Shown piece after piece: positions 1 to 64,000 of a DNA stretch of 64,000 bases. Position numbers and translations under genes: made by a program. This stretch comes from Candidatus Woesearchaeota archaeon (GTDB lineage: Archaea > Nanobdellota > Nanobdellia > Woesearchaeales > GW2011-AR9). The notes beneath the pieces are model-generated. The model was given only the letters and a program-made list of their open reading frames with translations. It ran no database searches and was not told the origin of the DNA. Each line of letters opens with the position of its first letter. Within the stretch, counting starts at the first letter, position 1. The stretch covers positions 1 to 64,000 of the forward strand of contig JABIJM010000007.1 of the NCBI GenBank assembly GCA_018655525.1. The letters run 5' to 3'.

Positions 1-5
1 AAAAG

Positions 6-108
6 CGCCAACACCCGGATTTGAACCGGGAATTCCAAAAGGAACTGGTTCTCTATTAAACCGAAGTTTGTTCAAGACCAGCGCAATACCAGATTATGCG
101 ATGTTGGC
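6..108 (-). tRNA. tRNA-Ser(UGA) with intron of about 20 nt after position 37
   Basis: Minus strand: GCCAACA/TGTTGGC acceptor, D-arm, CTGGT/ACCAG anticodon stem with loop CTTGAA interrupted by CAAACTTCGGTTTAATAGAG, long variable arm TTCC-TTTT-GGAA, T-arm CCCGG-TTCAAAT-CCGGG. Confidence 0.9.
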
Positions 109-159
109 AGTAATATTAGTTTTAATACTGAATATTTAAAAGGCTTTCTAAGAATACCT

Positions 160-2049
160 TTATTTCAACCGAATCGTATCTAGATTTTTAGGAGCGACTG
201 TTTCAATCCTGTAAGCTTTATGAATACTTGATGCAAGATCCAAACACCGTGAAGATTCTCCATGAACTACGATTACCTTACGTGGTTGTGGATTACATCG
301 TTTGACGTAATTCATTAGCTGTCTTCTATCGGAATGAGCTGTAATTTCAATTTTATGAACTTCCATGTTCACAGCTACAACGTCTTTCTTGCCACCGTCT
401 CCAAACATAACTTCACTTGCACCTGCACGGATTCTATGTCCTAGACTTCCAGGAGGTTGATAACAACTGAAGATAATTGAATTGTTTTTATTGGAAGCTA
501 ACTGTTTAAAATATTCAACTGAAGCTCCACCAGACATCATTCCTGATGTTGCAAGGATTAAAGCTGGTGTTCCATCATGAATAATTTCTTGACGTTCTTT
601 ATGTGACCCTACACGTTTAAATAAAGGAGACAAAAAAGGATTGTTTCCTTTATGAAATATTTCTTGACGTAAATTTCTGTTTAAATATTCTGGATAGGCT
701 GTATGAATTGCAGTGATATCCCATAACATTCCGTCAATGAACACATTTGCTGTTGGAACTTTCTTTTCTCTAATAAGTCGTTCAACAATGACCATTACTT
801 CTTGTGCTCTTCCGGATCCAAGAACCGGCATTAAGACTTTTCCACCACGTGCAAATGTTTTTTTGATTACTTCAATCATATAATCATCTGCTTCTTTTTC
901 ATTTGCAATGTTATCTTTTCCACCATAAGTCGCTTCAATCATTAATGTTTCAATACGTGGAAATTGCGTATTTCCTGGTTCTAAGACATTTGTTCGCCCA
1001 TATTTTAAATCTCCAGTATATGCGAAGTTATGTAATCCATTTCCAATATTAAAATGAACGATTGAACTTCCAAGAATATGACCAGCATTATACATTGTTA
1101 ATCTAATATCTGGCGTAATGTCGGTAACTTCATCATAATCTAAACAAATTGTATGAAGAACCATTTTTCGTACTTCTTCACTTTTAAAGATTGGTTCTTG
1201 ACCTTTTGATCGTTGAATCTTAATCATATCTAATTGTAGTAATGCCATAACATCCCGTGTTGGGTATGTACAATACACAGGACCTTCATATCCAAATTTG
1301 AATAAGTAAGGAATTAAACCTGAATGATCTAAATGTGAATGCGTTACAACAACAGCATCTATTTCACTAATGTTAAATTCTGGTGCATCTAAATAAGGAT
1401 ATGTTTCGGTTCCTTCTTCTCCTGGATCAATTCCACAATCAATAAGAATTCGTGATTCTGGTGTTTGTAGTAAGAAACATGTTCGTCCAACCTGACGAGA
1501 AGCACCTAAACATGATAATCGTACCCATTCGTGTTTTTTTCCACGTAACCATCCATCGTAAATCCGATGTCCTGTTTTACTTAAGAATTTCTTTCGTCCA
1601 ACTGCATCTTCATAAAGGACTGAACGGATACTTTCAATTAATTTTGATTGAATTGGGGGCATTCTCTTAACTTTTGCCACCCAACAGGTTTTTGCTGCAA
1701 TTTCTCGCAATTGTTCTCCTTGTTTTCCAATAACTAATCCTGGTTTGTCTGCATGAATAATCACAACAGAACGTTGAGGATCAAAAATAAATTCCTGCAC
1801 TCCTGCTTCTTTCGGCACAAGTTTTTTAATTTCCACTTCTGCTTTCTCCATTGTCATACATAGAGAGGGATCTGGTCGTAATTCAATTCTTTTCTTGAAT
1901 TCTTTAACTGCACCACGAATAGTGCCTTTATTATCTAAGAAATAGTCTTTATCTTTTGTGTACACAATAATGTTTGCACCTTCAAATGTAGCTTCTGCTA
2001 CAACGCCAGTTGGTAATAATTTTGTTAATTCTTTTAATATGTTTGCCAT
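160..2049 (-). CDS. KH-domain beta-CASP ribonuclease (aCPSF1 / archaeal CPSF-like)
   Basis: Contains THSHLDHSG, KH-like GLVIGKQGEQLREIA and beta-CASP motifs (SGMMSGG, HSDRRQL, VHGE). Start set at MANILKEL, inside the longer ORF. Confidence 0.93.
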   Translation of the reverse strand: MANILKELTKLLPTGVVAEATFEGANIIVYTKDKDYFLDNKGTIRGAVKEFKKRIELRPDPSLCMTMEKAEVEIKKLVPKEAGVQEFIFDPQRSVVIIHADKPGLVIGKQGEQLREIAAKTCWVAKVKRMPPIQSKLIESIRSVLYEDAVGRKKFLSKTGHRIYDGWLRGKKHEWVRLSCLGASRQVGRTCFLLQTPESRILIDCGIDPGEEGTETYPYLDAPEFNISEIDAVVVTHSHLDHSGLIPYLFKFGYEGPVYCTYPTRDVMALLQLDMIKIQRSKGQEPIFKSEEVRKMVLHTICLDYDEVTDITPDIRLTMYNAGHILGSSIVHFNIGNGLHNFAYTGDLKYGRTNVLEPGNTQFPRIETLMIEATYGGKDNIANEKEADDYMIEVIKKTFARGGKVLMPVLGSGRAQEVMVIVERLIREKKVPTANVFIDGMLWDITAIHTAYPEYLNRNLRQEIFHKGNNPFLSPLFKRVGSHKERQEIIHDGTPALILATSGMMSGGASVEYFKQLASNKNNSIIFSCYQPPGSLGHRIRAGASEVMFGDGGKKDVVAVNMEVHKIEITAHSDRRQLMNYVKRCNPQPRKVIVVHGESSRCLDLASSIHKAYRIETVAPKNLDTIRLK

Positions 2050-2203
2050 TTTATTTTTTTTATTTTTTTTAGAAGGCAATCTCAAAAATCATTTGATTTT
2101 TTTTGTTTGCCATTTTTTAGTTTATTTGTTTTTTTATTTTTTTATTTGTTTTTACTGTAATTTTGATTCTCTCAAAAAGAGTATAATAATAAATGAAAAA
2201 AAT

Positions 2204-2833
2204 TTAATACAAAGTCATTGAAACTTCTTTTCTGTAGACTTTCTTAACTTCATTTTGATTTACAACTACAATGTTAATTCCATTTCCAGATGCGCTATCT
2301 CTTTGTAAAGCTGTGTTTACTGCCAGTTTTACAAGTTCAATACCTTCCTTAACGGTCATATCCTTGTTGTATTTCGTTTCTAATACTCCATATGCAAAGA
2401 CACTTCCTGAACCGGATGATACGTAATCTGGAATCTTTGTTACAGATCCATCAGGGAATAAATCATAGAGATGAATTCCATCTGTATCTTTTCCTCCAAG
2501 AAGGAAATGTGCAATCCCTGGTAACATACTTGGTCTTCTAATACTTGAATAAATTAATCCACCAAGTAAATTCGCAGTTTCTTTTGCATTTGTTTTTTTA
2601 TTTGTACGAATTTCTTTTAATTTTAATTCTGCACGAATTAACTTTGTGATAAGCTGTGCTTCTGAAACTGATCCTGCCCATGTTACTGCAAAATCATCAT
2701 TTAAGATATGCACTTTATCTGCTCGTTTGTCAGCAATCATGTGACCCACGGTTGCTCTCATATCAGCTGCCAGAACAATTCCATCCTTGCAGACAATTCC
2801 TACTGTCGTAGTACCTGTTTTTAATTGATCCAT
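2204..2833 (-). CDS. psmB: Proteasome subunit beta
   Basis: MDQLKTGTTTVGIVCKDGIVLAADMRAT; N-terminal Thr nucleophile context and SGSGS..AYGVLE motif. Confidence 0.93.
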   Translation of the reverse strand: MDQLKTGTTTVGIVCKDGIVLAADMRATVGHMIADKRADKVHILNDDFAVTWAGSVSEAQLITKLIRAELKLKEIRTNKKTNAKETANLLGGLIYSSIRRPSMLPGIAHFLLGGKDTDGIHLYDLFPDGSVTKIPDYVSSGSGSVFAYGVLETKYNKDMTVKEGIELVKLAVNTALQRDSASGNGINIVVVNQNEVKKVYRKEVSMTLY

Positions 2834-2945
2834 ATTTATAACACCCTTAGAATAGTTTTTCAACCTCTTGTTTATGTATGAGAATGTGCTCCATATTTAT
2901 AAATCTTTTGGGTTAAAGTTAGAATTAGAATTATAAACAAGAGTT

Positions 2946-3305
2946 CTAACGTTTTCCATAAACAACCGCGCGATAATTTCCTACTTTTTGCCCAGTAAAT
3001 TGAGGAGATAAATTCATTCTCCTAACAAGAGTCTCAATCCCATGTGAAAGAGGAACAAATCCAACTGCTTTATCACTATTAAGAAATTGATAAATAAAAC
3101 TCCTGGTATCTGTAGTAAAAAAACCTTCTTTTACTTCAAAAAAACTCTCAAAACGCTTTTTATCATAACTAATAACCATATAACGTTCATCACTCATTAA
3201 AAGATATTTTCCAGGTAATGTACCTTTCTTATTCCAACTCAATGATGCAAAAACATCTGCAACACGAGAATCAACAGTTCCATTTGTAACAAGTGGTGTA
3301 GCCAT
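2946..3305 (-). CDS. Hypothetical protein
   Basis: Clean 119-aa ORF; no family recognised. Confidence 0.6.
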   Translation of the reverse strand: MATPLVTNGTVDSRVADVFASLSWNKKGTLPGKYLLMSDERYMVISYDKKRFESFFEVKEGFFTTDTRSFIYQFLNSDKAVGFVPLSHGIETLVRRMNLSPQFTGQKVGNYRAVVYGKR

Positions 3306-3359
3306 ATTCTGCTTAGAATTAGTTCCCTTTTTAAAGATATTGACGTTTTCTTAGAATTC

Positions 3360-5159
3360 CTAACCACATCTTTTGAATTTCTTCTCTAATTCAAAAGCTT
3401 CTGTTTTAATCATGGTCGGACGTCCATGTGGACAGGTGTATGGAAAATCTGTTTTTTCAAGATCATTAACAATATTCTGCATCTGATCTTTAGAAAGTTC
3501 ATCGCCTGCCATTACCGCAGACCGACAAGCCATTCGTGTGATGATGGTTTCTTTAAGTTCTTGTATGCTATTTCTACCAACCACCAATTCATGTAATACT
3601 ACTTGAAATAAATCATAAGGTTGTAATCTTCCAAAAACAGAAGGTACTGATTTTAGAATGAAAGTATTACCACCAAATGGTTCTACTGAAAATCCTAATT
3701 TACCTAATGCTTCAAGATTCTCTTCAACTAAGACTTTTTCAGCAGCTGTTAATTCTAATACACCACCTTGCAATAATTCTTGAACATCCACAGAAGCATC
3801 TTTGAATTGTTTCATGAATTTTTCATACATGACACGTTCATGTGCTGCATGTTGATCAATAAATAACACTCCTCCTTCAGTTTCTGCTACAAAGAATGTT
3901 TTATGCACTTGCCCAAAAATTTTCATGGAAGGTAATTTTTCTATAACTTGCTCTACTTCTTTAACTGGTTCAGAAATATTTTCATAATTTCTTTCTTCAA
4001 TCACTTCTTCTTCTGGTGTAACATAAGAACCAACATCATAAGAATCTGCATATGAGGCTGTTGTCTCTTCTACTTTCAAGGTTGTTTGAGCGGAAGGATC
4101 AAAAGCATAGGTTTTTTTTACTTCAGATCCCATAGTTAATGCTTCTGATTCTACATCTATTAAAGGGATCAGATTATGTTTCTCTAAAACTTTTATTACT
4201 GATTGTGTTACTGCTTTTCGTACTTCATCTATTTGATCTATTTTAATTTCCATCTTTTGTGGGTGTACATTCACATCTACATTTTGTGGATTTAAGGTTA
4301 AACTTAGCACAAAGATAGGATGTTTATTAACAAACAAACGAGATTTATATCCCTCATAAACAGCATCTGTTAGTTCTTTGCTTCGTACCCACCTATTGTT
4401 CACAAAGAACACTTGTTGATGTTTATCATTGCGTGCATTGAGTGGTTTGCATGTTAACCCTTCAATCCTTACTAAGTCATCCTCATAATCTATTTCCAAT
4501 AATTCTTTTGCAATTGAAACGCCATAAATAGATGCAATATTACTTTGTAAATCATCAGTAGAAGGTGCATTAAGAAGTTCGTGATTTTCATGCGTTAATT
4601 TGAAGTCAACAGTTTCATGAAGTAAAGCGTAATGTGTCACAACATCTATAATATGACGTAATTCTACAGCATCGGTTTTAAGAAATTTCTTTCTCACCGG
4701 TGTATTGTAAAAGAGATTACGAATTTCAATTGTTGTACCTTGATCACATCCAACTGCACCTTCACTAATTACTTGACCACCTTCTAGAACAAGATTGAAT
4801 CCTTCTAATAGATCTTTTTGTTTTGTGATTAAAGAAAATTGTGAGATTGCTGCAATACTTGCAAGTGCTTCGCCTCTAAATCCTAATGTTTCAATGGAAA
4901 AAAGGTCTTCTGTATTTCTGATTTTACTGGTTGCATGTCTTAAAACAGATTTTCGTGCATCTTCTTCTGACATGCCTTTTCCATTATCTGTGATTTTAAT
5001 CAAATCTTGCCCAGAATTCTTGATATCTACTGAAATACTTGTTGCATCTGCATCAAGTGCATTTTCAATAAGTTCCTTCACAACAGAAGCTGGTCTCTCT
5101 ACAACTTCACCTGCTGCAATTTTATTGATAAGATCTTCGGATAGGATGTTGATTGTCAT
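3360..5159 (-). CDS. mutL: DNA mismatch repair protein MutL
   Basis: GHKL motifs IAAGEVVERPASVVKELIENALDADA, DNGKGM, GFRGEALASIAAIS; C-terminal FIDQHAAHER and TCPHGRPT. Confidence 0.96.
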   Translation of the reverse strand: MTINILSEDLINKIAAGEVVERPASVVKELIENALDADATSISVDIKNSGQDLIKITDNGKGMSEEDARKSVLRHATSKIRNTEDLFSIETLGFRGEALASIAAISQFSLITKQKDLLEGFNLVLEGGQVISEGAVGCDQGTTIEIRNLFYNTPVRKKFLKTDAVELRHIIDVVTHYALLHETVDFKLTHENHELLNAPSTDDLQSNIASIYGVSIAKELLEIDYEDDLVRIEGLTCKPLNARNDKHQQVFFVNNRWVRSKELTDAVYEGYKSRLFVNKHPIFVLSLTLNPQNVDVNVHPQKMEIKIDQIDEVRKAVTQSVIKVLEKHNLIPLIDVESEALTMGSEVKKTYAFDPSAQTTLKVEETTASYADSYDVGSYVTPEEEVIEERNYENISEPVKEVEQVIEKLPSMKIFGQVHKTFFVAETEGGVLFIDQHAAHERVMYEKFMKQFKDASVDVQELLQGGVLELTAAEKVLVEENLEALGKLGFSVEPFGGNTFILKSVPSVFGRLQPYDLFQVVLHELVVGRNSIQELKETIITRMACRSAVMAGDELSKDQMQNIVNDLEKTDFPYTCPHGRPTMIKTEAFELEKKFKRCG

Positions 5160-5236
5160 GATATTTTGGAGATTTAGGAGTATATATTTATTTTGGTGAT
5201 GGAAACATTTTAATAGAAATAGAGAAATATTAAGAT

Positions 5237-5755
5237 ATGAGAAGAATTCTTCTAGAAAAGGAACGGCTACAAAAACTCTGGAAACAACATAAAATTAAAG
5301 ATCTTCTAAAATTGGTTGCAATTGGAAACAATACGCCTCACCAAGTTGCGCTTGGAGCTGCAATTGGATTATTTGTATCAATCATTCCTACGTTTCTTGT
5401 TGGAATGTTAATTGCGTTATATGTTGCATGGGAACGGAAATTAAACATGTTGTCTACATTCCTTGCAACAATGATTGTAAATCCATTTACGTTTCCTTTT
5501 GTTTATTTCATGGATTATGCGATTGGAGATTATATCATCTCACACAACATTCCTTTATCATTACCAACCTCGCAACCTCTTTCCATTGTTGCATCACGCG
5601 TATATTTAGGAGGAGCGGTATTTGCAATCACGGCTTCTATTGTGATGTATGTCGTTGTGTATTACGTTGCAGGATATTATCAAAAGAAAAATTTGAATGA
5701 AAAAATTAAAGAAATGAATCCTTTCAAAAAAGGAAACCTTATTAAACATAAATAA
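5237..5755 (+). CDS. DUF2062-domain membrane protein
   Basis: TPHQVALGAAIGLFVSIIPTFLVGM...VNPFTFPFVY pattern. Confidence 0.8.
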   Translation: MRRILLEKERLQKLWKQHKIKDLLKLVAIGNNTPHQVALGAAIGLFVSIIPTFLVGMLIALYVAWERKLNMLSTFLATMIVNPFTFPFVYFMDYAIGDYIISHNIPLSLPTSQPLSIVASRVYLGGAVFAITASIVMYVVVYYVAGYYQKKNLNEKIKEMNPFKKGNLIKHK

Positions 5756-5767
5756 TATTCTAACGAT

Positions 5768-6175
5768 ATGAATAAAATACTTTTAGCGGTATTGTTTGCA
5801 GGATTTGGGGCACAATTAGTGAAATTGATCGCACTTTGGTTTAAACATAAATCTCTTACAATTCATGATTTATTTGTAACTGGAGGTATGCCTTCATCAC
5901 ATTCAGCGTTTGTTGTTTCTTTAACTACAATCATTTATTTAGTTGAAGGTGCATCTACAGCGTTTGCAATTAGTTTAGTATTTGCAATGATTGTTCTTAG
6001 AGATGCATATGGTGTCAGGAGAACTGTTGGTGAAGAAGGTCTATTACTTCAAAAAGTCATTAAAAAATTAAAAATTAAGAAAAGCACTCATTTTGCAATG
6101 GGCCACACACCTTTACAAGTTGCCGCAGGATCTGTAATTGGGTTTGTTGTTGCATGGTTGGTCTTCTTGTTGTAA
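5768..6175 (+). CDS. Divergent PAP2 family (DUF212) membrane protein
   Basis: GGMPSSHSAFVVSL and GHTPLQVAAGSVIG motifs. Confidence 0.85.
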   Translation: MNKILLAVLFAGFGAQLVKLIALWFKHKSLTIHDLFVTGGMPSSHSAFVVSLTTIIYLVEGASTAFAISLVFAMIVLRDAYGVRRTVGEEGLLLQKVIKKLKIKKSTHFAMGHTPLQVAAGSVIGFVVAWLVFLL

Positions 6176-6931
6176 GGCAAATTCTACTTTTCTAAAAGCC
6201 GAATTATCTAAATTTGGAGTTTTGAAGTAGAGATGGATTTTCTCATTAGCTCCTTCAAATAAGCCACTTTCATTGAATAATCTAAAAGTATTATGTAAAA
6301 TTTTAGTGACATTTCCATGACCTGTAACAATTGCTACATTTTTATCATCATACAGAGAAGCTCCCAGTGCAGACTCAACAAAACTATAATTAATATCTGA
6401 AAAATCTCTTCCAGATAATTTTTGAACAGGAATTACATTTCCTTGATAAGGAGTTGTGTAATTAACAAATCCTTGAACTTTACGAAAATAATTATTCAGG
6501 AATGTTAATGCATTATGTGAACGCTGAATTTTAGAGACATCAAGATCCCTATTTCTTCTTATAGTCTTTGAATTTTGTTTGCTTTTTATACCTTTACCAC
6601 CTTGATAATCTTTTAAACCCCTACATTTCTGAAATTTTCTCACATTTCCATCTAAAACATCAGAATATGTTTGTAATCCTTCTTGGACACTTTTTAGAAC
6701 CTTAACATGTTCTTTTTGTAACACAAATTTTGAAACTTCGTGAAATCTTTGTAGGGAGTTCCATATAAGATTACAATATCCACCCAATTCAAGAAAATTA
6801 TTTACGCCATAGAGAGTCTCTGAAATAGAAACAGGTGTTAAAGTAGGTTCATCCATCAATATAAGATCATGAGATCCTATAATTTGGTCTAAAGATACAA
6901 TTTCTAATTCTTCATTTATTTTAAGATTCAT
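6113..6931 (-). CDS. Hypothetical protein
   Basis: 272-aa ORF, 3' end overlaps the convergent DUF212 gene; no family recognised. Confidence 0.6.
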   Translation of the reverse strand: MNLKINEELEIVSLDQIIGSHDLILMDEPTLTPVSISETLYGVNNFLELGGYCNLIWNSLQRFHEVSKFVLQKEHVKVLKSVQEGLQTYSDVLDGNVRKFQKCRGLKDYQGGKGIKSKQNSKTIRRNRDLDVSKIQRSHNALTFLNNYFRKVQGFVNYTTPYQGNVIPVQKLSGRDFSDINYSFVESALGASLYDDKNVAIVTGHGNVTKILHNTFRLFNESGLFEGANEKIHLYFKTPNLDNSAFRKVEFALQQEDQPCNNKPNYRSCGNL

Positions 6932-7021
6932 ATTATGATTGAAGAATAAATATTATAAAATTGTATAGTATATATTTCTAAAACAACAAACTATAAATAT
7001 AATAAAATCTCCCAAGGTGCT

Positions 7022-7639
7022 ATGATCACAATTAAAGAGATGATCGCATTAGAACGTGCAGCTGCAAAAAAGGGCGTATTTCCTGCTACATTAATGGAAA
7101 ATGCAGGTAAAGAGGTTTGTAGAGTTCTTAATGAAAAGTTTGATTTACGTGATAAACATCTCGTTGTATTTGCAGGAACGGGCAATAATGCAGGAGACGG
7201 TTTTGTAGCAGCACGAGAATGTTTAGAACTTTGCCCCACAATCATTCTCTTATTTGGTTCAGAAGAACAATTTTCTCCAGAAGCAAAGGAAAATTATGAT
7301 AAGATTAAAGATGCCGTAACGGTTGTAAATGTTCATTCTAAAGATGATTTAAAGAATTTTCAATTTCAAAAGAATCATCAACTAGTATTATTAGATGCAT
7401 TACTTGGCACAGGCGTAAAAGGAGAAGTTCGCGAACCAATTGCATTTGGTATTGATTTCTTCAATCAAGTGGAAGGTATCAAAGTTTCTATTGATGTACC
7501 TTCTGGCTTGAATCCAGATACTGGTGAAGGAAGTAAAAGTTGTGATCCAGAATTAGTAATTGCATTACATGATATTAAAGCTGGTTTAATGCAGTTTGAA
7601 GAGAAAACATGTATTGTTGACATCGGATTGCATCATTGA
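7022..7639 (+). CDS. nnrE: NAD(P)H-hydrate epimerase (YjeF N-terminal domain)
   Basis: MENAGKEV, FAGTGNNAGDGFVAAR, DALLGTGVKGEVREP, IDVPSGLNPDTGE. Confidence 0.9.
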   Translation: MITIKEMIALERAAAKKGVFPATLMENAGKEVCRVLNEKFDLRDKHLVVFAGTGNNAGDGFVAARECLELCPTIILLFGSEEQFSPEAKENYDKIKDAVTVVNVHSKDDLKNFQFQKNHQLVLLDALLGTGVKGEVREPIAFGIDFFNQVEGIKVSIDVPSGLNPDTGEGSKSCDPELVIALHDIKAGLMQFEEKTCIVDIGLHH

Positions 7640-8190
7640 TTGAAGAATCCTTTGTCCCTACAATATATTAATAATTTCTCAAATGCTTCTTTTGTTTCGG
7701 GAAAATCTTTCATTTTTTCACCATGATACTTATGAACCATTTTCTCATCCCATCCTTTCCATTCTTCTTTGTAATCTAAAAAATGCATTAAAGCATCTAG
7801 TGAATCCATTGCTTTTGCAAATTTTGCTTCACGTGTTTCTTCATCTTCAAATTCTTCAAACAATTTAATAAATTTATTTTTTAATGAGTTAGGCATATGT
7901 TCTTTCAAAATATGTGCAGCTGCTTTTTCATTTTCTTTTTTATTTTCCCGTTCTTTTTCGTGATGAACAGGAATATCACCCGCTTCAATTTCAACAACAT
8001 CATGATACATTATTAATTCATAAACCTTCAAACGATCTAATTTCTCTTCCATAATTGATAAAAAATGATCAGCTAAAATTAACGCACTCCAGGTATGTTC
8101 TGCGGTACTCTCTTTCCGATTACCAACAGGGGCTGTTCTCTCTACATGCTTCAATTTGTAAAACTTCCGTAATTTATTAAGTGTATCCAT
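7633..8190 (-). CDS. HD-domain protein (YfbR/HDDC2-like 5'-nucleotidase)
   Basis: ESTAEHTWSALILADHF, MYHDVVEIEAGDIPVHH, AKAMDSLDALMHFLDY. Confidence 0.85.
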   Translation of the reverse strand: MDTLNKLRKFYKLKHVERTAPVGNRKESTAEHTWSALILADHFLSIMEEKLDRLKVYELIMYHDVVEIEAGDIPVHHEKERENKKENEKAAAHILKEHMPNSLKNKFIKLFEEFEDEETREAKFAKAMDSLDALMHFLDYKEEWKGWDEKMVHKYHGEKMKDFPETKEAFEKLLIYCRDKGFFNQ

Positions 8191-8226
8191 ATATTGTAGA
8201 ATTGGTGGTGTTTATTAATATCTTTC

Positions 8227-9294
8227 CTAAAAATCTGTCAATTTCTTCACAGAAGAATAACTTACAATTGTTGTATTTCCTGCAGTTCCAGAAACTTTTT
8301 TTGTGGAGATGTATTTCCCTTCACTTAATTTGGTAATTCGTCTGTGGAAACTTTTGTAACTCATTTCCCCACCTTGTTCTGTAAATGCATTATAAAGATC
8401 CCCCACCTTTTTTCCAGTATTATTTTTTACAATTTCTAAAACAAATAATAAATCTTCTTCTAAGGCTTCTTTTGGCTTAATGTGAAAATCATCTACGTTC
8501 TTAACTGCTTGTGCAACTTGTGCTAATCCTATTTTTCGTGAACTTTTATCTTCAGCTGCGGAACCTGCTTCTTTCATTAAATATAATCCGATACGAACAT
8601 CTTTTGTTTCTACACATTTTTCTACAAGTTCATTAAAAGATTCTTCTTCCCATACACCTGGTACAAATGCATAATCTCTACGTTGTTTTAAGATACCAGA
8701 GATTTCTGCTTGATTGTATGGTCTAAAAAATAAGAATTCTGGGTTTAACCTACTTCTTATTCGTTCATCCATTTCTGAATAAGAATCTCGGTAATTAGTA
8801 ATTAAGAAGATTGATTTACGATAAATATCTTCAAGAATTGTGTATAAGAAATCTGTATCTTCTAATTTGTCAATTTCATCAAAGATAAAAACTACAGATC
8901 CTTTGTTTAATTTATCTTTAATTAATCCAAAAAGTTCGCTTGTTTTTTTATGTTGAATAAATTTGTATCCTAAATCTTGACAAATTTTAGAGAATACTTT
9001 GTAGGTCGTATTTTCTTTCCAGCAATTTACGTAAATTGAAAGAACTTCATCTGATTCTTCTTCCAATTCTCTAAGAACATGTTTACATGCTGTCGTTTTT
9101 CCAATTCCAGGTGCGCCATAGACAAAGAGGTTTCTTCCGTTATGTCCTTGTAGTAAAGGTCTAATTGCAACTGCAAATCGTTGTTGTTCATTTTCTCTTC
9201 CATAGAGAATTTTTGGTTGGAAATCATAGCCTAGAAAAATGGTATCTCTAAATAGAGATTCTCCGCTTCTCAGCATATCTTTGAACATTGACAT
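8227..9294 (-). CDS. Orc1/Cdc6 family replication initiator
   Basis: Walker A GAPGIGKTTACKHVL, Walker B VFIFDEIDKL, C-terminal winged helix. Confidence 0.93.
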   Translation of the reverse strand: MSMFKDMLRSGESLFRDTIFLGYDFQPKILYGRENEQQRFAVAIRPLLQGHNGRNLFVYGAPGIGKTTACKHVLRELEEESDEVLSIYVNCWKENTTYKVFSKICQDLGYKFIQHKKTSELFGLIKDKLNKGSVVFIFDEIDKLEDTDFLYTILEDIYRKSIFLITNYRDSYSEMDERIRSRLNPEFLFFRPYNQAEISGILKQRRDYAFVPGVWEEESFNELVEKCVETKDVRIGLYLMKEAGSAAEDKSSRKIGLAQVAQAVKNVDDFHIKPKEALEEDLLFVLEIVKNNTGKKVGDLYNAFTEQGGEMSYKSFHRRITKLSEGKYISTKKVSGTAGNTTIVSYSSVKKLTDF

Positions 9295-9345
9295 TCTTGT
9301 TTAGAAGAAGATGTTGTTTATATTGTTTGTGGGAGTTTAAACTAA

Positions 9346-10626
9346 TTATCTCTTCCCAATCTCAGTAATCCCACACATAAAAGGTTGGAGAACTTTAGGA
9401 ATTTTCACTGTTCCTTTTTTTGTTTGATAATTTTCTAGAATTGCAACCATAATCCTTGAAGTTGCAAGAGCTGTATTATTTAATGTGTGAACGATTTCTC
9501 GTTTGTTTTCTTGATTTACGAATTTGATTCCTAACTTTCGTGCTTGGTAATCCGTACAATTGGATAGGGAGACAATTTCTCCATAATCTTTTGTTGTTGG
9601 TCTATACACTTCAATATCATAACTTTTATGTTTCCATGCTGATAAATCTCCACTACAGATTTCTAAAACCCTATAAGGTAATTTTAATTGTTTGAGAAGA
9701 TCTTCTGAATTTTGTAATAATTCATCAAACAACTTCTCACTTTCATCCGGTTTACAGAAAATGAATTGTTCAACTTTGTTGAATTGATGCGTTCTCCATA
9801 ATCCTTTTTCATTGATACCATGGGCACCAATTTCTTTCCTAAAACACATGGAATATGAAAAATATTTTTTTGGTAAATCTTTTGCATCAAAAACATCTTT
9901 GTTATGATATCCTAAAATTGCGTGTTCACTTGTTCCAATTAATGCAAGATCTTCATCTGCAACAGAATAAATGGTATCGCTCCATTCACCAACATCAATT
10001 GCTGCACCAAGAATTTCTTTCCTTACCATTAATGGTGGTTCTAAATAATGATATCCTTTTTTATGCATAAATTGGATTGCAAATTGAATTAATGCTTGGT
10101 TTAATAATCCAAGTTCTCCTTGTAAATAATAAAACCCACTTCCTGAGACATCAGCTGCATTATCAAAATTTGCAATGCCAAGAGATTCACATAATTCTAC
10201 ATGATTTTTAATGGGGAATTTGAATTCTGAGGTTTTACCTGTTTTTCTAATTTCAACATTTTCTGAATCATCTTTACCTTTTGGAACAGATTCATGCATG
10301 ATGTTACTTAATCTTCCAAGTCCCACATTACGTTTTTCTAATGATTCTTCAACTTCTGCTTCTTGTTTCTTAATGTCTGATGCAACGGTTTGCATTTCTT
10401 TGATTTTCTTTTTCGCAGTTTTTTCATCCTTTGCTTTTTTTGCTTTATTAATTTCTTCAGAAACAATGTTACGTGTTTGTTTTAACTTCTCAACTTTCTT
10501 CTTGCCATCTCTCCAACGGGCATCTAGTTTCAGAACAGAATCAACAACTTCTGGATTTTGATTTTTCTTAATTTCATTATCCTTCACTTGATTCGGATGT
10601 TCACGTACGAAGTTGATGTCTAACAT
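9346..10626 (-). CDS. serS: Serine--tRNA ligase
   Basis: MLDINFVREHPNQVKD start; class II motifs GTSEHAI, FRKEIGAHG, WRTHQFNKVEQF, NNTALATSRIMVAILENYQ. The listed ORF extends upstream of the real start. Confidence 0.95.
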   Translation of the reverse strand: MLDINFVREHPNQVKDNEIKKNQNPEVVDSVLKLDARWRDGKKKVEKLKQTRNIVSEEINKAKKAKDEKTAKKKIKEMQTVASDIKKQEAEVEESLEKRNVGLGRLSNIMHESVPKGKDDSENVEIRKTGKTSEFKFPIKNHVELCESLGIANFDNAADVSGSGFYYLQGELGLLNQALIQFAIQFMHKKGYHYLEPPLMVRKEILGAAIDVGEWSDTIYSVADEDLALIGTSEHAILGYHNKDVFDAKDLPKKYFSYSMCFRKEIGAHGINEKGLWRTHQFNKVEQFIFCKPDESEKLFDELLQNSEDLLKQLKLPYRVLEICSGDLSAWKHKSYDIEVYRPTTKDYGEIVSLSNCTDYQARKLGIKFVNQENKREIVHTLNNTALATSRIMVAILENYQTKKGTVKIPKVLQPFMCGITEIGKR

Positions 10627-10738
10627 AGCTTTGAAGAGTTCGTTGAGTTTTATAAAGTTTTGTGTTGAGCCCCTCTTAATCAAAAGAAACATATATAAAC
10701 ACAAAAATAATCTCTTTAGATAGAAAAGAGAGTGAAAA

Positions 10739-12121
10739 ATGGTGAATAAGAAGTTTGTAGTACTCTTTGTACTAGTGATGATGTTAGTTTTGTCTCTTTC
10801 TGTGAGTGCTGAAAATCTTACAAAGTCTTCTAAAAATGTGACTGTAAAAACTAACGTGACAATTGATCCTAACACACAAAAAATCACGTTCCTACAATTA
10901 AAAATCAATTCTTTAGAAAAACAAATTTCTAAATTAAACATAGATTTAACAACACTTGAAAATAAGGTTACGCGCGTAGGTCAAGATGTTCAAATAATTA
11001 ATTCTCAACAATCTACTTTAGAAAAAGATGTAAAAAAGGATGTTGGATCCGTAGCAACTGGCTTAGCAGGGTTACAAAAAAATCTTGACACAACAAAAGA
11101 TAATTTAACAGAAGTGGCACAAGATTTAGAGGGAACACAATCTTTTAATACATTTCTTGCGTTTATCATTTTCTTGATTGTAGTTGGAATCATTGGAATT
11201 ATTTTCTATGCTAAAAAGAAAGGGTTTGGCCGAAAAGTACATCCACATGTTGCAAATTATATTACAAACCACATTAAACAAGGAAAGAAATTTGAACACA
11301 TTAAACAAAATCTTGTAAAAGCAGGATGGAATGAAAAAGATGTACACCACGCATATAAGCATACGATGAAAAAAAATTATCAATCGTATAAAAAAACGCA
11401 AGGTCCTGATAAAAAAAAAATTGTAATTATTAGTTTAATAGGTATTGTCATTATTATTATAGGGATTTTTAGTTTATCTAGCTCTGTGGGACAAGCTGTG
11501 AAAATTCAACAAAATGTAAATACTGAAACAAAAGTTCTTACAACTGATATTATTTGTGAAGATGGTTTGATTCTTAATCCAACAGGAGATGGATGTTGTA
11601 AGGATGTAGATACAAATAGTGTATGTGATGATGTAGATGCATATCAAAAAAATAAAGCAATAGAAGATAAAGCAGTTTGTGCAGACAACAATGATTGTTC
11701 TTCAGATAAAGTGTGTATTAATAATAAATGTGGATATGTAAAAGATATTTATCAAGGAAGTTCTGTATGTAGTCAAAAGTGTACATATTATTCTGTTGAA
11801 ACGATTACAAGTGATGAAGAAACATATTTCCATAAACCTGGTCAAGGTGGTTACACAGCAGCAGGTGGTTTAACATGGGATTTATTAGATGCACCAAGCC
11901 ATTGTATTGAAGAAAATGCACTAGCTGTGTTTGAGATTTCTAAATTTGGACCAACAACATCAATTGATGATGAAGGTAACAAGATCACAAAAATTGATAT
12001 CATTGGAAAAGAAATTGTTGCATTGGAACAAGGGAAGAAAAGTAAAATTATTACACATCCTGCAAACAGTAATATTAAATTTACACTTCTTGCAGATGAA
12101 ATCTTTGAGAATTGTAATTAA
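10739..12121 (+). CDS. Hypothetical coiled-coil membrane protein
   Basis: Signal/TM start, coiled coil, internal TM segments, GW..KDVHHAYK module, Cys-rich C-terminal region. Confidence 0.7.
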   Translation: MVNKKFVVLFVLVMMLVLSLSVSAENLTKSSKNVTVKTNVTIDPNTQKITFLQLKINSLEKQISKLNIDLTTLENKVTRVGQDVQIINSQQSTLEKDVKKDVGSVATGLAGLQKNLDTTKDNLTEVAQDLEGTQSFNTFLAFIIFLIVVGIIGIIFYAKKKGFGRKVHPHVANYITNHIKQGKKFEHIKQNLVKAGWNEKDVHHAYKHTMKKNYQSYKKTQGPDKKKIVIISLIGIVIIIIGIFSLSSSVGQAVKIQQNVNTETKVLTTDIICEDGLILNPTGDGCCKDVDTNSVCDDVDAYQKNKAIEDKAVCADNNDCSSDKVCINNKCGYVKDIYQGSSVCSQKCTYYSVETITSDEETYFHKPGQGGYTAAGGLTWDLLDAPSHCIEENALAVFEISKFGPTTSIDDEGNKITKIDIIGKEIVALEQGKKSKIITHPANSNIKFTLLADEIFENCN

Positions 12122-12432
12122 AAAGCATCACTAATCAAATCAACTCTTAAGTCAAAATCAAATCTATTTACGAATTCTTTTGCTAACATAGAATCGTTTT
12201 CTTTAATATATTCATAAATATCTTTAGAGAAACAATGTGCACATAAACTCATTCCTTTTTGGCATTTGATACAATTAACTTCACCGCCAAAATGGAACCC
12301 AACAATATGTTTTGCAAGATCTGGTCGTGTTTCATGTACAAGAATATGCATCTCTTCTGAAAGACAGCTTGCACAAATGGGATTTGTAATAGGTTGATCA
12401 CATTCTACACAACAACTTGTAATTGCCCCCAT
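12118..12432 (-). CDS. Hypothetical Cys-rich (probable zinc-binding) protein
   Basis: Repeated CxxC pairs (CCVEC, CASC, CIKC, CAHC); probable start at MGAITSCC. Confidence 0.55.
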   Translation of the reverse strand: MGAITSCCVECDQPITNPICASCLSEEMHILVHETRPDLAKHIVGFHFGGEVNCIKCQKGMSLCAHCFSKDIYEYIKENDSMLAKEFVNRFDFDLRVDLISDAF

Positions 12433-12482
12433 AACAATAAAGTAACCAAAACAAATATATATTCTTTTCACATTTACATAAT

Positions 12483-12959
12483 ATGGCGTATATACGTGTT
12501 AAGAAAATTAGTAACAAACCCTATGCGTACCTTGTAGAAAGCCAGTCTACGAAACGGGGACCAAGACAACGCGTAAAACAATATTTAGGCAGGGTTCATA
12601 CAGTAGAACTGCAAGAGAACGTAGAATCTGTGGTTTCTGGAAAAACAAAGAAAGAGTTCTTACAAGGCATGGTAGTTCGTGAATTAAAACGTGCTGGATT
12701 TACAGAAAAGGGAAAGAAATTTAGTTTTGAGAGTTTACATTTCTGTCCACAAGAATTAACACTACGAAAAAAAAACAAGAAAGAAGCAATTCTTAAATTA
12801 AATGAAGGATATTTATGTAGTTTCACAGTTGACCGTTTGCATACATTTGCAAAAAGTAAAGATGTCAATAAGGACGGCTTGTTATTAGCAAAGTATTTTT
12901 TAGAATCTGGGTTAACCGTAAATGAAGAAGAGTTTGTGCAGTATTATCAGATGTTATAG
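12483..12959 (+). CDS. Conserved hypothetical protein
   Basis: 158-aa ORF beginning MAYIRVKKISNKPYAYLVES; basic. Confidence 0.65.
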   Translation: MAYIRVKKISNKPYAYLVESQSTKRGPRQRVKQYLGRVHTVELQENVESVVSGKTKKEFLQGMVVRELKRAGFTEKGKKFSFESLHFCPQELTLRKKNKKEAILKLNEGYLCSFTVDRLHTFAKSKDVNKDGLLLAKYFLESGLTVNEEEFVQYYQML

Positions 12960-13535
12960 GAAAGGAAGAAATTTCCTTAAATAATCAACTAATCCTAAGG
13001 TAGGAGTTTCTTTAGGAACATAAACGATTCTTTCCGTATCAGTTTGTGCAATAGTTGAACGATGTAATGCATCATAATCACCGAGAGTTTCTTTGAATAA
13101 TTCTAAATCCGTACGAACACCCTGAGGTTCTTGAAGAGAACCATCTCCTTTCAAAAGATATTTAAAAATATCAGCCTTCCTTTCACCTGGCAAAGAAAAA
13201 GGAACAGGATAATTATTTGCATCAAATTTTGTTGTTGTTTTTTCTTGAAGACCACTATTTTCCAATTCAAGTGTTTTAGTCAATGTCATCAATTCAGATT
13301 TTTCGTCAATACAAATATTTCTTATTTTTCTTCCTTCAACTAAACCTTCTAATTCAGATTTCCCACCAACATAAACCTGTAATTGGGTAATTGAATCATA
13401 TAAAGATCCACCAGCTAATTGAAATAGAAAAGGTTTGTCAAAATTATCAACACCATCCATCTCTAAAATCTCAGGATTAACAATGTATAATGCAACTACA
13501 TTATTACGTTCTGCTCTTATAAAATCATAAGCCAT
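12954..13535 (-). CDS. Hypothetical protein
   Basis: 193-aa ORF with TATA-like box TTTATAAAC about 30 bp upstream on the minus strand. Confidence 0.65.
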   Translation of the reverse strand: MAYDFIRAERNNVVALYIVNPEILEMDGVDNFDKPFLFQLAGGSLYDSITQLQVYVGGKSELEGLVEGRKIRNICIDEKSELMTLTKTLELENSGLQEKTTTKFDANNYPVPFSLPGERKADIFKYLLKGDGSLQEPQGVRTDLELFKETLGDYDALHRSTIAQTDTERIVYVPKETPTLGLVDYLRKFLPFL

Positions 13536-13561
13536 ATGAAGGAAGAAAGTTCGTAATTTGT

Positions 13562-13645
13562 TTATAAATCTTTCTTACGACGAAGAGAGAAGTAAAGAAG
13601 GGAAGCCCAAAACGGTGCACTTACAATAAAACTGATTGCTAACAT
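13562..13645 (-). CDS. Candidate 27-aa membrane microprotein MLAISFIVSAPFWASLLYFSLRRKKDL
   Basis: Hydrophobic span followed by RRKKDL; lies directly after a leader ORF and below the ORF-track length cutoff. Confidence 0.45.
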   Translation of the reverse strand: MLAISFIVSAPFWASLLYFSLRRKKDL

Positions 13646-13647
13646 TT

Positions 13648-13707
13648 TCAAAAAGGGTAAAAGGGGGCTCCAAGAGGGGGTGAGGGTGGTAGAATATGGA
13701 GCCCCAT
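13648..13707 (-). CDS. Candidate 19-aa leader peptide MGLHILPPSPPLGAPFYPF
   Basis: ATG 4 nt after a 5'-end hairpin; stop 2 nt before the ATG of the next small ORF; the coding sequence itself folds (GGGGCTCC/GGAGCCCC). Confidence 0.35.
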   Translation of the reverse strand: MGLHILPPSPPLGAPFYPF

Positions 13708-13738
13708 AATTGGAAAAAGCCTATCACCTCTTTTTCCC
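13665..13738 (-). promoter_or_regulatory. Structured 5' leader (two hairpins) downstream of a TATA box
   Basis: Minus strand: TTTATATAC, then about 25 bp, then GGGAAAAAG-AGGTGATAGG-CTTTTTCC hairpin, then GGGGCTCC-N26-GGAGCCCC hairpin. Confidence 0.55.
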
Positions 13739-13833
13739 TATTTATCAGAATAGCACAACAAGTATATAAATGTTACGTTTTTGTATACTGGTTGTTAGAA
13801 AATAACCTTTTGTGTACTAGTTTATTCGTCAAC

Positions 13834-15696
13834 CTACGCAAAAAACTCTCCAATAACCTTCTTATAATCCCGTGTAACCATTAATCCAACTTTATCTGGG
13901 AAACAAGAATAGTAACGATCCCAGGAAAAACGTTCTTCAAGGTATACAATCACACCTTTGTCTGTGCCACTTCTAATACATCTTCCTGCAGATTGGAAGC
14001 ATTTGTTCATTGCTGGAAATGTGTAGCCGTAATCCCATCCTTTGCTATACTTTCCGTCGTAATATGAGATAGTTTCTTTTGTCATCAAATCAGGTCGTGC
14101 AAGAGGCAATCCTACGACGACTACACCAATTAATAAGTCTCCTGGGAAATCTACACCTTCTGCGAAGTTAGCACCGGTGACAGCAAGTAAAACACCCCCC
14201 ATCATACGTGCGGATTTAAAGTCGGCAATAAAACGGTCTTTTTCTTCTTTGGACATACCTTGTTTCTCAAAGAATAATTTTTTAGGTGTGTTGAAATACA
14301 TACTAATCTGATCACGAAGATTATATGAAGGGAAAAAGAATGCAATATTTCCTGGAACCAAATCATCAATTTGCATGCAATGTTCTGCAATTTTTTTATA
14401 CATTGCTTCTCCACGAAGATTATATTTGGTACTTGTTTCAGGAACGATCATCACACGTTTATTTTCTGGTGGAAATGGAGAAGGATATTCTTTTTCAATA
14501 CCATCCTTAACACCTAAAACATCACGATACATGAATGTTGGTTTTAAAGTTCCAGACATTAAGATTCCTGAATGAATTCTCTTAAAGATGATAGAGGTAA
14601 TGATTGAAGGATCTAAACAAGCATATTTTAATTTTATAACGGGCTCTTGACGTCCAAATTCTTCTGCAAGGATTCTTGTATATCCTTCATCTGATCCTTT
14701 CCATTCTTCTAAAAAGGAGGCAATACCCCCAAGATAACTTTTTCTTTGCTTTTTCCGAATTTCATCTGCAGCAAATTCTAATTCATTTATGAGTTCATCG
14801 TAATCTGTGAATAATCTAATACTATCCGTAAAATGTCCTTGACGTACTTTTTTTTCTTTTTCGTAACCTTCAAATTTTGCTAATTTATTCAAAATTCCAT
14901 TTACTTCTTGTAATTTATTAATTAATTCTGGATACCCAAATTTCTTTGCTTCTTGAATTCCACTTTTGAGCATGTACGTTGTTAAGTTAGAACTCATCAT
15001 GTCCGTAACACGTGAAGGAAGGTTATGTGCTTCATCTACAATAAGAATAATATCTTCCATATCTATATCTAATTTATTGAATAATGTTGCTTGCACGAAA
15101 GGATTGAATAAATAATAATAATCTCCAATAAGAATTTTAGCATTTTTTGCATGTGCTAAAGAGATTTCATAACTGCACATCCGTTTTTCTTGTGCAAGAG
15201 AAATAAGTTCTTCATTATGAATTGGTCCTAACCTTTCTAGATCTTTCAAAAATACTTTTGCTTCTACGTGCAAAGCACTTTTATCTTTAACTTTATTATA
15301 AAATTCACATTCGCCTTTCCCTACAATTGATTTACAATATTCATTAAACTCATTTCCAAATAATCCTGCAACTTCTTGATTACACATCCATCGTTTTCCA
15401 ATAAGATCAACACACGTGAAATTTTCACCTGTTTTTTTTCGTATTTCTTTTAATGTATCAATTGCAATTTTATGTTGCGTGTGCCTATTTGTAAGAAAGA
15501 AAATAATTTTATCGTGTTCAATTGCATGTTGTAGTGCTACTGATAATGCAGAAGCTGTTTTTCCTAATCCTGTCGGCGCATGTGCTAATAAGATTTTTCC
15601 ATCATTTAAAGTGGTTTCTACATCATCAACCATCTCTTTTTGACCTTTTCTAATTGTATCATGCGGAAAGAATTTTAACACCTTTTCAGAAACCAT
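13834..15696 (-). CDS. XPD/Rad3-family DNA helicase
   Basis: APTGLGKTASALSVAL, DEAHNLPSRV, Cys residues consistent with a Fe-S domain (CNQEV, CKSIV..CEFY..CSYE), QSAGRCIRSGTDKG. Confidence 0.92.
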   Translation of the reverse strand: MVSEKVLKFFPHDTIRKGQKEMVDDVETTLNDGKILLAHAPTGLGKTASALSVALQHAIEHDKIIFFLTNRHTQHKIAIDTLKEIRKKTGENFTCVDLIGKRWMCNQEVAGLFGNEFNEYCKSIVGKGECEFYNKVKDKSALHVEAKVFLKDLERLGPIHNEELISLAQEKRMCSYEISLAHAKNAKILIGDYYYLFNPFVQATLFNKLDIDMEDIILIVDEAHNLPSRVTDMMSSNLTTYMLKSGIQEAKKFGYPELINKLQEVNGILNKLAKFEGYEKEKKVRQGHFTDSIRLFTDYDELINELEFAADEIRKKQRKSYLGGIASFLEEWKGSDEGYTRILAEEFGRQEPVIKLKYACLDPSIITSIIFKRIHSGILMSGTLKPTFMYRDVLGVKDGIEKEYPSPFPPENKRVMIVPETSTKYNLRGEAMYKKIAEHCMQIDDLVPGNIAFFFPSYNLRDQISMYFNTPKKLFFEKQGMSKEEKDRFIADFKSARMMGGVLLAVTGANFAEGVDFPGDLLIGVVVVGLPLARPDLMTKETISYYDGKYSKGWDYGYTFPAMNKCFQSAGRCIRSGTDKGVIVYLEERFSWDRYYSCFPDKVGLMVTRDYKKVIGEFFA

Positions 15697-15878
15697 GAGC
15701 TTTCAAGAAAACCCATCACTTTTAAAGCTTTACATAAGCCTATATAAGCAAAAGATAGTACTTACGAAATGTTTAAATACCTAACGTCTCTGAAATATCT
15801 ATTACAATCAATAAATGTTTAAATATGACTATTTTACCATAGATTTTAGAGGTAGGTAGTGTTTTTGGGGGTGCCAAA

Positions 15879-16154
15879 TTGATTCAAAAAGAGAAACAAA
15901 TCTTCGACGTGTTTTTTAGAGAAAAACCGGCGATGATGTTAGTGGAATTAAAAAATGCCAGCAGCGATGTATATGCCTCAGTGCTAGCAAAACAGATTGA
16001 TTGCACATATTCACATGTAGTCAAGATTCTGCAGGAAATGCAGAAAGCGGAATTAATCAATTTCAAAAAAGAAGGCCGTTTAAAGCTTCTTGAGTTGACT
16101 ACGAAAGGTCAGGAAATTGCATCAAACATTGAAAGCATCAGGACTATGTTATAG
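15879..16154 (+). CDS. Winged-helix DNA-binding protein (MarR/ArsR-like)
   Basis: TTG start preceded by GGGGGTG; wHTH pattern DVYASVLAKQIDCTYSHVVKILQEMQKAELINFKKEGR. Confidence 0.7.
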   Translation: MIQKEKQIFDVFFREKPAMMLVELKNASSDVYASVLAKQIDCTYSHVVKILQEMQKAELINFKKEGRLKLLELTTKGQEIASNIESIRTML

Positions 16155-16250
16155 TCCTGCTTTTAGTGCTTTTTCTATAAAATTAATTTTAAAGGTTAAA
16201 AACAAATAACAGAAATTTAATTAAAAAAAATAAAACAAAAAAAAGTATCT

Positions 16251-16703
16251 TTAATCAAGATACATTTTAAGACGCTTGAAATCTAAGTTCCATTTAGCTT
16301 CTATTTTACCCGCTTTCTTATAGTACTTTACTAATCTTCGGATTTTTGAAGTTGTTAAAAGATCGCCACGTTTTGCAGTCATGTCGTGATTATTTTTTTC
16401 ACGATGTGCTTGAATTGCAACTAATCTTTCAATTAAATTTAATAAATCTTCAGGTAAATTCTTTTTCATACCGTTTTCTTCTAAGATTTGTGTAATCTTT
16501 TTTTCAGTTAATGCTTTTACGCTATGGATCCCATAAGAATCTCGTAAAATGATGCCTATTTCACTTGAAGTTTTTCCTGCTTTTGAATACTTCAAAATTA
16601 ATTTTTCTACTTCTTTACCTTTAAAAGGAGCCCATGTTGGTACTTTCTTTACAGGAATGGTACTTCCACTTACTCCCTTCTTTCTACTATGCATTCTTGC
16701 CAT
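16251..16703 (-). CDS. rps15: 30S ribosomal protein S15
   Basis: MARMHSRKKGVSGSTIP...DLLNLIERLVAIQAHREKNNHDMTAKRGL-like conserved segment. Confidence 0.95.
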   Translation of the reverse strand: MARMHSRKKGVSGSTIPVKKVPTWAPFKGKEVEKLILKYSKAGKTSSEIGIILRDSYGIHSVKALTEKKITQILEENGMKKNLPEDLLNLIERLVAIQAHREKNNHDMTAKRGDLLTTSKIRRLVKYYKKAGKIEAKWNLDFKRLKMYLD

Positions 16704-16916
16704 TTATATTTCACCTTATATGTTTATAATTCAATTTGAGAATGAGTTTTACCCATCTCCAGTATTAGTAAGCCTGAACCGACTAATCTCTTGAATAAGT
16801 ATAATTTAGCTTAATCCTTTAAAAACCTTTTGGGAAAAACAATTATTTTGTTTTAAAAGACATTATACGTACCTAAAAGGCATAAATTAATAAAAGAAGT
16901 TTACTTACCAAAAGTC

Positions 16917-17306
16917 ATGGTGGATGTCCCAATTTCATTACGACGGTGGTTTTTTGCACATTTCCTTATTGATTTTGCATTTGGAATACCTTTATTCTTT
17001 AAACCTTCATGGATTTTGACATTTTTTGGTATTACAGCTTTTGATCCAATGATGACACGATTGATTGCCGCAGCATTATTTGCAATTGGTGGGTCTTCAT
17101 TATTAGCATACCACAAAACACATGAAACATATCACGTTATGATTAATTTAAAATTAATCTGGTCTACAACTTCTATCGCAGGATTAATGTGGAGCATTCA
17201 GCAAGGTGGACCTCAACAACTATGGAATCTTGTGGCAATATTTGCAGTGTTTACAGTTGTGTGGGCATACTACAAAGTTAAGTTAGATAAACGAAAAGTT
17301 TATTAA
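16917..17306 (+). CDS. Hypothetical membrane protein
   Basis: 129 aa, several hydrophobic segments. Confidence 0.65.
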   Translation: MVDVPISLRRWFFAHFLIDFAFGIPLFFKPSWILTFFGITAFDPMMTRLIAAALFAIGGSSLLAYHKTHETYHVMINLKLIWSTTSIAGLMWSIQQGGPQQLWNLVAIFAVFTVVWAYYKVKLDKRKVY

Positions 17307-17351
17307 CGATTTTACTCTCATTCCTTTATCAAAAAAAGAAGGTGACAAATA

Positions 17352-18203
17352 ATGATAGCTCCAAGACCACATCATCCGCAACATCATATGCGATTTTATG
17401 TAGTAATGACAACAGTAGTAATAGGTGGAATATTTATTCTCTTACTTATGAATAATGGCGCAGGTGGATTCACAAGTGCATTTATTAGTGATTCAGATAG
17501 CTCCTTACTCCAAGGATTAGCAGGAGAAAATGGAAATGAAATTTTAATGGATACGGTTCCAGATAGTGAATTAAATGCCATTGGCACAATAGGTGCCGAA
17601 AACGCAGAAACGGATCCCTTTCTAGAAGATTCAAATGTTCTTGATGCACAAAGTGAATTGCAAGATGCAACACATACAGTGGGAATATCTCTTGAGTTTG
17701 ATCAAATCCCACAGATTAACCGACAAGCAAAAGTAAAAGATATGGTTATTGTATTTGATAATACTGCTCCTAAAATCAGTATTAACGATGATTTACTTGA
17801 ATTAAATAATCAAGAAGAAGTTACATTAACAATGGAAGATTACCTAGGAGATTTTATCTTTGATGAAGATGGTCTTTCTTTAAATGGAAAAGCAAAAAGT
17901 CTAACGGTGAATAATATTAAATTATCTGCACGGAAAGACATTAAACTTTCTTTTACGAATTTAGAATACAACAAGATAAATGTAGGAAGCATTGAATTAC
18001 AAGATATTGAAATTCCAAAAGGAACAGGATTATTATCTCTTGCAAAAAGATTAACGTATTCTTTAGCAGAAGAAGGATTGTCAATCTTTTACTTTAATGG
18101 AAAATTAGATGTAAGTCATGTAGAAGGAACATCATTAAACATGGAAGGGCTTGCACGTGGTGTTAGTGTAAGTGGTGAAGAACTTCTTTTAAACATTCGT
18201 TAA
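17352..18203 (+). CDS. Hypothetical membrane-anchored protein
   Basis: N-terminal TM segment, extracellular-type remainder. Confidence 0.65.
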   Translation: MIAPRPHHPQHHMRFYVVMTTVVIGGIFILLLMNNGAGGFTSAFISDSDSSLLQGLAGENGNEILMDTVPDSELNAIGTIGAENAETDPFLEDSNVLDAQSELQDATHTVGISLEFDQIPQINRQAKVKDMVIVFDNTAPKISINDDLLELNNQEEVTLTMEDYLGDFIFDEDGLSLNGKAKSLTVNNIKLSARKDIKLSFTNLEYNKINVGSIELQDIEIPKGTGLLSLAKRLTYSLAEEGLSIFYFNGKLDVSHVEGTSLNMEGLARGVSVSGEELLLNIR

Positions 18204-18373
18204 AGTAAATTTTTCTTTTTTAATTCTTCTTTTTTTGTTTCTCTTCTATAAGAAGCATATTTATCATCTAAAGAAAATTTTGGAGGTTTTGGTTGTTGTG
18301 TTTCTTTTCCACATTTAGAACAAATTTTTGCTAAAGAATAATTTCCACAACCACATTTAAACAGGTGTTTCAT
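18200..18373 (-). CDS. nop10: H/ACA RNP component Nop10
   Basis: MKHLFKCGCGNYSLAKICSKCGKETQQPKPPKFSLDDKYASYRRETKKEE; adjacent to aIF2-alpha as is common in archaea. Confidence 0.9.
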   Translation of the reverse strand: MKHLFKCGCGNYSLAKICSKCGKETQQPKPPKFSLDDKYASYRRETKKEELKKKNLL

Positions 18374-18374
18374 T

Positions 18375-19157
18375 CTAATCGTTTTTCTCCCGCTCAAAAA
18401 CAGCAGTTGATTGTTTGTCATTAAATTTATCTAAATGTTTCTGAACTTCTTTCAATGTTTTTTCTGCAGGTTTGTAATCAAAATCTTCAACCACTAATTT
18501 ATATCTTCCTGCACCTAAATAGAATAAAGTAATCGTTTCTGAAACTTTCTCAACCGCCATCAAGGTTTTTTTGATTTTATCAACACCTTCTGAATGATAA
18601 GTTGTAATTTCTATTTCTCCTTGAATAATGACTTTTTTTGGTTTGAATTTATCTAATACTGCAGATCTAACTTCTTTCGCAATTTTTGCATCAATACCAA
18701 TTTTTGTTAAATCAAACTTTTCATCTGTAACAAGTTCTTTAAAACAAAGATGTAGATGTGAATAATCTTCAAGAATTTTATCTGCTAAAGTTTTGTATAA
18801 TGCTTCAGGAGTTGTTTTTAACTTTTTAGAAACCGCTTTTATCAAACTTTCTGCTTTTAGTTCTTGTTTAATTTCATCCAACTTTTCTCTTCGTTGGTTT
18901 GAATTTACTCTTCGTAATGAAAGATCAATATGTCCACGATCTCTATGAATTCTCAGGACTTTACAGACAATTTGTCGTCCTTCTGAAACAAAATCTCTTA
19001 AGTTTCTAATTCTTCCTGGAGAAACTTCTGAAATATGAATCATTCCAGAATCGTTGTATTCTAAAAGGTCTACGAATACTGAATTTGGATAAATCTTTGT
19101 AACTTTACACAATACAATTTCATCCTCTTCAGGAAGCCCTTTAAGTTTATACATCAT
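18375..19157 (-). CDS. Translation initiation factor 2 subunit alpha
   Basis: S1 domain (VDLLEYNDSGMIHISEVSPGRIRNLRDFV) and typical aIF2-alpha C-terminal region. Confidence 0.93.
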   Translation of the reverse strand: MMYKLKGLPEEDEIVLCKVTKIYPNSVFVDLLEYNDSGMIHISEVSPGRIRNLRDFVSEGRQIVCKVLRIHRDRGHIDLSLRRVNSNQRREKLDEIKQELKAESLIKAVSKKLKTTPEALYKTLADKILEDYSHLHLCFKELVTDEKFDLTKIGIDAKIAKEVRSAVLDKFKPKKVIIQGEIEITTYHSEGVDKIKKTLMAVEKVSETITLFYLGAGRYKLVVEDFDYKPAEKTLKEVQKHLDKFNDKQSTAVFEREKND

Positions 19158-19214
19158 TTTATTAGATTATAAGAGGAGTTCTTTAAAAATGCTTCTAAAA
19201 TTTGTGAAGAAGAA

Positions 19215-19733
19215 TCATTTATTAACAATATCTGAAATTTCCTGTACAATATAAGAGGTGCCTTGATCTCCATTCACATGATAATCAATTCGTGGTTTTA
19301 ATTTATCTATCAATCTTATAGTTTCATGTAAATCTTCTTCTGTATTTTTAACAGGCCAATCTGATGCATTCCTTAACTTTATTCTCTCACAAATGATTTC
19401 AAAAGGAACGTCAATAAAGATTGGATAAAAACCAAAATTACCTTGTTCTAACTCTTTAAAAACTTTAATCCCATGTTTAGAAGCTCCTGTAAATTCAAAT
19501 ATAACATTAGAATACTTAAGTCTCTCTAAAACATCTTCCAACATTAAATCATACGCAGTTATACAATATTCTTCATCTTTATACCACGTTTTAATATCAT
19601 AATTACGTTTAAATTTAGCTTTCTGATAAAAATGGTCTATACCAAAATGAACAAATCCTTGTTTTTCTAATTCTTGGGAAACAGTGGTTTTTCCAGATCC
19701 CATAACGCCCATAAGAACAATTAATTTTGTCAT
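19215..19733 (-). CDS. P-loop nucleotide kinase-like protein
   Basis: LMGVMGSGKTTVSQELEKQGF Walker A; adenylate/cytidylate kinase-like size and layout. Confidence 0.75.
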   Translation of the reverse strand: MTKLIVLMGVMGSGKTTVSQELEKQGFVHFGIDHFYQKAKFKRNYDIKTWYKDEEYCITAYDLMLEDVLERLKYSNVIFEFTGASKHGIKVFKELEQGNFGFYPIFIDVPFEIICERIKLRNASDWPVKNTEEDLHETIRLIDKLKPRIDYHVNGDQGTSYIVQEISDIVNK

Positions 19734-19754
19734 AATAATAAGTAATATAAAAAA

Positions 19755-19934
19755 TTATTCTAAAACTTCAAGAATTCTGCCAGCAAGTTTTGTCTTTCCA
19801 CCAGTTGGGGAAGCTAATTCTTTTTTACAGACTAAACAGGTTACAGGTGTACTCACATTGCTATAAATGATTTGTTCATTTTTACATTCTGCACAACGTA
19901 CTTTAATAAATTTAGATTTGGTTTCTTGTATCAT
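19755..19934 (-). CDS. rps27e: 30S ribosomal protein S27e (59 aa; missing from the ORF track)
   Basis: Hand translation: MIQETKSKFIKVRCAECKNEQIIYSNVSTPVTCLVCKKELASPTGGKTKLAGRILEVLE; two CxxC pairs; start overlaps the end of L44e. Confidence 0.92.
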   Translation of the reverse strand: MIQETKSKFIKVRCAECKNEQIIYSNVSTPVTCLVCKKELASPTGGKTKLAGRILEVLE

Positions 19935-20239
19935 ACGAATTCAACTCTCTTTGCTCGCATTCCTGTACTTTGAACGCTTGCTTTTTTACATTTTGAACAT
20001 GTGTATCGTAAATCAGTTTTTTTAGTTCCTTTAGCACCTGTACGTTTAAACTTGGTTACAGCTGGTCTGGAATATTTACCATGTCCACCGATTCCACGTG
20101 CTAATCCACGCTTTCTAGAACGATATTTTGATCCAACGGTTAAAGGACTAGGAGATCGCTTCTTATTCTGCGCTACTTTATGCTCTGTATGTGTTTTACA
20201 CTTACGACATAATCTTTTCTTTAACTTCGGAATTTTCAT
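19931..20239 (-). CDS. rpl44e: 50S ribosomal protein L44e
   Basis: MKIPKLKKRLCRKCKTHTEHKV...RKRGLARGIGGHGKYSRPAVTKFKRTGAKGTKKTDLRY.C. Confidence 0.95.
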   Translation of the reverse strand: MKIPKLKKRLCRKCKTHTEHKVAQNKKRSPSPLTVGSKYRSRKRGLARGIGGHGKYSRPAVTKFKRTGAKGTKKTDLRYTCSKCKKASVQSTGMRAKRVEFV

Positions 20240-20345
20240 GATTTATGTGTAAGAACGAGGGTTATTTATAAGGCTTACGGAAAAAGTAGAAGGATTATTC
20301 TTAAGTTCCTAAATTGTTAAAAACTTTGCTTCCTTTTAATTATAT

Positions 20346-20624
20346 ATGTTTAAAAGAAAAGCTGAGTTAATCTTTGTTGTAACACTTTTTGCAGTAGTTT
20401 TTACATCATTAATTTACATTTTTCCTTCAAAATACGCACAGATGTGGTTAAATATTGAAATAATTGTCATACCTACGTTTTATTTGATTGGTTATGAGTT
20501 TATGTTACATCAGCAAGAGAGGGAATTTAAAAGAAAATATAATGAATTATATAAAGTTCTTCAAGAATATCATAATGAAAATATTTATTTGAGAAAAATT
20601 AACGACCATAGAAAGCATCCTTAA
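20346..20624 (+). CDS. Small membrane protein
   Basis: Two hydrophobic helices then a charged tail; 92 aa. Confidence 0.55.
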   Translation: MFKRKAELIFVVTLFAVVFTSLIYIFPSKYAQMWLNIEIIVIPTFYLIGYEFMLHQQEREFKRKYNELYKVLQEYHNENIYLRKINDHRKHP

Positions 20625-20724
20625 GACCTTCCAGAGCTTTTATTGCCCGACGATAACGATCAGACGGATCAGAAATTAACTTATTGTCAAAGTTAGTATC
20701 TTTTTCATTAATATTATGGCTCAT
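20599..20724 (-). CDS. Candidate 41-aa protein MSHNINEKDTNFDNKLISDPSDRYRRAIKALEGLKDAFYGR
   Basis: Short ORF downstream of pth2 on the same strand; amphipathic C-terminal helix; convergent 26-bp overlap with 20346..20624. Confidence 0.4.
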   Translation of the reverse strand: MSHNINEKDTNFDNKLISDPSDRYRRAIKALEGLKDAFYGR

Positions 20725-20759
20725 CTATTTCTCAATAATCTTGAAACATATAAATTTTT

Positions 20760-21104
20760 CTATAACAACTTCAACTCAGAAACCAGTGAATCTATCTTTT
20801 CTTCTTCATTTGGACCAATTCCAACACAAGTTCTTGTACCTGGCGCAATGACAGTTCTTCCTGCATCTGTGATTAAAGAAACGTTTAAACCTTCGTCTTT
20901 CGCCATCTGAAAATATTTGATTAATTCCTTCTCATCGGCTACTTTAAGCACAATTTTAGGCATTCCTTTGGATTCCCATGCCTTGACAATCTTAGAATCA
21001 GATCGTAGCACTGATACAACGGATGCATGCGCTACTTGTGCAGCTAGCTTGCCTTTCGGAAGCTTGAGATCTGTACGTGCTAATATTACTTGTTTATATG
21101 ACAT
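20760..21104 (-). CDS. pth2: Peptidyl-tRNA hydrolase Pth2
   Basis: KQVILARTDLKLPKGKLAAQVAHASV...DAGRTVIAPGTRTCVGIGPN. Confidence 0.95.
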   Translation of the reverse strand: MSYKQVILARTDLKLPKGKLAAQVAHASVVSVLRSDSKIVKAWESKGMPKIVLKVADEKELIKYFQMAKDEGLNVSLITDAGRTVIAPGTRTCVGIGPNEEEKIDSLVSELKLL

Positions 21105-21152
21105 AATTACAAAGAAATTAATTGAGTTAATAAAGATTACTCTAAAAATCAT

Positions 21153-21701
21153 CTATCTTTTTCGTCGGTATTCTGCTGCAAGGCAATTATTTAATTCTGT
21201 ATTTACTTCTACAATCGCTTCTTGTGATTCTAAGAATTTATCTTCAAGATCATTTCTTCGTTTTTTAGCTAATTGTGGACGTATCATTCCAAGAATTTGA
21301 ATTCCTAAAGCACCCTTCTTTTCTTTGTATATTCTTGAAGCTATTAAAGACGAATTTAGAAAAAATGAAGGGGGAGAGCTATTTTCTTTATTTAGGATAA
21401 AATAGGCAGCAGCAAGCGTTTTTAATTCATGAGTATAACTTTTAGGGGTTTGTATAAAAGGGTCTAAAGAATTAACATTACCTTTCGTTGATGTCTGCCG
21501 AACCATTGTTTCTAGCTCATCTTTTGGGATTGTTTTCCCATGTGCAATATAATCTTCTAAATGAGAGAATTCCTGAACCTCTGATCTTTCCCCAAATAGT
21601 GGAGTATCTCTTCCAAGAAAATATTCTAAAGCCACTTGAGGGAGCACATCAATTATGGATTCTGGACCATTATTATCGTTCATATTATAGGCAATTACCA
21701 T
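21153..21701 (-). CDS. Hypothetical protein
   Basis: 182-aa ORF upstream of pth2. Confidence 0.55.
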   Translation of the reverse strand: MVIAYNMNDNNGPESIIDVLPQVALEYFLGRDTPLFGERSEVQEFSHLEDYIAHGKTIPKDELETMVRQTSTKGNVNSLDPFIQTPKSYTHELKTLAAAYFILNKENSSPPSFFLNSSLIASRIYKEKKGALGIQILGMIRPQLAKKRRNDLEDKFLESQEAIVEVNTELNNCLAAEYRRKR

Positions 21702-21794
21702 TTCAAGTTAAAGAGAACAATCATTAAATTTAAAAGAATTTAATAAGAAATATATATTAAAATTTATTCTAAAAAATGTTTAAAAAAAGAAAAA

Positions 21795-22580
21795 TTACTT
21801 CTTCCACTCGTTTGCAAACAAACTAGCAAAATAACTCACAAAATGAGGTGCTTCTACCCAAACTGCACAGTCATAACTTTTATGAACTTTATTATCGTCT
21901 GTTAAGAATAATAGAATTTCACTGTTGTCAACTAAACAGAATCGTGCATCTTTATTTTTATGAGTTTGAACTTTTCCAACTACGGAAAAACCTTCAACAA
22001 TATCTTTAGGAGTTCCAATCGGAACTGCAACTTTCACGTCTACACCACGTTTAGCTGCTCTTCGTAAATGGTTTGCAAGTAAGTTATATTTTCGTTCTGC
22101 ACCTTGTTTTGATAACATTAAGGTGATACTTGTTTTTGCATTTTTAACCATTGAAGTTACGTGTTCATGAGTTTTATCTCGTCCACGGAATGCGCCGGAT
22201 CTATCGGTTGGATCAACTAATTTCACACCTTCTACATGTAAGGTATTTAATTCTGATAATACATCTGAAGTTTTTAATTCTGATAATACTTTTGTTTGTA
22301 AATCTGCTTCTTCAAGAACTTTTTTCTGTACTCTTTCTACAACTTCTGCAGGAGGTACTGCTAAATATTTGATAGGTTTTCCAACTTTTACTATAATGAA
22401 ACCTTTCTTTTCAAGTGATTCTAATACATCATATGCTCGCGATCTAGGCACGTTAGAAATATCTGATAATTCACCAGCTGTTGAGACTCCTCTACTTAAT
22501 AGAGCTACCCATAGTTTGCTTTCGTAGGAATTTAATCCAAAGTCCTTTAATTTGTTTAGGAAATCTTTTTGAACGATCAT
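21795..22580 (-). CDS. TrmB-family transcriptional regulator
   Basis: GLNSYESKLWVALLSRGVSTAGELSDISNVPRSRAYDVLESLEKKGF wHTH plus PLD-like C-terminal domain. Confidence 0.9.
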   Translation of the reverse strand: MIVQKDFLNKLKDFGLNSYESKLWVALLSRGVSTAGELSDISNVPRSRAYDVLESLEKKGFIIVKVGKPIKYLAVPPAEVVERVQKKVLEEADLQTKVLSELKTSDVLSELNTLHVEGVKLVDPTDRSGAFRGRDKTHEHVTSMVKNAKTSITLMLSKQGAERKYNLLANHLRRAAKRGVDVKVAVPIGTPKDIVEGFSVVGKVQTHKNKDARFCLVDNSEILLFLTDDNKVHKSYDCAVWVEAPHFVSYFASLFANEWKK

Positions 22581-22740
22581 TTTAATTTTGCCTCCGCAAC
22601 ACCTTTCAGAACCTCTACATTCTAATGAATATATTAAAATAAGCCTATTCCTTTATAAAACTTTCGGAACTGTATTCTCCGGAGAGTGACAACAGGCAAG
22701 GTTAGAAGGAATTTAAGAAGAAAATAAGAAGAAAAAAAAA

Positions 22741-23013
22741 TTATTTCCCAAATTTACTCATATTTTTTACAAGTGGAGTAAATGGAAAAGGTCTCTCATT
22801 TGTTACAAAAGTGATATAACGTAAAAACGAATATACTTGTGTATTCCATATTTCACTAAATTGGGCAAGCCCCTTGTTACGTTTACCTGTAAAAATGACT
22901 AAAATCCAATGCACCACTATTAAAACTTGAATTAATGTTTTCCACACACTTAAAATTATTCCGGAGACAATTGCAACTACAATTCTCATCCACGCTTCTG
23001 ATCTTTCTGACAT
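22741..23013 (-). CDS. DUF4389-like membrane protein
   Basis: MRIVVAIVSGIILSVWKTLIQVLIVVHWILVIFTGKRNKGLAQFSEIWNTQVYSFLRYITFVTNERPFPF. Confidence 0.75.
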   Translation of the reverse strand: MSERSEAWMRIVVAIVSGIILSVWKTLIQVLIVVHWILVIFTGKRNKGLAQFSEIWNTQVYSFLRYITFVTNERPFPFTPLVKNMSKFGK

Positions 23014-23075
23014 ATTAATTACCTCTATTAAAACAAATCATTTAGAATTTATAAATTTATGTGAAATGATAAAAA

Positions 23076-23140
23076 TGCGTGAAACCATCTACCCCGCTCT
23101 AAAGAACGGGGTTTCAAAAAGATGGTTTTTCAACTACGCA
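23076..23140 (-). repeat. IS200/IS605-end-like structured element (solo; no tnpA/tnpB in the window)
   Basis: Minus strand: TGCGT..GAAAAACCATCTTTTTGAAA-CCCCGTTCTTTAGAGCGGGG-TAGATGGTTTC-ACGCA; nested stems. Confidence 0.5.
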
Positions 23141-23153
23141 TTTTTAGCATGCA

Positions 23154-23216
23154 AAAAATATCACCATAAATGGAAGAGTTTTAAACCCTACCTTAAAAAC
23201 ATCCAGTGATATTTTT
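23154..23216. repeat. 11-bp perfect inverted repeat AAAAATATCAC/GTGATATTTTT
   Basis: Direct reading: 23154-23164 and 23206-23216. Confidence 0.7.
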
Positions 23217-23224
23217 AAGCATAA

Positions 23225-23515
23225 TTATTTGTCATCAACTGTAAATAATCTACTGTCATTTACCTTAAATAAGCCTATTCTTGCACCAGCATCTAACCAA
23301 CCGTGGGCATAATTTAACGCTGCAAAGGCTAGAACCATATCTTGCTTGTCATTTAGAAAGAACTTTGCATCTTGATGATACCGAGATGCCATATCAAAGA
23401 AATCTTCTGCTTCTGCCAATCTATCTTGATCAAACTTATCTCTCGCCATATCTAAAGCTTCTTTAGATATCTTGAAATACGCATCCAGTTTCTCTTGTGT
23501 GATTGTGTTGTTCAT
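23225..23515 (-). CDS. DUF357-family protein
   Basis: VLAFAALNYAHGWLDAGARIGLF signature. Confidence 0.85.
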   Translation of the reverse strand: MNNTITQEKLDAYFKISKEALDMARDKFDQDRLAEAEDFFDMASRYHQDAKFFLNDKQDMVLAFAALNYAHGWLDAGARIGLFKVNDSRLFTVDDK

Positions 23516-23644
23516 AGAGATAGAAATAGATGCGTTTTTTATAAGGATTTTGGATGGAATTGGAGAATAGTCTCCTTATTATTTAATGGAGTAGATTATT
23601 TTATTTTTAAGGGGTCAATTGTTTATTAATGAAAAAATGGAGGG

Positions 23645-23929
23645 TTATTTATACCATTGGCACTTTTGATTTACACATGCACATTGGTAATTAAGCATTT
23701 TTGGAGTTGGTTCATCGTAACCTTCACAGGTTGATAGAAGAGGACTTTCAGCTTTACTTCCACAGATTTCTGAACCACACCCACCAGATTCACAATCATC
23801 ATTAATTTGGCATTCACCATAAGTAGAACTACCATAATAATCCTCTGAATTTGACAAGTTTACAATCAGAATTACCCCTCCGATCAACACAAGGAACAAC
23901 AATGTGTAAAGTATCTTTTTGTTCTTCAT
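23645..23929 (-). CDS. Hypothetical secreted/anchored Cys-rich protein
   Basis: N-terminal TM segment, then multiple Cys. Confidence 0.6.
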   Translation of the reverse strand: MKNKKILYTLLFLVLIGGVILIVNLSNSEDYYGSSTYGECQINDDCESGGCGSEICGSKAESPLLSTCEGYDEPTPKMLNYQCACVNQKCQWYK

Positions 23930-24075
23930 CGTTACTAATGAATATTGAAGGACTTATAAATATACCTCGGATTTTTTGAATATACATACAATTGTTTGTT
24001 CCTAAAAGACCTTTGTTTATATTTTTAGGAAAATTCAGAACTCAATAAGTAAGCGTTTTTCTATAAAAAACCCTA

Positions 24076-25617
24076 TTGCAAGAAATTGCCAGTTGTAAAA
24101 AACGATTTTTCGGAGGTATTTTACAAAAACATATAAACCTTGAAGAAATAAGACAACTCATGTTTGGTCATGGTCCATTAACTGAAGCGGAGCTTACTGA
24201 TGCTGCGCAAGCAGCTGAACGTGTACAAGAATGGGAAGAAAAACGTTTAGAACTTCTTAAGAAAGCTCGCGAGCAAAGGCATGCGTTAAAAAATCGTATG
24301 AACATGCAGAACATGGTTGCTGTTCACCTAACTAATTATTTTCCAAAGAATGGTGTAATTAAAACAACTGCTGATTTTGTTGTGAATCAGGATGGTGTCG
24401 ATGTTCGCTTCCCTCGGCACAGTATTCATTTTGCTCTAAATGGTCCTGTTGGAAGTCATATGATGGGAAGTTGGGATGGTCGGAAGTATGCAATCATTAT
24501 CCCTTTAAACAAAATAGCTAAACGAATTGTCACACTTAACCCAGTTGATACTTGGCTTATTGGCCAACTTTCTTTACCACGGGGATCAGTGATTATTGCT
24601 CATCAAGAAGATTTGAAAAGAAAGAACCCTGGAAACGCAAGAATTATTCCTGTTGAAGGAGACATCCACCAAGCAGTTCGCGAATTTATTAAAAAACAAG
24701 GATTACCTGTTGCAAGTATTGGTGGTTGGGGTTGGAATTTTGAGGCCGAGAATAAGGAACTAGCTTCAAGGTTAATCATGGGCGGACTTAATCCTCTTAA
24801 CGCTTTTGATGGGGGAAAATTTAATGAATTTTCTGAAAGATTAGGTTATCAAACGGGATTTCATACTCATTCCTTTTTTTCTGCAATTGAAGGACTTTTA
24901 ACCTCAATTTCTTTAATTCTTCCAAAATTTTATGATAAAAGTGAATCACAAGGGGGAAGTTCAGTTAAAGATATTGAAAATCAAATTCAAAATGCTAATG
25001 GCCTACTAGATCAGTTAAATGAATTCACTTCAAAACGTGAGAAGCAAGGATTTAGTACTTCAGAGAAAATATCTTTAGATAAAATAAAAAAATCATTGGA
25101 ACATTGCATTACTGAATTGAAACTCTATTTTCACAAAGTCCGACGTGTTGAAGACAATTTTGGAAAAAAAGTAGAACGCGTGGAAGATCTCAGTGATACT
25201 GAGAAAGAATGGTTAATACGTGAATCTTTAATTGTTAAAAAACTTAAAGATGCTATTGGTAAACATGATGAAGATGAAATAAAATCCTTAATGAAAAGGA
25301 TTGGAAGAGTCGAACGTCGTGCTTACAGAAAGTATGAACAGTTGAAAGAACGTCTTAACGAATTAAGTCATGATCCAAATTTTCCTATTGACATCGGCGA
25401 TTTACACCAAGAGTTAGATGTTTATGAAGCTTACCTAGCCAAATTCTTATCTTTTGGGTCTGGTATGATTCAAGAAGAAGCGGGTAAAGGAAATTGGGAC
25501 AAAGTTTCTCAATATATCACGCATCTTGAAGAATACTTAATTAGGGCTGAAGATATGCTTAAAACTATGCATGAAGTGTTAGAATCCAGATATAAGAAAT
25601 ATAAAGAAGAGTTTTAG
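24076..25617 (+). CDS. Hypothetical protein (513 aa; start uncertain, ATG at 24160 is an alternative)
   Basis: Listed start is TTG; conserved-looking block VHLTNYFPKNG...RHSIHFALNGPVGSHMMGSWDGRKYAIIIPL; coiled-coil C-terminal half. Confidence 0.65.
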   Translation: MQEIASCKKRFFGGILQKHINLEEIRQLMFGHGPLTEAELTDAAQAAERVQEWEEKRLELLKKAREQRHALKNRMNMQNMVAVHLTNYFPKNGVIKTTADFVVNQDGVDVRFPRHSIHFALNGPVGSHMMGSWDGRKYAIIIPLNKIAKRIVTLNPVDTWLIGQLSLPRGSVIIAHQEDLKRKNPGNARIIPVEGDIHQAVREFIKKQGLPVASIGGWGWNFEAENKELASRLIMGGLNPLNAFDGGKFNEFSERLGYQTGFHTHSFFSAIEGLLTSISLILPKFYDKSESQGGSSVKDIENQIQNANGLLDQLNEFTSKREKQGFSTSEKISLDKIKKSLEHCITELKLYFHKVRRVEDNFGKKVERVEDLSDTEKEWLIRESLIVKKLKDAIGKHDEDEIKSLMKRIGRVERRAYRKYEQLKERLNELSHDPNFPIDIGDLHQELDVYEAYLAKFLSFGSGMIQEEAGKGNWDKVSQYITHLEEYLIRAEDMLKTMHEVLESRYKKYKEEF

Positions 25618-25697
25618 AAAAACCTCCATTTTTTGGTATAAATAAGCCACCCACTGCATTTGTAAACTATTTACCCCTCTCAAAAACAGGTAAACAA

Positions 25698-25735
25698 AAG
25701 GGGGAATATTTTACCCATAAAAAAGACTCCCCCTT
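25698..25735. repeat. Inverted repeat AAGGGGGA/TCCCCCTT
   Basis: 8-bp perfect arms, about 22-nt loop, in the noncoding region next to the serine recombinase. Confidence 0.65.
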
Positions 25736-25982
25736 AGTCATTATTTACACTTTTTTGCACCCAGTCAATTGTTTGTGCTTATTATTAGGGGATTAGTTTA
25801 ATAAAATTTGATTTTTTTCCAAAAATCACAAATTGTACAAAATAAAATAATTTTGCAACTATTTTTGAAAAACTAATCATGTAAACATTGTCGTACCATA
25901 CTCAAAATTTGTATGAATAATAGACCCCACCAAAAACGTAAATAATTCACCCCCTCTGAAATCGTTATAAAAAAAGAAAAAT

Positions 25983-26016
25983 GGGGTCACTTATTCAAAA
26001 ATAAAAAAATGACCCC
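25983..26016. repeat. Inverted repeat GGGGTCA/TGACCCC
   Basis: 7-bp perfect arms just beyond the serine recombinase 3' end. Confidence 0.65.
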
Positions 26017-26029
26017 TGAAAAACTATTT

Positions 26030-26620
26030 TTAGACCCCCTCATTTGTTTGCATAATTGTGGGGGTGGTTTGTTTAGGTACATTTTGTGCAGCTAGTTGTT
26101 GTATGGTTTTTCTTTTCTCCCATGTTGCTAAGTAACCAGTTCTCCGTCTTCTAACCTTATCTTTACTACCTTTAGGTCTACCTAATTTAATCCCTTTTTT
26201 CTGCAGATATCGTAGCTTTGCTATTGTTCTCTCTCTAATGAGTTGTCTTTCCAATTCTGCTACTGCACCCATTATCTGAAAGAAAAACATCCCTTGAGCC
26301 GATTCAGTGTCAACTTCAGGACTTAAACAGATAAACTGTACTTTTCTGTTCCTGAACTCTTCTACCAATTGGATCAAATGCTTCAAACTTCTTCCCAGTC
26401 TGTCTAATTTCAATACTAACACCATATCAAATTCATTGTTCCGGATTTTCTGCATTAAAATGTCAAGCATTGTCCGAGAAGATTTTGAACCACTTATCTT
26501 CTCTTCAAAGACAGTGTATGCCCAGTTCTCCTTCTTACACTTTTCAATTAGTACAGCTTTTTGGTGTTCTAGACTTTGGTCTTCAGTACTTACCCTACAA
26601 TATATTGCTACACGTTTCAT
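26030..26620 (-). CDS. Serine recombinase / resolvase-invertase
   Basis: MKRVAIYCRVSTEDQSLEHQ, VLKLDRLGRSLKHL, GAVAELERQLIRERT, GIKLGRPKGSKDK. Confidence 0.93.
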   Translation of the reverse strand: MKRVAIYCRVSTEDQSLEHQKAVLIEKCKKENWAYTVFEEKISGSKSSRTMLDILMQKIRNNEFDMVLVLKLDRLGRSLKHLIQLVEEFRNRKVQFICLSPEVDTESAQGMFFFQIMGAVAELERQLIRERTIAKLRYLQKKGIKLGRPKGSKDKVRRRRTGYLATWEKRKTIQQLAAQNVPKQTTPTIMQTNEGV

Positions 26621-26658
26621 TTATTTACCCCCAACATCTATGACCTCTTGAGTGTCTT

Positions 26659-27005
26659 GGTTCAAAGGTGCAATTATTGTACGACTTATACCGGGCATGT
26701 TTTGAACCTCGGTTCCATTAAATTCGGAGGTTTAAGCAACTGAAACTGCCAAATTTGAAACCGCGTAATTAACCATTTTTGAATTGTTTTGTGGTTCAAA
26801 GGTTCAACCATATTACAACCTATTAGCCCTTGATTTTGAAACTCGTATGCCGTAAAATTTGCCATTTTAGCCTCCCTATCCTTAATATTTGAAACTAGGT
26901 TCAAAGGTTAAATCAGATTACGACTTAGTAGAGGGGCTGTTTGAACCTCGGTTTCCGCAAATTTAGGCATTTTAACCTCTGAAACTGCAAAATTTGAAAC
27001 TTGAG
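26659..27005. repeat. Three diverged direct repeats (units start near 26659, 26793, 26898)
   Basis: Each unit begins GGTTCAAAGGT and ends near AAATTTGAAAC; an internal inverted GGTTCAAA...TTTGAACC is perfect in units 1 and 3. Confidence 0.75.
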
Positions 27006-27065
27006 AAAAATTGCTTTTTTCAATCATTTTATTCTTTGAAGTAATGCTTTTTTCTAATGTTAAAG

Positions 27066-27100
27066 CAACCAAACCTTTTTTGGAAATTTAGGTTTGGTTG
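27066..27100. terminator. Strong hairpin CAACCAAACCT/AGGTTTGGTTG
   Basis: 11-bp perfect stem, 13-nt loop, just past the 3' end of the tyrosine recombinase. Confidence 0.6.
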
Positions 27101-27132
27101 TTGATTTCATTATTTTTTTTGCTTATAATAAT

Positions 27133-28356
27133 TTAGAATGGTAAACTAATCCCAGGTATCTCACGTAACTTCTCCATCAACAGATGTTGCACATCTTTAT
27201 CTTTAAGAAGCGTGGTCATAAGATCATTTGATAATCCTTGTTGTGCATAAACACTTCTTTTCTTATCTTCAATTTCCATGGCTTGTTTAAGATCTAAGTA
27301 TCCACCACATTTCCGACAATGTGCACTATCAAAGGTATTAATAGAATCACAACGAGAACACACACGTGGTTTACGGATAGATTCTTTCTTATCTTCATGC
27401 TGAAGTCCATTCATTTTAAAGATGGCATTATCAACTTCTTTTCCACTCATGTGAACATACGTTGCAGGCATATCTGATCCTTGAATCCATCCGAAATATT
27501 GATTCATTTGGAACTCTGTTAAATGGTTTGCCATGAAGGTTGCACGTGAATGTCTAAATGTATGGGGATTCACTCTTTTGTTAATAGATGATCTCTTAGC
27601 AAGTTCAATCAGAATTCTTCTTACGTTTCGATAATCCATTTGTTTCAAGTGATTTCGTGAACCAATGTTAATCCATAAAGGAGAATCTTTTTGTAATTTT
27701 AATGGATGGGAATCCATCCATGTAGATAAATATGGTGTTGATGAAATCAACCTAATTTTTCTTGAACCTGTTTTTCCTTGTACTACAATAACCGTTCCGT
27801 AATCATCAAACACAACATTCTTGAATAAAAGATTTCCAATTTCTCCGATTCTTGCTCCTGATTCCCATAAAACTGATAGAAAAGCTTTATCCCTTGGATG
27901 ATAGGCTTTAGAAATCATTTTATTGACATCTTCTTCATTAAGCATATCTTCAGAAGAAGGAAGTCTCTGTTCAGATCTTTTAATTTTTGTTGGAATCCAA
28001 TCTACAATTTCAGGATACTTATTTTTTCCTTTAACTCCTTTTAATAATTTATAGAAACGACGTATCATCATTTTGTATGTTTTCTTCGTCCATGGAGAAT
28101 ATTTTGAATTCTGTTGAATATTGGCTACAAGGATTTTGATATCATTAATATCCGCTTTGTCAAAATCTTTATTTAAATTTCTTGCAAACATGGTTAAGGC
28201 ATAATAATATTTTAAAATTCTTGCCTTTGATAAATTTTCTAGAAGTAAATCATTTCCAAAGGAAAGAATAATTTCTTTGTTTCTTGCCGAAATATGCGAA
28301 TTATTGACGTTCTTTATTGAAGTTTCATACATCTTTTCAAAGTTGTGTAAGCTCAT
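27133..28356 (-). CDS. Tyrosine recombinase/integrase with C-terminal zinc ribbon
   Basis: WESGARIGEIGNL, VNPHTFRHSRATFMANH, ATYVHMSGKEV; CSRCDSINTFDSAHCRKCGG. Confidence 0.93.
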   Translation of the reverse strand: MSLHNFEKMYETSIKNVNNSHISARNKEIILSFGNDLLLENLSKARILKYYYALTMFARNLNKDFDKADINDIKILVANIQQNSKYSPWTKKTYKMMIRRFYKLLKGVKGKNKYPEIVDWIPTKIKRSEQRLPSSEDMLNEEDVNKMISKAYHPRDKAFLSVLWESGARIGEIGNLLFKNVVFDDYGTVIVVQGKTGSRKIRLISSTPYLSTWMDSHPLKLQKDSPLWINIGSRNHLKQMDYRNVRRILIELAKRSSINKRVNPHTFRHSRATFMANHLTEFQMNQYFGWIQGSDMPATYVHMSGKEVDNAIFKMNGLQHEDKKESIRKPRVCSRCDSINTFDSAHCRKCGGYLDLKQAMEIEDKKRSVYAQQGLSNDLMTTLLKDKDVQHLLMEKLREIPGISLPF

Positions 28357-28433
28357 GTTATATCCTCCAAGAAATAATGTTTATAAATTTTGTAGCCCTT
28401 TCTGGGGTACAGAGCTTTCCATTTAAAATAAAG

Positions 28434-28551
28434 AGCCCCAGGCGAGAGTTGAACTCGCGACCTCCTGATCTCTTAATGTGCAATGTACACACCAGAGTGA
28501 GTCTGTGCACCAAGTACAAGTCAGGTGCTATAGCCACTAAGCCACTGGGGC
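28434..28551 (-). tRNA. tRNA-Thr(UGU) with intron of about 45 nt after position 37
   Basis: GCCCCAG/CTGGGGC acceptor, CCTGA/TCAGG anticodon stem, loop CTTGTA, T-arm GCGAG-TTCAACT-CTCGC; 118 nt minus 45 nt = 73 nt mature. Confidence 0.88.
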
Positions 28552-28629
28552 AGCTTTTTTATTTTCCTAGTGGGATTAAGTGAAACGCAAATCTCACGCA
28601 TTATCAAATGTTGCTACATTTGTGCGAAG

Positions 28630-28650
28630 AGCCACTAAGCCACTGGGGCA
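28630..28650 (-). repeat. 21-bp exact copy of the tRNA-Thr 5' end
   Basis: agccactaagccactggggca at 28532-28552 and 28630-28650; partial third copy ctaagccactTgg near 28668-28682. Confidence 0.85.
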
Positions 28651-28741
28651 TTACTTTCATGGCAGAATACTAAGCCACTTGGTAATATGACTCATTTCAT
28701 CATGTCATTTATTAAGTTTTTGTAAAAATAAAGAAAAAGAC

Positions 28742-29368
28742 CTATTTCTGATGGCTTGGCCATGCTTGTGAAGGGAAGAATGTCTTTGTTTCATCATATG
28801 GTAAATACCGCTTCATTTTGAACCATTGCTTAATATAATTTTGTAGTGCATATGTCTCTTGATACAATTCTTTCTTTCGTGTTTCTATAGTTTGATTATA
28901 TACTCGTTTCTTGAATAAATCTAATACATGTTTAAGAACGCCATGTTTTGCAAATTCAGCTTCATATTTTGGCTCAATAAATGAATTGATTGTCATTTCA
29001 ACTTCACCCTTATTAACCTTCATTTTTTGACCATCTTTAACAATTTCTGTGTCTCCTAATGCAATAAAATGAAAATCCATATCTAAATAATAATGTAAGT
29101 ATGGCGCATCTGGTGCAGGTTTCGTTAATCTCCACCAAACCCAAATCTCTTTAACAGGTCCAGTTACACGTTCACCATAATACGTTTCCCATGTATCTGA
29201 AGGAACTTCAGGCGTTCCTAACTCTGTATCATTCCATCCCTGTTCTTGAAACCATTCGTGTAAAGATTCATAGAATGCTTTAGCATCAAAAATATCTTTA
29301 TATTTAACTCTAATGGGATTAAATTCTGGAAATATTGCAATTTTATTTGCAATTTTATGTTTTGGCAT
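28742..29368 (-). CDS. Hypothetical protein
   Basis: Probable start MPKHKIANKIAIF; conserved-looking (TYYGERVTGPVKEIWVWWRLTKP). Confidence 0.7.
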   Translation of the reverse strand: MPKHKIANKIAIFPEFNPIRVKYKDIFDAKAFYESLHEWFQEQGWNDTELGTPEVPSDTWETYYGERVTGPVKEIWVWWRLTKPAPDAPYLHYYLDMDFHFIALGDTEIVKDGQKMKVNKGEVEMTINSFIEPKYEAEFAKHGVLKHVLDLFKKRVYNQTIETRKKELYQETYALQNYIKQWFKMKRYLPYDETKTFFPSQAWPSHQK

Positions 29369-29402
29369 ATAAGATTGATTATTTGATTGTATATAAATTT
29401 TG

Positions 29403-29915
29403 TTAGAATTGAATTCTTTTTCTGAACCACAAATATCCAATCCACAACGTGCCAAGGCCCATATCAACAACCGCTAATTTCACAGATAATTTCAATTCTT
29501 CTAATGATCCGAAAGTTAATCCATTCAACACAGGTTGATACATATTTCCGAATGGTGAGAAATATAATTGATATGGCCAAAATAATGCCACTCCTAATAC
29601 AGAAAAATAATCTAGGAATAAATGCATCATAATCCCCGCAGCAATTGCGATTCCTATCTCTTTATGTTCTTTCGTGAAATACTTTGCAATAAAAAACACT
29701 AAAAGACCAGTAACAATGACAAACAAAAAACTATGGCTGAATGTTCTATGTAGATTCGTTCCAATAACCCAATCAATGACAAAATCAGCATCAGGAAGAA
29801 TACTTCCTAGTAAAAGAAATCCCCAGGTTACATGAGATAATTTCTTTGATTTAACTTTTTCATAAATCTTTCCAAGGATCCATGCTCCAATAAGATGTCC
29901 GAATGCGAATGTCAT
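29403..29915 (-). CDS. YdjM/DUF457-like membrane-bound metal-dependent hydrolase
   Basis: FAFGHLIGAWILG, GSILPDADFVIDW, HRTFSHSFLF, HLFLDYFS. Confidence 0.82.
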   Translation of the reverse strand: MTFAFGHLIGAWILGKIYEKVKSKKLSHVTWGFLLLGSILPDADFVIDWVIGTNLHRTFSHSFLFVIVTGLLVFFIAKYFTKEHKEIGIAIAAGIMMHLFLDYFSVLGVALFWPYQLYFSPFGNMYQPVLNGLTFGSLEELKLSVKLAVVDMGLGTLWIGYLWFRKRIQF

Positions 29916-29966
29916 ACCCTCAAAACACGCACAATCTTTATATAAATACCGCTTTTCTAACGTAAT

Positions 29967-31163
29967 ATGTTAGTTGGAATAGTAGGAAAACCATCTGTTG
30001 GAAAAAGTACATTTTTTAGATCATCTTCATTAGCAGATGCAGAAATTGCAAACTATCCATTCACTACAATCAAACCAAATGAAGGTGTTGGATACGTCAA
30101 AGTAAAAGATCCAGCTTTACCATTTGGAAAATCTTCTAATCCGCGTAATGGATTCGTTCTAAAAGATTGGCGATTTGTTCCAGTTCAACTAATTGATGTT
30201 GCTGGATTAGTACCAGGAGCACATGAAGGAAAAGGAATGGGGAATCAATTCTTAGATGATCTGCGTCAAGCAGATGTATTAATTCATGTAATTGATATCT
30301 CTGGTTCAACAAACGAAAAAGGAGAATCTGTTGATCCATTATCTTACGATCCTGCAGGAGATGTCAAATTCTTGGAAGTAGAACTAGATATGTGGTATCT
30401 CCAAATATTAAAAAAAGGATGGGAAAAATTTGCACGTACAGTTGTGCAAGAAAAAGCAGCAATTCAAATTGCACTAGCAAAACAATTATCAGGATTAAAA
30501 GTAACTGAAGAACTAATTGATGAAGCGATTGTCAAATTAAGTTTAAACAAAGAAAAGCCTCATGAATGGACTGAAGAAAATCTTAAAGAACTTGCAACTT
30601 ATCTTAGAAGGAAAACAAAACCAATGGCAATTGCTTGTAATAAAATAGATGTACCAGGTGCAGATAAAAATTTCACACGATTAAAAGACATGTTTCCAGA
30701 TTATGCTTTTGTTGGTGTTAGTGCAGAATCAGAACTTGCATTACGTCAAGCAAGTAAAGCAGAATTGATTGACTACATTCCTGGAGAAAATACATTTGAA
30801 TTCAAAGATGAATCAAAATTAAATGAGAAACAAATACAAGCTTTACAATTCATAAAAGAGAATGTTCTTCAAAAATTTGGGTCAACAGGTGTACAAAATA
30901 TCTTAGATGAAGCTGTATTTGACAAATTAGGATACCTTGCAATATTTCCAGGTGGATCAAAATTAGAAGATAAAGATGGAAACACTTTACCAGATTGCTT
31001 TTTAATGCCTCCACAATCAACAGCATTAGATTTTGCATATAAATTACACACAGATTTCGGAAAGAATTTCATCCGAGCGATAGATATTCTTACAAAACGG
31101 ACTGTTGGAAAAGAACATCCATTGAAGCATGGAGACATTGTAGAAATCGTTGCAGGAAGGTAA
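29967..31163 (+). CDS. YchF/OBG-family GTP-binding protein
   Basis: GIVGKPSVGKSTFF, NYPFTTIKPNEGVGYV, DVAGLVPGAHEGKGMGNQFLDDLRQADVLIHVID, C-terminal TGS domain. Confidence 0.95.
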   Translation: MLVGIVGKPSVGKSTFFRSSSLADAEIANYPFTTIKPNEGVGYVKVKDPALPFGKSSNPRNGFVLKDWRFVPVQLIDVAGLVPGAHEGKGMGNQFLDDLRQADVLIHVIDISGSTNEKGESVDPLSYDPAGDVKFLEVELDMWYLQILKKGWEKFARTVVQEKAAIQIALAKQLSGLKVTEELIDEAIVKLSLNKEKPHEWTEENLKELATYLRRKTKPMAIACNKIDVPGADKNFTRLKDMFPDYAFVGVSAESELALRQASKAELIDYIPGENTFEFKDESKLNEKQIQALQFIKENVLQKFGSTGVQNILDEAVFDKLGYLAIFPGGSKLEDKDGNTLPDCFLMPPQSTALDFAYKLHTDFGKNFIRAIDILTKRTVGKEHPLKHGDIVEIVAGR

Positions 31164-31230
31164 GAAATAACTTCGGAATTATTTTTTATAGTTTAAGTTT
31201 TGTGTTATATTTTTGAAAAACGAAGTTTAT

Positions 31231-31698
31231 TTAGAAAAGTGAAGCAAACCAGAACCACATTTTTTGGAGAAAGTTCATTTTTACACAGCTAGATGAGCCA
31301 AATGCTTGAGGGGCATACAACCCTTCACAACATTCACGAAACATTTTAAGTTCTCCTTTTTTGGCACATGAAAGTTCTTTTTTATACTCTTCTCCACATT
31401 CTTCTATTAAAAAGCCCCCTAGTTCACACTTTTCACCATCATCAAAAATACAAAAACTCGTTTTTGGATCTTCAGTAAGCACCGCTTTATGTCCATGAAC
31501 CTCACAAAACATTTTTGCCATACGACCAGGATCTATTTGAGCAGCTACTGTGGAAGTTAATAATATAATAACAATCAGCAGAATCATAATTACCTTCTTC
31601 ATCATAGTATGATAATAATTAAATAATATATAAAGATTTTTTGATTTATTCAAACAAATATATCTGTCTTCTATACAAACCATTGTACTCCTCAACAT
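31231..31698 (-). CDS. DUF333-like secreted protein
   Basis: N-terminal hydrophobic segment; CEVHGHKAVL...FCIFDDGEKCELGGFL. Confidence 0.65.
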   Translation of the reverse strand: MLRSTMVCIEDRYICLNKSKNLYILFNYYHTMMKKVIMILLIVIILLTSTVAAQIDPGRMAKMFCEVHGHKAVLTEDPKTSFCIFDDGEKCELGGFLIEECGEEYKKELSCAKKGELKMFRECCEGLYAPQAFGSSSCVKMNFLQKMWFWFASLF

Positions 31699-31733
31699 AA
31701 ATCATTAAAAAACCTCATTCTTCCTAAACTTAA

Positions 31734-33032
31734 ATGGGTTGGGTAACGACATTAGTACAAAAACTTGGAAAAAAAGAAGAAGGGCTAGAAACACTTCCTT
31801 TCTCAGAAGCTCAAGAATGGTTAGAATCACAAGGAAAAAATCTTTCTATTACACATAATTTATACAAAGAGTTAAGTGATTACGTTCAAAAATTAAAAGA
31901 TGAACGATGGTTTCTAGAATGTAAATTAGACAAATGGGAAGAGAAAGCAAATCTATTATTTGATCCAAAAGAAAAACAGGAAGTCATCCTTTTCTTTGGT
32001 GAAACACGAACGTTCTTAGATTTTTTAACATTCGCAAAAAAAATGAATATTGAAAAAATGCTTGAAATTAATAAAATTCTAGAAAAGAAGGTAGAAAAAC
32101 TTCTTACAAAAATTGAAAAAAGCTCATTTGCACATGAATTCTCCTTCATTTTCATAGAAAAAGGAATAAAACAAGATGAAGAAGTCATTGTAAATCCTTT
32201 GATCCAAGTTTTAATTAGAATTAATGGATTACGAGAAGAATTTGAACAAAAAGTAAAAACTGCTGAAGTTCATAATATTATTGTCCTTCAAGAAAAACTT
32301 GTAAATCTTCAAAACTTGAGAAATAAAATACGTCAAATTCGTGAAAAAGTTCAAGAACGTAGAGAAAAGTTAGATGTTTCACTTGAAAAGAAAAATAATA
32401 AAGAGCAAGAATTAGCACTTCGTAAAAATACCCCTACCTATAGTAATCTTGCTCAAATTAAAGATCAACGTCAAAATTTATTCAAAGAACGTCAAGAATT
32501 AGAAACGGAACTTCTAACCTTTTTTAGAGATTTAAAAAATGCTTTATTAAAATATAAAGATATTCAACCAGAAAATTATATTGTGCCAAGTTACATTAGT
32601 AATCCCTTAAAAACTTTTTTAGAAGATGAAGGCCTTGCAATTCAACATGTACTTCATCACCTGAAAGCATTAATTGAATCTGGAAAAATAGAACTCCTTC
32701 TAAAAGAAGAAATGTTTTTACGAAATTTATTGGGATCAAAAAGTAATGATTATCTTTCTAATGCACATAAAAAATTGACGCATATAAAACAACAAATTGA
32801 AGGAATCACTCATGCTTTTCAAGATCGTGATTTTTTAGTTCGTGTAGAAGAGATAGAATATAGGTTAACTCATTATAACCAACAGGTAGAAATATTACAA
32901 GAAGAAGTTGTATTCCTAGAAGGTTTAGCGCGTGAGAAAGAAGATGATTGTGCGAAAGAACAATACCTTTTCCAAAAAATTGCAAAAGAACAACTTGGCA
33001 AAAATATTCATCTTGTTTTAGAAAACTTCTGA
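31734..33032 (+). CDS. Hypothetical coiled-coil protein
   Basis: 432 aa, heptad-rich. Confidence 0.7.
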   Translation: MGWVTTLVQKLGKKEEGLETLPFSEAQEWLESQGKNLSITHNLYKELSDYVQKLKDERWFLECKLDKWEEKANLLFDPKEKQEVILFFGETRTFLDFLTFAKKMNIEKMLEINKILEKKVEKLLTKIEKSSFAHEFSFIFIEKGIKQDEEVIVNPLIQVLIRINGLREEFEQKVKTAEVHNIIVLQEKLVNLQNLRNKIRQIREKVQERREKLDVSLEKKNNKEQELALRKNTPTYSNLAQIKDQRQNLFKERQELETELLTFFRDLKNALLKYKDIQPENYIVPSYISNPLKTFLEDEGLAIQHVLHHLKALIESGKIELLLKEEMFLRNLLGSKSNDYLSNAHKKLTHIKQQIEGITHAFQDRDFLVRVEEIEYRLTHYNQQVEILQEEVVFLEGLAREKEDDCAKEQYLFQKIAKEQLGKNIHLVLENF

Positions 33033-34207
33033 TAATTTTTTTCTAATGCTATAATCCCTTGCAGTTTTTTTCCAGATAAAAAAGAAAGAGTTGCACCACC
33101 ACCTGTACTTACGTGATTCATTTTATCTCGTAAATGGAATCGGTTTATTGCATCAGAAGTTTCTCCCCCACCAATAATTGTGGTAGCGGTTAATTGTGCA
33201 ATTGTTTTTCCAACTTCTTTTGTTGCAGTTGCAAATTGGTGCCATTCATAATATCCTAAAGGGCCATTCCATACAATCGTTTTTCCTTTTCTCACATATC
33301 TCTTAAATAATGTGATTGATTCTGGTCCTAAATCTAATGCAATCTGGTTATTTTGGATGTTATTATATTTAACAATCTCTGAAGTAGAACGTGATGAAAG
33401 GGCTTTTGAAACTTTATAATCTATAGGTAAGATTAATTTTTTTCGCCATCTCTTATTTTCCAAGATTTGACGTGCAACATCAATTGTGCCACAATCAATT
33501 TTAGACATGCCTATGGGAATATTCATTGCACGTAAGAATGAAAATGGAAGTGCACCGCCAATTAATACATATTCTGCTTTATCCAAAGCTTGTTTCATAA
33601 GGTCAATCTTCTGTAATTTTGCGCCTCCCATCACCCAAATTAATGGTTTTTCCGCTTTCAATACTTTTGATAAATGGAAAATCTCTTTCTCTAATTGAAA
33701 TCCTGCAATACTAGGTAATATCGTTGTAATTGAATTTATAGATGCGTTTTTTCTATGGCATACGCCAAATGCCTCATTGATATACACCTCACAACCTTCT
33801 GCTAAGCTATGTGCAAATGCAAGATCATTTTCATTTTCTTCACAATAAAAACGTAAATTTTCTAGAAATAATATTTGTTGAGATTTCAAATTTTTGATCT
33901 CTTTTTTTACTTTTTTTCCAATGGTATCATTTGTTTTTGTAATTTTTACCTTTGGCAATAATTTTTTTAACTCTTTTACAAGTGGATTTACTTTTAATTC
34001 ATCCACCACTTTTCCCTCAGGCCTTCCAAGATGGGTTGCCATTACAATTTTACATCCTTTTGAAAGAAGAAAATGAATCGTATCCAAAGAAGCTTTAATT
34101 CTTGTGTTATCTTTAACTTTGCCTTTTTCTAAAGGAACATTATAATCTACACGTAAAAAAATAGTTTTATTCTCTAAAGGAAATGTAGTGATTGTAAATC
34201 TTTTCAT
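33008..34207 (-). CDS. pgk: Phosphoglycerate kinase
   Basis: LRVDYNVPLEKGKVKDNTRI, MATHLGRPEGK, IVWNGPLGYYE, GGGETSDAI, VSTGGGATLSFLSGKKLQGI. Confidence 0.95.
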   Translation of the reverse strand: MKRFTITTFPLENKTIFLRVDYNVPLEKGKVKDNTRIKASLDTIHFLLSKGCKIVMATHLGRPEGKVVDELKVNPLVKELKKLLPKVKITKTNDTIGKKVKKEIKNLKSQQILFLENLRFYCEENENDLAFAHSLAEGCEVYINEAFGVCHRKNASINSITTILPSIAGFQLEKEIFHLSKVLKAEKPLIWVMGGAKLQKIDLMKQALDKAEYVLIGGALPFSFLRAMNIPIGMSKIDCGTIDVARQILENKRWRKKLILPIDYKVSKALSSRSTSEIVKYNNIQNNQIALDLGPESITLFKRYVRKGKTIVWNGPLGYYEWHQFATATKEVGKTIAQLTATTIIGGGETSDAINRFHLRDKMNHVSTGGGATLSFLSGKKLQGIIALEKNYQKFSKTR

Positions 34208-34384
34208 AGAGTGGATTATTTTTTTGGTGTATATAAAATTTCGTATTTTGTTGTTGAATGCACTTGTTTTAACCTCTGTGTGACCACAACATATATAAAC
34301 AAGATTATTATTCTAGAACTGAGTTCGCATTTTTGCAGTTATTATTATTATTATTATGTTATGAAAAAGAGGGTGATGTTTAAA

Positions 34385-36688
34385 ATGAATAAAAAAAGAT
34401 ATAGTGAATTATTGTTTTTAGTAATATTAATTGGGGTACTTGCAGTATTTGCATATGCAGAATTTGCGGATCAAAGTATAAGTGTAGTTAGTCCAGCGGC
34501 TGATACAAATTATTCGGGAAGCCTTGTATTAAATGTTACCTTAAACAATACTTATGAAAGTAATGCAACAAATGTGACGTTCTTCTTTTATAATGCTGAT
34601 TCTGGCACCTTAGTTTATAATGTGACCTTTGAAAATTCTACAACTAATCAAACAATTTTTAATTCTACTGTTGCTACAGCTACTTTCCTTACTGATGGAA
34701 CCTATAACTTAACTGTAAATGCAACAAATAGTTCAGATATTAATATTTTTAATGACACAATTGCAACAATTCAAATTGATAATACAGCGCCTTTAGTTAC
34801 AATAAATACAGCAAACAATACTTTTATTGGAACTAGTCCAACTTCTTTAGTTTTTAATGTGACAGTAACTGATTCAGGTTCAGGAGTTTTAACAACAATT
34901 GATTTACAAAATAATTCTGCATCAAATGAAAGTGCATCTCAAGTAGGATCTGCTTCTGAGAGAGAATTTAACAGAACAGTTGTTGTTGCTGAATTAGCAG
35001 AAGGAAGTAACACATTAACTGTAGTTGCTAATGATACAATTACTGCAGCTAATGGTGGAATTAATTCAAATAACTCTGAATCAATTATTGTTTGGTTAGA
35101 TACAACTGCTCCAACAATAGGATTGGTTAGTCCTCCAAATGCAACATGGGTGGGTACTTTAGGTCAATACACTTTTAATTTTTCAGATGGTTCCTCACCT
35201 AATGCATCTTGTGAGTTGTTTATTGATGAGGCTTCATATGGAATAAATTCAACAACGTTGAATGATACAAATACAGTATTAACTCCAAATGCATCTATTG
35301 CAGCGGGGATACACAATTGGTATGTGAACTGTACTGATTTGGGTGCTAATGTTGGAACAAACATAAACATTGACGCATACGATGTTCTCGATGTAAATGT
35401 AACGGCACCAACGAATGCATCTTATACCTCATCAACAGATGCAGGAAATGTTTCGTTTCAGTTTAATTATTTGAGTTCATTAAATATTACAAGTGATTTA
35501 TTGAACAATAATGTTTCATGCGAATTATTTGTAACAAATAGTTCTGGTGATTATTTAGCAATGGGTGTAAATGAAACAGCATTAAATAACACTGTAATGA
35601 CCATTACAAACAATCAGTCTTTATTATCTGATTTAACTCCGAATGGGGCATCTGCAAATTGGACAGCTAATTGTACTTACAATAGTACAACTATTGGTGT
35701 TAATACAGGATTTTATACTTTGTTTGTGGATAATGTTACTCCTACGGTGACAGCAAGTTCTTCTTCAGTTACGACAACAAGTGCAACTTTAACTGCAACA
35801 ACGTCAGAAGCAGCAACTTGTCGTTATGGGACAACTGATAGTTGGGGAAGTATGAGTACATTTACAACCACAAGTGGAACTTCTCACACTACAAGTGCAG
35901 GTAGTTTATCAAGTGGAACTACATATACGCAATATGTAAGATGTCAAGATAGTGCTTTAAATGAAGGATCGGCTTCAACATCTTTTACTACAACATCTTC
36001 CAGCAGTGGTACTGGAGCAGGAGGGGCTAGTAGCGGAATATCTACAGGAGTAACGGGTACATCTGGAAAGAGGGTCTGGACATCTTTGAATAAAGGTGAA
36101 ACAGCAAAAGTTCCAATAAAGAATGGTGCTCTTGGTGTGACAAATGTAGAATTTGATATTAGTGAAACTGTTTATGGTGTGTGGTTTCGTGTTGCTAAGA
36201 TTGATAGCTTTCCTTCATCTGTAAAAGGATTTGAAAAGAATATCTATCGGAAAATTGATGTGTCTAAGAGTACAAACTTGAAAGATGACTTAATTAGCAA
36301 AGGTAATATAGATTTCAAAGTTGAGAAAGCGTGGTTAACTGAAAAAGGTCTTACAAAAGAAAACATAGCTTTATTCCGTTACAACAATGATGTATGGAAT
36401 CAATTAAATACTGTTCTTGGAACAGATGATGGTCAGTATATCCATTTCTCTGCGAAGACACCAGGATTTAGTTATTTCCTAATTGGTGAACGTGTTGAAG
36501 GAAATGTACCAGAAACTGTTGGTCAAGCTGCAGGTACCGAACCAGCAGTTGAGAAACCAGTTCCTGGAGCAACAACAGAACCAGTAACGGAAGCACCAGT
36601 TAGATCTCAACCAGTATGGCCTTGGGCAGTACTTGCTTTGATTGTAATTGTTGCAGGAGTATGGTTCTGGATGTCTAAGAAGAAGTAA
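34385..36688 (+). CDS. Surface protein with PGF-pre-PGF domain and C-terminal TM anchor
   Basis: SD GGGTGATG 6 nt upstream of ATG 34385; Thr/Asn-rich Ig-like repeats; GVWFRVAKIDSFPSSVKGFEKNIYRKIDV...FSAKTPGFSYFLIGE; WPWAVLALIVIVAGVWFWMSKKK. Confidence 0.85.
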   Translation: MNKKRYSELLFLVILIGVLAVFAYAEFADQSISVVSPAADTNYSGSLVLNVTLNNTYESNATNVTFFFYNADSGTLVYNVTFENSTTNQTIFNSTVATATFLTDGTYNLTVNATNSSDINIFNDTIATIQIDNTAPLVTINTANNTFIGTSPTSLVFNVTVTDSGSGVLTTIDLQNNSASNESASQVGSASEREFNRTVVVAELAEGSNTLTVVANDTITAANGGINSNNSESIIVWLDTTAPTIGLVSPPNATWVGTLGQYTFNFSDGSSPNASCELFIDEASYGINSTTLNDTNTVLTPNASIAAGIHNWYVNCTDLGANVGTNINIDAYDVLDVNVTAPTNASYTSSTDAGNVSFQFNYLSSLNITSDLLNNNVSCELFVTNSSGDYLAMGVNETALNNTVMTITNNQSLLSDLTPNGASANWTANCTYNSTTIGVNTGFYTLFVDNVTPTVTASSSSVTTTSATLTATTSEAATCRYGTTDSWGSMSTFTTTSGTSHTTSAGSLSSGTTYTQYVRCQDSALNEGSASTSFTTTSSSSGTGAGGASSGISTGVTGTSGKRVWTSLNKGETAKVPIKNGALGVTNVEFDISETVYGVWFRVAKIDSFPSSVKGFEKNIYRKIDVSKSTNLKDDLISKGNIDFKVEKAWLTEKGLTKENIALFRYNNDVWNQLNTVLGTDDGQYIHFSAKTPGFSYFLIGERVEGNVPETVGQAAGTEPAVEKPVPGATTEPVTEAPVRSQPVWPWAVLALIVIVAGVWFWMSKKK

Positions 36689-36728
36689 TTCTTTTTTTTT
36701 TTATTTTTTAAATTATATTGTTTTTTTT
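36689..36728 (+). terminator. Poly-T terminator region
   Basis: Long T tracts immediately after the stop codon of the surface protein. Confidence 0.5.
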
Positions 36729-36758
36729 ATTGTATAGGGAGTATACACTAAAAAATCA

Positions 36759-37958
36759 TCAAATGGATTTTTTAATTTCTTCAATTACTCTCTTATTATA
36801 ATCAGAAACTTTTTCACCTTCTTTTTTTGTAGTGTTTAAAGTAGAAATTAATTGTTTGGTTAATTCAAATTCTTTTTCTTTATCAAATAAATCTTGCTGT
36901 TGTAAATGTTTTTTAATAATTTCTTCTTCAACAAATTCGGGATCTGTATTAGATATCTTCATTTCTTGAAAATTTTCAGATTGTAATTTGTTTGTATTTT
37001 TCATGACAAAATATGCTCCTTGGTTGTAAAGTTGCTCAAAAATGTGTTTGAAATTAATATCTGAAACATTTCCATTTTGAATTTTTCCTTTTAATTTGAT
37101 TGTAATTAATGTATCCTTTAAATCTAAATTGTTGAAATTGTTTAGGATTTCAAATGTAATCATTTCAGGTGATTTGTTAGCACAATTTAAACTTAAACCT
37201 TGATGCTTCATGGGTTCTAATGCCTTCCATGTTACTTCTTGATGATTGTTTTCGTAAGTAATGATGTAATATCCTCCTCTTCCAAATTTTTCTAATTCGT
37301 GAAAATTCACCGGAAACAATGAACCCGTGTAACTTGCAACATAATCTTCTGTTTCAACAAGGTTTGGGTGATGAATATGGCCACCTGCATAATAATGACA
37401 TCCTTTAGGAAATGTGGAAAGGGGTTGTGATTCAACCATCTCTAAATCAATTGGCATCAGCTCTGTTACAGAAGTATGGAACATGAAAATCTTGTAACTC
37501 TCAGTTTCTTCTAAAACAAGATTTTCGTAATAATTTCTGTCAAGCATACCTCGTCTTCCTAAAATGCCTGTGATTTTAGCTCCTGTTTTCTGATCTGTTG
37601 TAAATTTAAGATGAAGTGATTTGTCAATCACTTCTCCTTTATGGACGTTTATTAACAAACCTGCATTCTCTAATACATCAATCATTGTTTTTCCAGAAGG
37701 CGAGAAATCATGTGATCCTGGAATCACATAAAGAGGAATTTGTTTATCATGAAGTTCTTTCAATTTTTTCGTTACAATTTTCAATGTATCTAATGCTGGG
37801 AGTGATGTATTAAATAAATCGCCTGCAAATAGGATAAAATCTACATTTTCTTCTATACATTGATCAATTGCAATAAGGAATGCATTTGTAGAAAGTGTAC
37901 GCATTTTTTCATCTCTCCATGAACCAAGATGTAAATCTGCGAGATGTGCGTATTTCAT
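36759..37958 (-). CDS. Mre11/SbcD-family DNA repair exonuclease
   Basis: MKYAHLADLHLGSWR, ILFAGDLFN, VIPGSHDFSPSG, GGHIHHP. Confidence 0.92.
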   Translation of the reverse strand: MKYAHLADLHLGSWRDEKMRTLSTNAFLIAIDQCIEENVDFILFAGDLFNTSLPALDTLKIVTKKLKELHDKQIPLYVIPGSHDFSPSGKTMIDVLENAGLLINVHKGEVIDKSLHLKFTTDQKTGAKITGILGRRGMLDRNYYENLVLEETESYKIFMFHTSVTELMPIDLEMVESQPLSTFPKGCHYYAGGHIHHPNLVETEDYVASYTGSLFPVNFHELEKFGRGGYYIITYENNHQEVTWKALEPMKHQGLSLNCANKSPEMITFEILNNFNNLDLKDTLITIKLKGKIQNGNVSDINFKHIFEQLYNQGAYFVMKNTNKLQSENFQEMKISNTDPEFVEEEIIKKHLQQQDLFDKEKEFELTKQLISTLNTTKKEGEKVSDYNKRVIEEIKKSI

Positions 37959-38103
37959 ATCAAGATTTGGAATTTCATGCTTTATATTTATTATTGTAAT
38001 TAAAAAGAGGTGGGTCTATTGTTCTTCCTATGGCATATCAAAACTTCATTTTGGACTTTTCTACGTAAAGTTTTTAAATAACCTCTAGTTCAGCTAAGAT
38101 ACT

Positions 38104-38193
38104 GGTCCCGTGGCTTAGCTTGGTATAGCGCACGACTGATATACCTATTAAGCAGTTATCGTGAGGTCCGGAGTTCAAATCTCCGCGGGACCA
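38104..38193 (+). tRNA. tRNA-Ile(GAU) with intron of about 16 nt after position 37
   Basis: GGTCCCG/CGGGACC acceptor, CACGA/TCGTG stem, loop CTGATA followed by the intron, T-arm CGGAG-TTCAAAT-CTCCG, discriminator A; TATA-like TTTTTAAATA upstream. Confidence 0.9.
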
Positions 38194-38303
38194 CTTTTCT
38201 TTATTAAAATGACCACTCAAGAATATACTCTAATCTCTATAAATCTTTAAATACCCGTTAGTACTCAAGAATACTCAATAGTATCACTTGGGGGTGTATT
38301 TAT

Positions 38304-39290
38304 ATGAAAAAAAGTTTATTAATTACGGTTGCATTATTACTTATGGTATTTCTAGTAGGTTGTCTAGATTACAAAGCTTATGAAGCTCCAGCGGGAGATG
38401 ACGCAGAGCTTCTCTCAGAAATTGAACAGCTAGAAAAAGAATTAGCTGCAGAACCAGAAACAGTTGAAGAAGATGTTGTTCTTCCAGAATTAACAGAAGA
38501 AACACCTGAAACAATTTCAGAAGTACCAAGCGAATTAAAAATTGTTACAATTAAAGAAAATGAACTTCTTAAGTTAAATGTTAAAGCAAATGATCCAGAT
38601 AATGATCAAGTTACCTTAACTTTCAGCAAACCACTTGATGTTAATGGACAATGGAAAACAACTTATGGAGATGCTGGAGAATATCAAGTTACAATAACAG
38701 CAACAGATGGAAAATTAAACACAGAACAAAAGGTTAAAATTGTTGTTGAACGTGTAAATGTTCCTCCGGTGATTGGAGATGTTGTTAACATCGCAGTAAA
38801 AGAAGGAGAAGTTGTAAACTTTGAACCTGTTGTTACTGATCCAAACGGAGACCCGGTAAATGTAGATGTTTCTGAACCATTAACCTCAGGAACGTTCGCA
38901 ACAGACCATACAAGTGCAGGTGAATATAGTATTATTGTTTCCGCAAGCGATGGTGAATTAAACGCAGAAAAAACGTTTATCTTAGCAGTAACTGATGTTA
39001 ATGAAAAACCAGTAATTGTTGGTGTTGAAAATCTAAATGTCAAAGAAGGAGATAAAGTAGAAATTAAACCTACGGTTACAGATTTAGATAACGATAACCT
39101 TGTGATTACAATTAGTGATCCAGTAGGTGACGATGGTGTTTGGTTAACCGAATTTACTGACCATGGTGAATATCAAATTACTGTAACAGTAGACGATGGC
39201 AAAGATGTCGTAACTAAAAAAATAACTTTAGTTATTGAAGATGTGAACATGCCACCACAGATTATTGAAATTGGATTAGCGTCCAATTAA
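38304..39290 (+). CDS. Putative lipoprotein with cadherin-like repeats
   Basis: LVGC lipobox; three DxDND...YQVTITATDG-type repeats. Confidence 0.8.
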   Translation: MKKSLLITVALLLMVFLVGCLDYKAYEAPAGDDAELLSEIEQLEKELAAEPETVEEDVVLPELTEETPETISEVPSELKIVTIKENELLKLNVKANDPDNDQVTLTFSKPLDVNGQWKTTYGDAGEYQVTITATDGKLNTEQKVKIVVERVNVPPVIGDVVNIAVKEGEVVNFEPVVTDPNGDPVNVDVSEPLTSGTFATDHTSAGEYSIIVSASDGELNAEKTFILAVTDVNEKPVIVGVENLNVKEGDKVEIKPTVTDLDNDNLVITISDPVGDDGVWLTEFTDHGEYQITVTVDDGKDVVTKKITLVIEDVNMPPQIIEIGLASN

Positions 39291-39317
39291 TTTTATTTTT
39301 TTATATTTATAATTTAT

Positions 39318-41648
39318 ATGTTGAGGGGAAGAATCATGCGACGTCAAACATTTATTGTACTATTTGTATTGCTTCTTTTAGTAACTAGTGTATTTGCTGC
39401 AACACGTGTATTTCGTGTTCAAGAAACAGATTTTGTAAAAGTAAACGTTAATGCCGTAGATCCCGATCAAGATAGAGTAACATATGCTTTCTCCAGTCCT
39501 TTAGATGAAAAAGGAGAATGGCAAACAGATTTTGGAGATGCAGGAGAATATTTCATTAATATTACTGCTTCTGATGGAAATAGTACTTCAGTTGAGCAAG
39601 TAAAAATTCTTGTTGCAAAAAAAAATCGTGCTCCTTACATTAAAGAAAAAAAAATTACAATCAAAGAAAATGAAGTTGTTGATTTAAAGAAAGTTGTTGA
39701 AGATCATGAGAATGACCCTTTACGATTCTTATTCTCTGGCCCATTTGATAAAGAAGGAATTTGGAAACCAAGTTATTCCGATGCTGGTACTTATGTTTTT
39801 ACATTTACTGTAGATGATGGCGAATATAAAGTTCCAGCAAGAGTAGAAATCATTGTCACACAACAAAATCAACCGCCTGAAATCATCTCAGTTTTTTCTG
39901 ATACAAACATCATAACTGCAAAAGAAGGAGAAAATCTGAAATTCTTTGTAACGTCACAAGACGGCGATGGTGATGATATTAAGACAATTTGGAAATTTGA
40001 TGGAAGATTAATTAGTCAAGAATCAAAAGATTCTTACGCCTTAGATTTTGATAGCGCAGGAAAACATGAATTGGAATTAACCTTAGATGACGGCGATGAT
40101 TCAATTGATCGGAAATGGGAGCTCATGGTTGATAATACCAACAGAAAACCAGAATTTGGAGTTGGAGAATACACTGTAAAAGAAGGTGAAAAAGTATTTT
40201 TAAAATTACCTTCAAAAGATCAAGATGGAGATACTTTGTCTTATACTTTTGGAACTCCCTTTGATGAGAATGGAATGTGGGCAACAAATTATGATGATGC
40301 AGGAAATCTTAAAGTCACAATCATTGCAAAAGATCAAGAATTCACAGTAAAAAAAGAAGCAATCATAACAGTTCTTGATGTAGATAGGAAACCAGAACTA
40401 TTGTTGCCAGAAAGTTTAACTGTACGGGAAGGTGAACAATTAAATTGGAATATTAATACTACGGACCTAGATGGAGATGCTGTAACTTTGACCATTGAAG
40501 GTGCGCCAGAAGGTGCAACATTATATTCAAACAACAAAATCTTTGTCTATGAACCAGGATTTGATATTCTTGTTCGGAAAGGGGGATTTTTTAGTAATAT
40601 TTTAAATTCATTACGATTAGAAAAATATTTTATTAAAAATCAAAAACATAAATTAACTGTGAAGGCATGTGGAAAAGATCTTTGTAGTAGTGGCACAACA
40701 AACCTTTACATCAAAAATGTAAATCGTGCTCCTTCGTTTGATCAATTACCTAAATCTGTTACAGTTACAGAAACAGAATTATTAACCTTATTACCAACTG
40801 CTATTGATCCAGATGGAGATGTTGTACATTTCTCATTTTCAGAACCTCTTGATTTAAGAACTGGAAAATGGATCCCAATGTATGGGGAGCATGGTGTGTA
40901 TGAAGTGTACATTGCAGCAGAAGATGGCGAATTAACAACAACAACGCCTGTAGAGATACGTGTTCTTAAAAAGAATAGAGAACCTTCATTGAATGTACGA
41001 GATGAAGTTCTTGTGAATGAAGGTAAACCATTTTCCTTTTTAGTTGGAGGAAGTGATGAAGATCACGATAACTTAACCTTAGTATTGAAAAATTTACCCA
41101 AAGGAGCATCATTTAATGATGGACGTTTTGAATGGACTGCACCTGCAACATTTGTTGTAAATAAAACAGATTCTTGGTGGAATAATCTTGTAAGCAGAGG
41201 GTCCTATAGTAATAAAAAATTAAATTCAGAAAAAAACATCATGTGGTTAGAATTTGCAGCATATGATGGGATTGCAGAAACAATTCATCCTGTGAAACTA
41301 ACTGTAAAAAACGTGAATCAAAAACCAACAATTGTAGATTACAGTCCAAATCAAACACTTCAAGTAAATGTGGGTGAACCAGTTGTCTTTACGATTCTTG
41401 GTGAAGATCAAGATGGCGATGAATTGCATTACAGTTGGGATTTCGGATTACGACAAGGACAAATTAAAGGTTCAAACGCAGTAGAGCGAACATTTGTTGC
41501 TTCTGGGAACAAGAAAGTTTCTGTAGAAGTAAGTGATGGACGAGATTCTGTAGGATTTGAATGGTCAATTGATGTTGTAGAAACCTCTCAAGTTGTACTT
41601 CCTTCATCTGATCCTGGATTGTTTAAGGTTTATGTGATTGAGGGATGA
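39318..41648 (+). CDS. Secreted cadherin-like repeat protein
   Basis: Signal peptide; about 7 repeats with DPDGD/DxDGD and GEY/GVY motifs similar to the upstream gene. Confidence 0.82.
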   Translation: MLRGRIMRRQTFIVLFVLLLLVTSVFAATRVFRVQETDFVKVNVNAVDPDQDRVTYAFSSPLDEKGEWQTDFGDAGEYFINITASDGNSTSVEQVKILVAKKNRAPYIKEKKITIKENEVVDLKKVVEDHENDPLRFLFSGPFDKEGIWKPSYSDAGTYVFTFTVDDGEYKVPARVEIIVTQQNQPPEIISVFSDTNIITAKEGENLKFFVTSQDGDGDDIKTIWKFDGRLISQESKDSYALDFDSAGKHELELTLDDGDDSIDRKWELMVDNTNRKPEFGVGEYTVKEGEKVFLKLPSKDQDGDTLSYTFGTPFDENGMWATNYDDAGNLKVTIIAKDQEFTVKKEAIITVLDVDRKPELLLPESLTVREGEQLNWNINTTDLDGDAVTLTIEGAPEGATLYSNNKIFVYEPGFDILVRKGGFFSNILNSLRLEKYFIKNQKHKLTVKACGKDLCSSGTTNLYIKNVNRAPSFDQLPKSVTVTETELLTLLPTAIDPDGDVVHFSFSEPLDLRTGKWIPMYGEHGVYEVYIAAEDGELTTTTPVEIRVLKKNREPSLNVRDEVLVNEGKPFSFLVGGSDEDHDNLTLVLKNLPKGASFNDGRFEWTAPATFVVNKTDSWWNNLVSRGSYSNKKLNSEKNIMWLEFAAYDGIAETIHPVKLTVKNVNQKPTIVDYSPNQTLQVNVGEPVVFTILGEDQDGDELHYSWDFGLRQGQIKGSNAVERTFVASGNKKVSVEVSDGRDSVGFEWSIDVVETSQVVLPSSDPGLFKVYVIEG

Positions 41649-41693
41649 ATTTCCTCCACAACCTTAATAAAACCTCAATCTCCCTGACGTATT

Positions 41694-43226
41694 ATGGATG
41701 AAATTCAATTTCTCGCAATAGAAACGATTAATAAAGGAAAACAAGCAATCGTGTTTGTACCGAGTCGTGCATCTGCAGAAAAGACCTCTGAAGATATTTC
41801 TAAGCTTGTTGATGCACATCATTTAGATCTAGAATCAGAAGTTCTCAGAGCAGCATCAACACCAACGAAACAATGTAAAAGACTTTCTAAAATAATTCGG
41901 AAAGGAGTTGCATTTCATCATGCTGGTCTTCTTCAGAAACAAAAAGATTTGATAGAAGAAGAATTCAAACAAGGAAAAATTAAAATCATCTGTGCAACAC
42001 CAACACTTGCAGCAGGTTTAAGTTTACCTGTTTTTCGTGTCATAATAAAATCTTTAAAACGATTCTCTGGAAGATGGGGAATGGATTGGATTCCAGTTTT
42101 AGAATATCTTCAAATGGCGGGACGTGCAGGAAGACCAGAATACGAAGCGTATGGAGAATCTATTGTCATTGCAAAAGATGAAGCACATAAAACAGAAATC
42201 TATGAGAAATATGTTTGTGGTAAACCTGAAGAAATATATTCTAAACTTGCAGTAGAACCGGTTTTACGAACTTATTTGTTATCTCTAATCTCGTCTGGTA
42301 TCATTAGAGATGAAGAATCCATGAAACAATTCTTTGCAAAAACGTTCTGGGCACATCAGTATAAAGACATGGATAAATTAGAAATGATTATGGATAAAAT
42401 GCTTGATCTTCTTGATGGGTGGGAATTTGTAAATGTGATTGGACAAACAGAAAAGAAAGATGATTTTCAATTTGCAAGTTCCATAGGAAAGAAAACAAAC
42501 AAATTAATGAAACCAACATTAATTGGAAAACGTATTTCTGAACTTTATTTAGATCCATTAACAGCAAATCATCTTATTGAATGCTTGAAAGAATATAATG
42601 CAGAGAAAGAAGTATTCTCATTATTACAAATGGTAGCCCATACACTAGAAATGCGTCCTCTCTTAAGATTAAAAGTGAAAGACGACTTTGTTCAAGAAGA
42701 ATTGACACAACGATTTGATCAATTGCTTAAAGAAGAGCCAAGTGAATTTGATTTAGATTACGACGATTTTTTGAAATCAATCAAAACAACCTTATTCTTT
42801 GAAGATTGGATTAATGAAAAAAATGAAGATTTTCTTATGGAAAAATTTGGTATCCGTCCAGGAGAAATTCGGATGAAATTAGAATCAGCAGATTGGTTAC
42901 TATATGCAGCATCTGAATTAGCAAAGATAGAGGGTTATAATGAACTCATTAAAGACATTCACAAACTACGAATTAGAGTTAAAAATGGAGTCAAAGAAGA
43001 ATTGTTACCCCTTCTGAAGTTAAAAGGAATCGGTCGTATGCGTGCACGAAAGATGTATATGAATGGATTAAAAGATCTTGGAGATTTGAAAAAAATAGAT
43101 TTGGTAAGTTTATCACAGATTCTTGGAAAAGCAGTTTCAACCAGTATCAAGAAACAGTTAGGGGAAGATGTGGTTGTTGTTCCAGCTGGGAAACTAAAAG
43201 GGCAATTGAGTTTAGAGAAATTCTGA
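41694..43226 (+). CDS. Hel308/Ski2-like helicase, C-terminal portion only
   Basis: Starts just before motif IV (KGKQAIVFVPSRASAEKTSEDI); contains GVAFHHAGL, CATPTLAAGLSLP, EYLQMAGRAGRP and a HhH end LLKLKGIGRMRARKMY; no Walker A or DEAH. Confidence 0.88.
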   Translation: MDEIQFLAIETINKGKQAIVFVPSRASAEKTSEDISKLVDAHHLDLESEVLRAASTPTKQCKRLSKIIRKGVAFHHAGLLQKQKDLIEEEFKQGKIKIICATPTLAAGLSLPVFRVIIKSLKRFSGRWGMDWIPVLEYLQMAGRAGRPEYEAYGESIVIAKDEAHKTEIYEKYVCGKPEEIYSKLAVEPVLRTYLLSLISSGIIRDEESMKQFFAKTFWAHQYKDMDKLEMIMDKMLDLLDGWEFVNVIGQTEKKDDFQFASSIGKKTNKLMKPTLIGKRISELYLDPLTANHLIECLKEYNAEKEVFSLLQMVAHTLEMRPLLRLKVKDDFVQEELTQRFDQLLKEEPSEFDLDYDDFLKSIKTTLFFEDWINEKNEDFLMEKFGIRPGEIRMKLESADWLLYAASELAKIEGYNELIKDIHKLRIRVKNGVKEELLPLLKLKGIGRMRARKMYMNGLKDLGDLKKIDLVSLSQILGKAVSTSIKKQLGEDVVVVPAGKLKGQLSLEKF

Positions 43227-43259
43227 ATATTTATATATGACTACTTCTTATCATTTATT

Positions 43260-43874
43260 ATGGAAGGAAATACTTCAAAAACATTAACAATTATGTTCAT
43301 AGATCTCGTAGGTTACACTTCTAAAACACAAACCTTAACACGTGAACAATTTCATCAATTACATGATCTTTTTGATGATATTGCGAAAAAAACTATTCAA
43401 AAATTCCAAGGAAAAATTGTAAAGAAAATTGGTGATGCATATCTTTTTTACTTTGAATCGCCAACCGATGCCGTTCATTGTGGTGTTGACCTACAGAAAA
43501 AATTTCATGATTACAATGAATCTCACAAACAGAATCCTCTTTCTATTAGGGTAGCATTGGATCAAGGTGAAGTAATAATACGTGAAGGGGATGTTTATGG
43601 GTCATCCGTAAACCTTGCATCTCGGATAGAAAGTATCACACCTGCAAATCACATTTATTTTAGTGAAGCTGTTCAAGATGCAATGAATAAAAATGAAATT
43701 CCCTATATGGATATGGGGTATCATGAATTCAAAGGGTTCTCTGAACCACGAAGAGTTTTTCGTGTTACTTGGGATTATGAAATCCCAAAATGGTATCAAC
43801 ACCCTTCAGTCCATGTTGCATCTGCTTTTGTTGTAGTTGTAATCATCTATCTTATTGCCAAAAAAATATTTTAA
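43260..43874 (+). CDS. Class III adenylate/guanylate cyclase-domain protein with C-terminal TM
   Basis: IMFIDLVGYTSKT, VKKIGDAYLFYF, DVYGSSVNLASRIESI; C-terminal hydrophobic helix. Confidence 0.88.
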   Translation: MEGNTSKTLTIMFIDLVGYTSKTQTLTREQFHQLHDLFDDIAKKTIQKFQGKIVKKIGDAYLFYFESPTDAVHCGVDLQKKFHDYNESHKQNPLSIRVALDQGEVIIREGDVYGSSVNLASRIESITPANHIYFSEAVQDAMNKNEIPYMDMGYHEFKGFSEPRRVFRVTWDYEIPKWYQHPSVHVASAFVVVVIIYLIAKKIF

Positions 43875-43875
43875 A

Positions 43876-44517
43876 ATGGTCTTAAACATTGCACATCGCG
43901 GAATTCCTGTACTTGAAGCAGAGAATACTCTTGCTTCTTTTAAGAAAGCGATTGAATTAGGTGCAGATATGATTGAATGTGATGTCCATCTGTCAAAGGA
44001 TGATAAAATAGTTGTTATTCATGATAATACTGTTAATAGAACAACTTCTGGGAAAGGAAAAGTTTCTCATTATACCTCCATTGAATTATGGGGGTTAGGA
44101 GTTCCTTTACTTGATGATATCTTAAAGCTAGGTTGTAAATTCAATGTTGAAATTAAAGACTATAGAGCTCTTAATGTAATGGAATTAAATGAGAATGTTT
44201 TGTATTCTTCAGATAAAGCACGAATTTTAATGAACATCAAGAAAAAAAATCCTAAAGTTAAAACATCCTTGGTTTTTTCTTCAAGATTACTGAAATGGTT
44301 ATTACTTCATTTTGCTGATGTGGCGAAGGTCGATGCGGTTTCTTTACATGATAAACTAGCTTCTCAAAAATTAATTAAAAAACTTCAGAGAAATAATCTT
44401 AAAGTCTATGTTTATACTGTTAATTCTAAGGAGCGTATTGAAAAATTGATTTCTTTTGGTGTGGATGGGATCTTTACAGATGATGTTCGTTTATTCAAAG
44501 AACAAAAAACAAAATGA
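43876..44517 (+). CDS. Glycerophosphodiester phosphodiesterase
   Basis: NIAHRGIPVLEAENTLASFKKAIELGADMIECDVHLSKDDKIVVIHD. Confidence 0.92.
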   Translation: MVLNIAHRGIPVLEAENTLASFKKAIELGADMIECDVHLSKDDKIVVIHDNTVNRTTSGKGKVSHYTSIELWGLGVPLLDDILKLGCKFNVEIKDYRALNVMELNENVLYSSDKARILMNIKKKNPKVKTSLVFSSRLLKWLLLHFADVAKVDAVSLHDKLASQKLIKKLQRNNLKVYVYTVNSKERIEKLISFGVDGIFTDDVRLFKEQKTK

Positions 44518-45706
44518 CAGGCAGAATCAAACATCCCATTAAATGATTCTTACCAATGCCCCAAATGGATGAAACTAACCCAATTGCCGTTGCGGTAAAC
44601 AAGATTGTTAATCCAATCACGCCGTCAAAATAAAATGTTAAAAGTATAATAAACCCTAAGATTGAATAAACAACCATCTTGTAATTGACTTTTACAATCA
44701 CATTTGCAAATATTTTTGAAATTTTTAATGTTAAAATTGTCGCAATCCCTCCCACAACTAATGCTACCCCTAAAAAAAGAATCATCTCTTCTAATCCTAC
44801 ACCTCCAAGAAGTGTTTTCACTGTTACAATTGCACCATTTCTCGCTTTGTCTAAAACGTAAGCAGTTCCAATACTGATTAACATGTTTGCAGTGTTTATT
44901 CCACCTACTAAAGAAAGAAAACCTTCATCCCCAATATCTCCGACAACATTTGTTGCAACGATTGCAGCTTGAGAAGACCCGAACCCTGGAAGAAACGCAG
45001 CGATAAACCCAACACCACTTGCAGCTGTAATAGCTTTCGTTGCATTCTTTTTAGATATGGTTAATGGTTTTGAAAAATCCTGTTCCGGGATGGAAGAATT
45101 TTGTGCAAGGCTCATTATGAGGATAGAAAATCCAAATAGTCCTGATAACATTGGAAATAATGGTTGTTCTAAATTTGGAATTGCGGTTAAGACAATTAGA
45201 CCAAGAACTCCTGCTAACATAAAAGCAAGAAAACTTTTGATTCTTTTTCCTTTATCTTTTCCAATCATAAAAATCATAATTCCAGATAAAATGTATCCAA
45301 TACTTCCTTTAAGGATTGGTGCAAGTATTCCCATACTAACAATAAAAATAGGAAACAACAAGATTCCAAGAAGCAAGCAACCCAAAGATCCAATCACCGT
45401 ATATGTAATTGCATTATGTCCTTCTCCATTGTGTAATAAGCGGTGACCCGGTAATACGTTAAGCTCTTGGCCAGCATCAGGAGCTCCAAGATAAATAGAA
45501 GGAATGGAATCTAGGAATGAATGGGTGATTGCTAATGAGATTATGTAAATTGCTAGTGTAATTGGAGAAGTGATTGACAGCAAGACAGCAGAGAAAGATA
45601 TCATGATTACTGAGAGTAAGTTTACATGGATTCCTGGGACTAATCCTGTGATAATGCCTGAACTCACGCCAAGGATAATTGCAAATATTACTTCTACAAA
45701 ACTCAT
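44495..45706 (-). CDS. TctA-like (DUF112) membrane transporter
   Basis: GLVPGIHVNLLSV, SIPSIYLGAPDAGQELNVLPGHRLL, GFLPGFGSSQAA-like motif. Confidence 0.82.
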   Translation of the reverse strand: MSFVEVIFAIILGVSSGIITGLVPGIHVNLLSVIMISFSAVLLSITSPITLAIYIISLAITHSFLDSIPSIYLGAPDAGQELNVLPGHRLLHNGEGHNAITYTVIGSLGCLLLGILLFPIFIVSMGILAPILKGSIGYILSGIMIFMIGKDKGKRIKSFLAFMLAGVLGLIVLTAIPNLEQPLFPMLSGLFGFSILIMSLAQNSSIPEQDFSKPLTISKKNATKAITAASGVGFIAAFLPGFGSSQAAIVATNVVGDIGDEGFLSLVGGINTANMLISIGTAYVLDKARNGAIVTVKTLLGGVGLEEMILFLGVALVVGGIATILTLKISKIFANVIVKVNYKMVVYSILGFIILLTFYFDGVIGLTILFTATAIGLVSSIWGIGKNHLMGCLILPVILFFVL

Positions 45707-45816
45707 GGCATTCTGACAAACTGTTTTCTTTTAACTATATCTTTACATTAAAAACTATATTCTAAACCCTACATCACCACACAATCTTTATAAACGTCAA
45801 ATATTTCCTATTCTTT

Positions 45817-47526
45817 ATGGTAGGTGTAGATGTTGGCCTTTTCCTAGAGTTAGGTATAATTATTATTGTTGCAGCTCTAGCAGCATTTATTTTACGTCTT
45901 CTAAGACAACCACAAATTCTTGCTTATGTTCTTGTTGGTGTGCTTATTACTCCTGTATTTGGTCTGATTGTAGATACAAGTTTAATTGAATCTATGTCTC
46001 TTATTGGTATTGCATTCTTGTTATTCATTGTAGGGATAGAAATGGATTTAAAATCCTTAAAAAGTGTTCTTCTTGTTTCAACGTTAGGGAGTGTACTTCA
46101 AACAGTCATTCTTTTTGTAACGGGATACCTTGTTGCACTTCTATTAGGATTCTTAAGTTTGGAAGCAGCATACATTGGATTGATGCTTGCATTTTCTTCA
46201 ACAATGGTTGTGATGAAATTACTTTCCGATAGAAAAGAACTTGCAACCCTCCATGGAAGAATTGCAATTGGAACTCTCTTAACACAAGATATTGTTGCTA
46301 TTTTTGCACTTTCTATAATGACATCTATTAATGGAGTGAACACGGCATTATTAGCAATTGCATTTGTTAAATTTCTGATTCTTTTTGGAATTGCATATCT
46401 TGCAAGCAGATTCTTATTTCCTGAAATGTTCAAATTTGCAGCAAAAAATCAAGAACTTCTTTTAATTTTATCCTTAGCCGTTTGCTTTACATTTTCATTA
46501 TCCTTCTCTTACATTGGTTTTCCCGTTGCAATCGGTGCATTTTTAGCTGGAATTTCATTAGGTAATCTTGAATATCATATAGAAATCATTGCAAAAATGA
46601 AAAGTCTTAAAGATTTTTTTGCATTATTATTTTTCGTCTCTTTAGGGATGGGTCTTTCACTTGGTGTGATTCAAAAAATGTGGTTCCCCTTAATAATCAT
46701 TTTAGTTCTTGTTATGTTTGTGAAACCCCTTGTAATTATGACAATTACTTCATTATTCAAATACACTAAAAAACCCTCCTTTTTAACTGCAAATTCTCTT
46801 GCTCAAGTAGGTGAGTTTTCATTAATACTTGCTGCGCAAGGTTTGCTTTTGAAACATATCACCCAAGATTTGTTTTCATTAATTGTAATCACAGTTTTAT
46901 TTACGATCACTACTACCTCCTATTATGTTGAATATAATCAATTTTTCTTCCGTTTACTTAAGAAACCGTTATCTATTTTTGATAGATTTACAACTCAGGG
47001 GTTGGAATATCTTCCTTCTGAGGTAAGACCGAAAATAGTCTTATGTGGTCACGATCGTGTTGGATATAGTATTCTTCGAAGTCTACATAAAAAGAAAAAT
47101 AAAGTTCTTGTGATAGATTATAATCCTGAAGTTATTAATCACGTTGTGAGCGAAGGATATCATTCAATTTATGGGGATGTTACAGATGATGAAATCATGG
47201 ATAAGATGAACTTAAAAGAACTTTCTATGTTTATTTCAACAATCCCTCGTGTTAAAGATAACATTCATTTATTGCGTAAACTTAGAGAAGTTAATAAACG
47301 TGCAAAAGTAATCATGACTGCAAATGATATTGATGAATCTTTTAAATTGTACGAGTTGGGCGCAGATTATGTAGTGCTTCCACATTTCTTAGGTGGAGAG
47401 CATGTTTCAAATCTTATTGATAAAATCCATAAGAAAAAGATAAATCTTAAAGACCATAAAGAGAAGCATATTAAGCATTTACATCATCGGAAGAAGATGG
47501 GTCATGCACATCCTACACATCATTAG
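45817..47526 (+). CDS. Kef-type cation:proton antiporter with TrkA-N domain
   Basis: Multi-TM Na+/H+ exchanger pattern (GRIAIGTLLTQDIVAI), then VLCGHDRVGYSILRSL Rossmann domain; His-rich tail. Confidence 0.92.
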   Translation: MVGVDVGLFLELGIIIIVAALAAFILRLLRQPQILAYVLVGVLITPVFGLIVDTSLIESMSLIGIAFLLFIVGIEMDLKSLKSVLLVSTLGSVLQTVILFVTGYLVALLLGFLSLEAAYIGLMLAFSSTMVVMKLLSDRKELATLHGRIAIGTLLTQDIVAIFALSIMTSINGVNTALLAIAFVKFLILFGIAYLASRFLFPEMFKFAAKNQELLLILSLAVCFTFSLSFSYIGFPVAIGAFLAGISLGNLEYHIEIIAKMKSLKDFFALLFFVSLGMGLSLGVIQKMWFPLIIILVLVMFVKPLVIMTITSLFKYTKKPSFLTANSLAQVGEFSLILAAQGLLLKHITQDLFSLIVITVLFTITTTSYYVEYNQFFFRLLKKPLSIFDRFTTQGLEYLPSEVRPKIVLCGHDRVGYSILRSLHKKKNKVLVIDYNPEVINHVVSEGYHSIYGDVTDDEIMDKMNLKELSMFISTIPRVKDNIHLLRKLREVNKRAKVIMTANDIDESFKLYELGADYVVLPHFLGGEHVSNLIDKIHKKKINLKDHKEKHIKHLHHRKKMGHAHPTHH

Positions 47527-47671
47527 GTTTTTTCTAAATCAAAAAGATAGGTCAATTAATTAGAAACATTTAATAAAAAACAGGCTATTTTCTACTTATT
47601 AACATAACCTACGAAATGAACCAACAAAAAACAATCCTGTTTTTTGAGATTCATTCATCATTACATTCCTC

Positions 47672-48610
47672 ATGAACTTCCAAAAACTAACACCTGTACC
47701 TCAAAAGAAAGAATTACTAGATCTAGCGTTTAGAAAAGCACGTCTGAAAGGAGTTCAAAAGAAGTTTGTAGGTAATTGGCTGCAAAAGATTCGGTACAAA
47801 GAAAACTTGAAATTAGATATTGTGAAGGATACCTTAGTTACAAGATTAATGAAAGTTCTCCAAGAATTTCCAAATACCATGGATTTAAATGATTTTTACG
47901 TAGAATTAATCAAACTAACTTTAGATTATGTGGAATTAAAAAAATCTTTTGGGGCTCTTGATTGGGCAATCAAACAGATTGGAAAAGTTCATCGTGTTCA
48001 TATTGTGAAAGTAAATGAAGAGAAAGAAGGTGCAAAAGTTAAGAAAATTACGCTTCAATATTATGGGAGGATTGCGTCTATTTTAAAACAAATTAATCCT
48101 CAATTAAAATATTTAGAACAATCACGAAAAACATTACGAAAATTTCCTGCAATTAAAGAACTTTTTACTGTTTGCTTATATGGATTTCCAAATGTTGGAA
48201 AAACAACTATTTTGAACAAATTGACTGGTACTAAGGCAAAAGTTGCAGCATACTCGTTTACAACAAAAAGTATTAATGCAGGGTATATGAAACTCAATGA
48301 TACGAAGGTTCAAGTTCTTGATGTACCTGGAACTTTAGCACGTAAAGATAAAATGAATGATATTGAATTGCAAGCAGAACTTGTCTTGAATGAAGTTGCA
48401 AATGTTGTGGTTTATATATTTGATTTAAGTGGTGCAAGTGGATATTCAATTAAAAATCAAGAACAATTACTTCAGAATTTAGGAAAGAAAAGAAAAGTTT
48501 TTCCATTTGTGAATAAACAAGATATCACAGATGAATCTCTCTTAAAAGAATTCACTGTTAAACATTACACTTTAGAGGAGATCAAGGCAGAAGTTGAAAA
48601 ATTGATGTGA
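47672..48610 (+). CDS. Nog1/OBG-like GTPase
   Basis: YGFPNVGKTTILNKLTGTKAKVAAYSFTTKSINAGYM, LDVPGTL, NKQD. Confidence 0.88.
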   Translation: MNFQKLTPVPQKKELLDLAFRKARLKGVQKKFVGNWLQKIRYKENLKLDIVKDTLVTRLMKVLQEFPNTMDLNDFYVELIKLTLDYVELKKSFGALDWAIKQIGKVHRVHIVKVNEEKEGAKVKKITLQYYGRIASILKQINPQLKYLEQSRKTLRKFPAIKELFTVCLYGFPNVGKTTILNKLTGTKAKVAAYSFTTKSINAGYMKLNDTKVQVLDVPGTLARKDKMNDIELQAELVLNEVANVVVYIFDLSGASGYSIKNQEQLLQNLGKKRKVFPFVNKQDITDESLLKEFTVKHYTLEEIKAEVEKLM

Positions 48611-48740
48611 TCTCTTTTTTTTGTGATCTTTAGTTTCTTTGTTGTGAAACTTCGTAAGTTCTTAGTTGTTCAAATAGGAAGCTTTATAAACGTTAAAATA
48701 TTCCTTTTGTGAAGGTAGAAGACATCTCCGTGTTGCGTAT

Positions 48741-48799
48741 GTTAAAAACCGTAGGCACCTGTGTAATTTCTACACCACCCCCCGTCTGCGGTTTTTAAC
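48741..48799. promoter_or_regulatory. Structured leader / ncRNA candidate
   Basis: 14-bp stem (one wobble) GTTAAAAACCGTAG/CTGCGGTTTTTAAC enclosing a second hairpin GTGTA-ATTTC-TACAC; TATA-like TTTATAAAC about 55 bp upstream. Confidence 0.6.
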
Positions 48800-48815
48800 T
48801 GCCTCCCATAACAAA

Positions 48816-49088
48816 ATGAATCTCAATGAAGAAAAACTATCACGAGCTATAAGCGCGTATTCTAGACGGCATATTCTCCGTTTACTTGCAGACAAAGAAA
48901 TGAAAGTTAAAGATATTGCTGCTACAACTAAAATGTCAGTTTCACTAGCTTCTCGTCACTTAAAATTTCTTCATGATCTTGGTTTTTTAACAGTTAAGAA
49001 AAAAAGTCCATTCAAATTTTATTCTTTAAAAATCAAAGAATTAAAAAACCTTTTGGCACTCTATGATAAGGTGATAGATAAATTATGA
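48816..49088 (+). CDS. ArsR-like HTH regulator
   Basis: SRAISAYSRRHILRLLADKEMKVKDIAATTKMSVSLASRHLKFLHDLGFLTVKKK. Confidence 0.85.
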   Translation: MNLNEEKLSRAISAYSRRHILRLLADKEMKVKDIAATTKMSVSLASRHLKFLHDLGFLTVKKKSPFKFYSLKIKELKNLLALYDKVIDKL

Positions 49089-52000
49089 AAACAAAAAAAG
49101 GGGCAAGATGTGTACATAAAGAACGAATCATCCTACTCTGGGTAGTCTTTGCTGTAATCTTGTTATTTGTGTTAGCTTCACCTATCTCTTCATTTGAAAA
49201 TAAAAAAATTAGTTGGATTCAAGAATCTCTTAGTGGATTAGTTGGGCCTGGGAACTTATTAACAGGAGCAGTCATTGGGACGCAGGAGTATGGCACTTTT
49301 GCTGAGGGAGATGAGGATACTACTTTGTGGGATATTAATATCTCTTCTACAGGTAATAATCCAGATTCTGCTGTTGATTTAGTAATAAATTCGGAGGATC
49401 ACGTGTTTGTTGTAGGAAATGGAAGTAATTTACAAGGCATTACTACTGCTTCTGATTGGTGGATTAAATCTTTCCTTCCTGATGGGACTGAAAATACAAC
49501 CTGGGATATTAATGTAAGTGAAGGTCTTCCAGGAACAGCTGAAAGTGCAACTGGTGTTACTCTTGATTCAAATAATAACCTTTATGTTATTGGGTATCTC
49601 AATGATTTTGTTGATTTACCAAGTCAAAAAGATTGGGTAGTTAAAAAATATTTTTCCAATGCTACTGAAGACTTAAATTGGGATCTTGGATTTTCAAATG
49701 GAGATCCTCCAGCTGGTGATGACATCCCTTATGATGTTGCAAATGATTCTAATGATAATATTTTTGTTGTTGGAATGGGAACTAATTTAGATAGTGGAAG
49801 TAGTGGTGAGGATTGGTGGATCAAGAAAATGAATTCTAGTGGTGTAGAAAATACAAGTCATTGGGATTTAAATTTTACTTCAGATGGTACTCAGAGTGAT
49901 ATTGCTTATGCTTTAGCTGTAGATTCAAGTGATAATGTTTTTGTTGTTGGAACTGGAAATGGTTTAAATGCTCCTCCCGCTACTGGTGCAGATTGGTGGA
50001 TCAAGAAATTTGATTCTGATGGAACTGAAAATACAACTCATTGGGATCTTAATTATTCTAATGCTATTGGAGGAGATGAAATTGCATATGATATTGCTAT
50101 AGATTCTAATGGTAATGTTTTTGTTGTAGGGGTTGGTCAAAATTTAGCTGGTTTTACTTCTGGTTCTGATTGGTGGATCAAGAAATTTGATTCTGATGGA
50201 ACTGAAAATACAACACATTGGGATAAGAATTTTTCTGGTAGTGATAGTGCTTATGAATCTGCTTATGGAGTTACGGTAGATTCCAATGATGACGTTTATG
50301 TTGTTGGTGCATTTGTTGCTGGTAATAATGCTGCCAATACAGAATGGTTAATTAAGAAATTTTTAGCTAATGGAACGGAAGACACATCAAGTTGGAATTT
50401 AACTAATACTTCTGCACGATCTTTTGATGATACCGCTTATGCGGTTGCTGTTAACTCAGAAAATAATGTAACTGTCGTTGGAGAAGTATATGACATTGAT
50501 TTAGAAACAAAAGGTTATGATTGGTGGATAAAGAGTTATGAAGGAAATTTTACTGCTGCTGAATCTCCTTCTGCTCCTGTAGGAACGTTAGGAAACTTTT
50601 TTGATGATTTCACCAATAGTCCAAACGCCACACACTATCAGAATGAAACTCTTCAAGCTATAGAAATGACTTTTGAACATGATTCAACAAATGAAGTGAT
50701 AACTTTCAATGCTTCTGTTGTGGGTGGTCGTTCAACTCACGAATTGTTTACGCTTGAAAATATTACGATGGCAGACTTTAACGCTACTGTAAATATTACT
50801 ATTGAGAATACTTCTAGTTCACTTTCTGCTTCTACTTTTGTAACTGCATCTTTAGCTTTAATCAACCAGAGTGATTCTGATTTTTTTAATGGTTGTCAAG
50901 TTAATATTGATGATACAGGAGAAACAACGTTATCAGCAGCAAATACAACAGGTGGATTTTCATCAAATCTTTCAGAAACAAATGTTGCTCCAAATGGTAC
51001 GATGTATATGGAATTTTATAGTGATACAAATCTTTTAAACTGTACTTATGATGGACAAGAAGCTTCTATTCTTGTGGAAATGGATACAGAATTCGCTTTT
51101 GGGGTTCGTGCTGATATAGCACCAGGAACACCGACTGGTGATGTGAATATTACTTTTGATGAATTAAATTATTCTTTAGGGAAAATAGTGCCTGCTGAAA
51201 GTGTAGATTGTGGATTAATTGCAACTGATACAACTATGAATCAAGATGTTACTACTATTGATACTTGTTTCTCAATAATATCGGATGATATTTCCTTAGA
51301 TTGTGCTGGTTACTCAATTGAATTTGCAACAACAAGTGAGGGACATGGAGTAAATATTACTGGAAGAGATAATGTAACTGTAGAAAATTGTGTGATTGAA
51401 GAAGGTGCTGCAAATGGTATTTCTGCTGTTCTTGTTGAATCTTCTGCGAATATAACCCTTCAAAATAATAATATCACAACAATTGGTGATTCTGTAGTGG
51501 GGATTGAATCTGGTGATAATACAAATTTAAGTAATTATATTGATAATAATATTACCACCACAAATAATGGTTATACTATTTACATCGCTGGTCAAGATAA
51601 TAATATTACTGATAATATTTTAACAGCTACCACCGGTGCAGGTATACGAGTTCTTTGGGCAAATGGAGATCGTGGAATTTACCAAGGAAATACCATTGTT
51701 GGAAACCCAGCAAGTGCAATTGGAATTGAAATTGATGGACAAAATAATTCTATCCTTAATAATGATATCTTTGTAGATGGAACAAGTGCGTGGTCAATAA
51801 GATTAAGTTCATCGGATTTTAATTTAATTGATTCAAATAATTTGACAGCAACAAATACAGGTGGGATTGGAATTTATATGATTGGGACGTCTGATAATAA
51901 TACATTAATTAATAATAATATTACTGCATCAACAGTAAATGAACTTGAACTTAGTGATGAAACTGGCGATTCTTATACTAATGTTTTAATTTATAATAAT

Positions 52001-55000
52001 TCATTTGGTCAAATTAACTGGACAAAAACAAACTTAACGACAGCTCAAAATTTAAGTGTTGGTATTACGGTTTTTCTAGAGGATAATAACATTGGTGTTT
52101 TAGATGATGAAACAAATATGCAGAATCTTAATACTTCTGCAGAAATTCAATTATTTGGACTAACCTCTTATACTTCCACTCCTCAATTATTGAAGAACGG
52201 TGTTAGATGTGATAATGGAGATTCTTGTAACATTAGTTTTGATGCTACAAATGATATCCTTTATGCTAATGTTAGCTCATTTAGTAATTATACCACTTTA
52301 ACCAATGACGTAATCTGTGGAAATCTTACCTCTGATACGACTATGAGTCAAGATTTGACAAATGATTCCTCTTGTTTTACCTTTGGTGCAAGTGATATCA
52401 CGTTGGATTGTGCTGGGTACCAGGTTAATAGTACAGGCGAAATCTCTCTTAGTGCCGTATTTATGGATAATACTATTAATACTCCTACTTATGAAAATAT
52501 AACTCTCCAAAATTGTGACTTTCGTCATTTCCCCAATAATATCATATTTCTTTCAGTTAATCACAGTCGTGTCTCTAATATCACTTTGGTAAATGGATCT
52601 TCCGGTTTTGACGTTTTTAATTCTACTATTGAAAATATAACTGCAATAAGTGGAAATATGGATATTATTTTAGGAAATTTAAGCACTTTTGAAAATATTA
52701 ATTTAACCAACGATAGCGTGTTCGGTGTATTTGAAAGTTACGAAAGTATCTTTCACAATATCACTGTTGTTCAAACAAGTGATAACGCAATATCTCTAAC
52801 AAGTTTTGAAAATAATAATTTAACAGACATTACTATTTACAATGTTTCAGATACAGGTAATGATGGTGTTCTACTTGCTTCTTCTGGGGTTCATAGAAAT
52901 AATTTTGAAAGAATTACAATTCAGAATAGTGCAGTTAAATCAGTAGGTCTTGCTTCTGGGGATAATAATACCTTTTTCAATAGCACTTTTTCAAATATTA
53001 CAGAAGGTTTTGTACTTACTGGTTCATCTGCTGGTAATATTTTCACTAATGTTGAAATTAATGTTTCCGGAATTGGTGTTTTAAGTATGGATGATACAAG
53101 TTCAGGAAACAACACCTTAATGTATAATAATTCTTTTGGTTTAATCAATTGGACAAAAACGAGCTTGGTTACACTTCAGAATTTAAGTGTTGGGACTACC
53201 ATTTTCTTAGAAAATAATACAGTAGGAGTATTAGATGACGAAGATAATATGGATCAATTAAACACTTCGTCTAAAATAGAATTACATCTTCTCAATTATT
53301 CCGAGACACCTCAATTATTGAAGAATGGTGTAAGATGTGATAATACCAATGCCTGTAATATTAGTTATAGTAGCATAACGAAAGTTCTTTCTGCTGACAT
53401 CTCTTCCTTTAGTAATTATACCACTCAAGATGCAGTCCCAGACACTACAACTCCAACAATTACCGTAGAATATCCTACAAACAATTCCAAACAAAATGAA
53501 ACCACCATTGCTTTAAACTTTACAGTAGCTGATGATGAATCAGTTGATGCTTGTTGGTACAGTTTAGATGATGGGGCAAATACAACAATTGCAAGTTGTG
53601 CTAACACAACAATTACACCAGGACGAGGACCACACAACCTTACTGTTTATGTCAATGATACCTCTAATAATATGAATAATTCTGGACGAATTAATTTTAC
53701 AATTAATAATTTCCCTACATTAAGTAATTTAGTTCTTAACACGACTGACCAAACAACAAATAATACAAACCAAAATCTTACTGCCTCTTGGACAAGTAGT
53801 GATGAAGATGGAGATAGTATTCGTAATATTACAAATTGGTTGTTGAATGGTTCTTCAATAGCAGTACTTTATCTTCCATTTGAAGGTGGTTCAAACAGCA
53901 CATTCACAAAAGATTATTCCACTTTTAGTAATAATGCAACAGTAAGTGGTGCAACCTATAATATCACTGGTTTCAAGAACTCACATGGGTCCTACCAACT
54001 TGATGGAATTGATGATTACCTGAATGTAAGTCATAATGAAAGTCTTAACATCACTGAAGAAATTACAATTATGTTCTGGGTACAAGATCCTGTTAGTGAA
54101 TGGGGGGATAATTATACAGAAACAAGTCTTACTGCAACGTATGCTAATACCGGGTGTACTACGACCGATTATTCGGGTTCTGATGATGCTATGAGAACAG
54201 CAACTTTAGGATTTGATTTTCCTTTCTTTGATAGAAACATAAGTGATACAGATACAGTTTATATGGATACTAATGGGCGTATAAGTTTTGATGATAGTAC
54301 TTCTGATTTTGGTCCAGATGCTACTGAAATGCAAAATGAAGAAAACATCGCTGCAAATTGGCAGGATTACGGTGGTGCTAGTGAGAATAATGAACATATT
54401 TGTACAAACCAAGGAGTTGCACCAAACAAATGGGCTTCTTTTGCATGGGATAGTTCATTTTATAATGGTGCTGGCACTGTTCAGGCAGAGATTATTCTTT
54501 ATCAAAATGGGACCATCGACATTATCTATGGTACTATTGCTGCTCACGCCGATACGTGGTATCGTGGGATCAGTAATGGAACTGGATCAGATTATGCTTA
54601 CACTACTGATACTACATTAAGTGGAGCAGAAAGTAACACTGCTTTTAGATACACTCCTCCAGCTATAGTTGCGGCTGAAGGATCTGAAACTTCTAATCGG
54701 ACATTAGTAAGTAAAGCTGGGAGTTATACAATACAAATGAAAAATATGACGGTCTCTGCATATATCAATGGAACTGATGAAGATAGTGTTACCTTAACCA
54801 TTGATAAAAATTGGACACACCTAGCAATGACATATAATGGTAGCGATTTGAAATTATACAAAAACGGTGCATTAGCAAATAACACGAGTTTCTCTGCTAC
54901 AATTGAATCATCAATTAGCGATGTAATCATTGGAGATTTAATTAATGGATCTATGGATGAGGTTTATATCTTCAATCGTAGCCTCTCTGCTAATCAAATT

Positions 55001-57088
55001 TCTGCAATGTACAATAACCAAACAGATATAATTGTTTCTCAAGAAACTTCAGAGGATGATAATTGGACTGTTGAAGTTACACCTAATGATGGTTTTGCAG
55101 ATGGAGAAACAAGCAGTTCTGGTGAACTAATTGTTCTTGCTGATAATAACCCTACAATTCTTGATCTTATTCCAGCACTTAATTCACAATATAACACATT
55201 AGAAACTATTGAAATTGCAGTAAATGTTACTGATGATGTAAGTGTTTCGCAAGTGTATGCAAACGTAAGTCTTTCTAATGGAACTATTGAAGAGGTAGAA
55301 TTAAGTTTTGATAGTAACAACAGGTACAATAACACCTATACAATTCCAGTTTCAGTAGGTGGAATATATAATATAACATTTATTGCAAATGATACGGCAG
55401 GAAATTATAATACGACAAACATTACAAATTTTACAGTTGTTTTTACAGATACAGACAGTGATGGGTCTGATGACCTTGCAGACACATTAATTGGAAATGA
55501 ATCAGATATTTTAACACAAGGAATTTCTGGATTGAATATTACGGTTGGTGGAAATCAATCAAACGGAACTTTCACAGGTGTTCATGAAGTCTTGTTCTAT
55601 AATGAAACTACTTTATTCATCAACTTTACGCATAACTTTAGTTCTTCAGGATTGAATTTAAGTAACTTTACAATAAACTTTACTTCAACTTCATTAGTAA
55701 TGAACTTTAGTGAACAAATTCAATCTGAATATAATAAAACTTTTTATTTTCCAGATAATGGTTATACTTCCATTTGTGTAGAGAACGCAGAAATCAATTC
55801 AGATGCAGATATTAGTTCCGGTTGTAATGGAGATGATGAAACTAATTTTGATACTTGTCTTGGAGTTAGCACGGGAACTACAATTAATAGTATTACGTGT
55901 TATGATAATGGTACTACCATTACAATTCAAAACTTAAGTTTTTCTGGAATCAGGGGAACTACAACTTCCGCTGCAGTTACTCCGCCTGCAGCTGATTCTG
56001 GAAGTCCTGGTGGGTCTCCAGGTAGTAGTTTACCACCTTCAACTGATGCTAGCGAATCTTCTGATTCTACCGATACAGAAGGTTCTAATTCAGAAACCTC
56101 TGATGCTACAGATTCGTCTGGACCAACAGGTGCAGCTGTTACACCTCAAGGATCTTCAAATCTTGCAGGACGTGCATTCTTTGGTGACTTTGGTGAATAT
56201 TCCGAACAATTTGGACGTTATATCTTAACAGGAATATTAGCAGTTCTAGCACTTGGAACATTCACTTATGGTGGAAGAAAAATTCATCATAAAATCAAAC
56301 ATCGACACACTTTAATTCATAAACCTATGGAACGTGCTCCCGAAATGGACTTAAGATTAGTACCAATGACATTAATTGATTCCAAAGAACCAATGGGTGA
56401 CAAAATTAATAATATTAACAAACAACTTGCAGCATTACAGATTGATGAAGTCCCAATACCTAAGAATAAAAAACGATCTTTAAGATTATTCAAGAATAAT
56501 ACCAAAGAAGTTGTTCTTGCAAATGAACTTCAAAATTTAAATAACGAAATCCACGGTTATGATAAACCTCAAGTTATTGATGAACCTTTAGGAAAACAGG
56601 AATGGGATAATCAATTAGAAGAAATTGAAATTAAACTTGATAATGTTAATCAAAAATCTTCAGTAAAACCAAAAAAGAAAAAATCTTTTTCAAGATTCTT
56701 TCAACGAAATACGAAAGAAGTCGTTTTAGCTAATGAACTTCAAAAATTAGATAACGAGATTCATGGTTATGAAAAATCTAAAGTAATTAATGAACCTCAG
56801 GTGAAACAAGAATGGGATACGCGTTTAGAACAAATTGAAAAAGAACTTGGAACAGTCAATGTTGATTTTGGTAAAGGAAGAGTTGTTACAAAAATCGCTG
56901 AATCTAAAGATGATTTTGGAGATACTCAAAATGCTCTCTTGAATAAAGAATTAGACCATATCTCTCAGAAATTACAAGGGAAAGAACCATTCCCTTCAAA
57001 ATTTAATAATCCTAAAACTCAAGAAAATGCTGGGGGATCTGAACTTGAAGAACTTGAGCGAGAAATTAAAAAGTTAAAAGAGATGTAA
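49085..57088 (+). CDS. 2,667-aa mosaic surface protein with C-terminal TM and cytoplasmic tail
   Basis: N-terminal beta-propeller-like repeats (DSNDNVFVVG..DWWIKKFDSDGTENTTHWDLN), two right-handed beta-helix blocks, LamG-like region, Ser/Thr stalk, TM ILTGILAVLALGTFTYGG, charged tail repeats. Confidence 0.85.
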   Translation: MKTKKGARCVHKERIILLWVVFAVILLFVLASPISSFENKKISWIQESLSGLVGPGNLLTGAVIGTQEYGTFAEGDEDTTLWDINISSTGNNPDSAVDLVINSEDHVFVVGNGSNLQGITTASDWWIKSFLPDGTENTTWDINVSEGLPGTAESATGVTLDSNNNLYVIGYLNDFVDLPSQKDWVVKKYFSNATEDLNWDLGFSNGDPPAGDDIPYDVANDSNDNIFVVGMGTNLDSGSSGEDWWIKKMNSSGVENTSHWDLNFTSDGTQSDIAYALAVDSSDNVFVVGTGNGLNAPPATGADWWIKKFDSDGTENTTHWDLNYSNAIGGDEIAYDIAIDSNGNVFVVGVGQNLAGFTSGSDWWIKKFDSDGTENTTHWDKNFSGSDSAYESAYGVTVDSNDDVYVVGAFVAGNNAANTEWLIKKFLANGTEDTSSWNLTNTSARSFDDTAYAVAVNSENNVTVVGEVYDIDLETKGYDWWIKSYEGNFTAAESPSAPVGTLGNFFDDFTNSPNATHYQNETLQAIEMTFEHDSTNEVITFNASVVGGRSTHELFTLENITMADFNATVNITIENTSSSLSASTFVTASLALINQSDSDFFNGCQVNIDDTGETTLSAANTTGGFSSNLSETNVAPNGTMYMEFYSDTNLLNCTYDGQEASILVEMDTEFAFGVRADIAPGTPTGDVNITFDELNYSLGKIVPAESVDCGLIATDTTMNQDVTTIDTCFSIISDDISLDCAGYSIEFATTSEGHGVNITGRDNVTVENCVIEEGAANGISAVLVESSANITLQNNNITTIGDSVVGIESGDNTNLSNYIDNNITTTNNGYTIYIAGQDNNITDNILTATTGAGIRVLWANGDRGIYQGNTIVGNPASAIGIEIDGQNNSILNNDIFVDGTSAWSIRLSSSDFNLIDSNNLTATNTGGIGIYMIGTSDNNTLINNNITASTVNELELSDETGDSYTNVLIYNNSFGQINWTKTNLTTAQNLSVGITVFLEDNNIGVLDDETNMQNLNTSAEIQLFGLTSYTSTPQLLKNGVRCDNGDSCNISFDATNDILYANVSSFSNYTTLTNDVICGNLTSDTTMSQDLTNDSSCFTFGASDITLDCAGYQVNSTGEISLSAVFMDNTINTPTYENITLQNCDFRHFPNNIIFLSVNHSRVSNITLVNGSSGFDVFNSTIENITAISGNMDIILGNLSTFENINLTNDSVFGVFESYESIFHNITVVQTSDNAISLTSFENNNLTDITIYNVSDTGNDGVLLASSGVHRNNFERITIQNSAVKSVGLASGDNNTFFNSTFSNITEGFVLTGSSAGNIFTNVEINVSGIGVLSMDDTSSGNNTLMYNNSFGLINWTKTSLVTLQNLSVGTTIFLENNTVGVLDDEDNMDQLNTSSKIELHLLNYSETPQLLKNGVRCDNTNACNISYSSITKVLSADISSFSNYTTQDAVPDTTTPTITVEYPTNNSKQNETTIALNFTVADDESVDACWYSLDDGANTTIASCANTTITPGRGPHNLTVYVNDTSNNMNNSGRINFTINNFPTLSNLVLNTTDQTTNNTNQNLTASWTSSDEDGDSIRNITNWLLNGSSIAVLYLPFEGGSNSTFTKDYSTFSNNATVSGATYNITGFKNSHGSYQLDGIDDYLNVSHNESLNITEEITIMFWVQDPVSEWGDNYTETSLTATYANTGCTTTDYSGSDDAMRTATLGFDFPFFDRNISDTDTVYMDTNGRISFDDSTSDFGPDATEMQNEENIAANWQDYGGASENNEHICTNQGVAPNKWASFAWDSSFYNGAGTVQAEIILYQNGTIDIIYGTIAAHADTWYRGISNGTGSDYAYTTDTTLSGAESNTAFRYTPPAIVAAEGSETSNRTLVSKAGSYTIQMKNMTVSAYINGTDEDSVTLTIDKNWTHLAMTYNGSDLKLYKNGALANNTSFSATIESSISDVIIGDLINGSMDEVYIFNRSLSANQISAMYNNQTDIIVSQETSEDDNWTVEVTPNDGFADGETSSSGELIVLADNNPTILDLIPALNSQYNTLETIEIAVNVTDDVSVSQVYANVSLSNGTIEEVELSFDSNNRYNNTYTIPVSVGGIYNITFIANDTAGNYNTTNITNFTVVFTDTDSDGSDDLADTLIGNESDILTQGISGLNITVGGNQSNGTFTGVHEVLFYNETTLFINFTHNFSSSGLNLSNFTINFTSTSLVMNFSEQIQSEYNKTFYFPDNGYTSICVENAEINSDADISSGCNGDDETNFDTCLGVSTGTTINSITCYDNGTTITIQNLSFSGIRGTTTSAAVTPPAADSGSPGGSPGSSLPPSTDASESSDSTDTEGSNSETSDATDSSGPTGAAVTPQGSSNLAGRAFFGDFGEYSEQFGRYILTGILAVLALGTFTYGGRKIHHKIKHRHTLIHKPMERAPEMDLRLVPMTLIDSKEPMGDKINNINKQLAALQIDEVPIPKNKKRSLRLFKNNTKEVVLANELQNLNNEIHGYDKPQVIDEPLGKQEWDNQLEEIEIKLDNVNQKSSVKPKKKKSFSRFFQRNTKEVVLANELQKLDNEIHGYEKSKVINEPQVKQEWDTRLEQIEKELGTVNVDFGKGRVVTKIAESKDDFGDTQNALLNKELDHISQKLQGKEPFPSKFNNPKTQENAGGSELEELEREIKKLKEM

Positions 57089-57111
57089 TTTTAAGAATAT
57101 TTCTAAAAAAA

Positions 57112-57639
57112 TTAATTTAATCCAACAACATTAATTTTGCAACTACAAGGAAACTTCTTAGAAGCACGAGACATAGCTTCTTTTCCTACTTTTGTATTTG
57201 CTTTGTTAACACGTACTTCAACTAATACTTGACCTTCTTTTACACGTGCAGCACAACCAATGGATTTACCATAAGATTTCTTCATACCTGTGGATAAACG
57301 GTCAGCACCTGCTCCTGAAGCTAATGCATTTTCTCTAAGAACGTGATGAGGATATACTTTAATACGTAAATGATATTCTTTTTTACCAAGAGTCCTTTCT
57401 AATAACCTGTTTGAAGTCATCCTAGATGATTCAAGAGCGTTACTTCGTATGTTCATAGCTCTTGTAGATTTTAATTGTATTACGGTATCAAATTCTTTAC
57501 TGGGATCACCCATATCAAACTTAATTACATTCATATGAGGAAATCCACCACGTACGAAGTTTTTAGTTGTATATTTACTAACTCTTGTATAAGGTCGTTC
57601 AAGTTTCTGATATGCTGCGAATTTACGTAATTTAGCCAT
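57112..57639 (-). CDS. rpl10e: 50S ribosomal protein L10e (L16/uL16 family)
   Basis: MAKLRKFAAYQKLERPYTRVSKY...YHLRIKVYPHHVLRENALASGAGADRLSTGM. Confidence 0.95.
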   Translation of the reverse strand: MAKLRKFAAYQKLERPYTRVSKYTTKNFVRGGFPHMNVIKFDMGDPSKEFDTVIQLKSTRAMNIRSNALESSRMTSNRLLERTLGKKEYHLRIKVYPHHVLRENALASGAGADRLSTGMKKSYGKSIGCAARVKEGQVLVEVRVNKANTKVGKEAMSRASKKFPCSCKINVVGLN

Positions 57640-57794
57640 ATTTAGGCTTAATAAGATGGGTCCTTTATAAATATTTTGGCATATAGTGTGTTAATTCACT
57701 AATTGGTGTGTTTATTACAAATATTAAGCAAATTTTATACATCTGTGAATTAGCCAAACAAAAGAAATATATAACCTCATAAAATAGGTTCTTT

Positions 57795-58175
57795 ATGCAG
57801 AAAAACAAATATTTACAATTTTACCTATTATTTGTGTTATTACTTGCAATTTTAGAATTGGTTGATAATTCTGCAGATTTCATAAATTATAATCTTCCTT
57901 TATTCTCAGTAGGTATTACCGTATTATTTTTTGTTTTCTTTTTTGTTAATATTTTAGCTTTTCTTTACTTTAGACATTCTAATCTTTCAAAACTAACCTT
58001 AATTCTTCCCTTATATTACATATTTGGAGGCCTATTTACATTAGGTATAGGTTTCTTTTTATCATTAAATAATTTGTCAACAAGTTCCATTCTTCAAGGT
58101 TTAACTATATCTAGTATTACTTTTTCTTTATTAGAAATCATTTTCGCTTCTTACCTTTACAAAAAGTTATTGTGA
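57795..58175 (+). CDS. Hypothetical membrane protein
   Basis: Four hydrophobic segments. Confidence 0.6.
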   Translation: MQKNKYLQFYLLFVLLLAILELVDNSADFINYNLPLFSVGITVLFFVFFFVNILAFLYFRHSNLSKLTLILPLYYIFGGLFTLGIGFFLSLNNLSTSSILQGLTISSITFSLLEIIFASYLYKKLL

Positions 58176-58616
58176 ATAAAATTCATTAAGTAACTTTTCA
58201 TTTACCATTCCCATTGAATATGAAAGGTGATCTAATTTTTTTGATTCAATAAATTTGATGAATTTTTCTTGCTTTTCTTGTTTCCATGTTTCAAATAATT
58301 TAGCAGTCGGACACATGTAATTCAACTCGCAATGGCCGACTCGCAAATCCTTTCCATCATTTAATGCAGGATGTAATGGACAAAGTAATTGTTTGTTACT
58401 TTCAATTAAATTCCTACATACACCATAACGTAAATCATATGCCGGCATTCTATCTCTAAAGGCATGTAAACTAATTTCTTTATGAGGATCAACTGTTTTG
58501 AATTCTGTTGTGTTTAATTCAATTGCTTTCTGGATCATTTTTTTAGAAAGAAAATCGTGGCCACAACATCCCATGCATCCACCATTTAATTGACACAATT
58601 TTGATGATGTGCTCAT
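58167..58616 (-). CDS. Hypothetical Cys-rich protein
   Basis: LNGGCMGCCGHDF...CRNL...CPLHP...GHCELNYMCPTA. Confidence 0.65.
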   Translation of the reverse strand: MSTSSKLCQLNGGCMGCCGHDFLSKKMIQKAIELNTTEFKTVDPHKEISLHAFRDRMPAYDLRYGVCRNLIESNKQLLCPLHPALNDGKDLRVGHCELNYMCPTAKLFETWKQEKQEKFIKFIESKKLDHLSYSMGMVNEKLLNEFYSQ

Positions 58617-59167
58617 TGATGATTCTCCTTATTGTGAGTTTGTAAAAAATCTTTTAATTTTTTTAATGCAATATCTCTATGACTCACTTGATTTTTTTCA
58701 GAAATTTCCATCTCTGCAAATGTTTGATTATGGTCCTGTGGTTGAAAAATAGGGTCAAATCCAAAACCTTCCTTTCCTCGTGGTGAAACAATTTTACCTT
58801 TGATTTCTCCAGTGAAAAAATGAGTGTCTTTACCGTTAGAATATCCAATTACCGCCTTTACTGAAGCATTGTGATTTTTATGGTGTAATACTAAATCTGC
58901 AATCCCTTCTCTTCCAATTGATTCTAACATCCATTTTACTAAAGGACCTGGAAACCCATTCATACATTCAAGATATAAAGAAACATCTTCAATAAAAAAT
59001 TCTCCCTCATTATTTTTACACGCTTCCTTAAGTTTCGCTTCAATAATCTTTTGAGGATCTAAAGATTGAATCTCTGGAAGATCCAACTCTACGCTATTAA
59101 TGTCTGGAAGAATTAATCTTGCTTCAGCAAGTTTGTGTTTGTTTCCTGTAATAAAGTAGATTGTCAT
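58613..59167 (-). CDS. rdgB: XTP/dITP diphosphatase (RdgB/HAM1)
   Basis: YFITGNKHKLAEA, FIEDVSLYL, GFPGPLVKW, GFGFDPIF. Confidence 0.93.
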   Translation of the reverse strand: MTIYFITGNKHKLAEARLILPDINSVELDLPEIQSLDPQKIIEAKLKEACKNNEGEFFIEDVSLYLECMNGFPGPLVKWMLESIGREGIADLVLHHKNHNASVKAVIGYSNGKDTHFFTGEIKGKIVSPRGKEGFGFDPIFQPQDHNQTFAEMEISEKNQVSHRDIALKKLKDFLQTHNKENHQ

Positions 59168-59174
59168 TTAATGT

Positions 59175-60860
59175 TTACATCTCCTCAGGTGCATGGATCC
59201 CTAATACCTTTAATCCATTTGCAAGAACTTGTTTCGTTGCAGCTACTAACACCACACGTGCTTCCATTAACTTTTTATCCTCAGAAATAACATGGCATGC
59301 ATGATAAAACTCATTAAATGCCTGCGCAAGATCTAATAAATATCTACATATAATGTGAGGTTTATAATGTCTTGCAGTTTCTTCTACCTTTGTTGGAAAT
59401 TTTGAAAGGAGTGAAATTAATGCTTGTTCCTTCGGTTCTTGTAACAAATTGTAATTTACTTTTGTAATTTTCACATCAGCTTTCTTTAAAATAGAATTTG
59501 CTCGTGCATGCGTGTATTGGATATAAGGTCCGGTTTCTCCTTCAAAACTTAAAGATGCTTTAGGATCAAACACCATATCCTTACTTGCATCACTTCGTAA
59601 CATAAAGAACTTAATAGCAGCAAGTGAGATGAATTCTCCTCTTCGTTTTCTTTCTTTTTTTGAAAGATTTTTATATCGTTTTTCAACTTCTTTTTGAGCA
59701 AGTTCTGAGATTTCATCCATGATGTCGTCTGCATCAACAACCGTTCCTTCCCTAGATTTCATTCTCCCAGTAGGAAGGTGAACCATTCCATAACTTAAAT
59801 GATGAAGATTCTTTGCAAACTTCCTTTTTAATAATTCAAGGATTTTGAATAGTTGTTTAAAATGCATACTTTGTTCAGATGCAACAACATATAACAATTT
59901 ATCAAATTTATAATCTTCATATCTTTGTTGAGCAAGGAACATATCTTGCGTAATGTATACAGAAGTTCCATCTCCTCTAAGGACTACTTTATTTGTCATT
60001 CCAAATTTTTCTAAAGGTGCTGTGATTGATTTGTCATCATTCTTTTCAAAGACTCCTTTCTTCAAACCTTCAAATGCAACTTCTTTTCCTTGTTTATAAA
60101 TTTCAGATTCAAAATATTCTTTCTCAAACGCAATGCCAAATCTATCGTATGTCTCTTGAAACCCTTGAAGAACCCATGTGTTCATTTTTCTCCAAAGTTT
60201 ATGTGTTTCTGGATCTTCTTCTTCCCACTTTAATAATAAGGATTTTGCTTCAAGGTCTAAATTTGGATCTTCCTTTGATTTCTTTGAAAATAATACATAA
60301 TAATCTCCTACAAAATGGTCTCCTTTTTTGTTTGGTTTCTGTTTCTTACCCCATTTTTGATATGCAACCATAGATTGACAAATATGGATTCCCCTATCAT
60401 TAATAATATTTACAGGAATGACCTTATTCCCTTGAAACTCTAGAATTCTTACAACTGCATTTCCTAACGCCATATTCCTTACATGACCAAGATGTAATGG
60501 TTTATTTGTATTCGGACCACAATATTCTACAAGAATTTTCTTTTTTTCTCTCCCTTTTCCGTAATTTTTTGTTTCTTTTTGGATATTTGTTAAAATTTTT
60601 TCTGTGAAATTAGCTTTGTCTAAATAGAAATTTAAGTATGGACCTTTTGTTTCAATTTTTTCTAAAAAATCTGGAATCTTTATTTTGTCTTTTAGTTTGT
60701 TTGCAGATTCTACTGGATTCTTTCCTAACTTGAAACAAGGAAATGCAAAATCTCCTAAATCCGGATTTGGAGGAACTGAAAGAAGGTTTGAGATTTCATC
60801 TGTTTTAAGCTTGGTATTCTTCTTTATTAGTTCTATAATCTTCTGTTTAAAATCCATCAT
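59175..60860 (-). CDS. argS: Arginine--tRNA ligase
   Basis: EYCGPNTNKPLHLGHVRNMALG (HIGH-like), REGTVVDADDIMDE, YIQYTHARA. Confidence 0.95.
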   Translation of the reverse strand: MMDFKQKIIELIKKNTKLKTDEISNLLSVPPNPDLGDFAFPCFKLGKNPVESANKLKDKIKIPDFLEKIETKGPYLNFYLDKANFTEKILTNIQKETKNYGKGREKKKILVEYCGPNTNKPLHLGHVRNMALGNAVVRILEFQGNKVIPVNIINDRGIHICQSMVAYQKWGKKQKPNKKGDHFVGDYYVLFSKKSKEDPNLDLEAKSLLLKWEEEDPETHKLWRKMNTWVLQGFQETYDRFGIAFEKEYFESEIYKQGKEVAFEGLKKGVFEKNDDKSITAPLEKFGMTNKVVLRGDGTSVYITQDMFLAQQRYEDYKFDKLLYVVASEQSMHFKQLFKILELLKRKFAKNLHHLSYGMVHLPTGRMKSREGTVVDADDIMDEISELAQKEVEKRYKNLSKKERKRRGEFISLAAIKFFMLRSDASKDMVFDPKASLSFEGETGPYIQYTHARANSILKKADVKITKVNYNLLQEPKEQALISLLSKFPTKVEETARHYKPHIICRYLLDLAQAFNEFYHACHVISEDKKLMEARVVLVAATKQVLANGLKVLGIHAPEEM

Positions 60861-60956
60861 TGTAAGAAGGGAGAAATGTCTATATAAATTTACCGTCTAC
60901 GTGTAAGGTTTGTTGACATACTATGTTAGAATAAGGAGATTTATTTAAATGTTTTC

Positions 60957-61643
60957 TCAAAAACTAATAGAATTCTTTCTTTTACTCAACACAAACGATT
61001 TGATTTTTCCACCACAACTTCCTTTAATCAAGTATTTTGCTTCTGCAAGAATCTGTTGTTCCTTCTCTTTTGTGATTGGAGGAAGAAATTCAAAATGAAC
61101 AAGGGCATGTGCCGTGTGGCTCTTAACTTTTGTTTTATCAGATTTCCAATAATCTAATTTTGTCCCAAGAATTTGTGAATCATCTTGATAATAAATGTCT
61201 CCTTTCTTTAAGGATTTTAAGATCCCTTTACGTTCTTTCCCGGATGCAATTTTGAATGTCAGGTTGTTATGAACTTTATGGATATCATCGGCACCAAAAG
61301 GAACGATGTGACGTAAAGAGAGGTGAGAAAGAATATTTGACATTGTATCATTTCTTGTTACTTTCTTTCCTTTTAACACATTTTGAATTAACTTCTCAAC
61401 GGATGTATGATAATGCCTTGCCTTTTTTCCAAAATGAGCTTTTGCAACATCCCAAGGTTTAATCAAATCGTGATTTTTAATAGTATCTTTATGGAATATT
61501 AATTTCGTTAATTTTACAGAATCATTCAAAAGATGTTGGGTCTTTTTAAGATTAGCTTTATTATCAATATCTTCTACAAGAATGAATGCTAATCGCAATT
61601 TTGGATAAGCATTAAATACCTTTTTTTCAATGGATATTTTCAT
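60957..61643 (-). CDS. B3/B4-like tRNA-binding/editing-domain protein
   Basis: PKLRLAFILVEDIDN...NILSHLSLRHIVPFGADDIHKV...TSG-like ligand region; stand-alone B3/4 layout. Confidence 0.7.
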   Translation of the reverse strand: MKISIEKKVFNAYPKLRLAFILVEDIDNKANLKKTQHLLNDSVKLTKLIFHKDTIKNHDLIKPWDVAKAHFGKKARHYHTSVEKLIQNVLKGKKVTRNDTMSNILSHLSLRHIVPFGADDIHKVHNNLTFKIASGKERKGILKSLKKGDIYYQDDSQILGTKLDYWKSDKTKVKSHTAHALVHFEFLPPITKEKEQQILAEAKYLIKGSCGGKIKSFVLSKRKNSISF

Positions 61644-62002
61644 CTTTTAAGTTTAGATTTAATTTTTTTCTTTAAATCACTTTTCATTCTAGAAGCAACA
61701 AAAAGATCTTTAATTTTCCTTCCAGTTCTTATTAAAAGGTTAGGTTTACGCATGGTATATCGTAATCCATAATGCTTGTTTAATTGCATTTGGTTATAAC
61801 GAATGTCTTTAAGCAAACTTACTTTCTCACGTTCATAATACACTCTGACAAGAATAAGAATGAGGTAGAGTAAACCAACTCCTCCAAGAAATACGCCTAC
61901 TTTTACAAGAGCAGGCCCAATACCTTCAGCTAACGCTTCAAAAATATTTGCTCCCGAAGTTGCATTTAATGCAATTGTATCCAACACCTCTTCTATCGCC
62001 AT
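61640..62002 (-). CDS. Hypothetical single-TM protein
   Basis: One TM segment, highly basic tail. Confidence 0.6.
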   Translation of the reverse strand: MAIEEVLDTIALNATSGANIFEALAEGIGPALVKVGVFLGGVGLLYLILILVRVYYEREKVSLLKDIRYNQMQLNKHYGLRYTMRKPNLLIRTGRKIKDLFVASRMKSDLKKKIKSKLKR

Positions 62003-62161
62003 ATTGGAATGATTATTTTAGGGTTTTTATGTGTTTTGGTTGGATTGGGCACTGGACAGATTAAATAAGAACAAATACGAAGCACTAGACAACTAGACAA
62101 GTACGGGTAGGAGTTATAAAGTTATTTTCAAATTTATTCTAAACCTTTTGTTTTAATTTCA

Positions 62162-62869
62162 ATGAAAAACAAAGAGGTTAATCAAAAAATGAAAATAAAT
62201 GAAGAACTTGCAGAACTAATTGGTATTATATTGGGTGATGGTCATATGCATACGAAACATAATTTATTTACAATTGTAGGGAGCTTAGAAGATTACTATT
62301 ATTATCAAGATTATGTTATGCCTCTTTTTGAAAAAATATCAGGAAAAATACCTTCAATAAGAAAAAGAAATGATAGAAATGCATATTATTTAATGCTTAC
62401 TTCAAAAGATTTGATGTCCTACTTAACAAATAAAATTGGTATGACTCGTGGATCAAAAATTAATGCTTCAATCCCTAAAATTATCTTCTCAAACAAAAAA
62501 TTTGCTCGTGCATTTTTGAGAGGTATATTTGATACAGATGGATGTCTCAAATTTTCAAAACAAACTAAAAAAATTAATTATTATCCGAGAGTTCAAATAG
62601 CACTACAAAAATCTCATTTAGCTACAGAAATAGGAACATTACTCAAACTTGTTGGTTTCTCGTATGGATCTTGGGAAGATTCTAGATTTAATGGGGCGAT
62701 ATATTATAACATCTCTGGGAAAAAGAACACTGAAAAATGGATTAAAGAAATTTCACCTTCAAATCCCGTTCATATAAGTAAATTTCATTTTTGGAAAAGA
62801 TTTGGTTATTATATCCCAAAATCAACTTTAAAGTCTAGACTAGCAAGTTTAAAGACAAAAACTTTATAA
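62162..62869 (+). CDS. LAGLIDADG-type homing endonuclease-like protein
   Basis: Two motifs: ELIGIILGDGHMH and AFLRGIFDTDGCLK; free-standing. Confidence 0.85.
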   Translation: MKNKEVNQKMKINEELAELIGIILGDGHMHTKHNLFTIVGSLEDYYYYQDYVMPLFEKISGKIPSIRKRNDRNAYYLMLTSKDLMSYLTNKIGMTRGSKINASIPKIIFSNKKFARAFLRGIFDTDGCLKFSKQTKKINYYPRVQIALQKSHLATEIGTLLKLVGFSYGSWEDSRFNGAIYYNISGKKNTEKWIKEISPSNPVHISKFHFWKRFGYYIPKSTLKSRLASLKTKTL

Positions 62870-62916
62870 AGAAGTATTTGAGATTATGTAATAGCCCTGC
62901 TATGGTCTTAATTCAT

Positions 62917-63016
62917 AGCCCCGTGGAAGAGTGTATTTATGCATTCTGCGGAGTGTAGTGGACTATCATCGTGCCCTTTGGAGGCATGGACCGCAGTTCG
63001 AATCTGCGCGGGGCTA
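62917..63016 (+). tRNA. tRNA-Gln(UUG) with about 27-nt intron in the D-arm
   Basis: AGCCCCG/CGGGGCT acceptor, GTGCC-CTTTGGA-GGCAT anticodon arm, T-arm CGCAG-TTCGAAT-CTGCG, discriminator A. Removing AAGAGTGTATTTATGCATTCTGCGGAG leaves 73 nt with a GG-containing D-loop. Confidence 0.82.
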
Positions 63017-63023
63017 CTTTTTT

Positions 63024-63401
63024 CTAAACTAAAAAGAAATATTGCAATACAATAATCACAAACGAAACATTAAGCAGTATACTCGTTCCTTTTCTGCTTA
63101 TCGGAAATCGCATATCTTCAAAAAATTCTGCAATAAATCCATGTTCATAATTACGTTTATCTTTTAGGTCATATCCACGTAAAAGTTGCATGACTGTTGT
63201 CATAGGACAGATAGATTGTAATTTTCTAAACATCAAAACTCCCCATGTTACTTGACCTCCAACTAACCATAAGGCATACCAAAATTGAAAATCCATTCTA
63301 TATGGCCAAATAGATGTTGGAACCACAAATAGTGCAAACCAGAAAATTGTAACTGGTATGTGTGTAACGTACAGAAATTTAATCCAAAAGTCTTTGTTCA
63401 T
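63024..63401 (-). CDS. Hypothetical DUF2784-like membrane protein
   Basis: Three or four hydrophobic segments; size and pattern consistent. Confidence 0.5.
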   Translation of the reverse strand: MNKDFWIKFLYVTHIPVTIFWFALFVVPTSIWPYRMDFQFWYALWLVGGQVTWGVLMFRKLQSICPMTTVMQLLRGYDLKDKRNYEHGFIAEFFEDMRFPISRKGTSILLNVSFVIIVLQYFFLV

Positions 63402-63545
63402 AATAAATTTAGAAATGGCTTATTTTTTAAGGTTTTTGTTGAAAATAAAGATTTTATGGTAATCTTGAACTATTTATAAACAAACTCAGAAAGATGAACT
63501 TTTGTATAACAATGTTTAAAAAGAATCCTTTAAAACTTCAGAGTA

Positions 63546-63656
63546 GTGGCAAAATTAAAATTTAAGAAAAAATGTAGGATATGCAATAAAGTCTGGGTGC
63601 TTGTAGTTCACCGACAACCTCTTCTCTGTGAAGATTGTAAAAAAGTACAAAAATAG
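63546..63656 (+). CDS. Candidate 36-aa zinc-ribbon microprotein
   Basis: GTG start; (M)AKLKFKKKCRICNKVWVLVVHRQPLLCEDCKKVQK with two CxxC pairs. Confidence 0.55.
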   Translation: MAKLKFKKKCRICNKVWVLVVHRQPLLCEDCKKVQK

Positions 63657-63662
63657 ATGTTT

Positions 63663-63762
63663 GTTAAGTCATGTTTCTTGAGCAGGGCACGCCGCGGGTG
63701 ATTTTTTTCACTGCGTTCTCAAAATGCGGCTCAATTGGCGCTGCTCATCCACTTGACTTAAC
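63663..63762 (-). ncRNA. GC-rich structured RNA candidate (H/ACA-like architecture)
   Basis: 9-bp basal stem GTTAAGTCA/TGACTTAAC, asymmetric internal loop, 7-bp stem TGAGCAG/CTGCTCA, further hairpins; on the minus strand followed by AAACA and then a T-rich stretch. Confidence 0.5.
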
Positions 63763-63817
63763 GTGAGGCAAGGTTTATTAATCAACCATGCTTTCTAAAA
63801 TTAAAAGAGGTGGAAAA

Positions 63818-64000
63818 ATGGCAAATATCCTTATTAACCAATCAGTTGCAATCTTAATAGATGGTAACAACATAGAAAGAAGCATTCACGATGAAACACG
63901 TAATACGAATGCAATGATTAACTTTGATTCTTTAATTCCAAGATTATTAAATGGAAGAGGTTTGAATCGTTTAATATATTTTAGAGAAGGAAGAAGTATA
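63818..64000 (+). CDS. NYN-domain (LabA/DUF88-like) protein, truncated by window end
   Basis: MANILINQSVAILIDGNNIERSI...; SD GAGGTGG upstream. Confidence 0.8.
   Translation, partial: MANILINQSVAILIDGNNIERSIHDETRNTNAMINFDSLIPRLLNGRGLNRLIYFREGRSI

Follow-up and report, generated by a model that had tools for sequence, protein, structure and literature searches.

Staphylococcal sRNAs use C-rich apical loop motifs to pair with Shine-Dalgarno sequences; they are bacterial, with another promoter and regulon, and we claim no homology between them and the woesearchaeal RNA gene analysed here. Among archaea, CdrS of Haloferax volcanii binds upstream of ftsZ1 and of the RNA gene HVO_1885s, which encodes a CdrS-activated RNA of unknown function, and both decrease upon cdrS knock-down (PMC8406309). 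The system described below resembles this regulon (PMC8406309) in its arrangement, with one regulatory site found ahead of both ftsZ and a short RNA, but it belongs to another archaeal lineage, and CdrS has been reported absent from DPANN (PMC7439475). Most CdrS sites in Haloferax are located 41-110 nt ahead of the start, whereas the woesearchaeal element abuts the TATA box. In Saccharolobus, a small RHH factor, aCcr1, also controls archaeal division genes; as cited in PMC7617429 and PMC12796447, it is a repressor in an ESCRT-based division system, and the passages concerned report no RNA member. With respect to action, the comparison is with sRNA162 of Methanosarcina mazei (PMC3510493), an archaeal trans-acting sRNA in which an unpaired segment masks a ribosome-binding site, as we propose here. 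The likeness is one of proposed action; sRNA162 is a different gene, and its pairing is experimental whereas that of the woesearchaeal RNA is predicted.

We analysed a window of 64,000 nucleotides (the whole stretch of DNA under study) from an archaeal assembly of 0.96 Mb. Nearly all named relatives that share the loop of the RNA gene are labelled Candidatus Woesearchaeota. The features of the locus are as follows.

12954-13535, minus strand: 193-aa ORF without a Pfam or NCBIfam match, downstream of the RNA gene.
13561-13568, minus strand: TATA-like TTTATAAA, 26 nt ahead of the 193-aa ORF, overlapping the last ORF2 codons.
13562-13645, minus strand: ORF2 (MLAISFIVSAPFWASLLYFSLRRKKDL), a genus-specific 27-aa putative membrane microprotein that opens 2 nt past the ORF1 stop.
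13648-13707, minus strand: ORF1 (MGLHILPPSPPLGAPFYPF), an ORF of 19 codons that runs across the GGGGCTCC/GGAGCCCC hairpin; judged not to be a gene.
13650-13738, minus strand: small RNA gene, with a predicted start at about 13738 and a predicted end in the T-runs 13662-13659 and 13654-13650.
13664-13705, minus strand: core hairpin, stem 13705-13697 / 13672-13664.
13673-13694, minus strand: C-rich single-stranded loop UUCUACCACCCUCACCCCCUCU, nearly invariant in alignments; proposed pairing site.
13712-13737, minus strand: optional 5' hairpin module GGAAAAAG-AGGTGATAGG-CTTTTTCC, with AGGTGATAGG in the loop.
About 13771-13763, minus strand: TATA box TTTATATAC, read from the sequence.
13763-13791, minus strand: 27-bp promoter/operator element CC-AGTATACAAAAACGTAACATTTATATA, whose 3' end is formed by the TATA box.
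13834-15696, minus strand: XPD/Rad3-like helicase gene (Pfam), a conserved neighbour upstream of the RNA gene.

Both ends of the RNA gene were predicted from the letters, by TATA spacing and the T-run; a GGG at 13738-13736 (minus strand) is compatible with a transcription start ~25 nt 3' of the TATA box. The original prediction had named this TATA box, the letters at the 13738 start, the 5' hairpin with its SD-like loop and both ORFs, and all of these letters were confirmed on the minus strand. Our preferred reading, to which we give an even chance of being correct as a whole, is that of a stand-alone sRNA gene in a cell-division-linked regulon whose loop would pair with G-rich ribosome-binding regions, with ftsZ2 as the lead target.

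Sixty regions were retrieved and aligned. A DNA search with positions 13536-13800 gave matches in 49 of 60 relatives, in which the GGGGCTCC hairpin and the promoter stretch stood out as conserved; within the segment, conservation is highest in the promoter stretch and in the loop of the hairpin, ahead of the ORFs. The core consists of a GGGGCUCC/GGAGCCCC stem and a ~20-nt single-stranded loop, and a covariance model of 43 positions, with the stem alignment built from an ungapped seed, detected one copy per genome in 33 of the 49 genomes of the host's family and, at strict settings, gave no match outside it. Among 30 distinct sequences, 99% of stem cells are paired and 6 of 7 modelled pairs have changed on both sides; none of 500 shuffles reached the 24 double-changed cells observed, and slid structures performed much worse. 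The predicted fold of the core hairpin is equally strong (z = -4.3) in none of 200 shuffles. A covariance model from relatives had been the proposed check of the original prediction, and the stem covariation points to RNA function, in favour of the structured non-coding RNA that it had listed as its alternative. A T-run of at least five T is present in 24 of 33 family homologues, and the helicase gene is the same-strand upstream neighbour of the RNA gene in 25 family loci, the window counted in. From these comparisons, we firmly assign the segment from 13738 to about 13650 (minus strand) as a conserved gene with a dedicated promoter for a predicted structured non-coding RNA.

The G/C-rich inverted repeat, present as a single copy at a fixed position, could also be read as a DNA element, such as a replication or segregation site. 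We consider this very improbable: a TATA box lies upstream and T-runs mark the ends, the stem changes include G-U pairs, the loop is strand-specific, and the promoter element is common to protein genes.

The 5' hairpin folds less well (z = -2.0; 9 of 200 shuffles equally good), and its module was found within 3 mismatches in 9 of 33 family homologues. About a quarter of the family RNAs have kept this module (GGGAAAAAGAGGTGATAG), which brings an SD-like sequence into the sRNA, and the rest lack it. A kissing interaction between the 5' loop (GGUGAUAG) and the C-loop (CUACCACC) with 7 of 8 pairs was considered and not adopted; it has a constant A-C mismatch, and variants read by eye showed no compensation.

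We searched 84,980 genomes for the exact 18-mer of the loop and found it on 31 contigs, 28 archaeal and 3 bacterial. The promoter element lies upstream (at most 3 mismatches) in 26 of the 28 archaeal loci, compared to none of the 3 bacterial chance matches. A viral origin of the RNA was rejected, as the loop matches one viral contig and the promoter element none; that IMG/VR contig (L395) has the exact 18-mer at 13838-13855, near the contig end, and is possibly a mis-binned host fragment. In a search of the window with 4227 Rfam models at gathering and relaxed thresholds, only tRNAs were matched; the best sub-threshold match at the RNA gene reached 15.5 bits, where the cut-off is 33.8. Three tRNA genes of 90-118 nt (window positions 6-108, 28434-28551 and 38104-38193) were found by Rfam and missed by ARAGORN, and probably contain introns. 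Elsewhere in the window, the 2667-aa ORF at positions 49085-57088 combines repeats of the beta-propeller and right-handed beta-helix types and is likely a giant surface protein.

The original prediction had favoured translational attenuation, in which a Pro-rich leader and nested hairpins control the membrane microprotein. The comparison does not support this: an ATG ORF across the loop is absent in 17 of 33 family members and the remaining members use all three frames, and the 5' module is confined to the minority noted above. The loop is nearly unvarying even where changes would be synonymous for ORF1. Since it is not conserved in the family, we judge ORF1 to be incidental and not a gene. 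ORF2 was found in three genomes, all of the genus; its start, length and stop are kept in G002, and the G001 copy is cut by the contig end. Third-position changes dominate, with pN/pS values of 0.08/0.39, 0.17/0.52 and 0.15/0.45 (about 0.2-0.3), which makes it probable that ORF2 encodes a genuine membrane protein of 27 aa in the genus. No separate ORF2 promoter was seen at the locus, so that ORF2 may be expressed by read-through from the RNA gene.

In the genus, ORF2 thus looks coding and begins a few nt past T-runs that are short, without a visible promoter of its own, an arrangement that would also fit hairpins acting in cis as a 5' UTR that attenuates ORF2 and the 193-aa gene. We regard such a leader as improbable, given that elsewhere in the family and the order the RNA has a T-run and stands without ORF2 (which was found in the one genus only), that there is usually no same-strand ORF start within 220 nt of it, and that ORF1 is not conserved. 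The 193-aa ORF moreover has a TATA-like box, formed by the last ORF2 codons, whose TTTATAA is also present in G001 and G002, and probably possesses its own leaderless promoter. Homologues of this ORF occur in the genus and in one further genome; a protein search of named genomes gave none. In two assemblies of the genus, a contig break separates the RNA gene from the 193-aa gene (G001 contigs C60/C81, G002 contigs C9/C17), and the intact full arrangement is therefore seen in the window only.

The element AGTATACNAAANNGTAAYATTTATATA spans 27 bp upstream of the RNA gene, with the TATA box at its end. It matches once in the window, compared to no match in 100 shuffles, and of the 269 genomes in the order, 130 contain its pattern, with none for the reversed control. 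We read about 150 regions downstream of the element, removing false hairpins by hand, and found about 54 RNA hairpins, 41 copies of a ~130-aa protein, 22 ftsZ genes, 6 pilins and 3 RHH genes, together with a few TPR/clathrin-like and surface proteins. The RNA likely belongs to a cell-division-linked regulon, because in sister families the element is also located ahead of ftsZ and of a few further genes; in the host genome it fronts the RNA gene and a 129-aa gene only, and neither of the two ftsZ genes carries it. Other families also show diverged C-loop hairpins behind the element, with a GGCTCC-like stem and a loop near UUCU-N-ACCACCCCUCAC. The family covariance model recognises just one of these outside hairpins with E below 0.01; their homology therefore rests on promoter, position and loop.

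Several of the other genes behind the element merit description. The ~130-aa protein (host genome: L108 1549-1935, contig C26; about 40 homologues) starts MVILFD, contains a strictly conserved SYNKRQFYDRILTP segment and is mostly leaderless; it matched no Pfam or NCBIfam family and had no significant PDB relative. TPR/clathrin-like repeat proteins (ILPALLEKGLDNVNLSMF) lie behind the element at L055, L224, L226, L228, L261 and L263. Pilin-like genes with class III signal peptides (MEFLMTYGWAILVV) share it at L058, L234, L236, L257, L258 and L278, which suggests joint regulation of surface filaments and division. Small RHH proteins carry it at L221, L222 and L233 and could represent a DPANN factor similar to CdrS that regulates itself; the only RHH_1 protein of the host genome is 43 aa long.

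We then considered where the loop might act. Leaders of ftsZ2 in the family have a common GAGGTGGTGTAAAATGGA, mostly with a G-box upstream, and UACCACC is predicted to pair with the ftsZ2 Shine-Dalgarno GAGGUGGUG and CACCCCCUCU with the G-box. The ftsZ2 pairing score of -20.0 ranks third among 378 host start regions, a sample from about 40% of the genome (mean -7.6, sd 3.8), and second among the 63 with an SD-like motif. Across 18 genomes, native loop-ftsZ2 pairs average -22.6 kcal/mol, compared to -10.5 for 193 neighbouring control genes. Native pairing also exceeds swapped pairing (p 0.003; 0.024 without G017 and 0.078 without three genomes), the genomes being related and not independent. 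Helicase leaders (p 0.62) and minus-strand neighbours (p 0.41) gave no such signal, controls of low power in which most loops are identical. Two cases illustrate how loop and leader may change together: G023 and G010 differ by one exact compensating change (C-to-U matched by G-to-A), and G017, whose loop is very different, has two fresh blocks complementary to its ftsZ2 leader in the correct order. In G019 the RNA was undetected, yet the GGTGGTG ftsZ2 leader is retained. Overall, the evidence for coevolution is suggestive, modest and phylogenetically confounded, and C-rich loops fit G-rich leaders easily. The ftsZ2 ribosome-binding region, plausibly masked by the RNA loop, is the best target candidate.

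The swap test on ftsZ1 leaders gave the same signal (p 0.003), and the loop may thus fit G-rich Shine-Dalgarno sequences in general. With the same RNA gene and regulon, it could act broadly, masking many G-rich Shine-Dalgarno sequences or titrating ribosomes or a C-binding protein, with no special ftsZ2 target. The near-fixed loop beside varying stems, two unrelated host start regions that score equal to ftsZ2 and the resemblance of the loop to an anti-SD with extra C's (the host 16S 3' end is cut off in the assembly) all fit such action. However, ftsZ2 lies consistently far above control start regions in the 18 genomes and divergent loops retain complementarity to it, and we hold broad action to be possible but rather doubtful.

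For the specific reading with ftsZ2 as lead target, we propose that the RNA would be switched on together with division genes by a DNA-binding factor, perhaps a small RHH protein similar to CdrS. The exposed C-rich loop would then base-pair with G-rich ribosome-binding regions, and on the ftsZ2 leader would cover the Shine-Dalgarno and the G-box, lowering FtsZ2 synthesis. In its fullest form, the proposal is of an sRNA that is kept through a DPANN order, has its promoter element in common with ftsZ and adjusts FtsZ2 levels by masking the ftsZ2 Shine-Dalgarno; we put this forward tentatively, at somewhat less than an even chance.

Gene regulation in DPANN archaea is little known, and this RNA matches no Rfam family and is described in none of the papers found in this analysis. 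The conserved sRNA is tied to a promoter element that is sharply defined and common to ftsZ and a few uncharacterised genes, and the element yields a list of candidate division genes, above all the MVILFD protein. The RNA has a parallel, open to testing, in the unexplained RNA that CdrS activates in Haloferax and, if the proposal is true, would add a post-transcriptional layer to the control of cell division in archaea.
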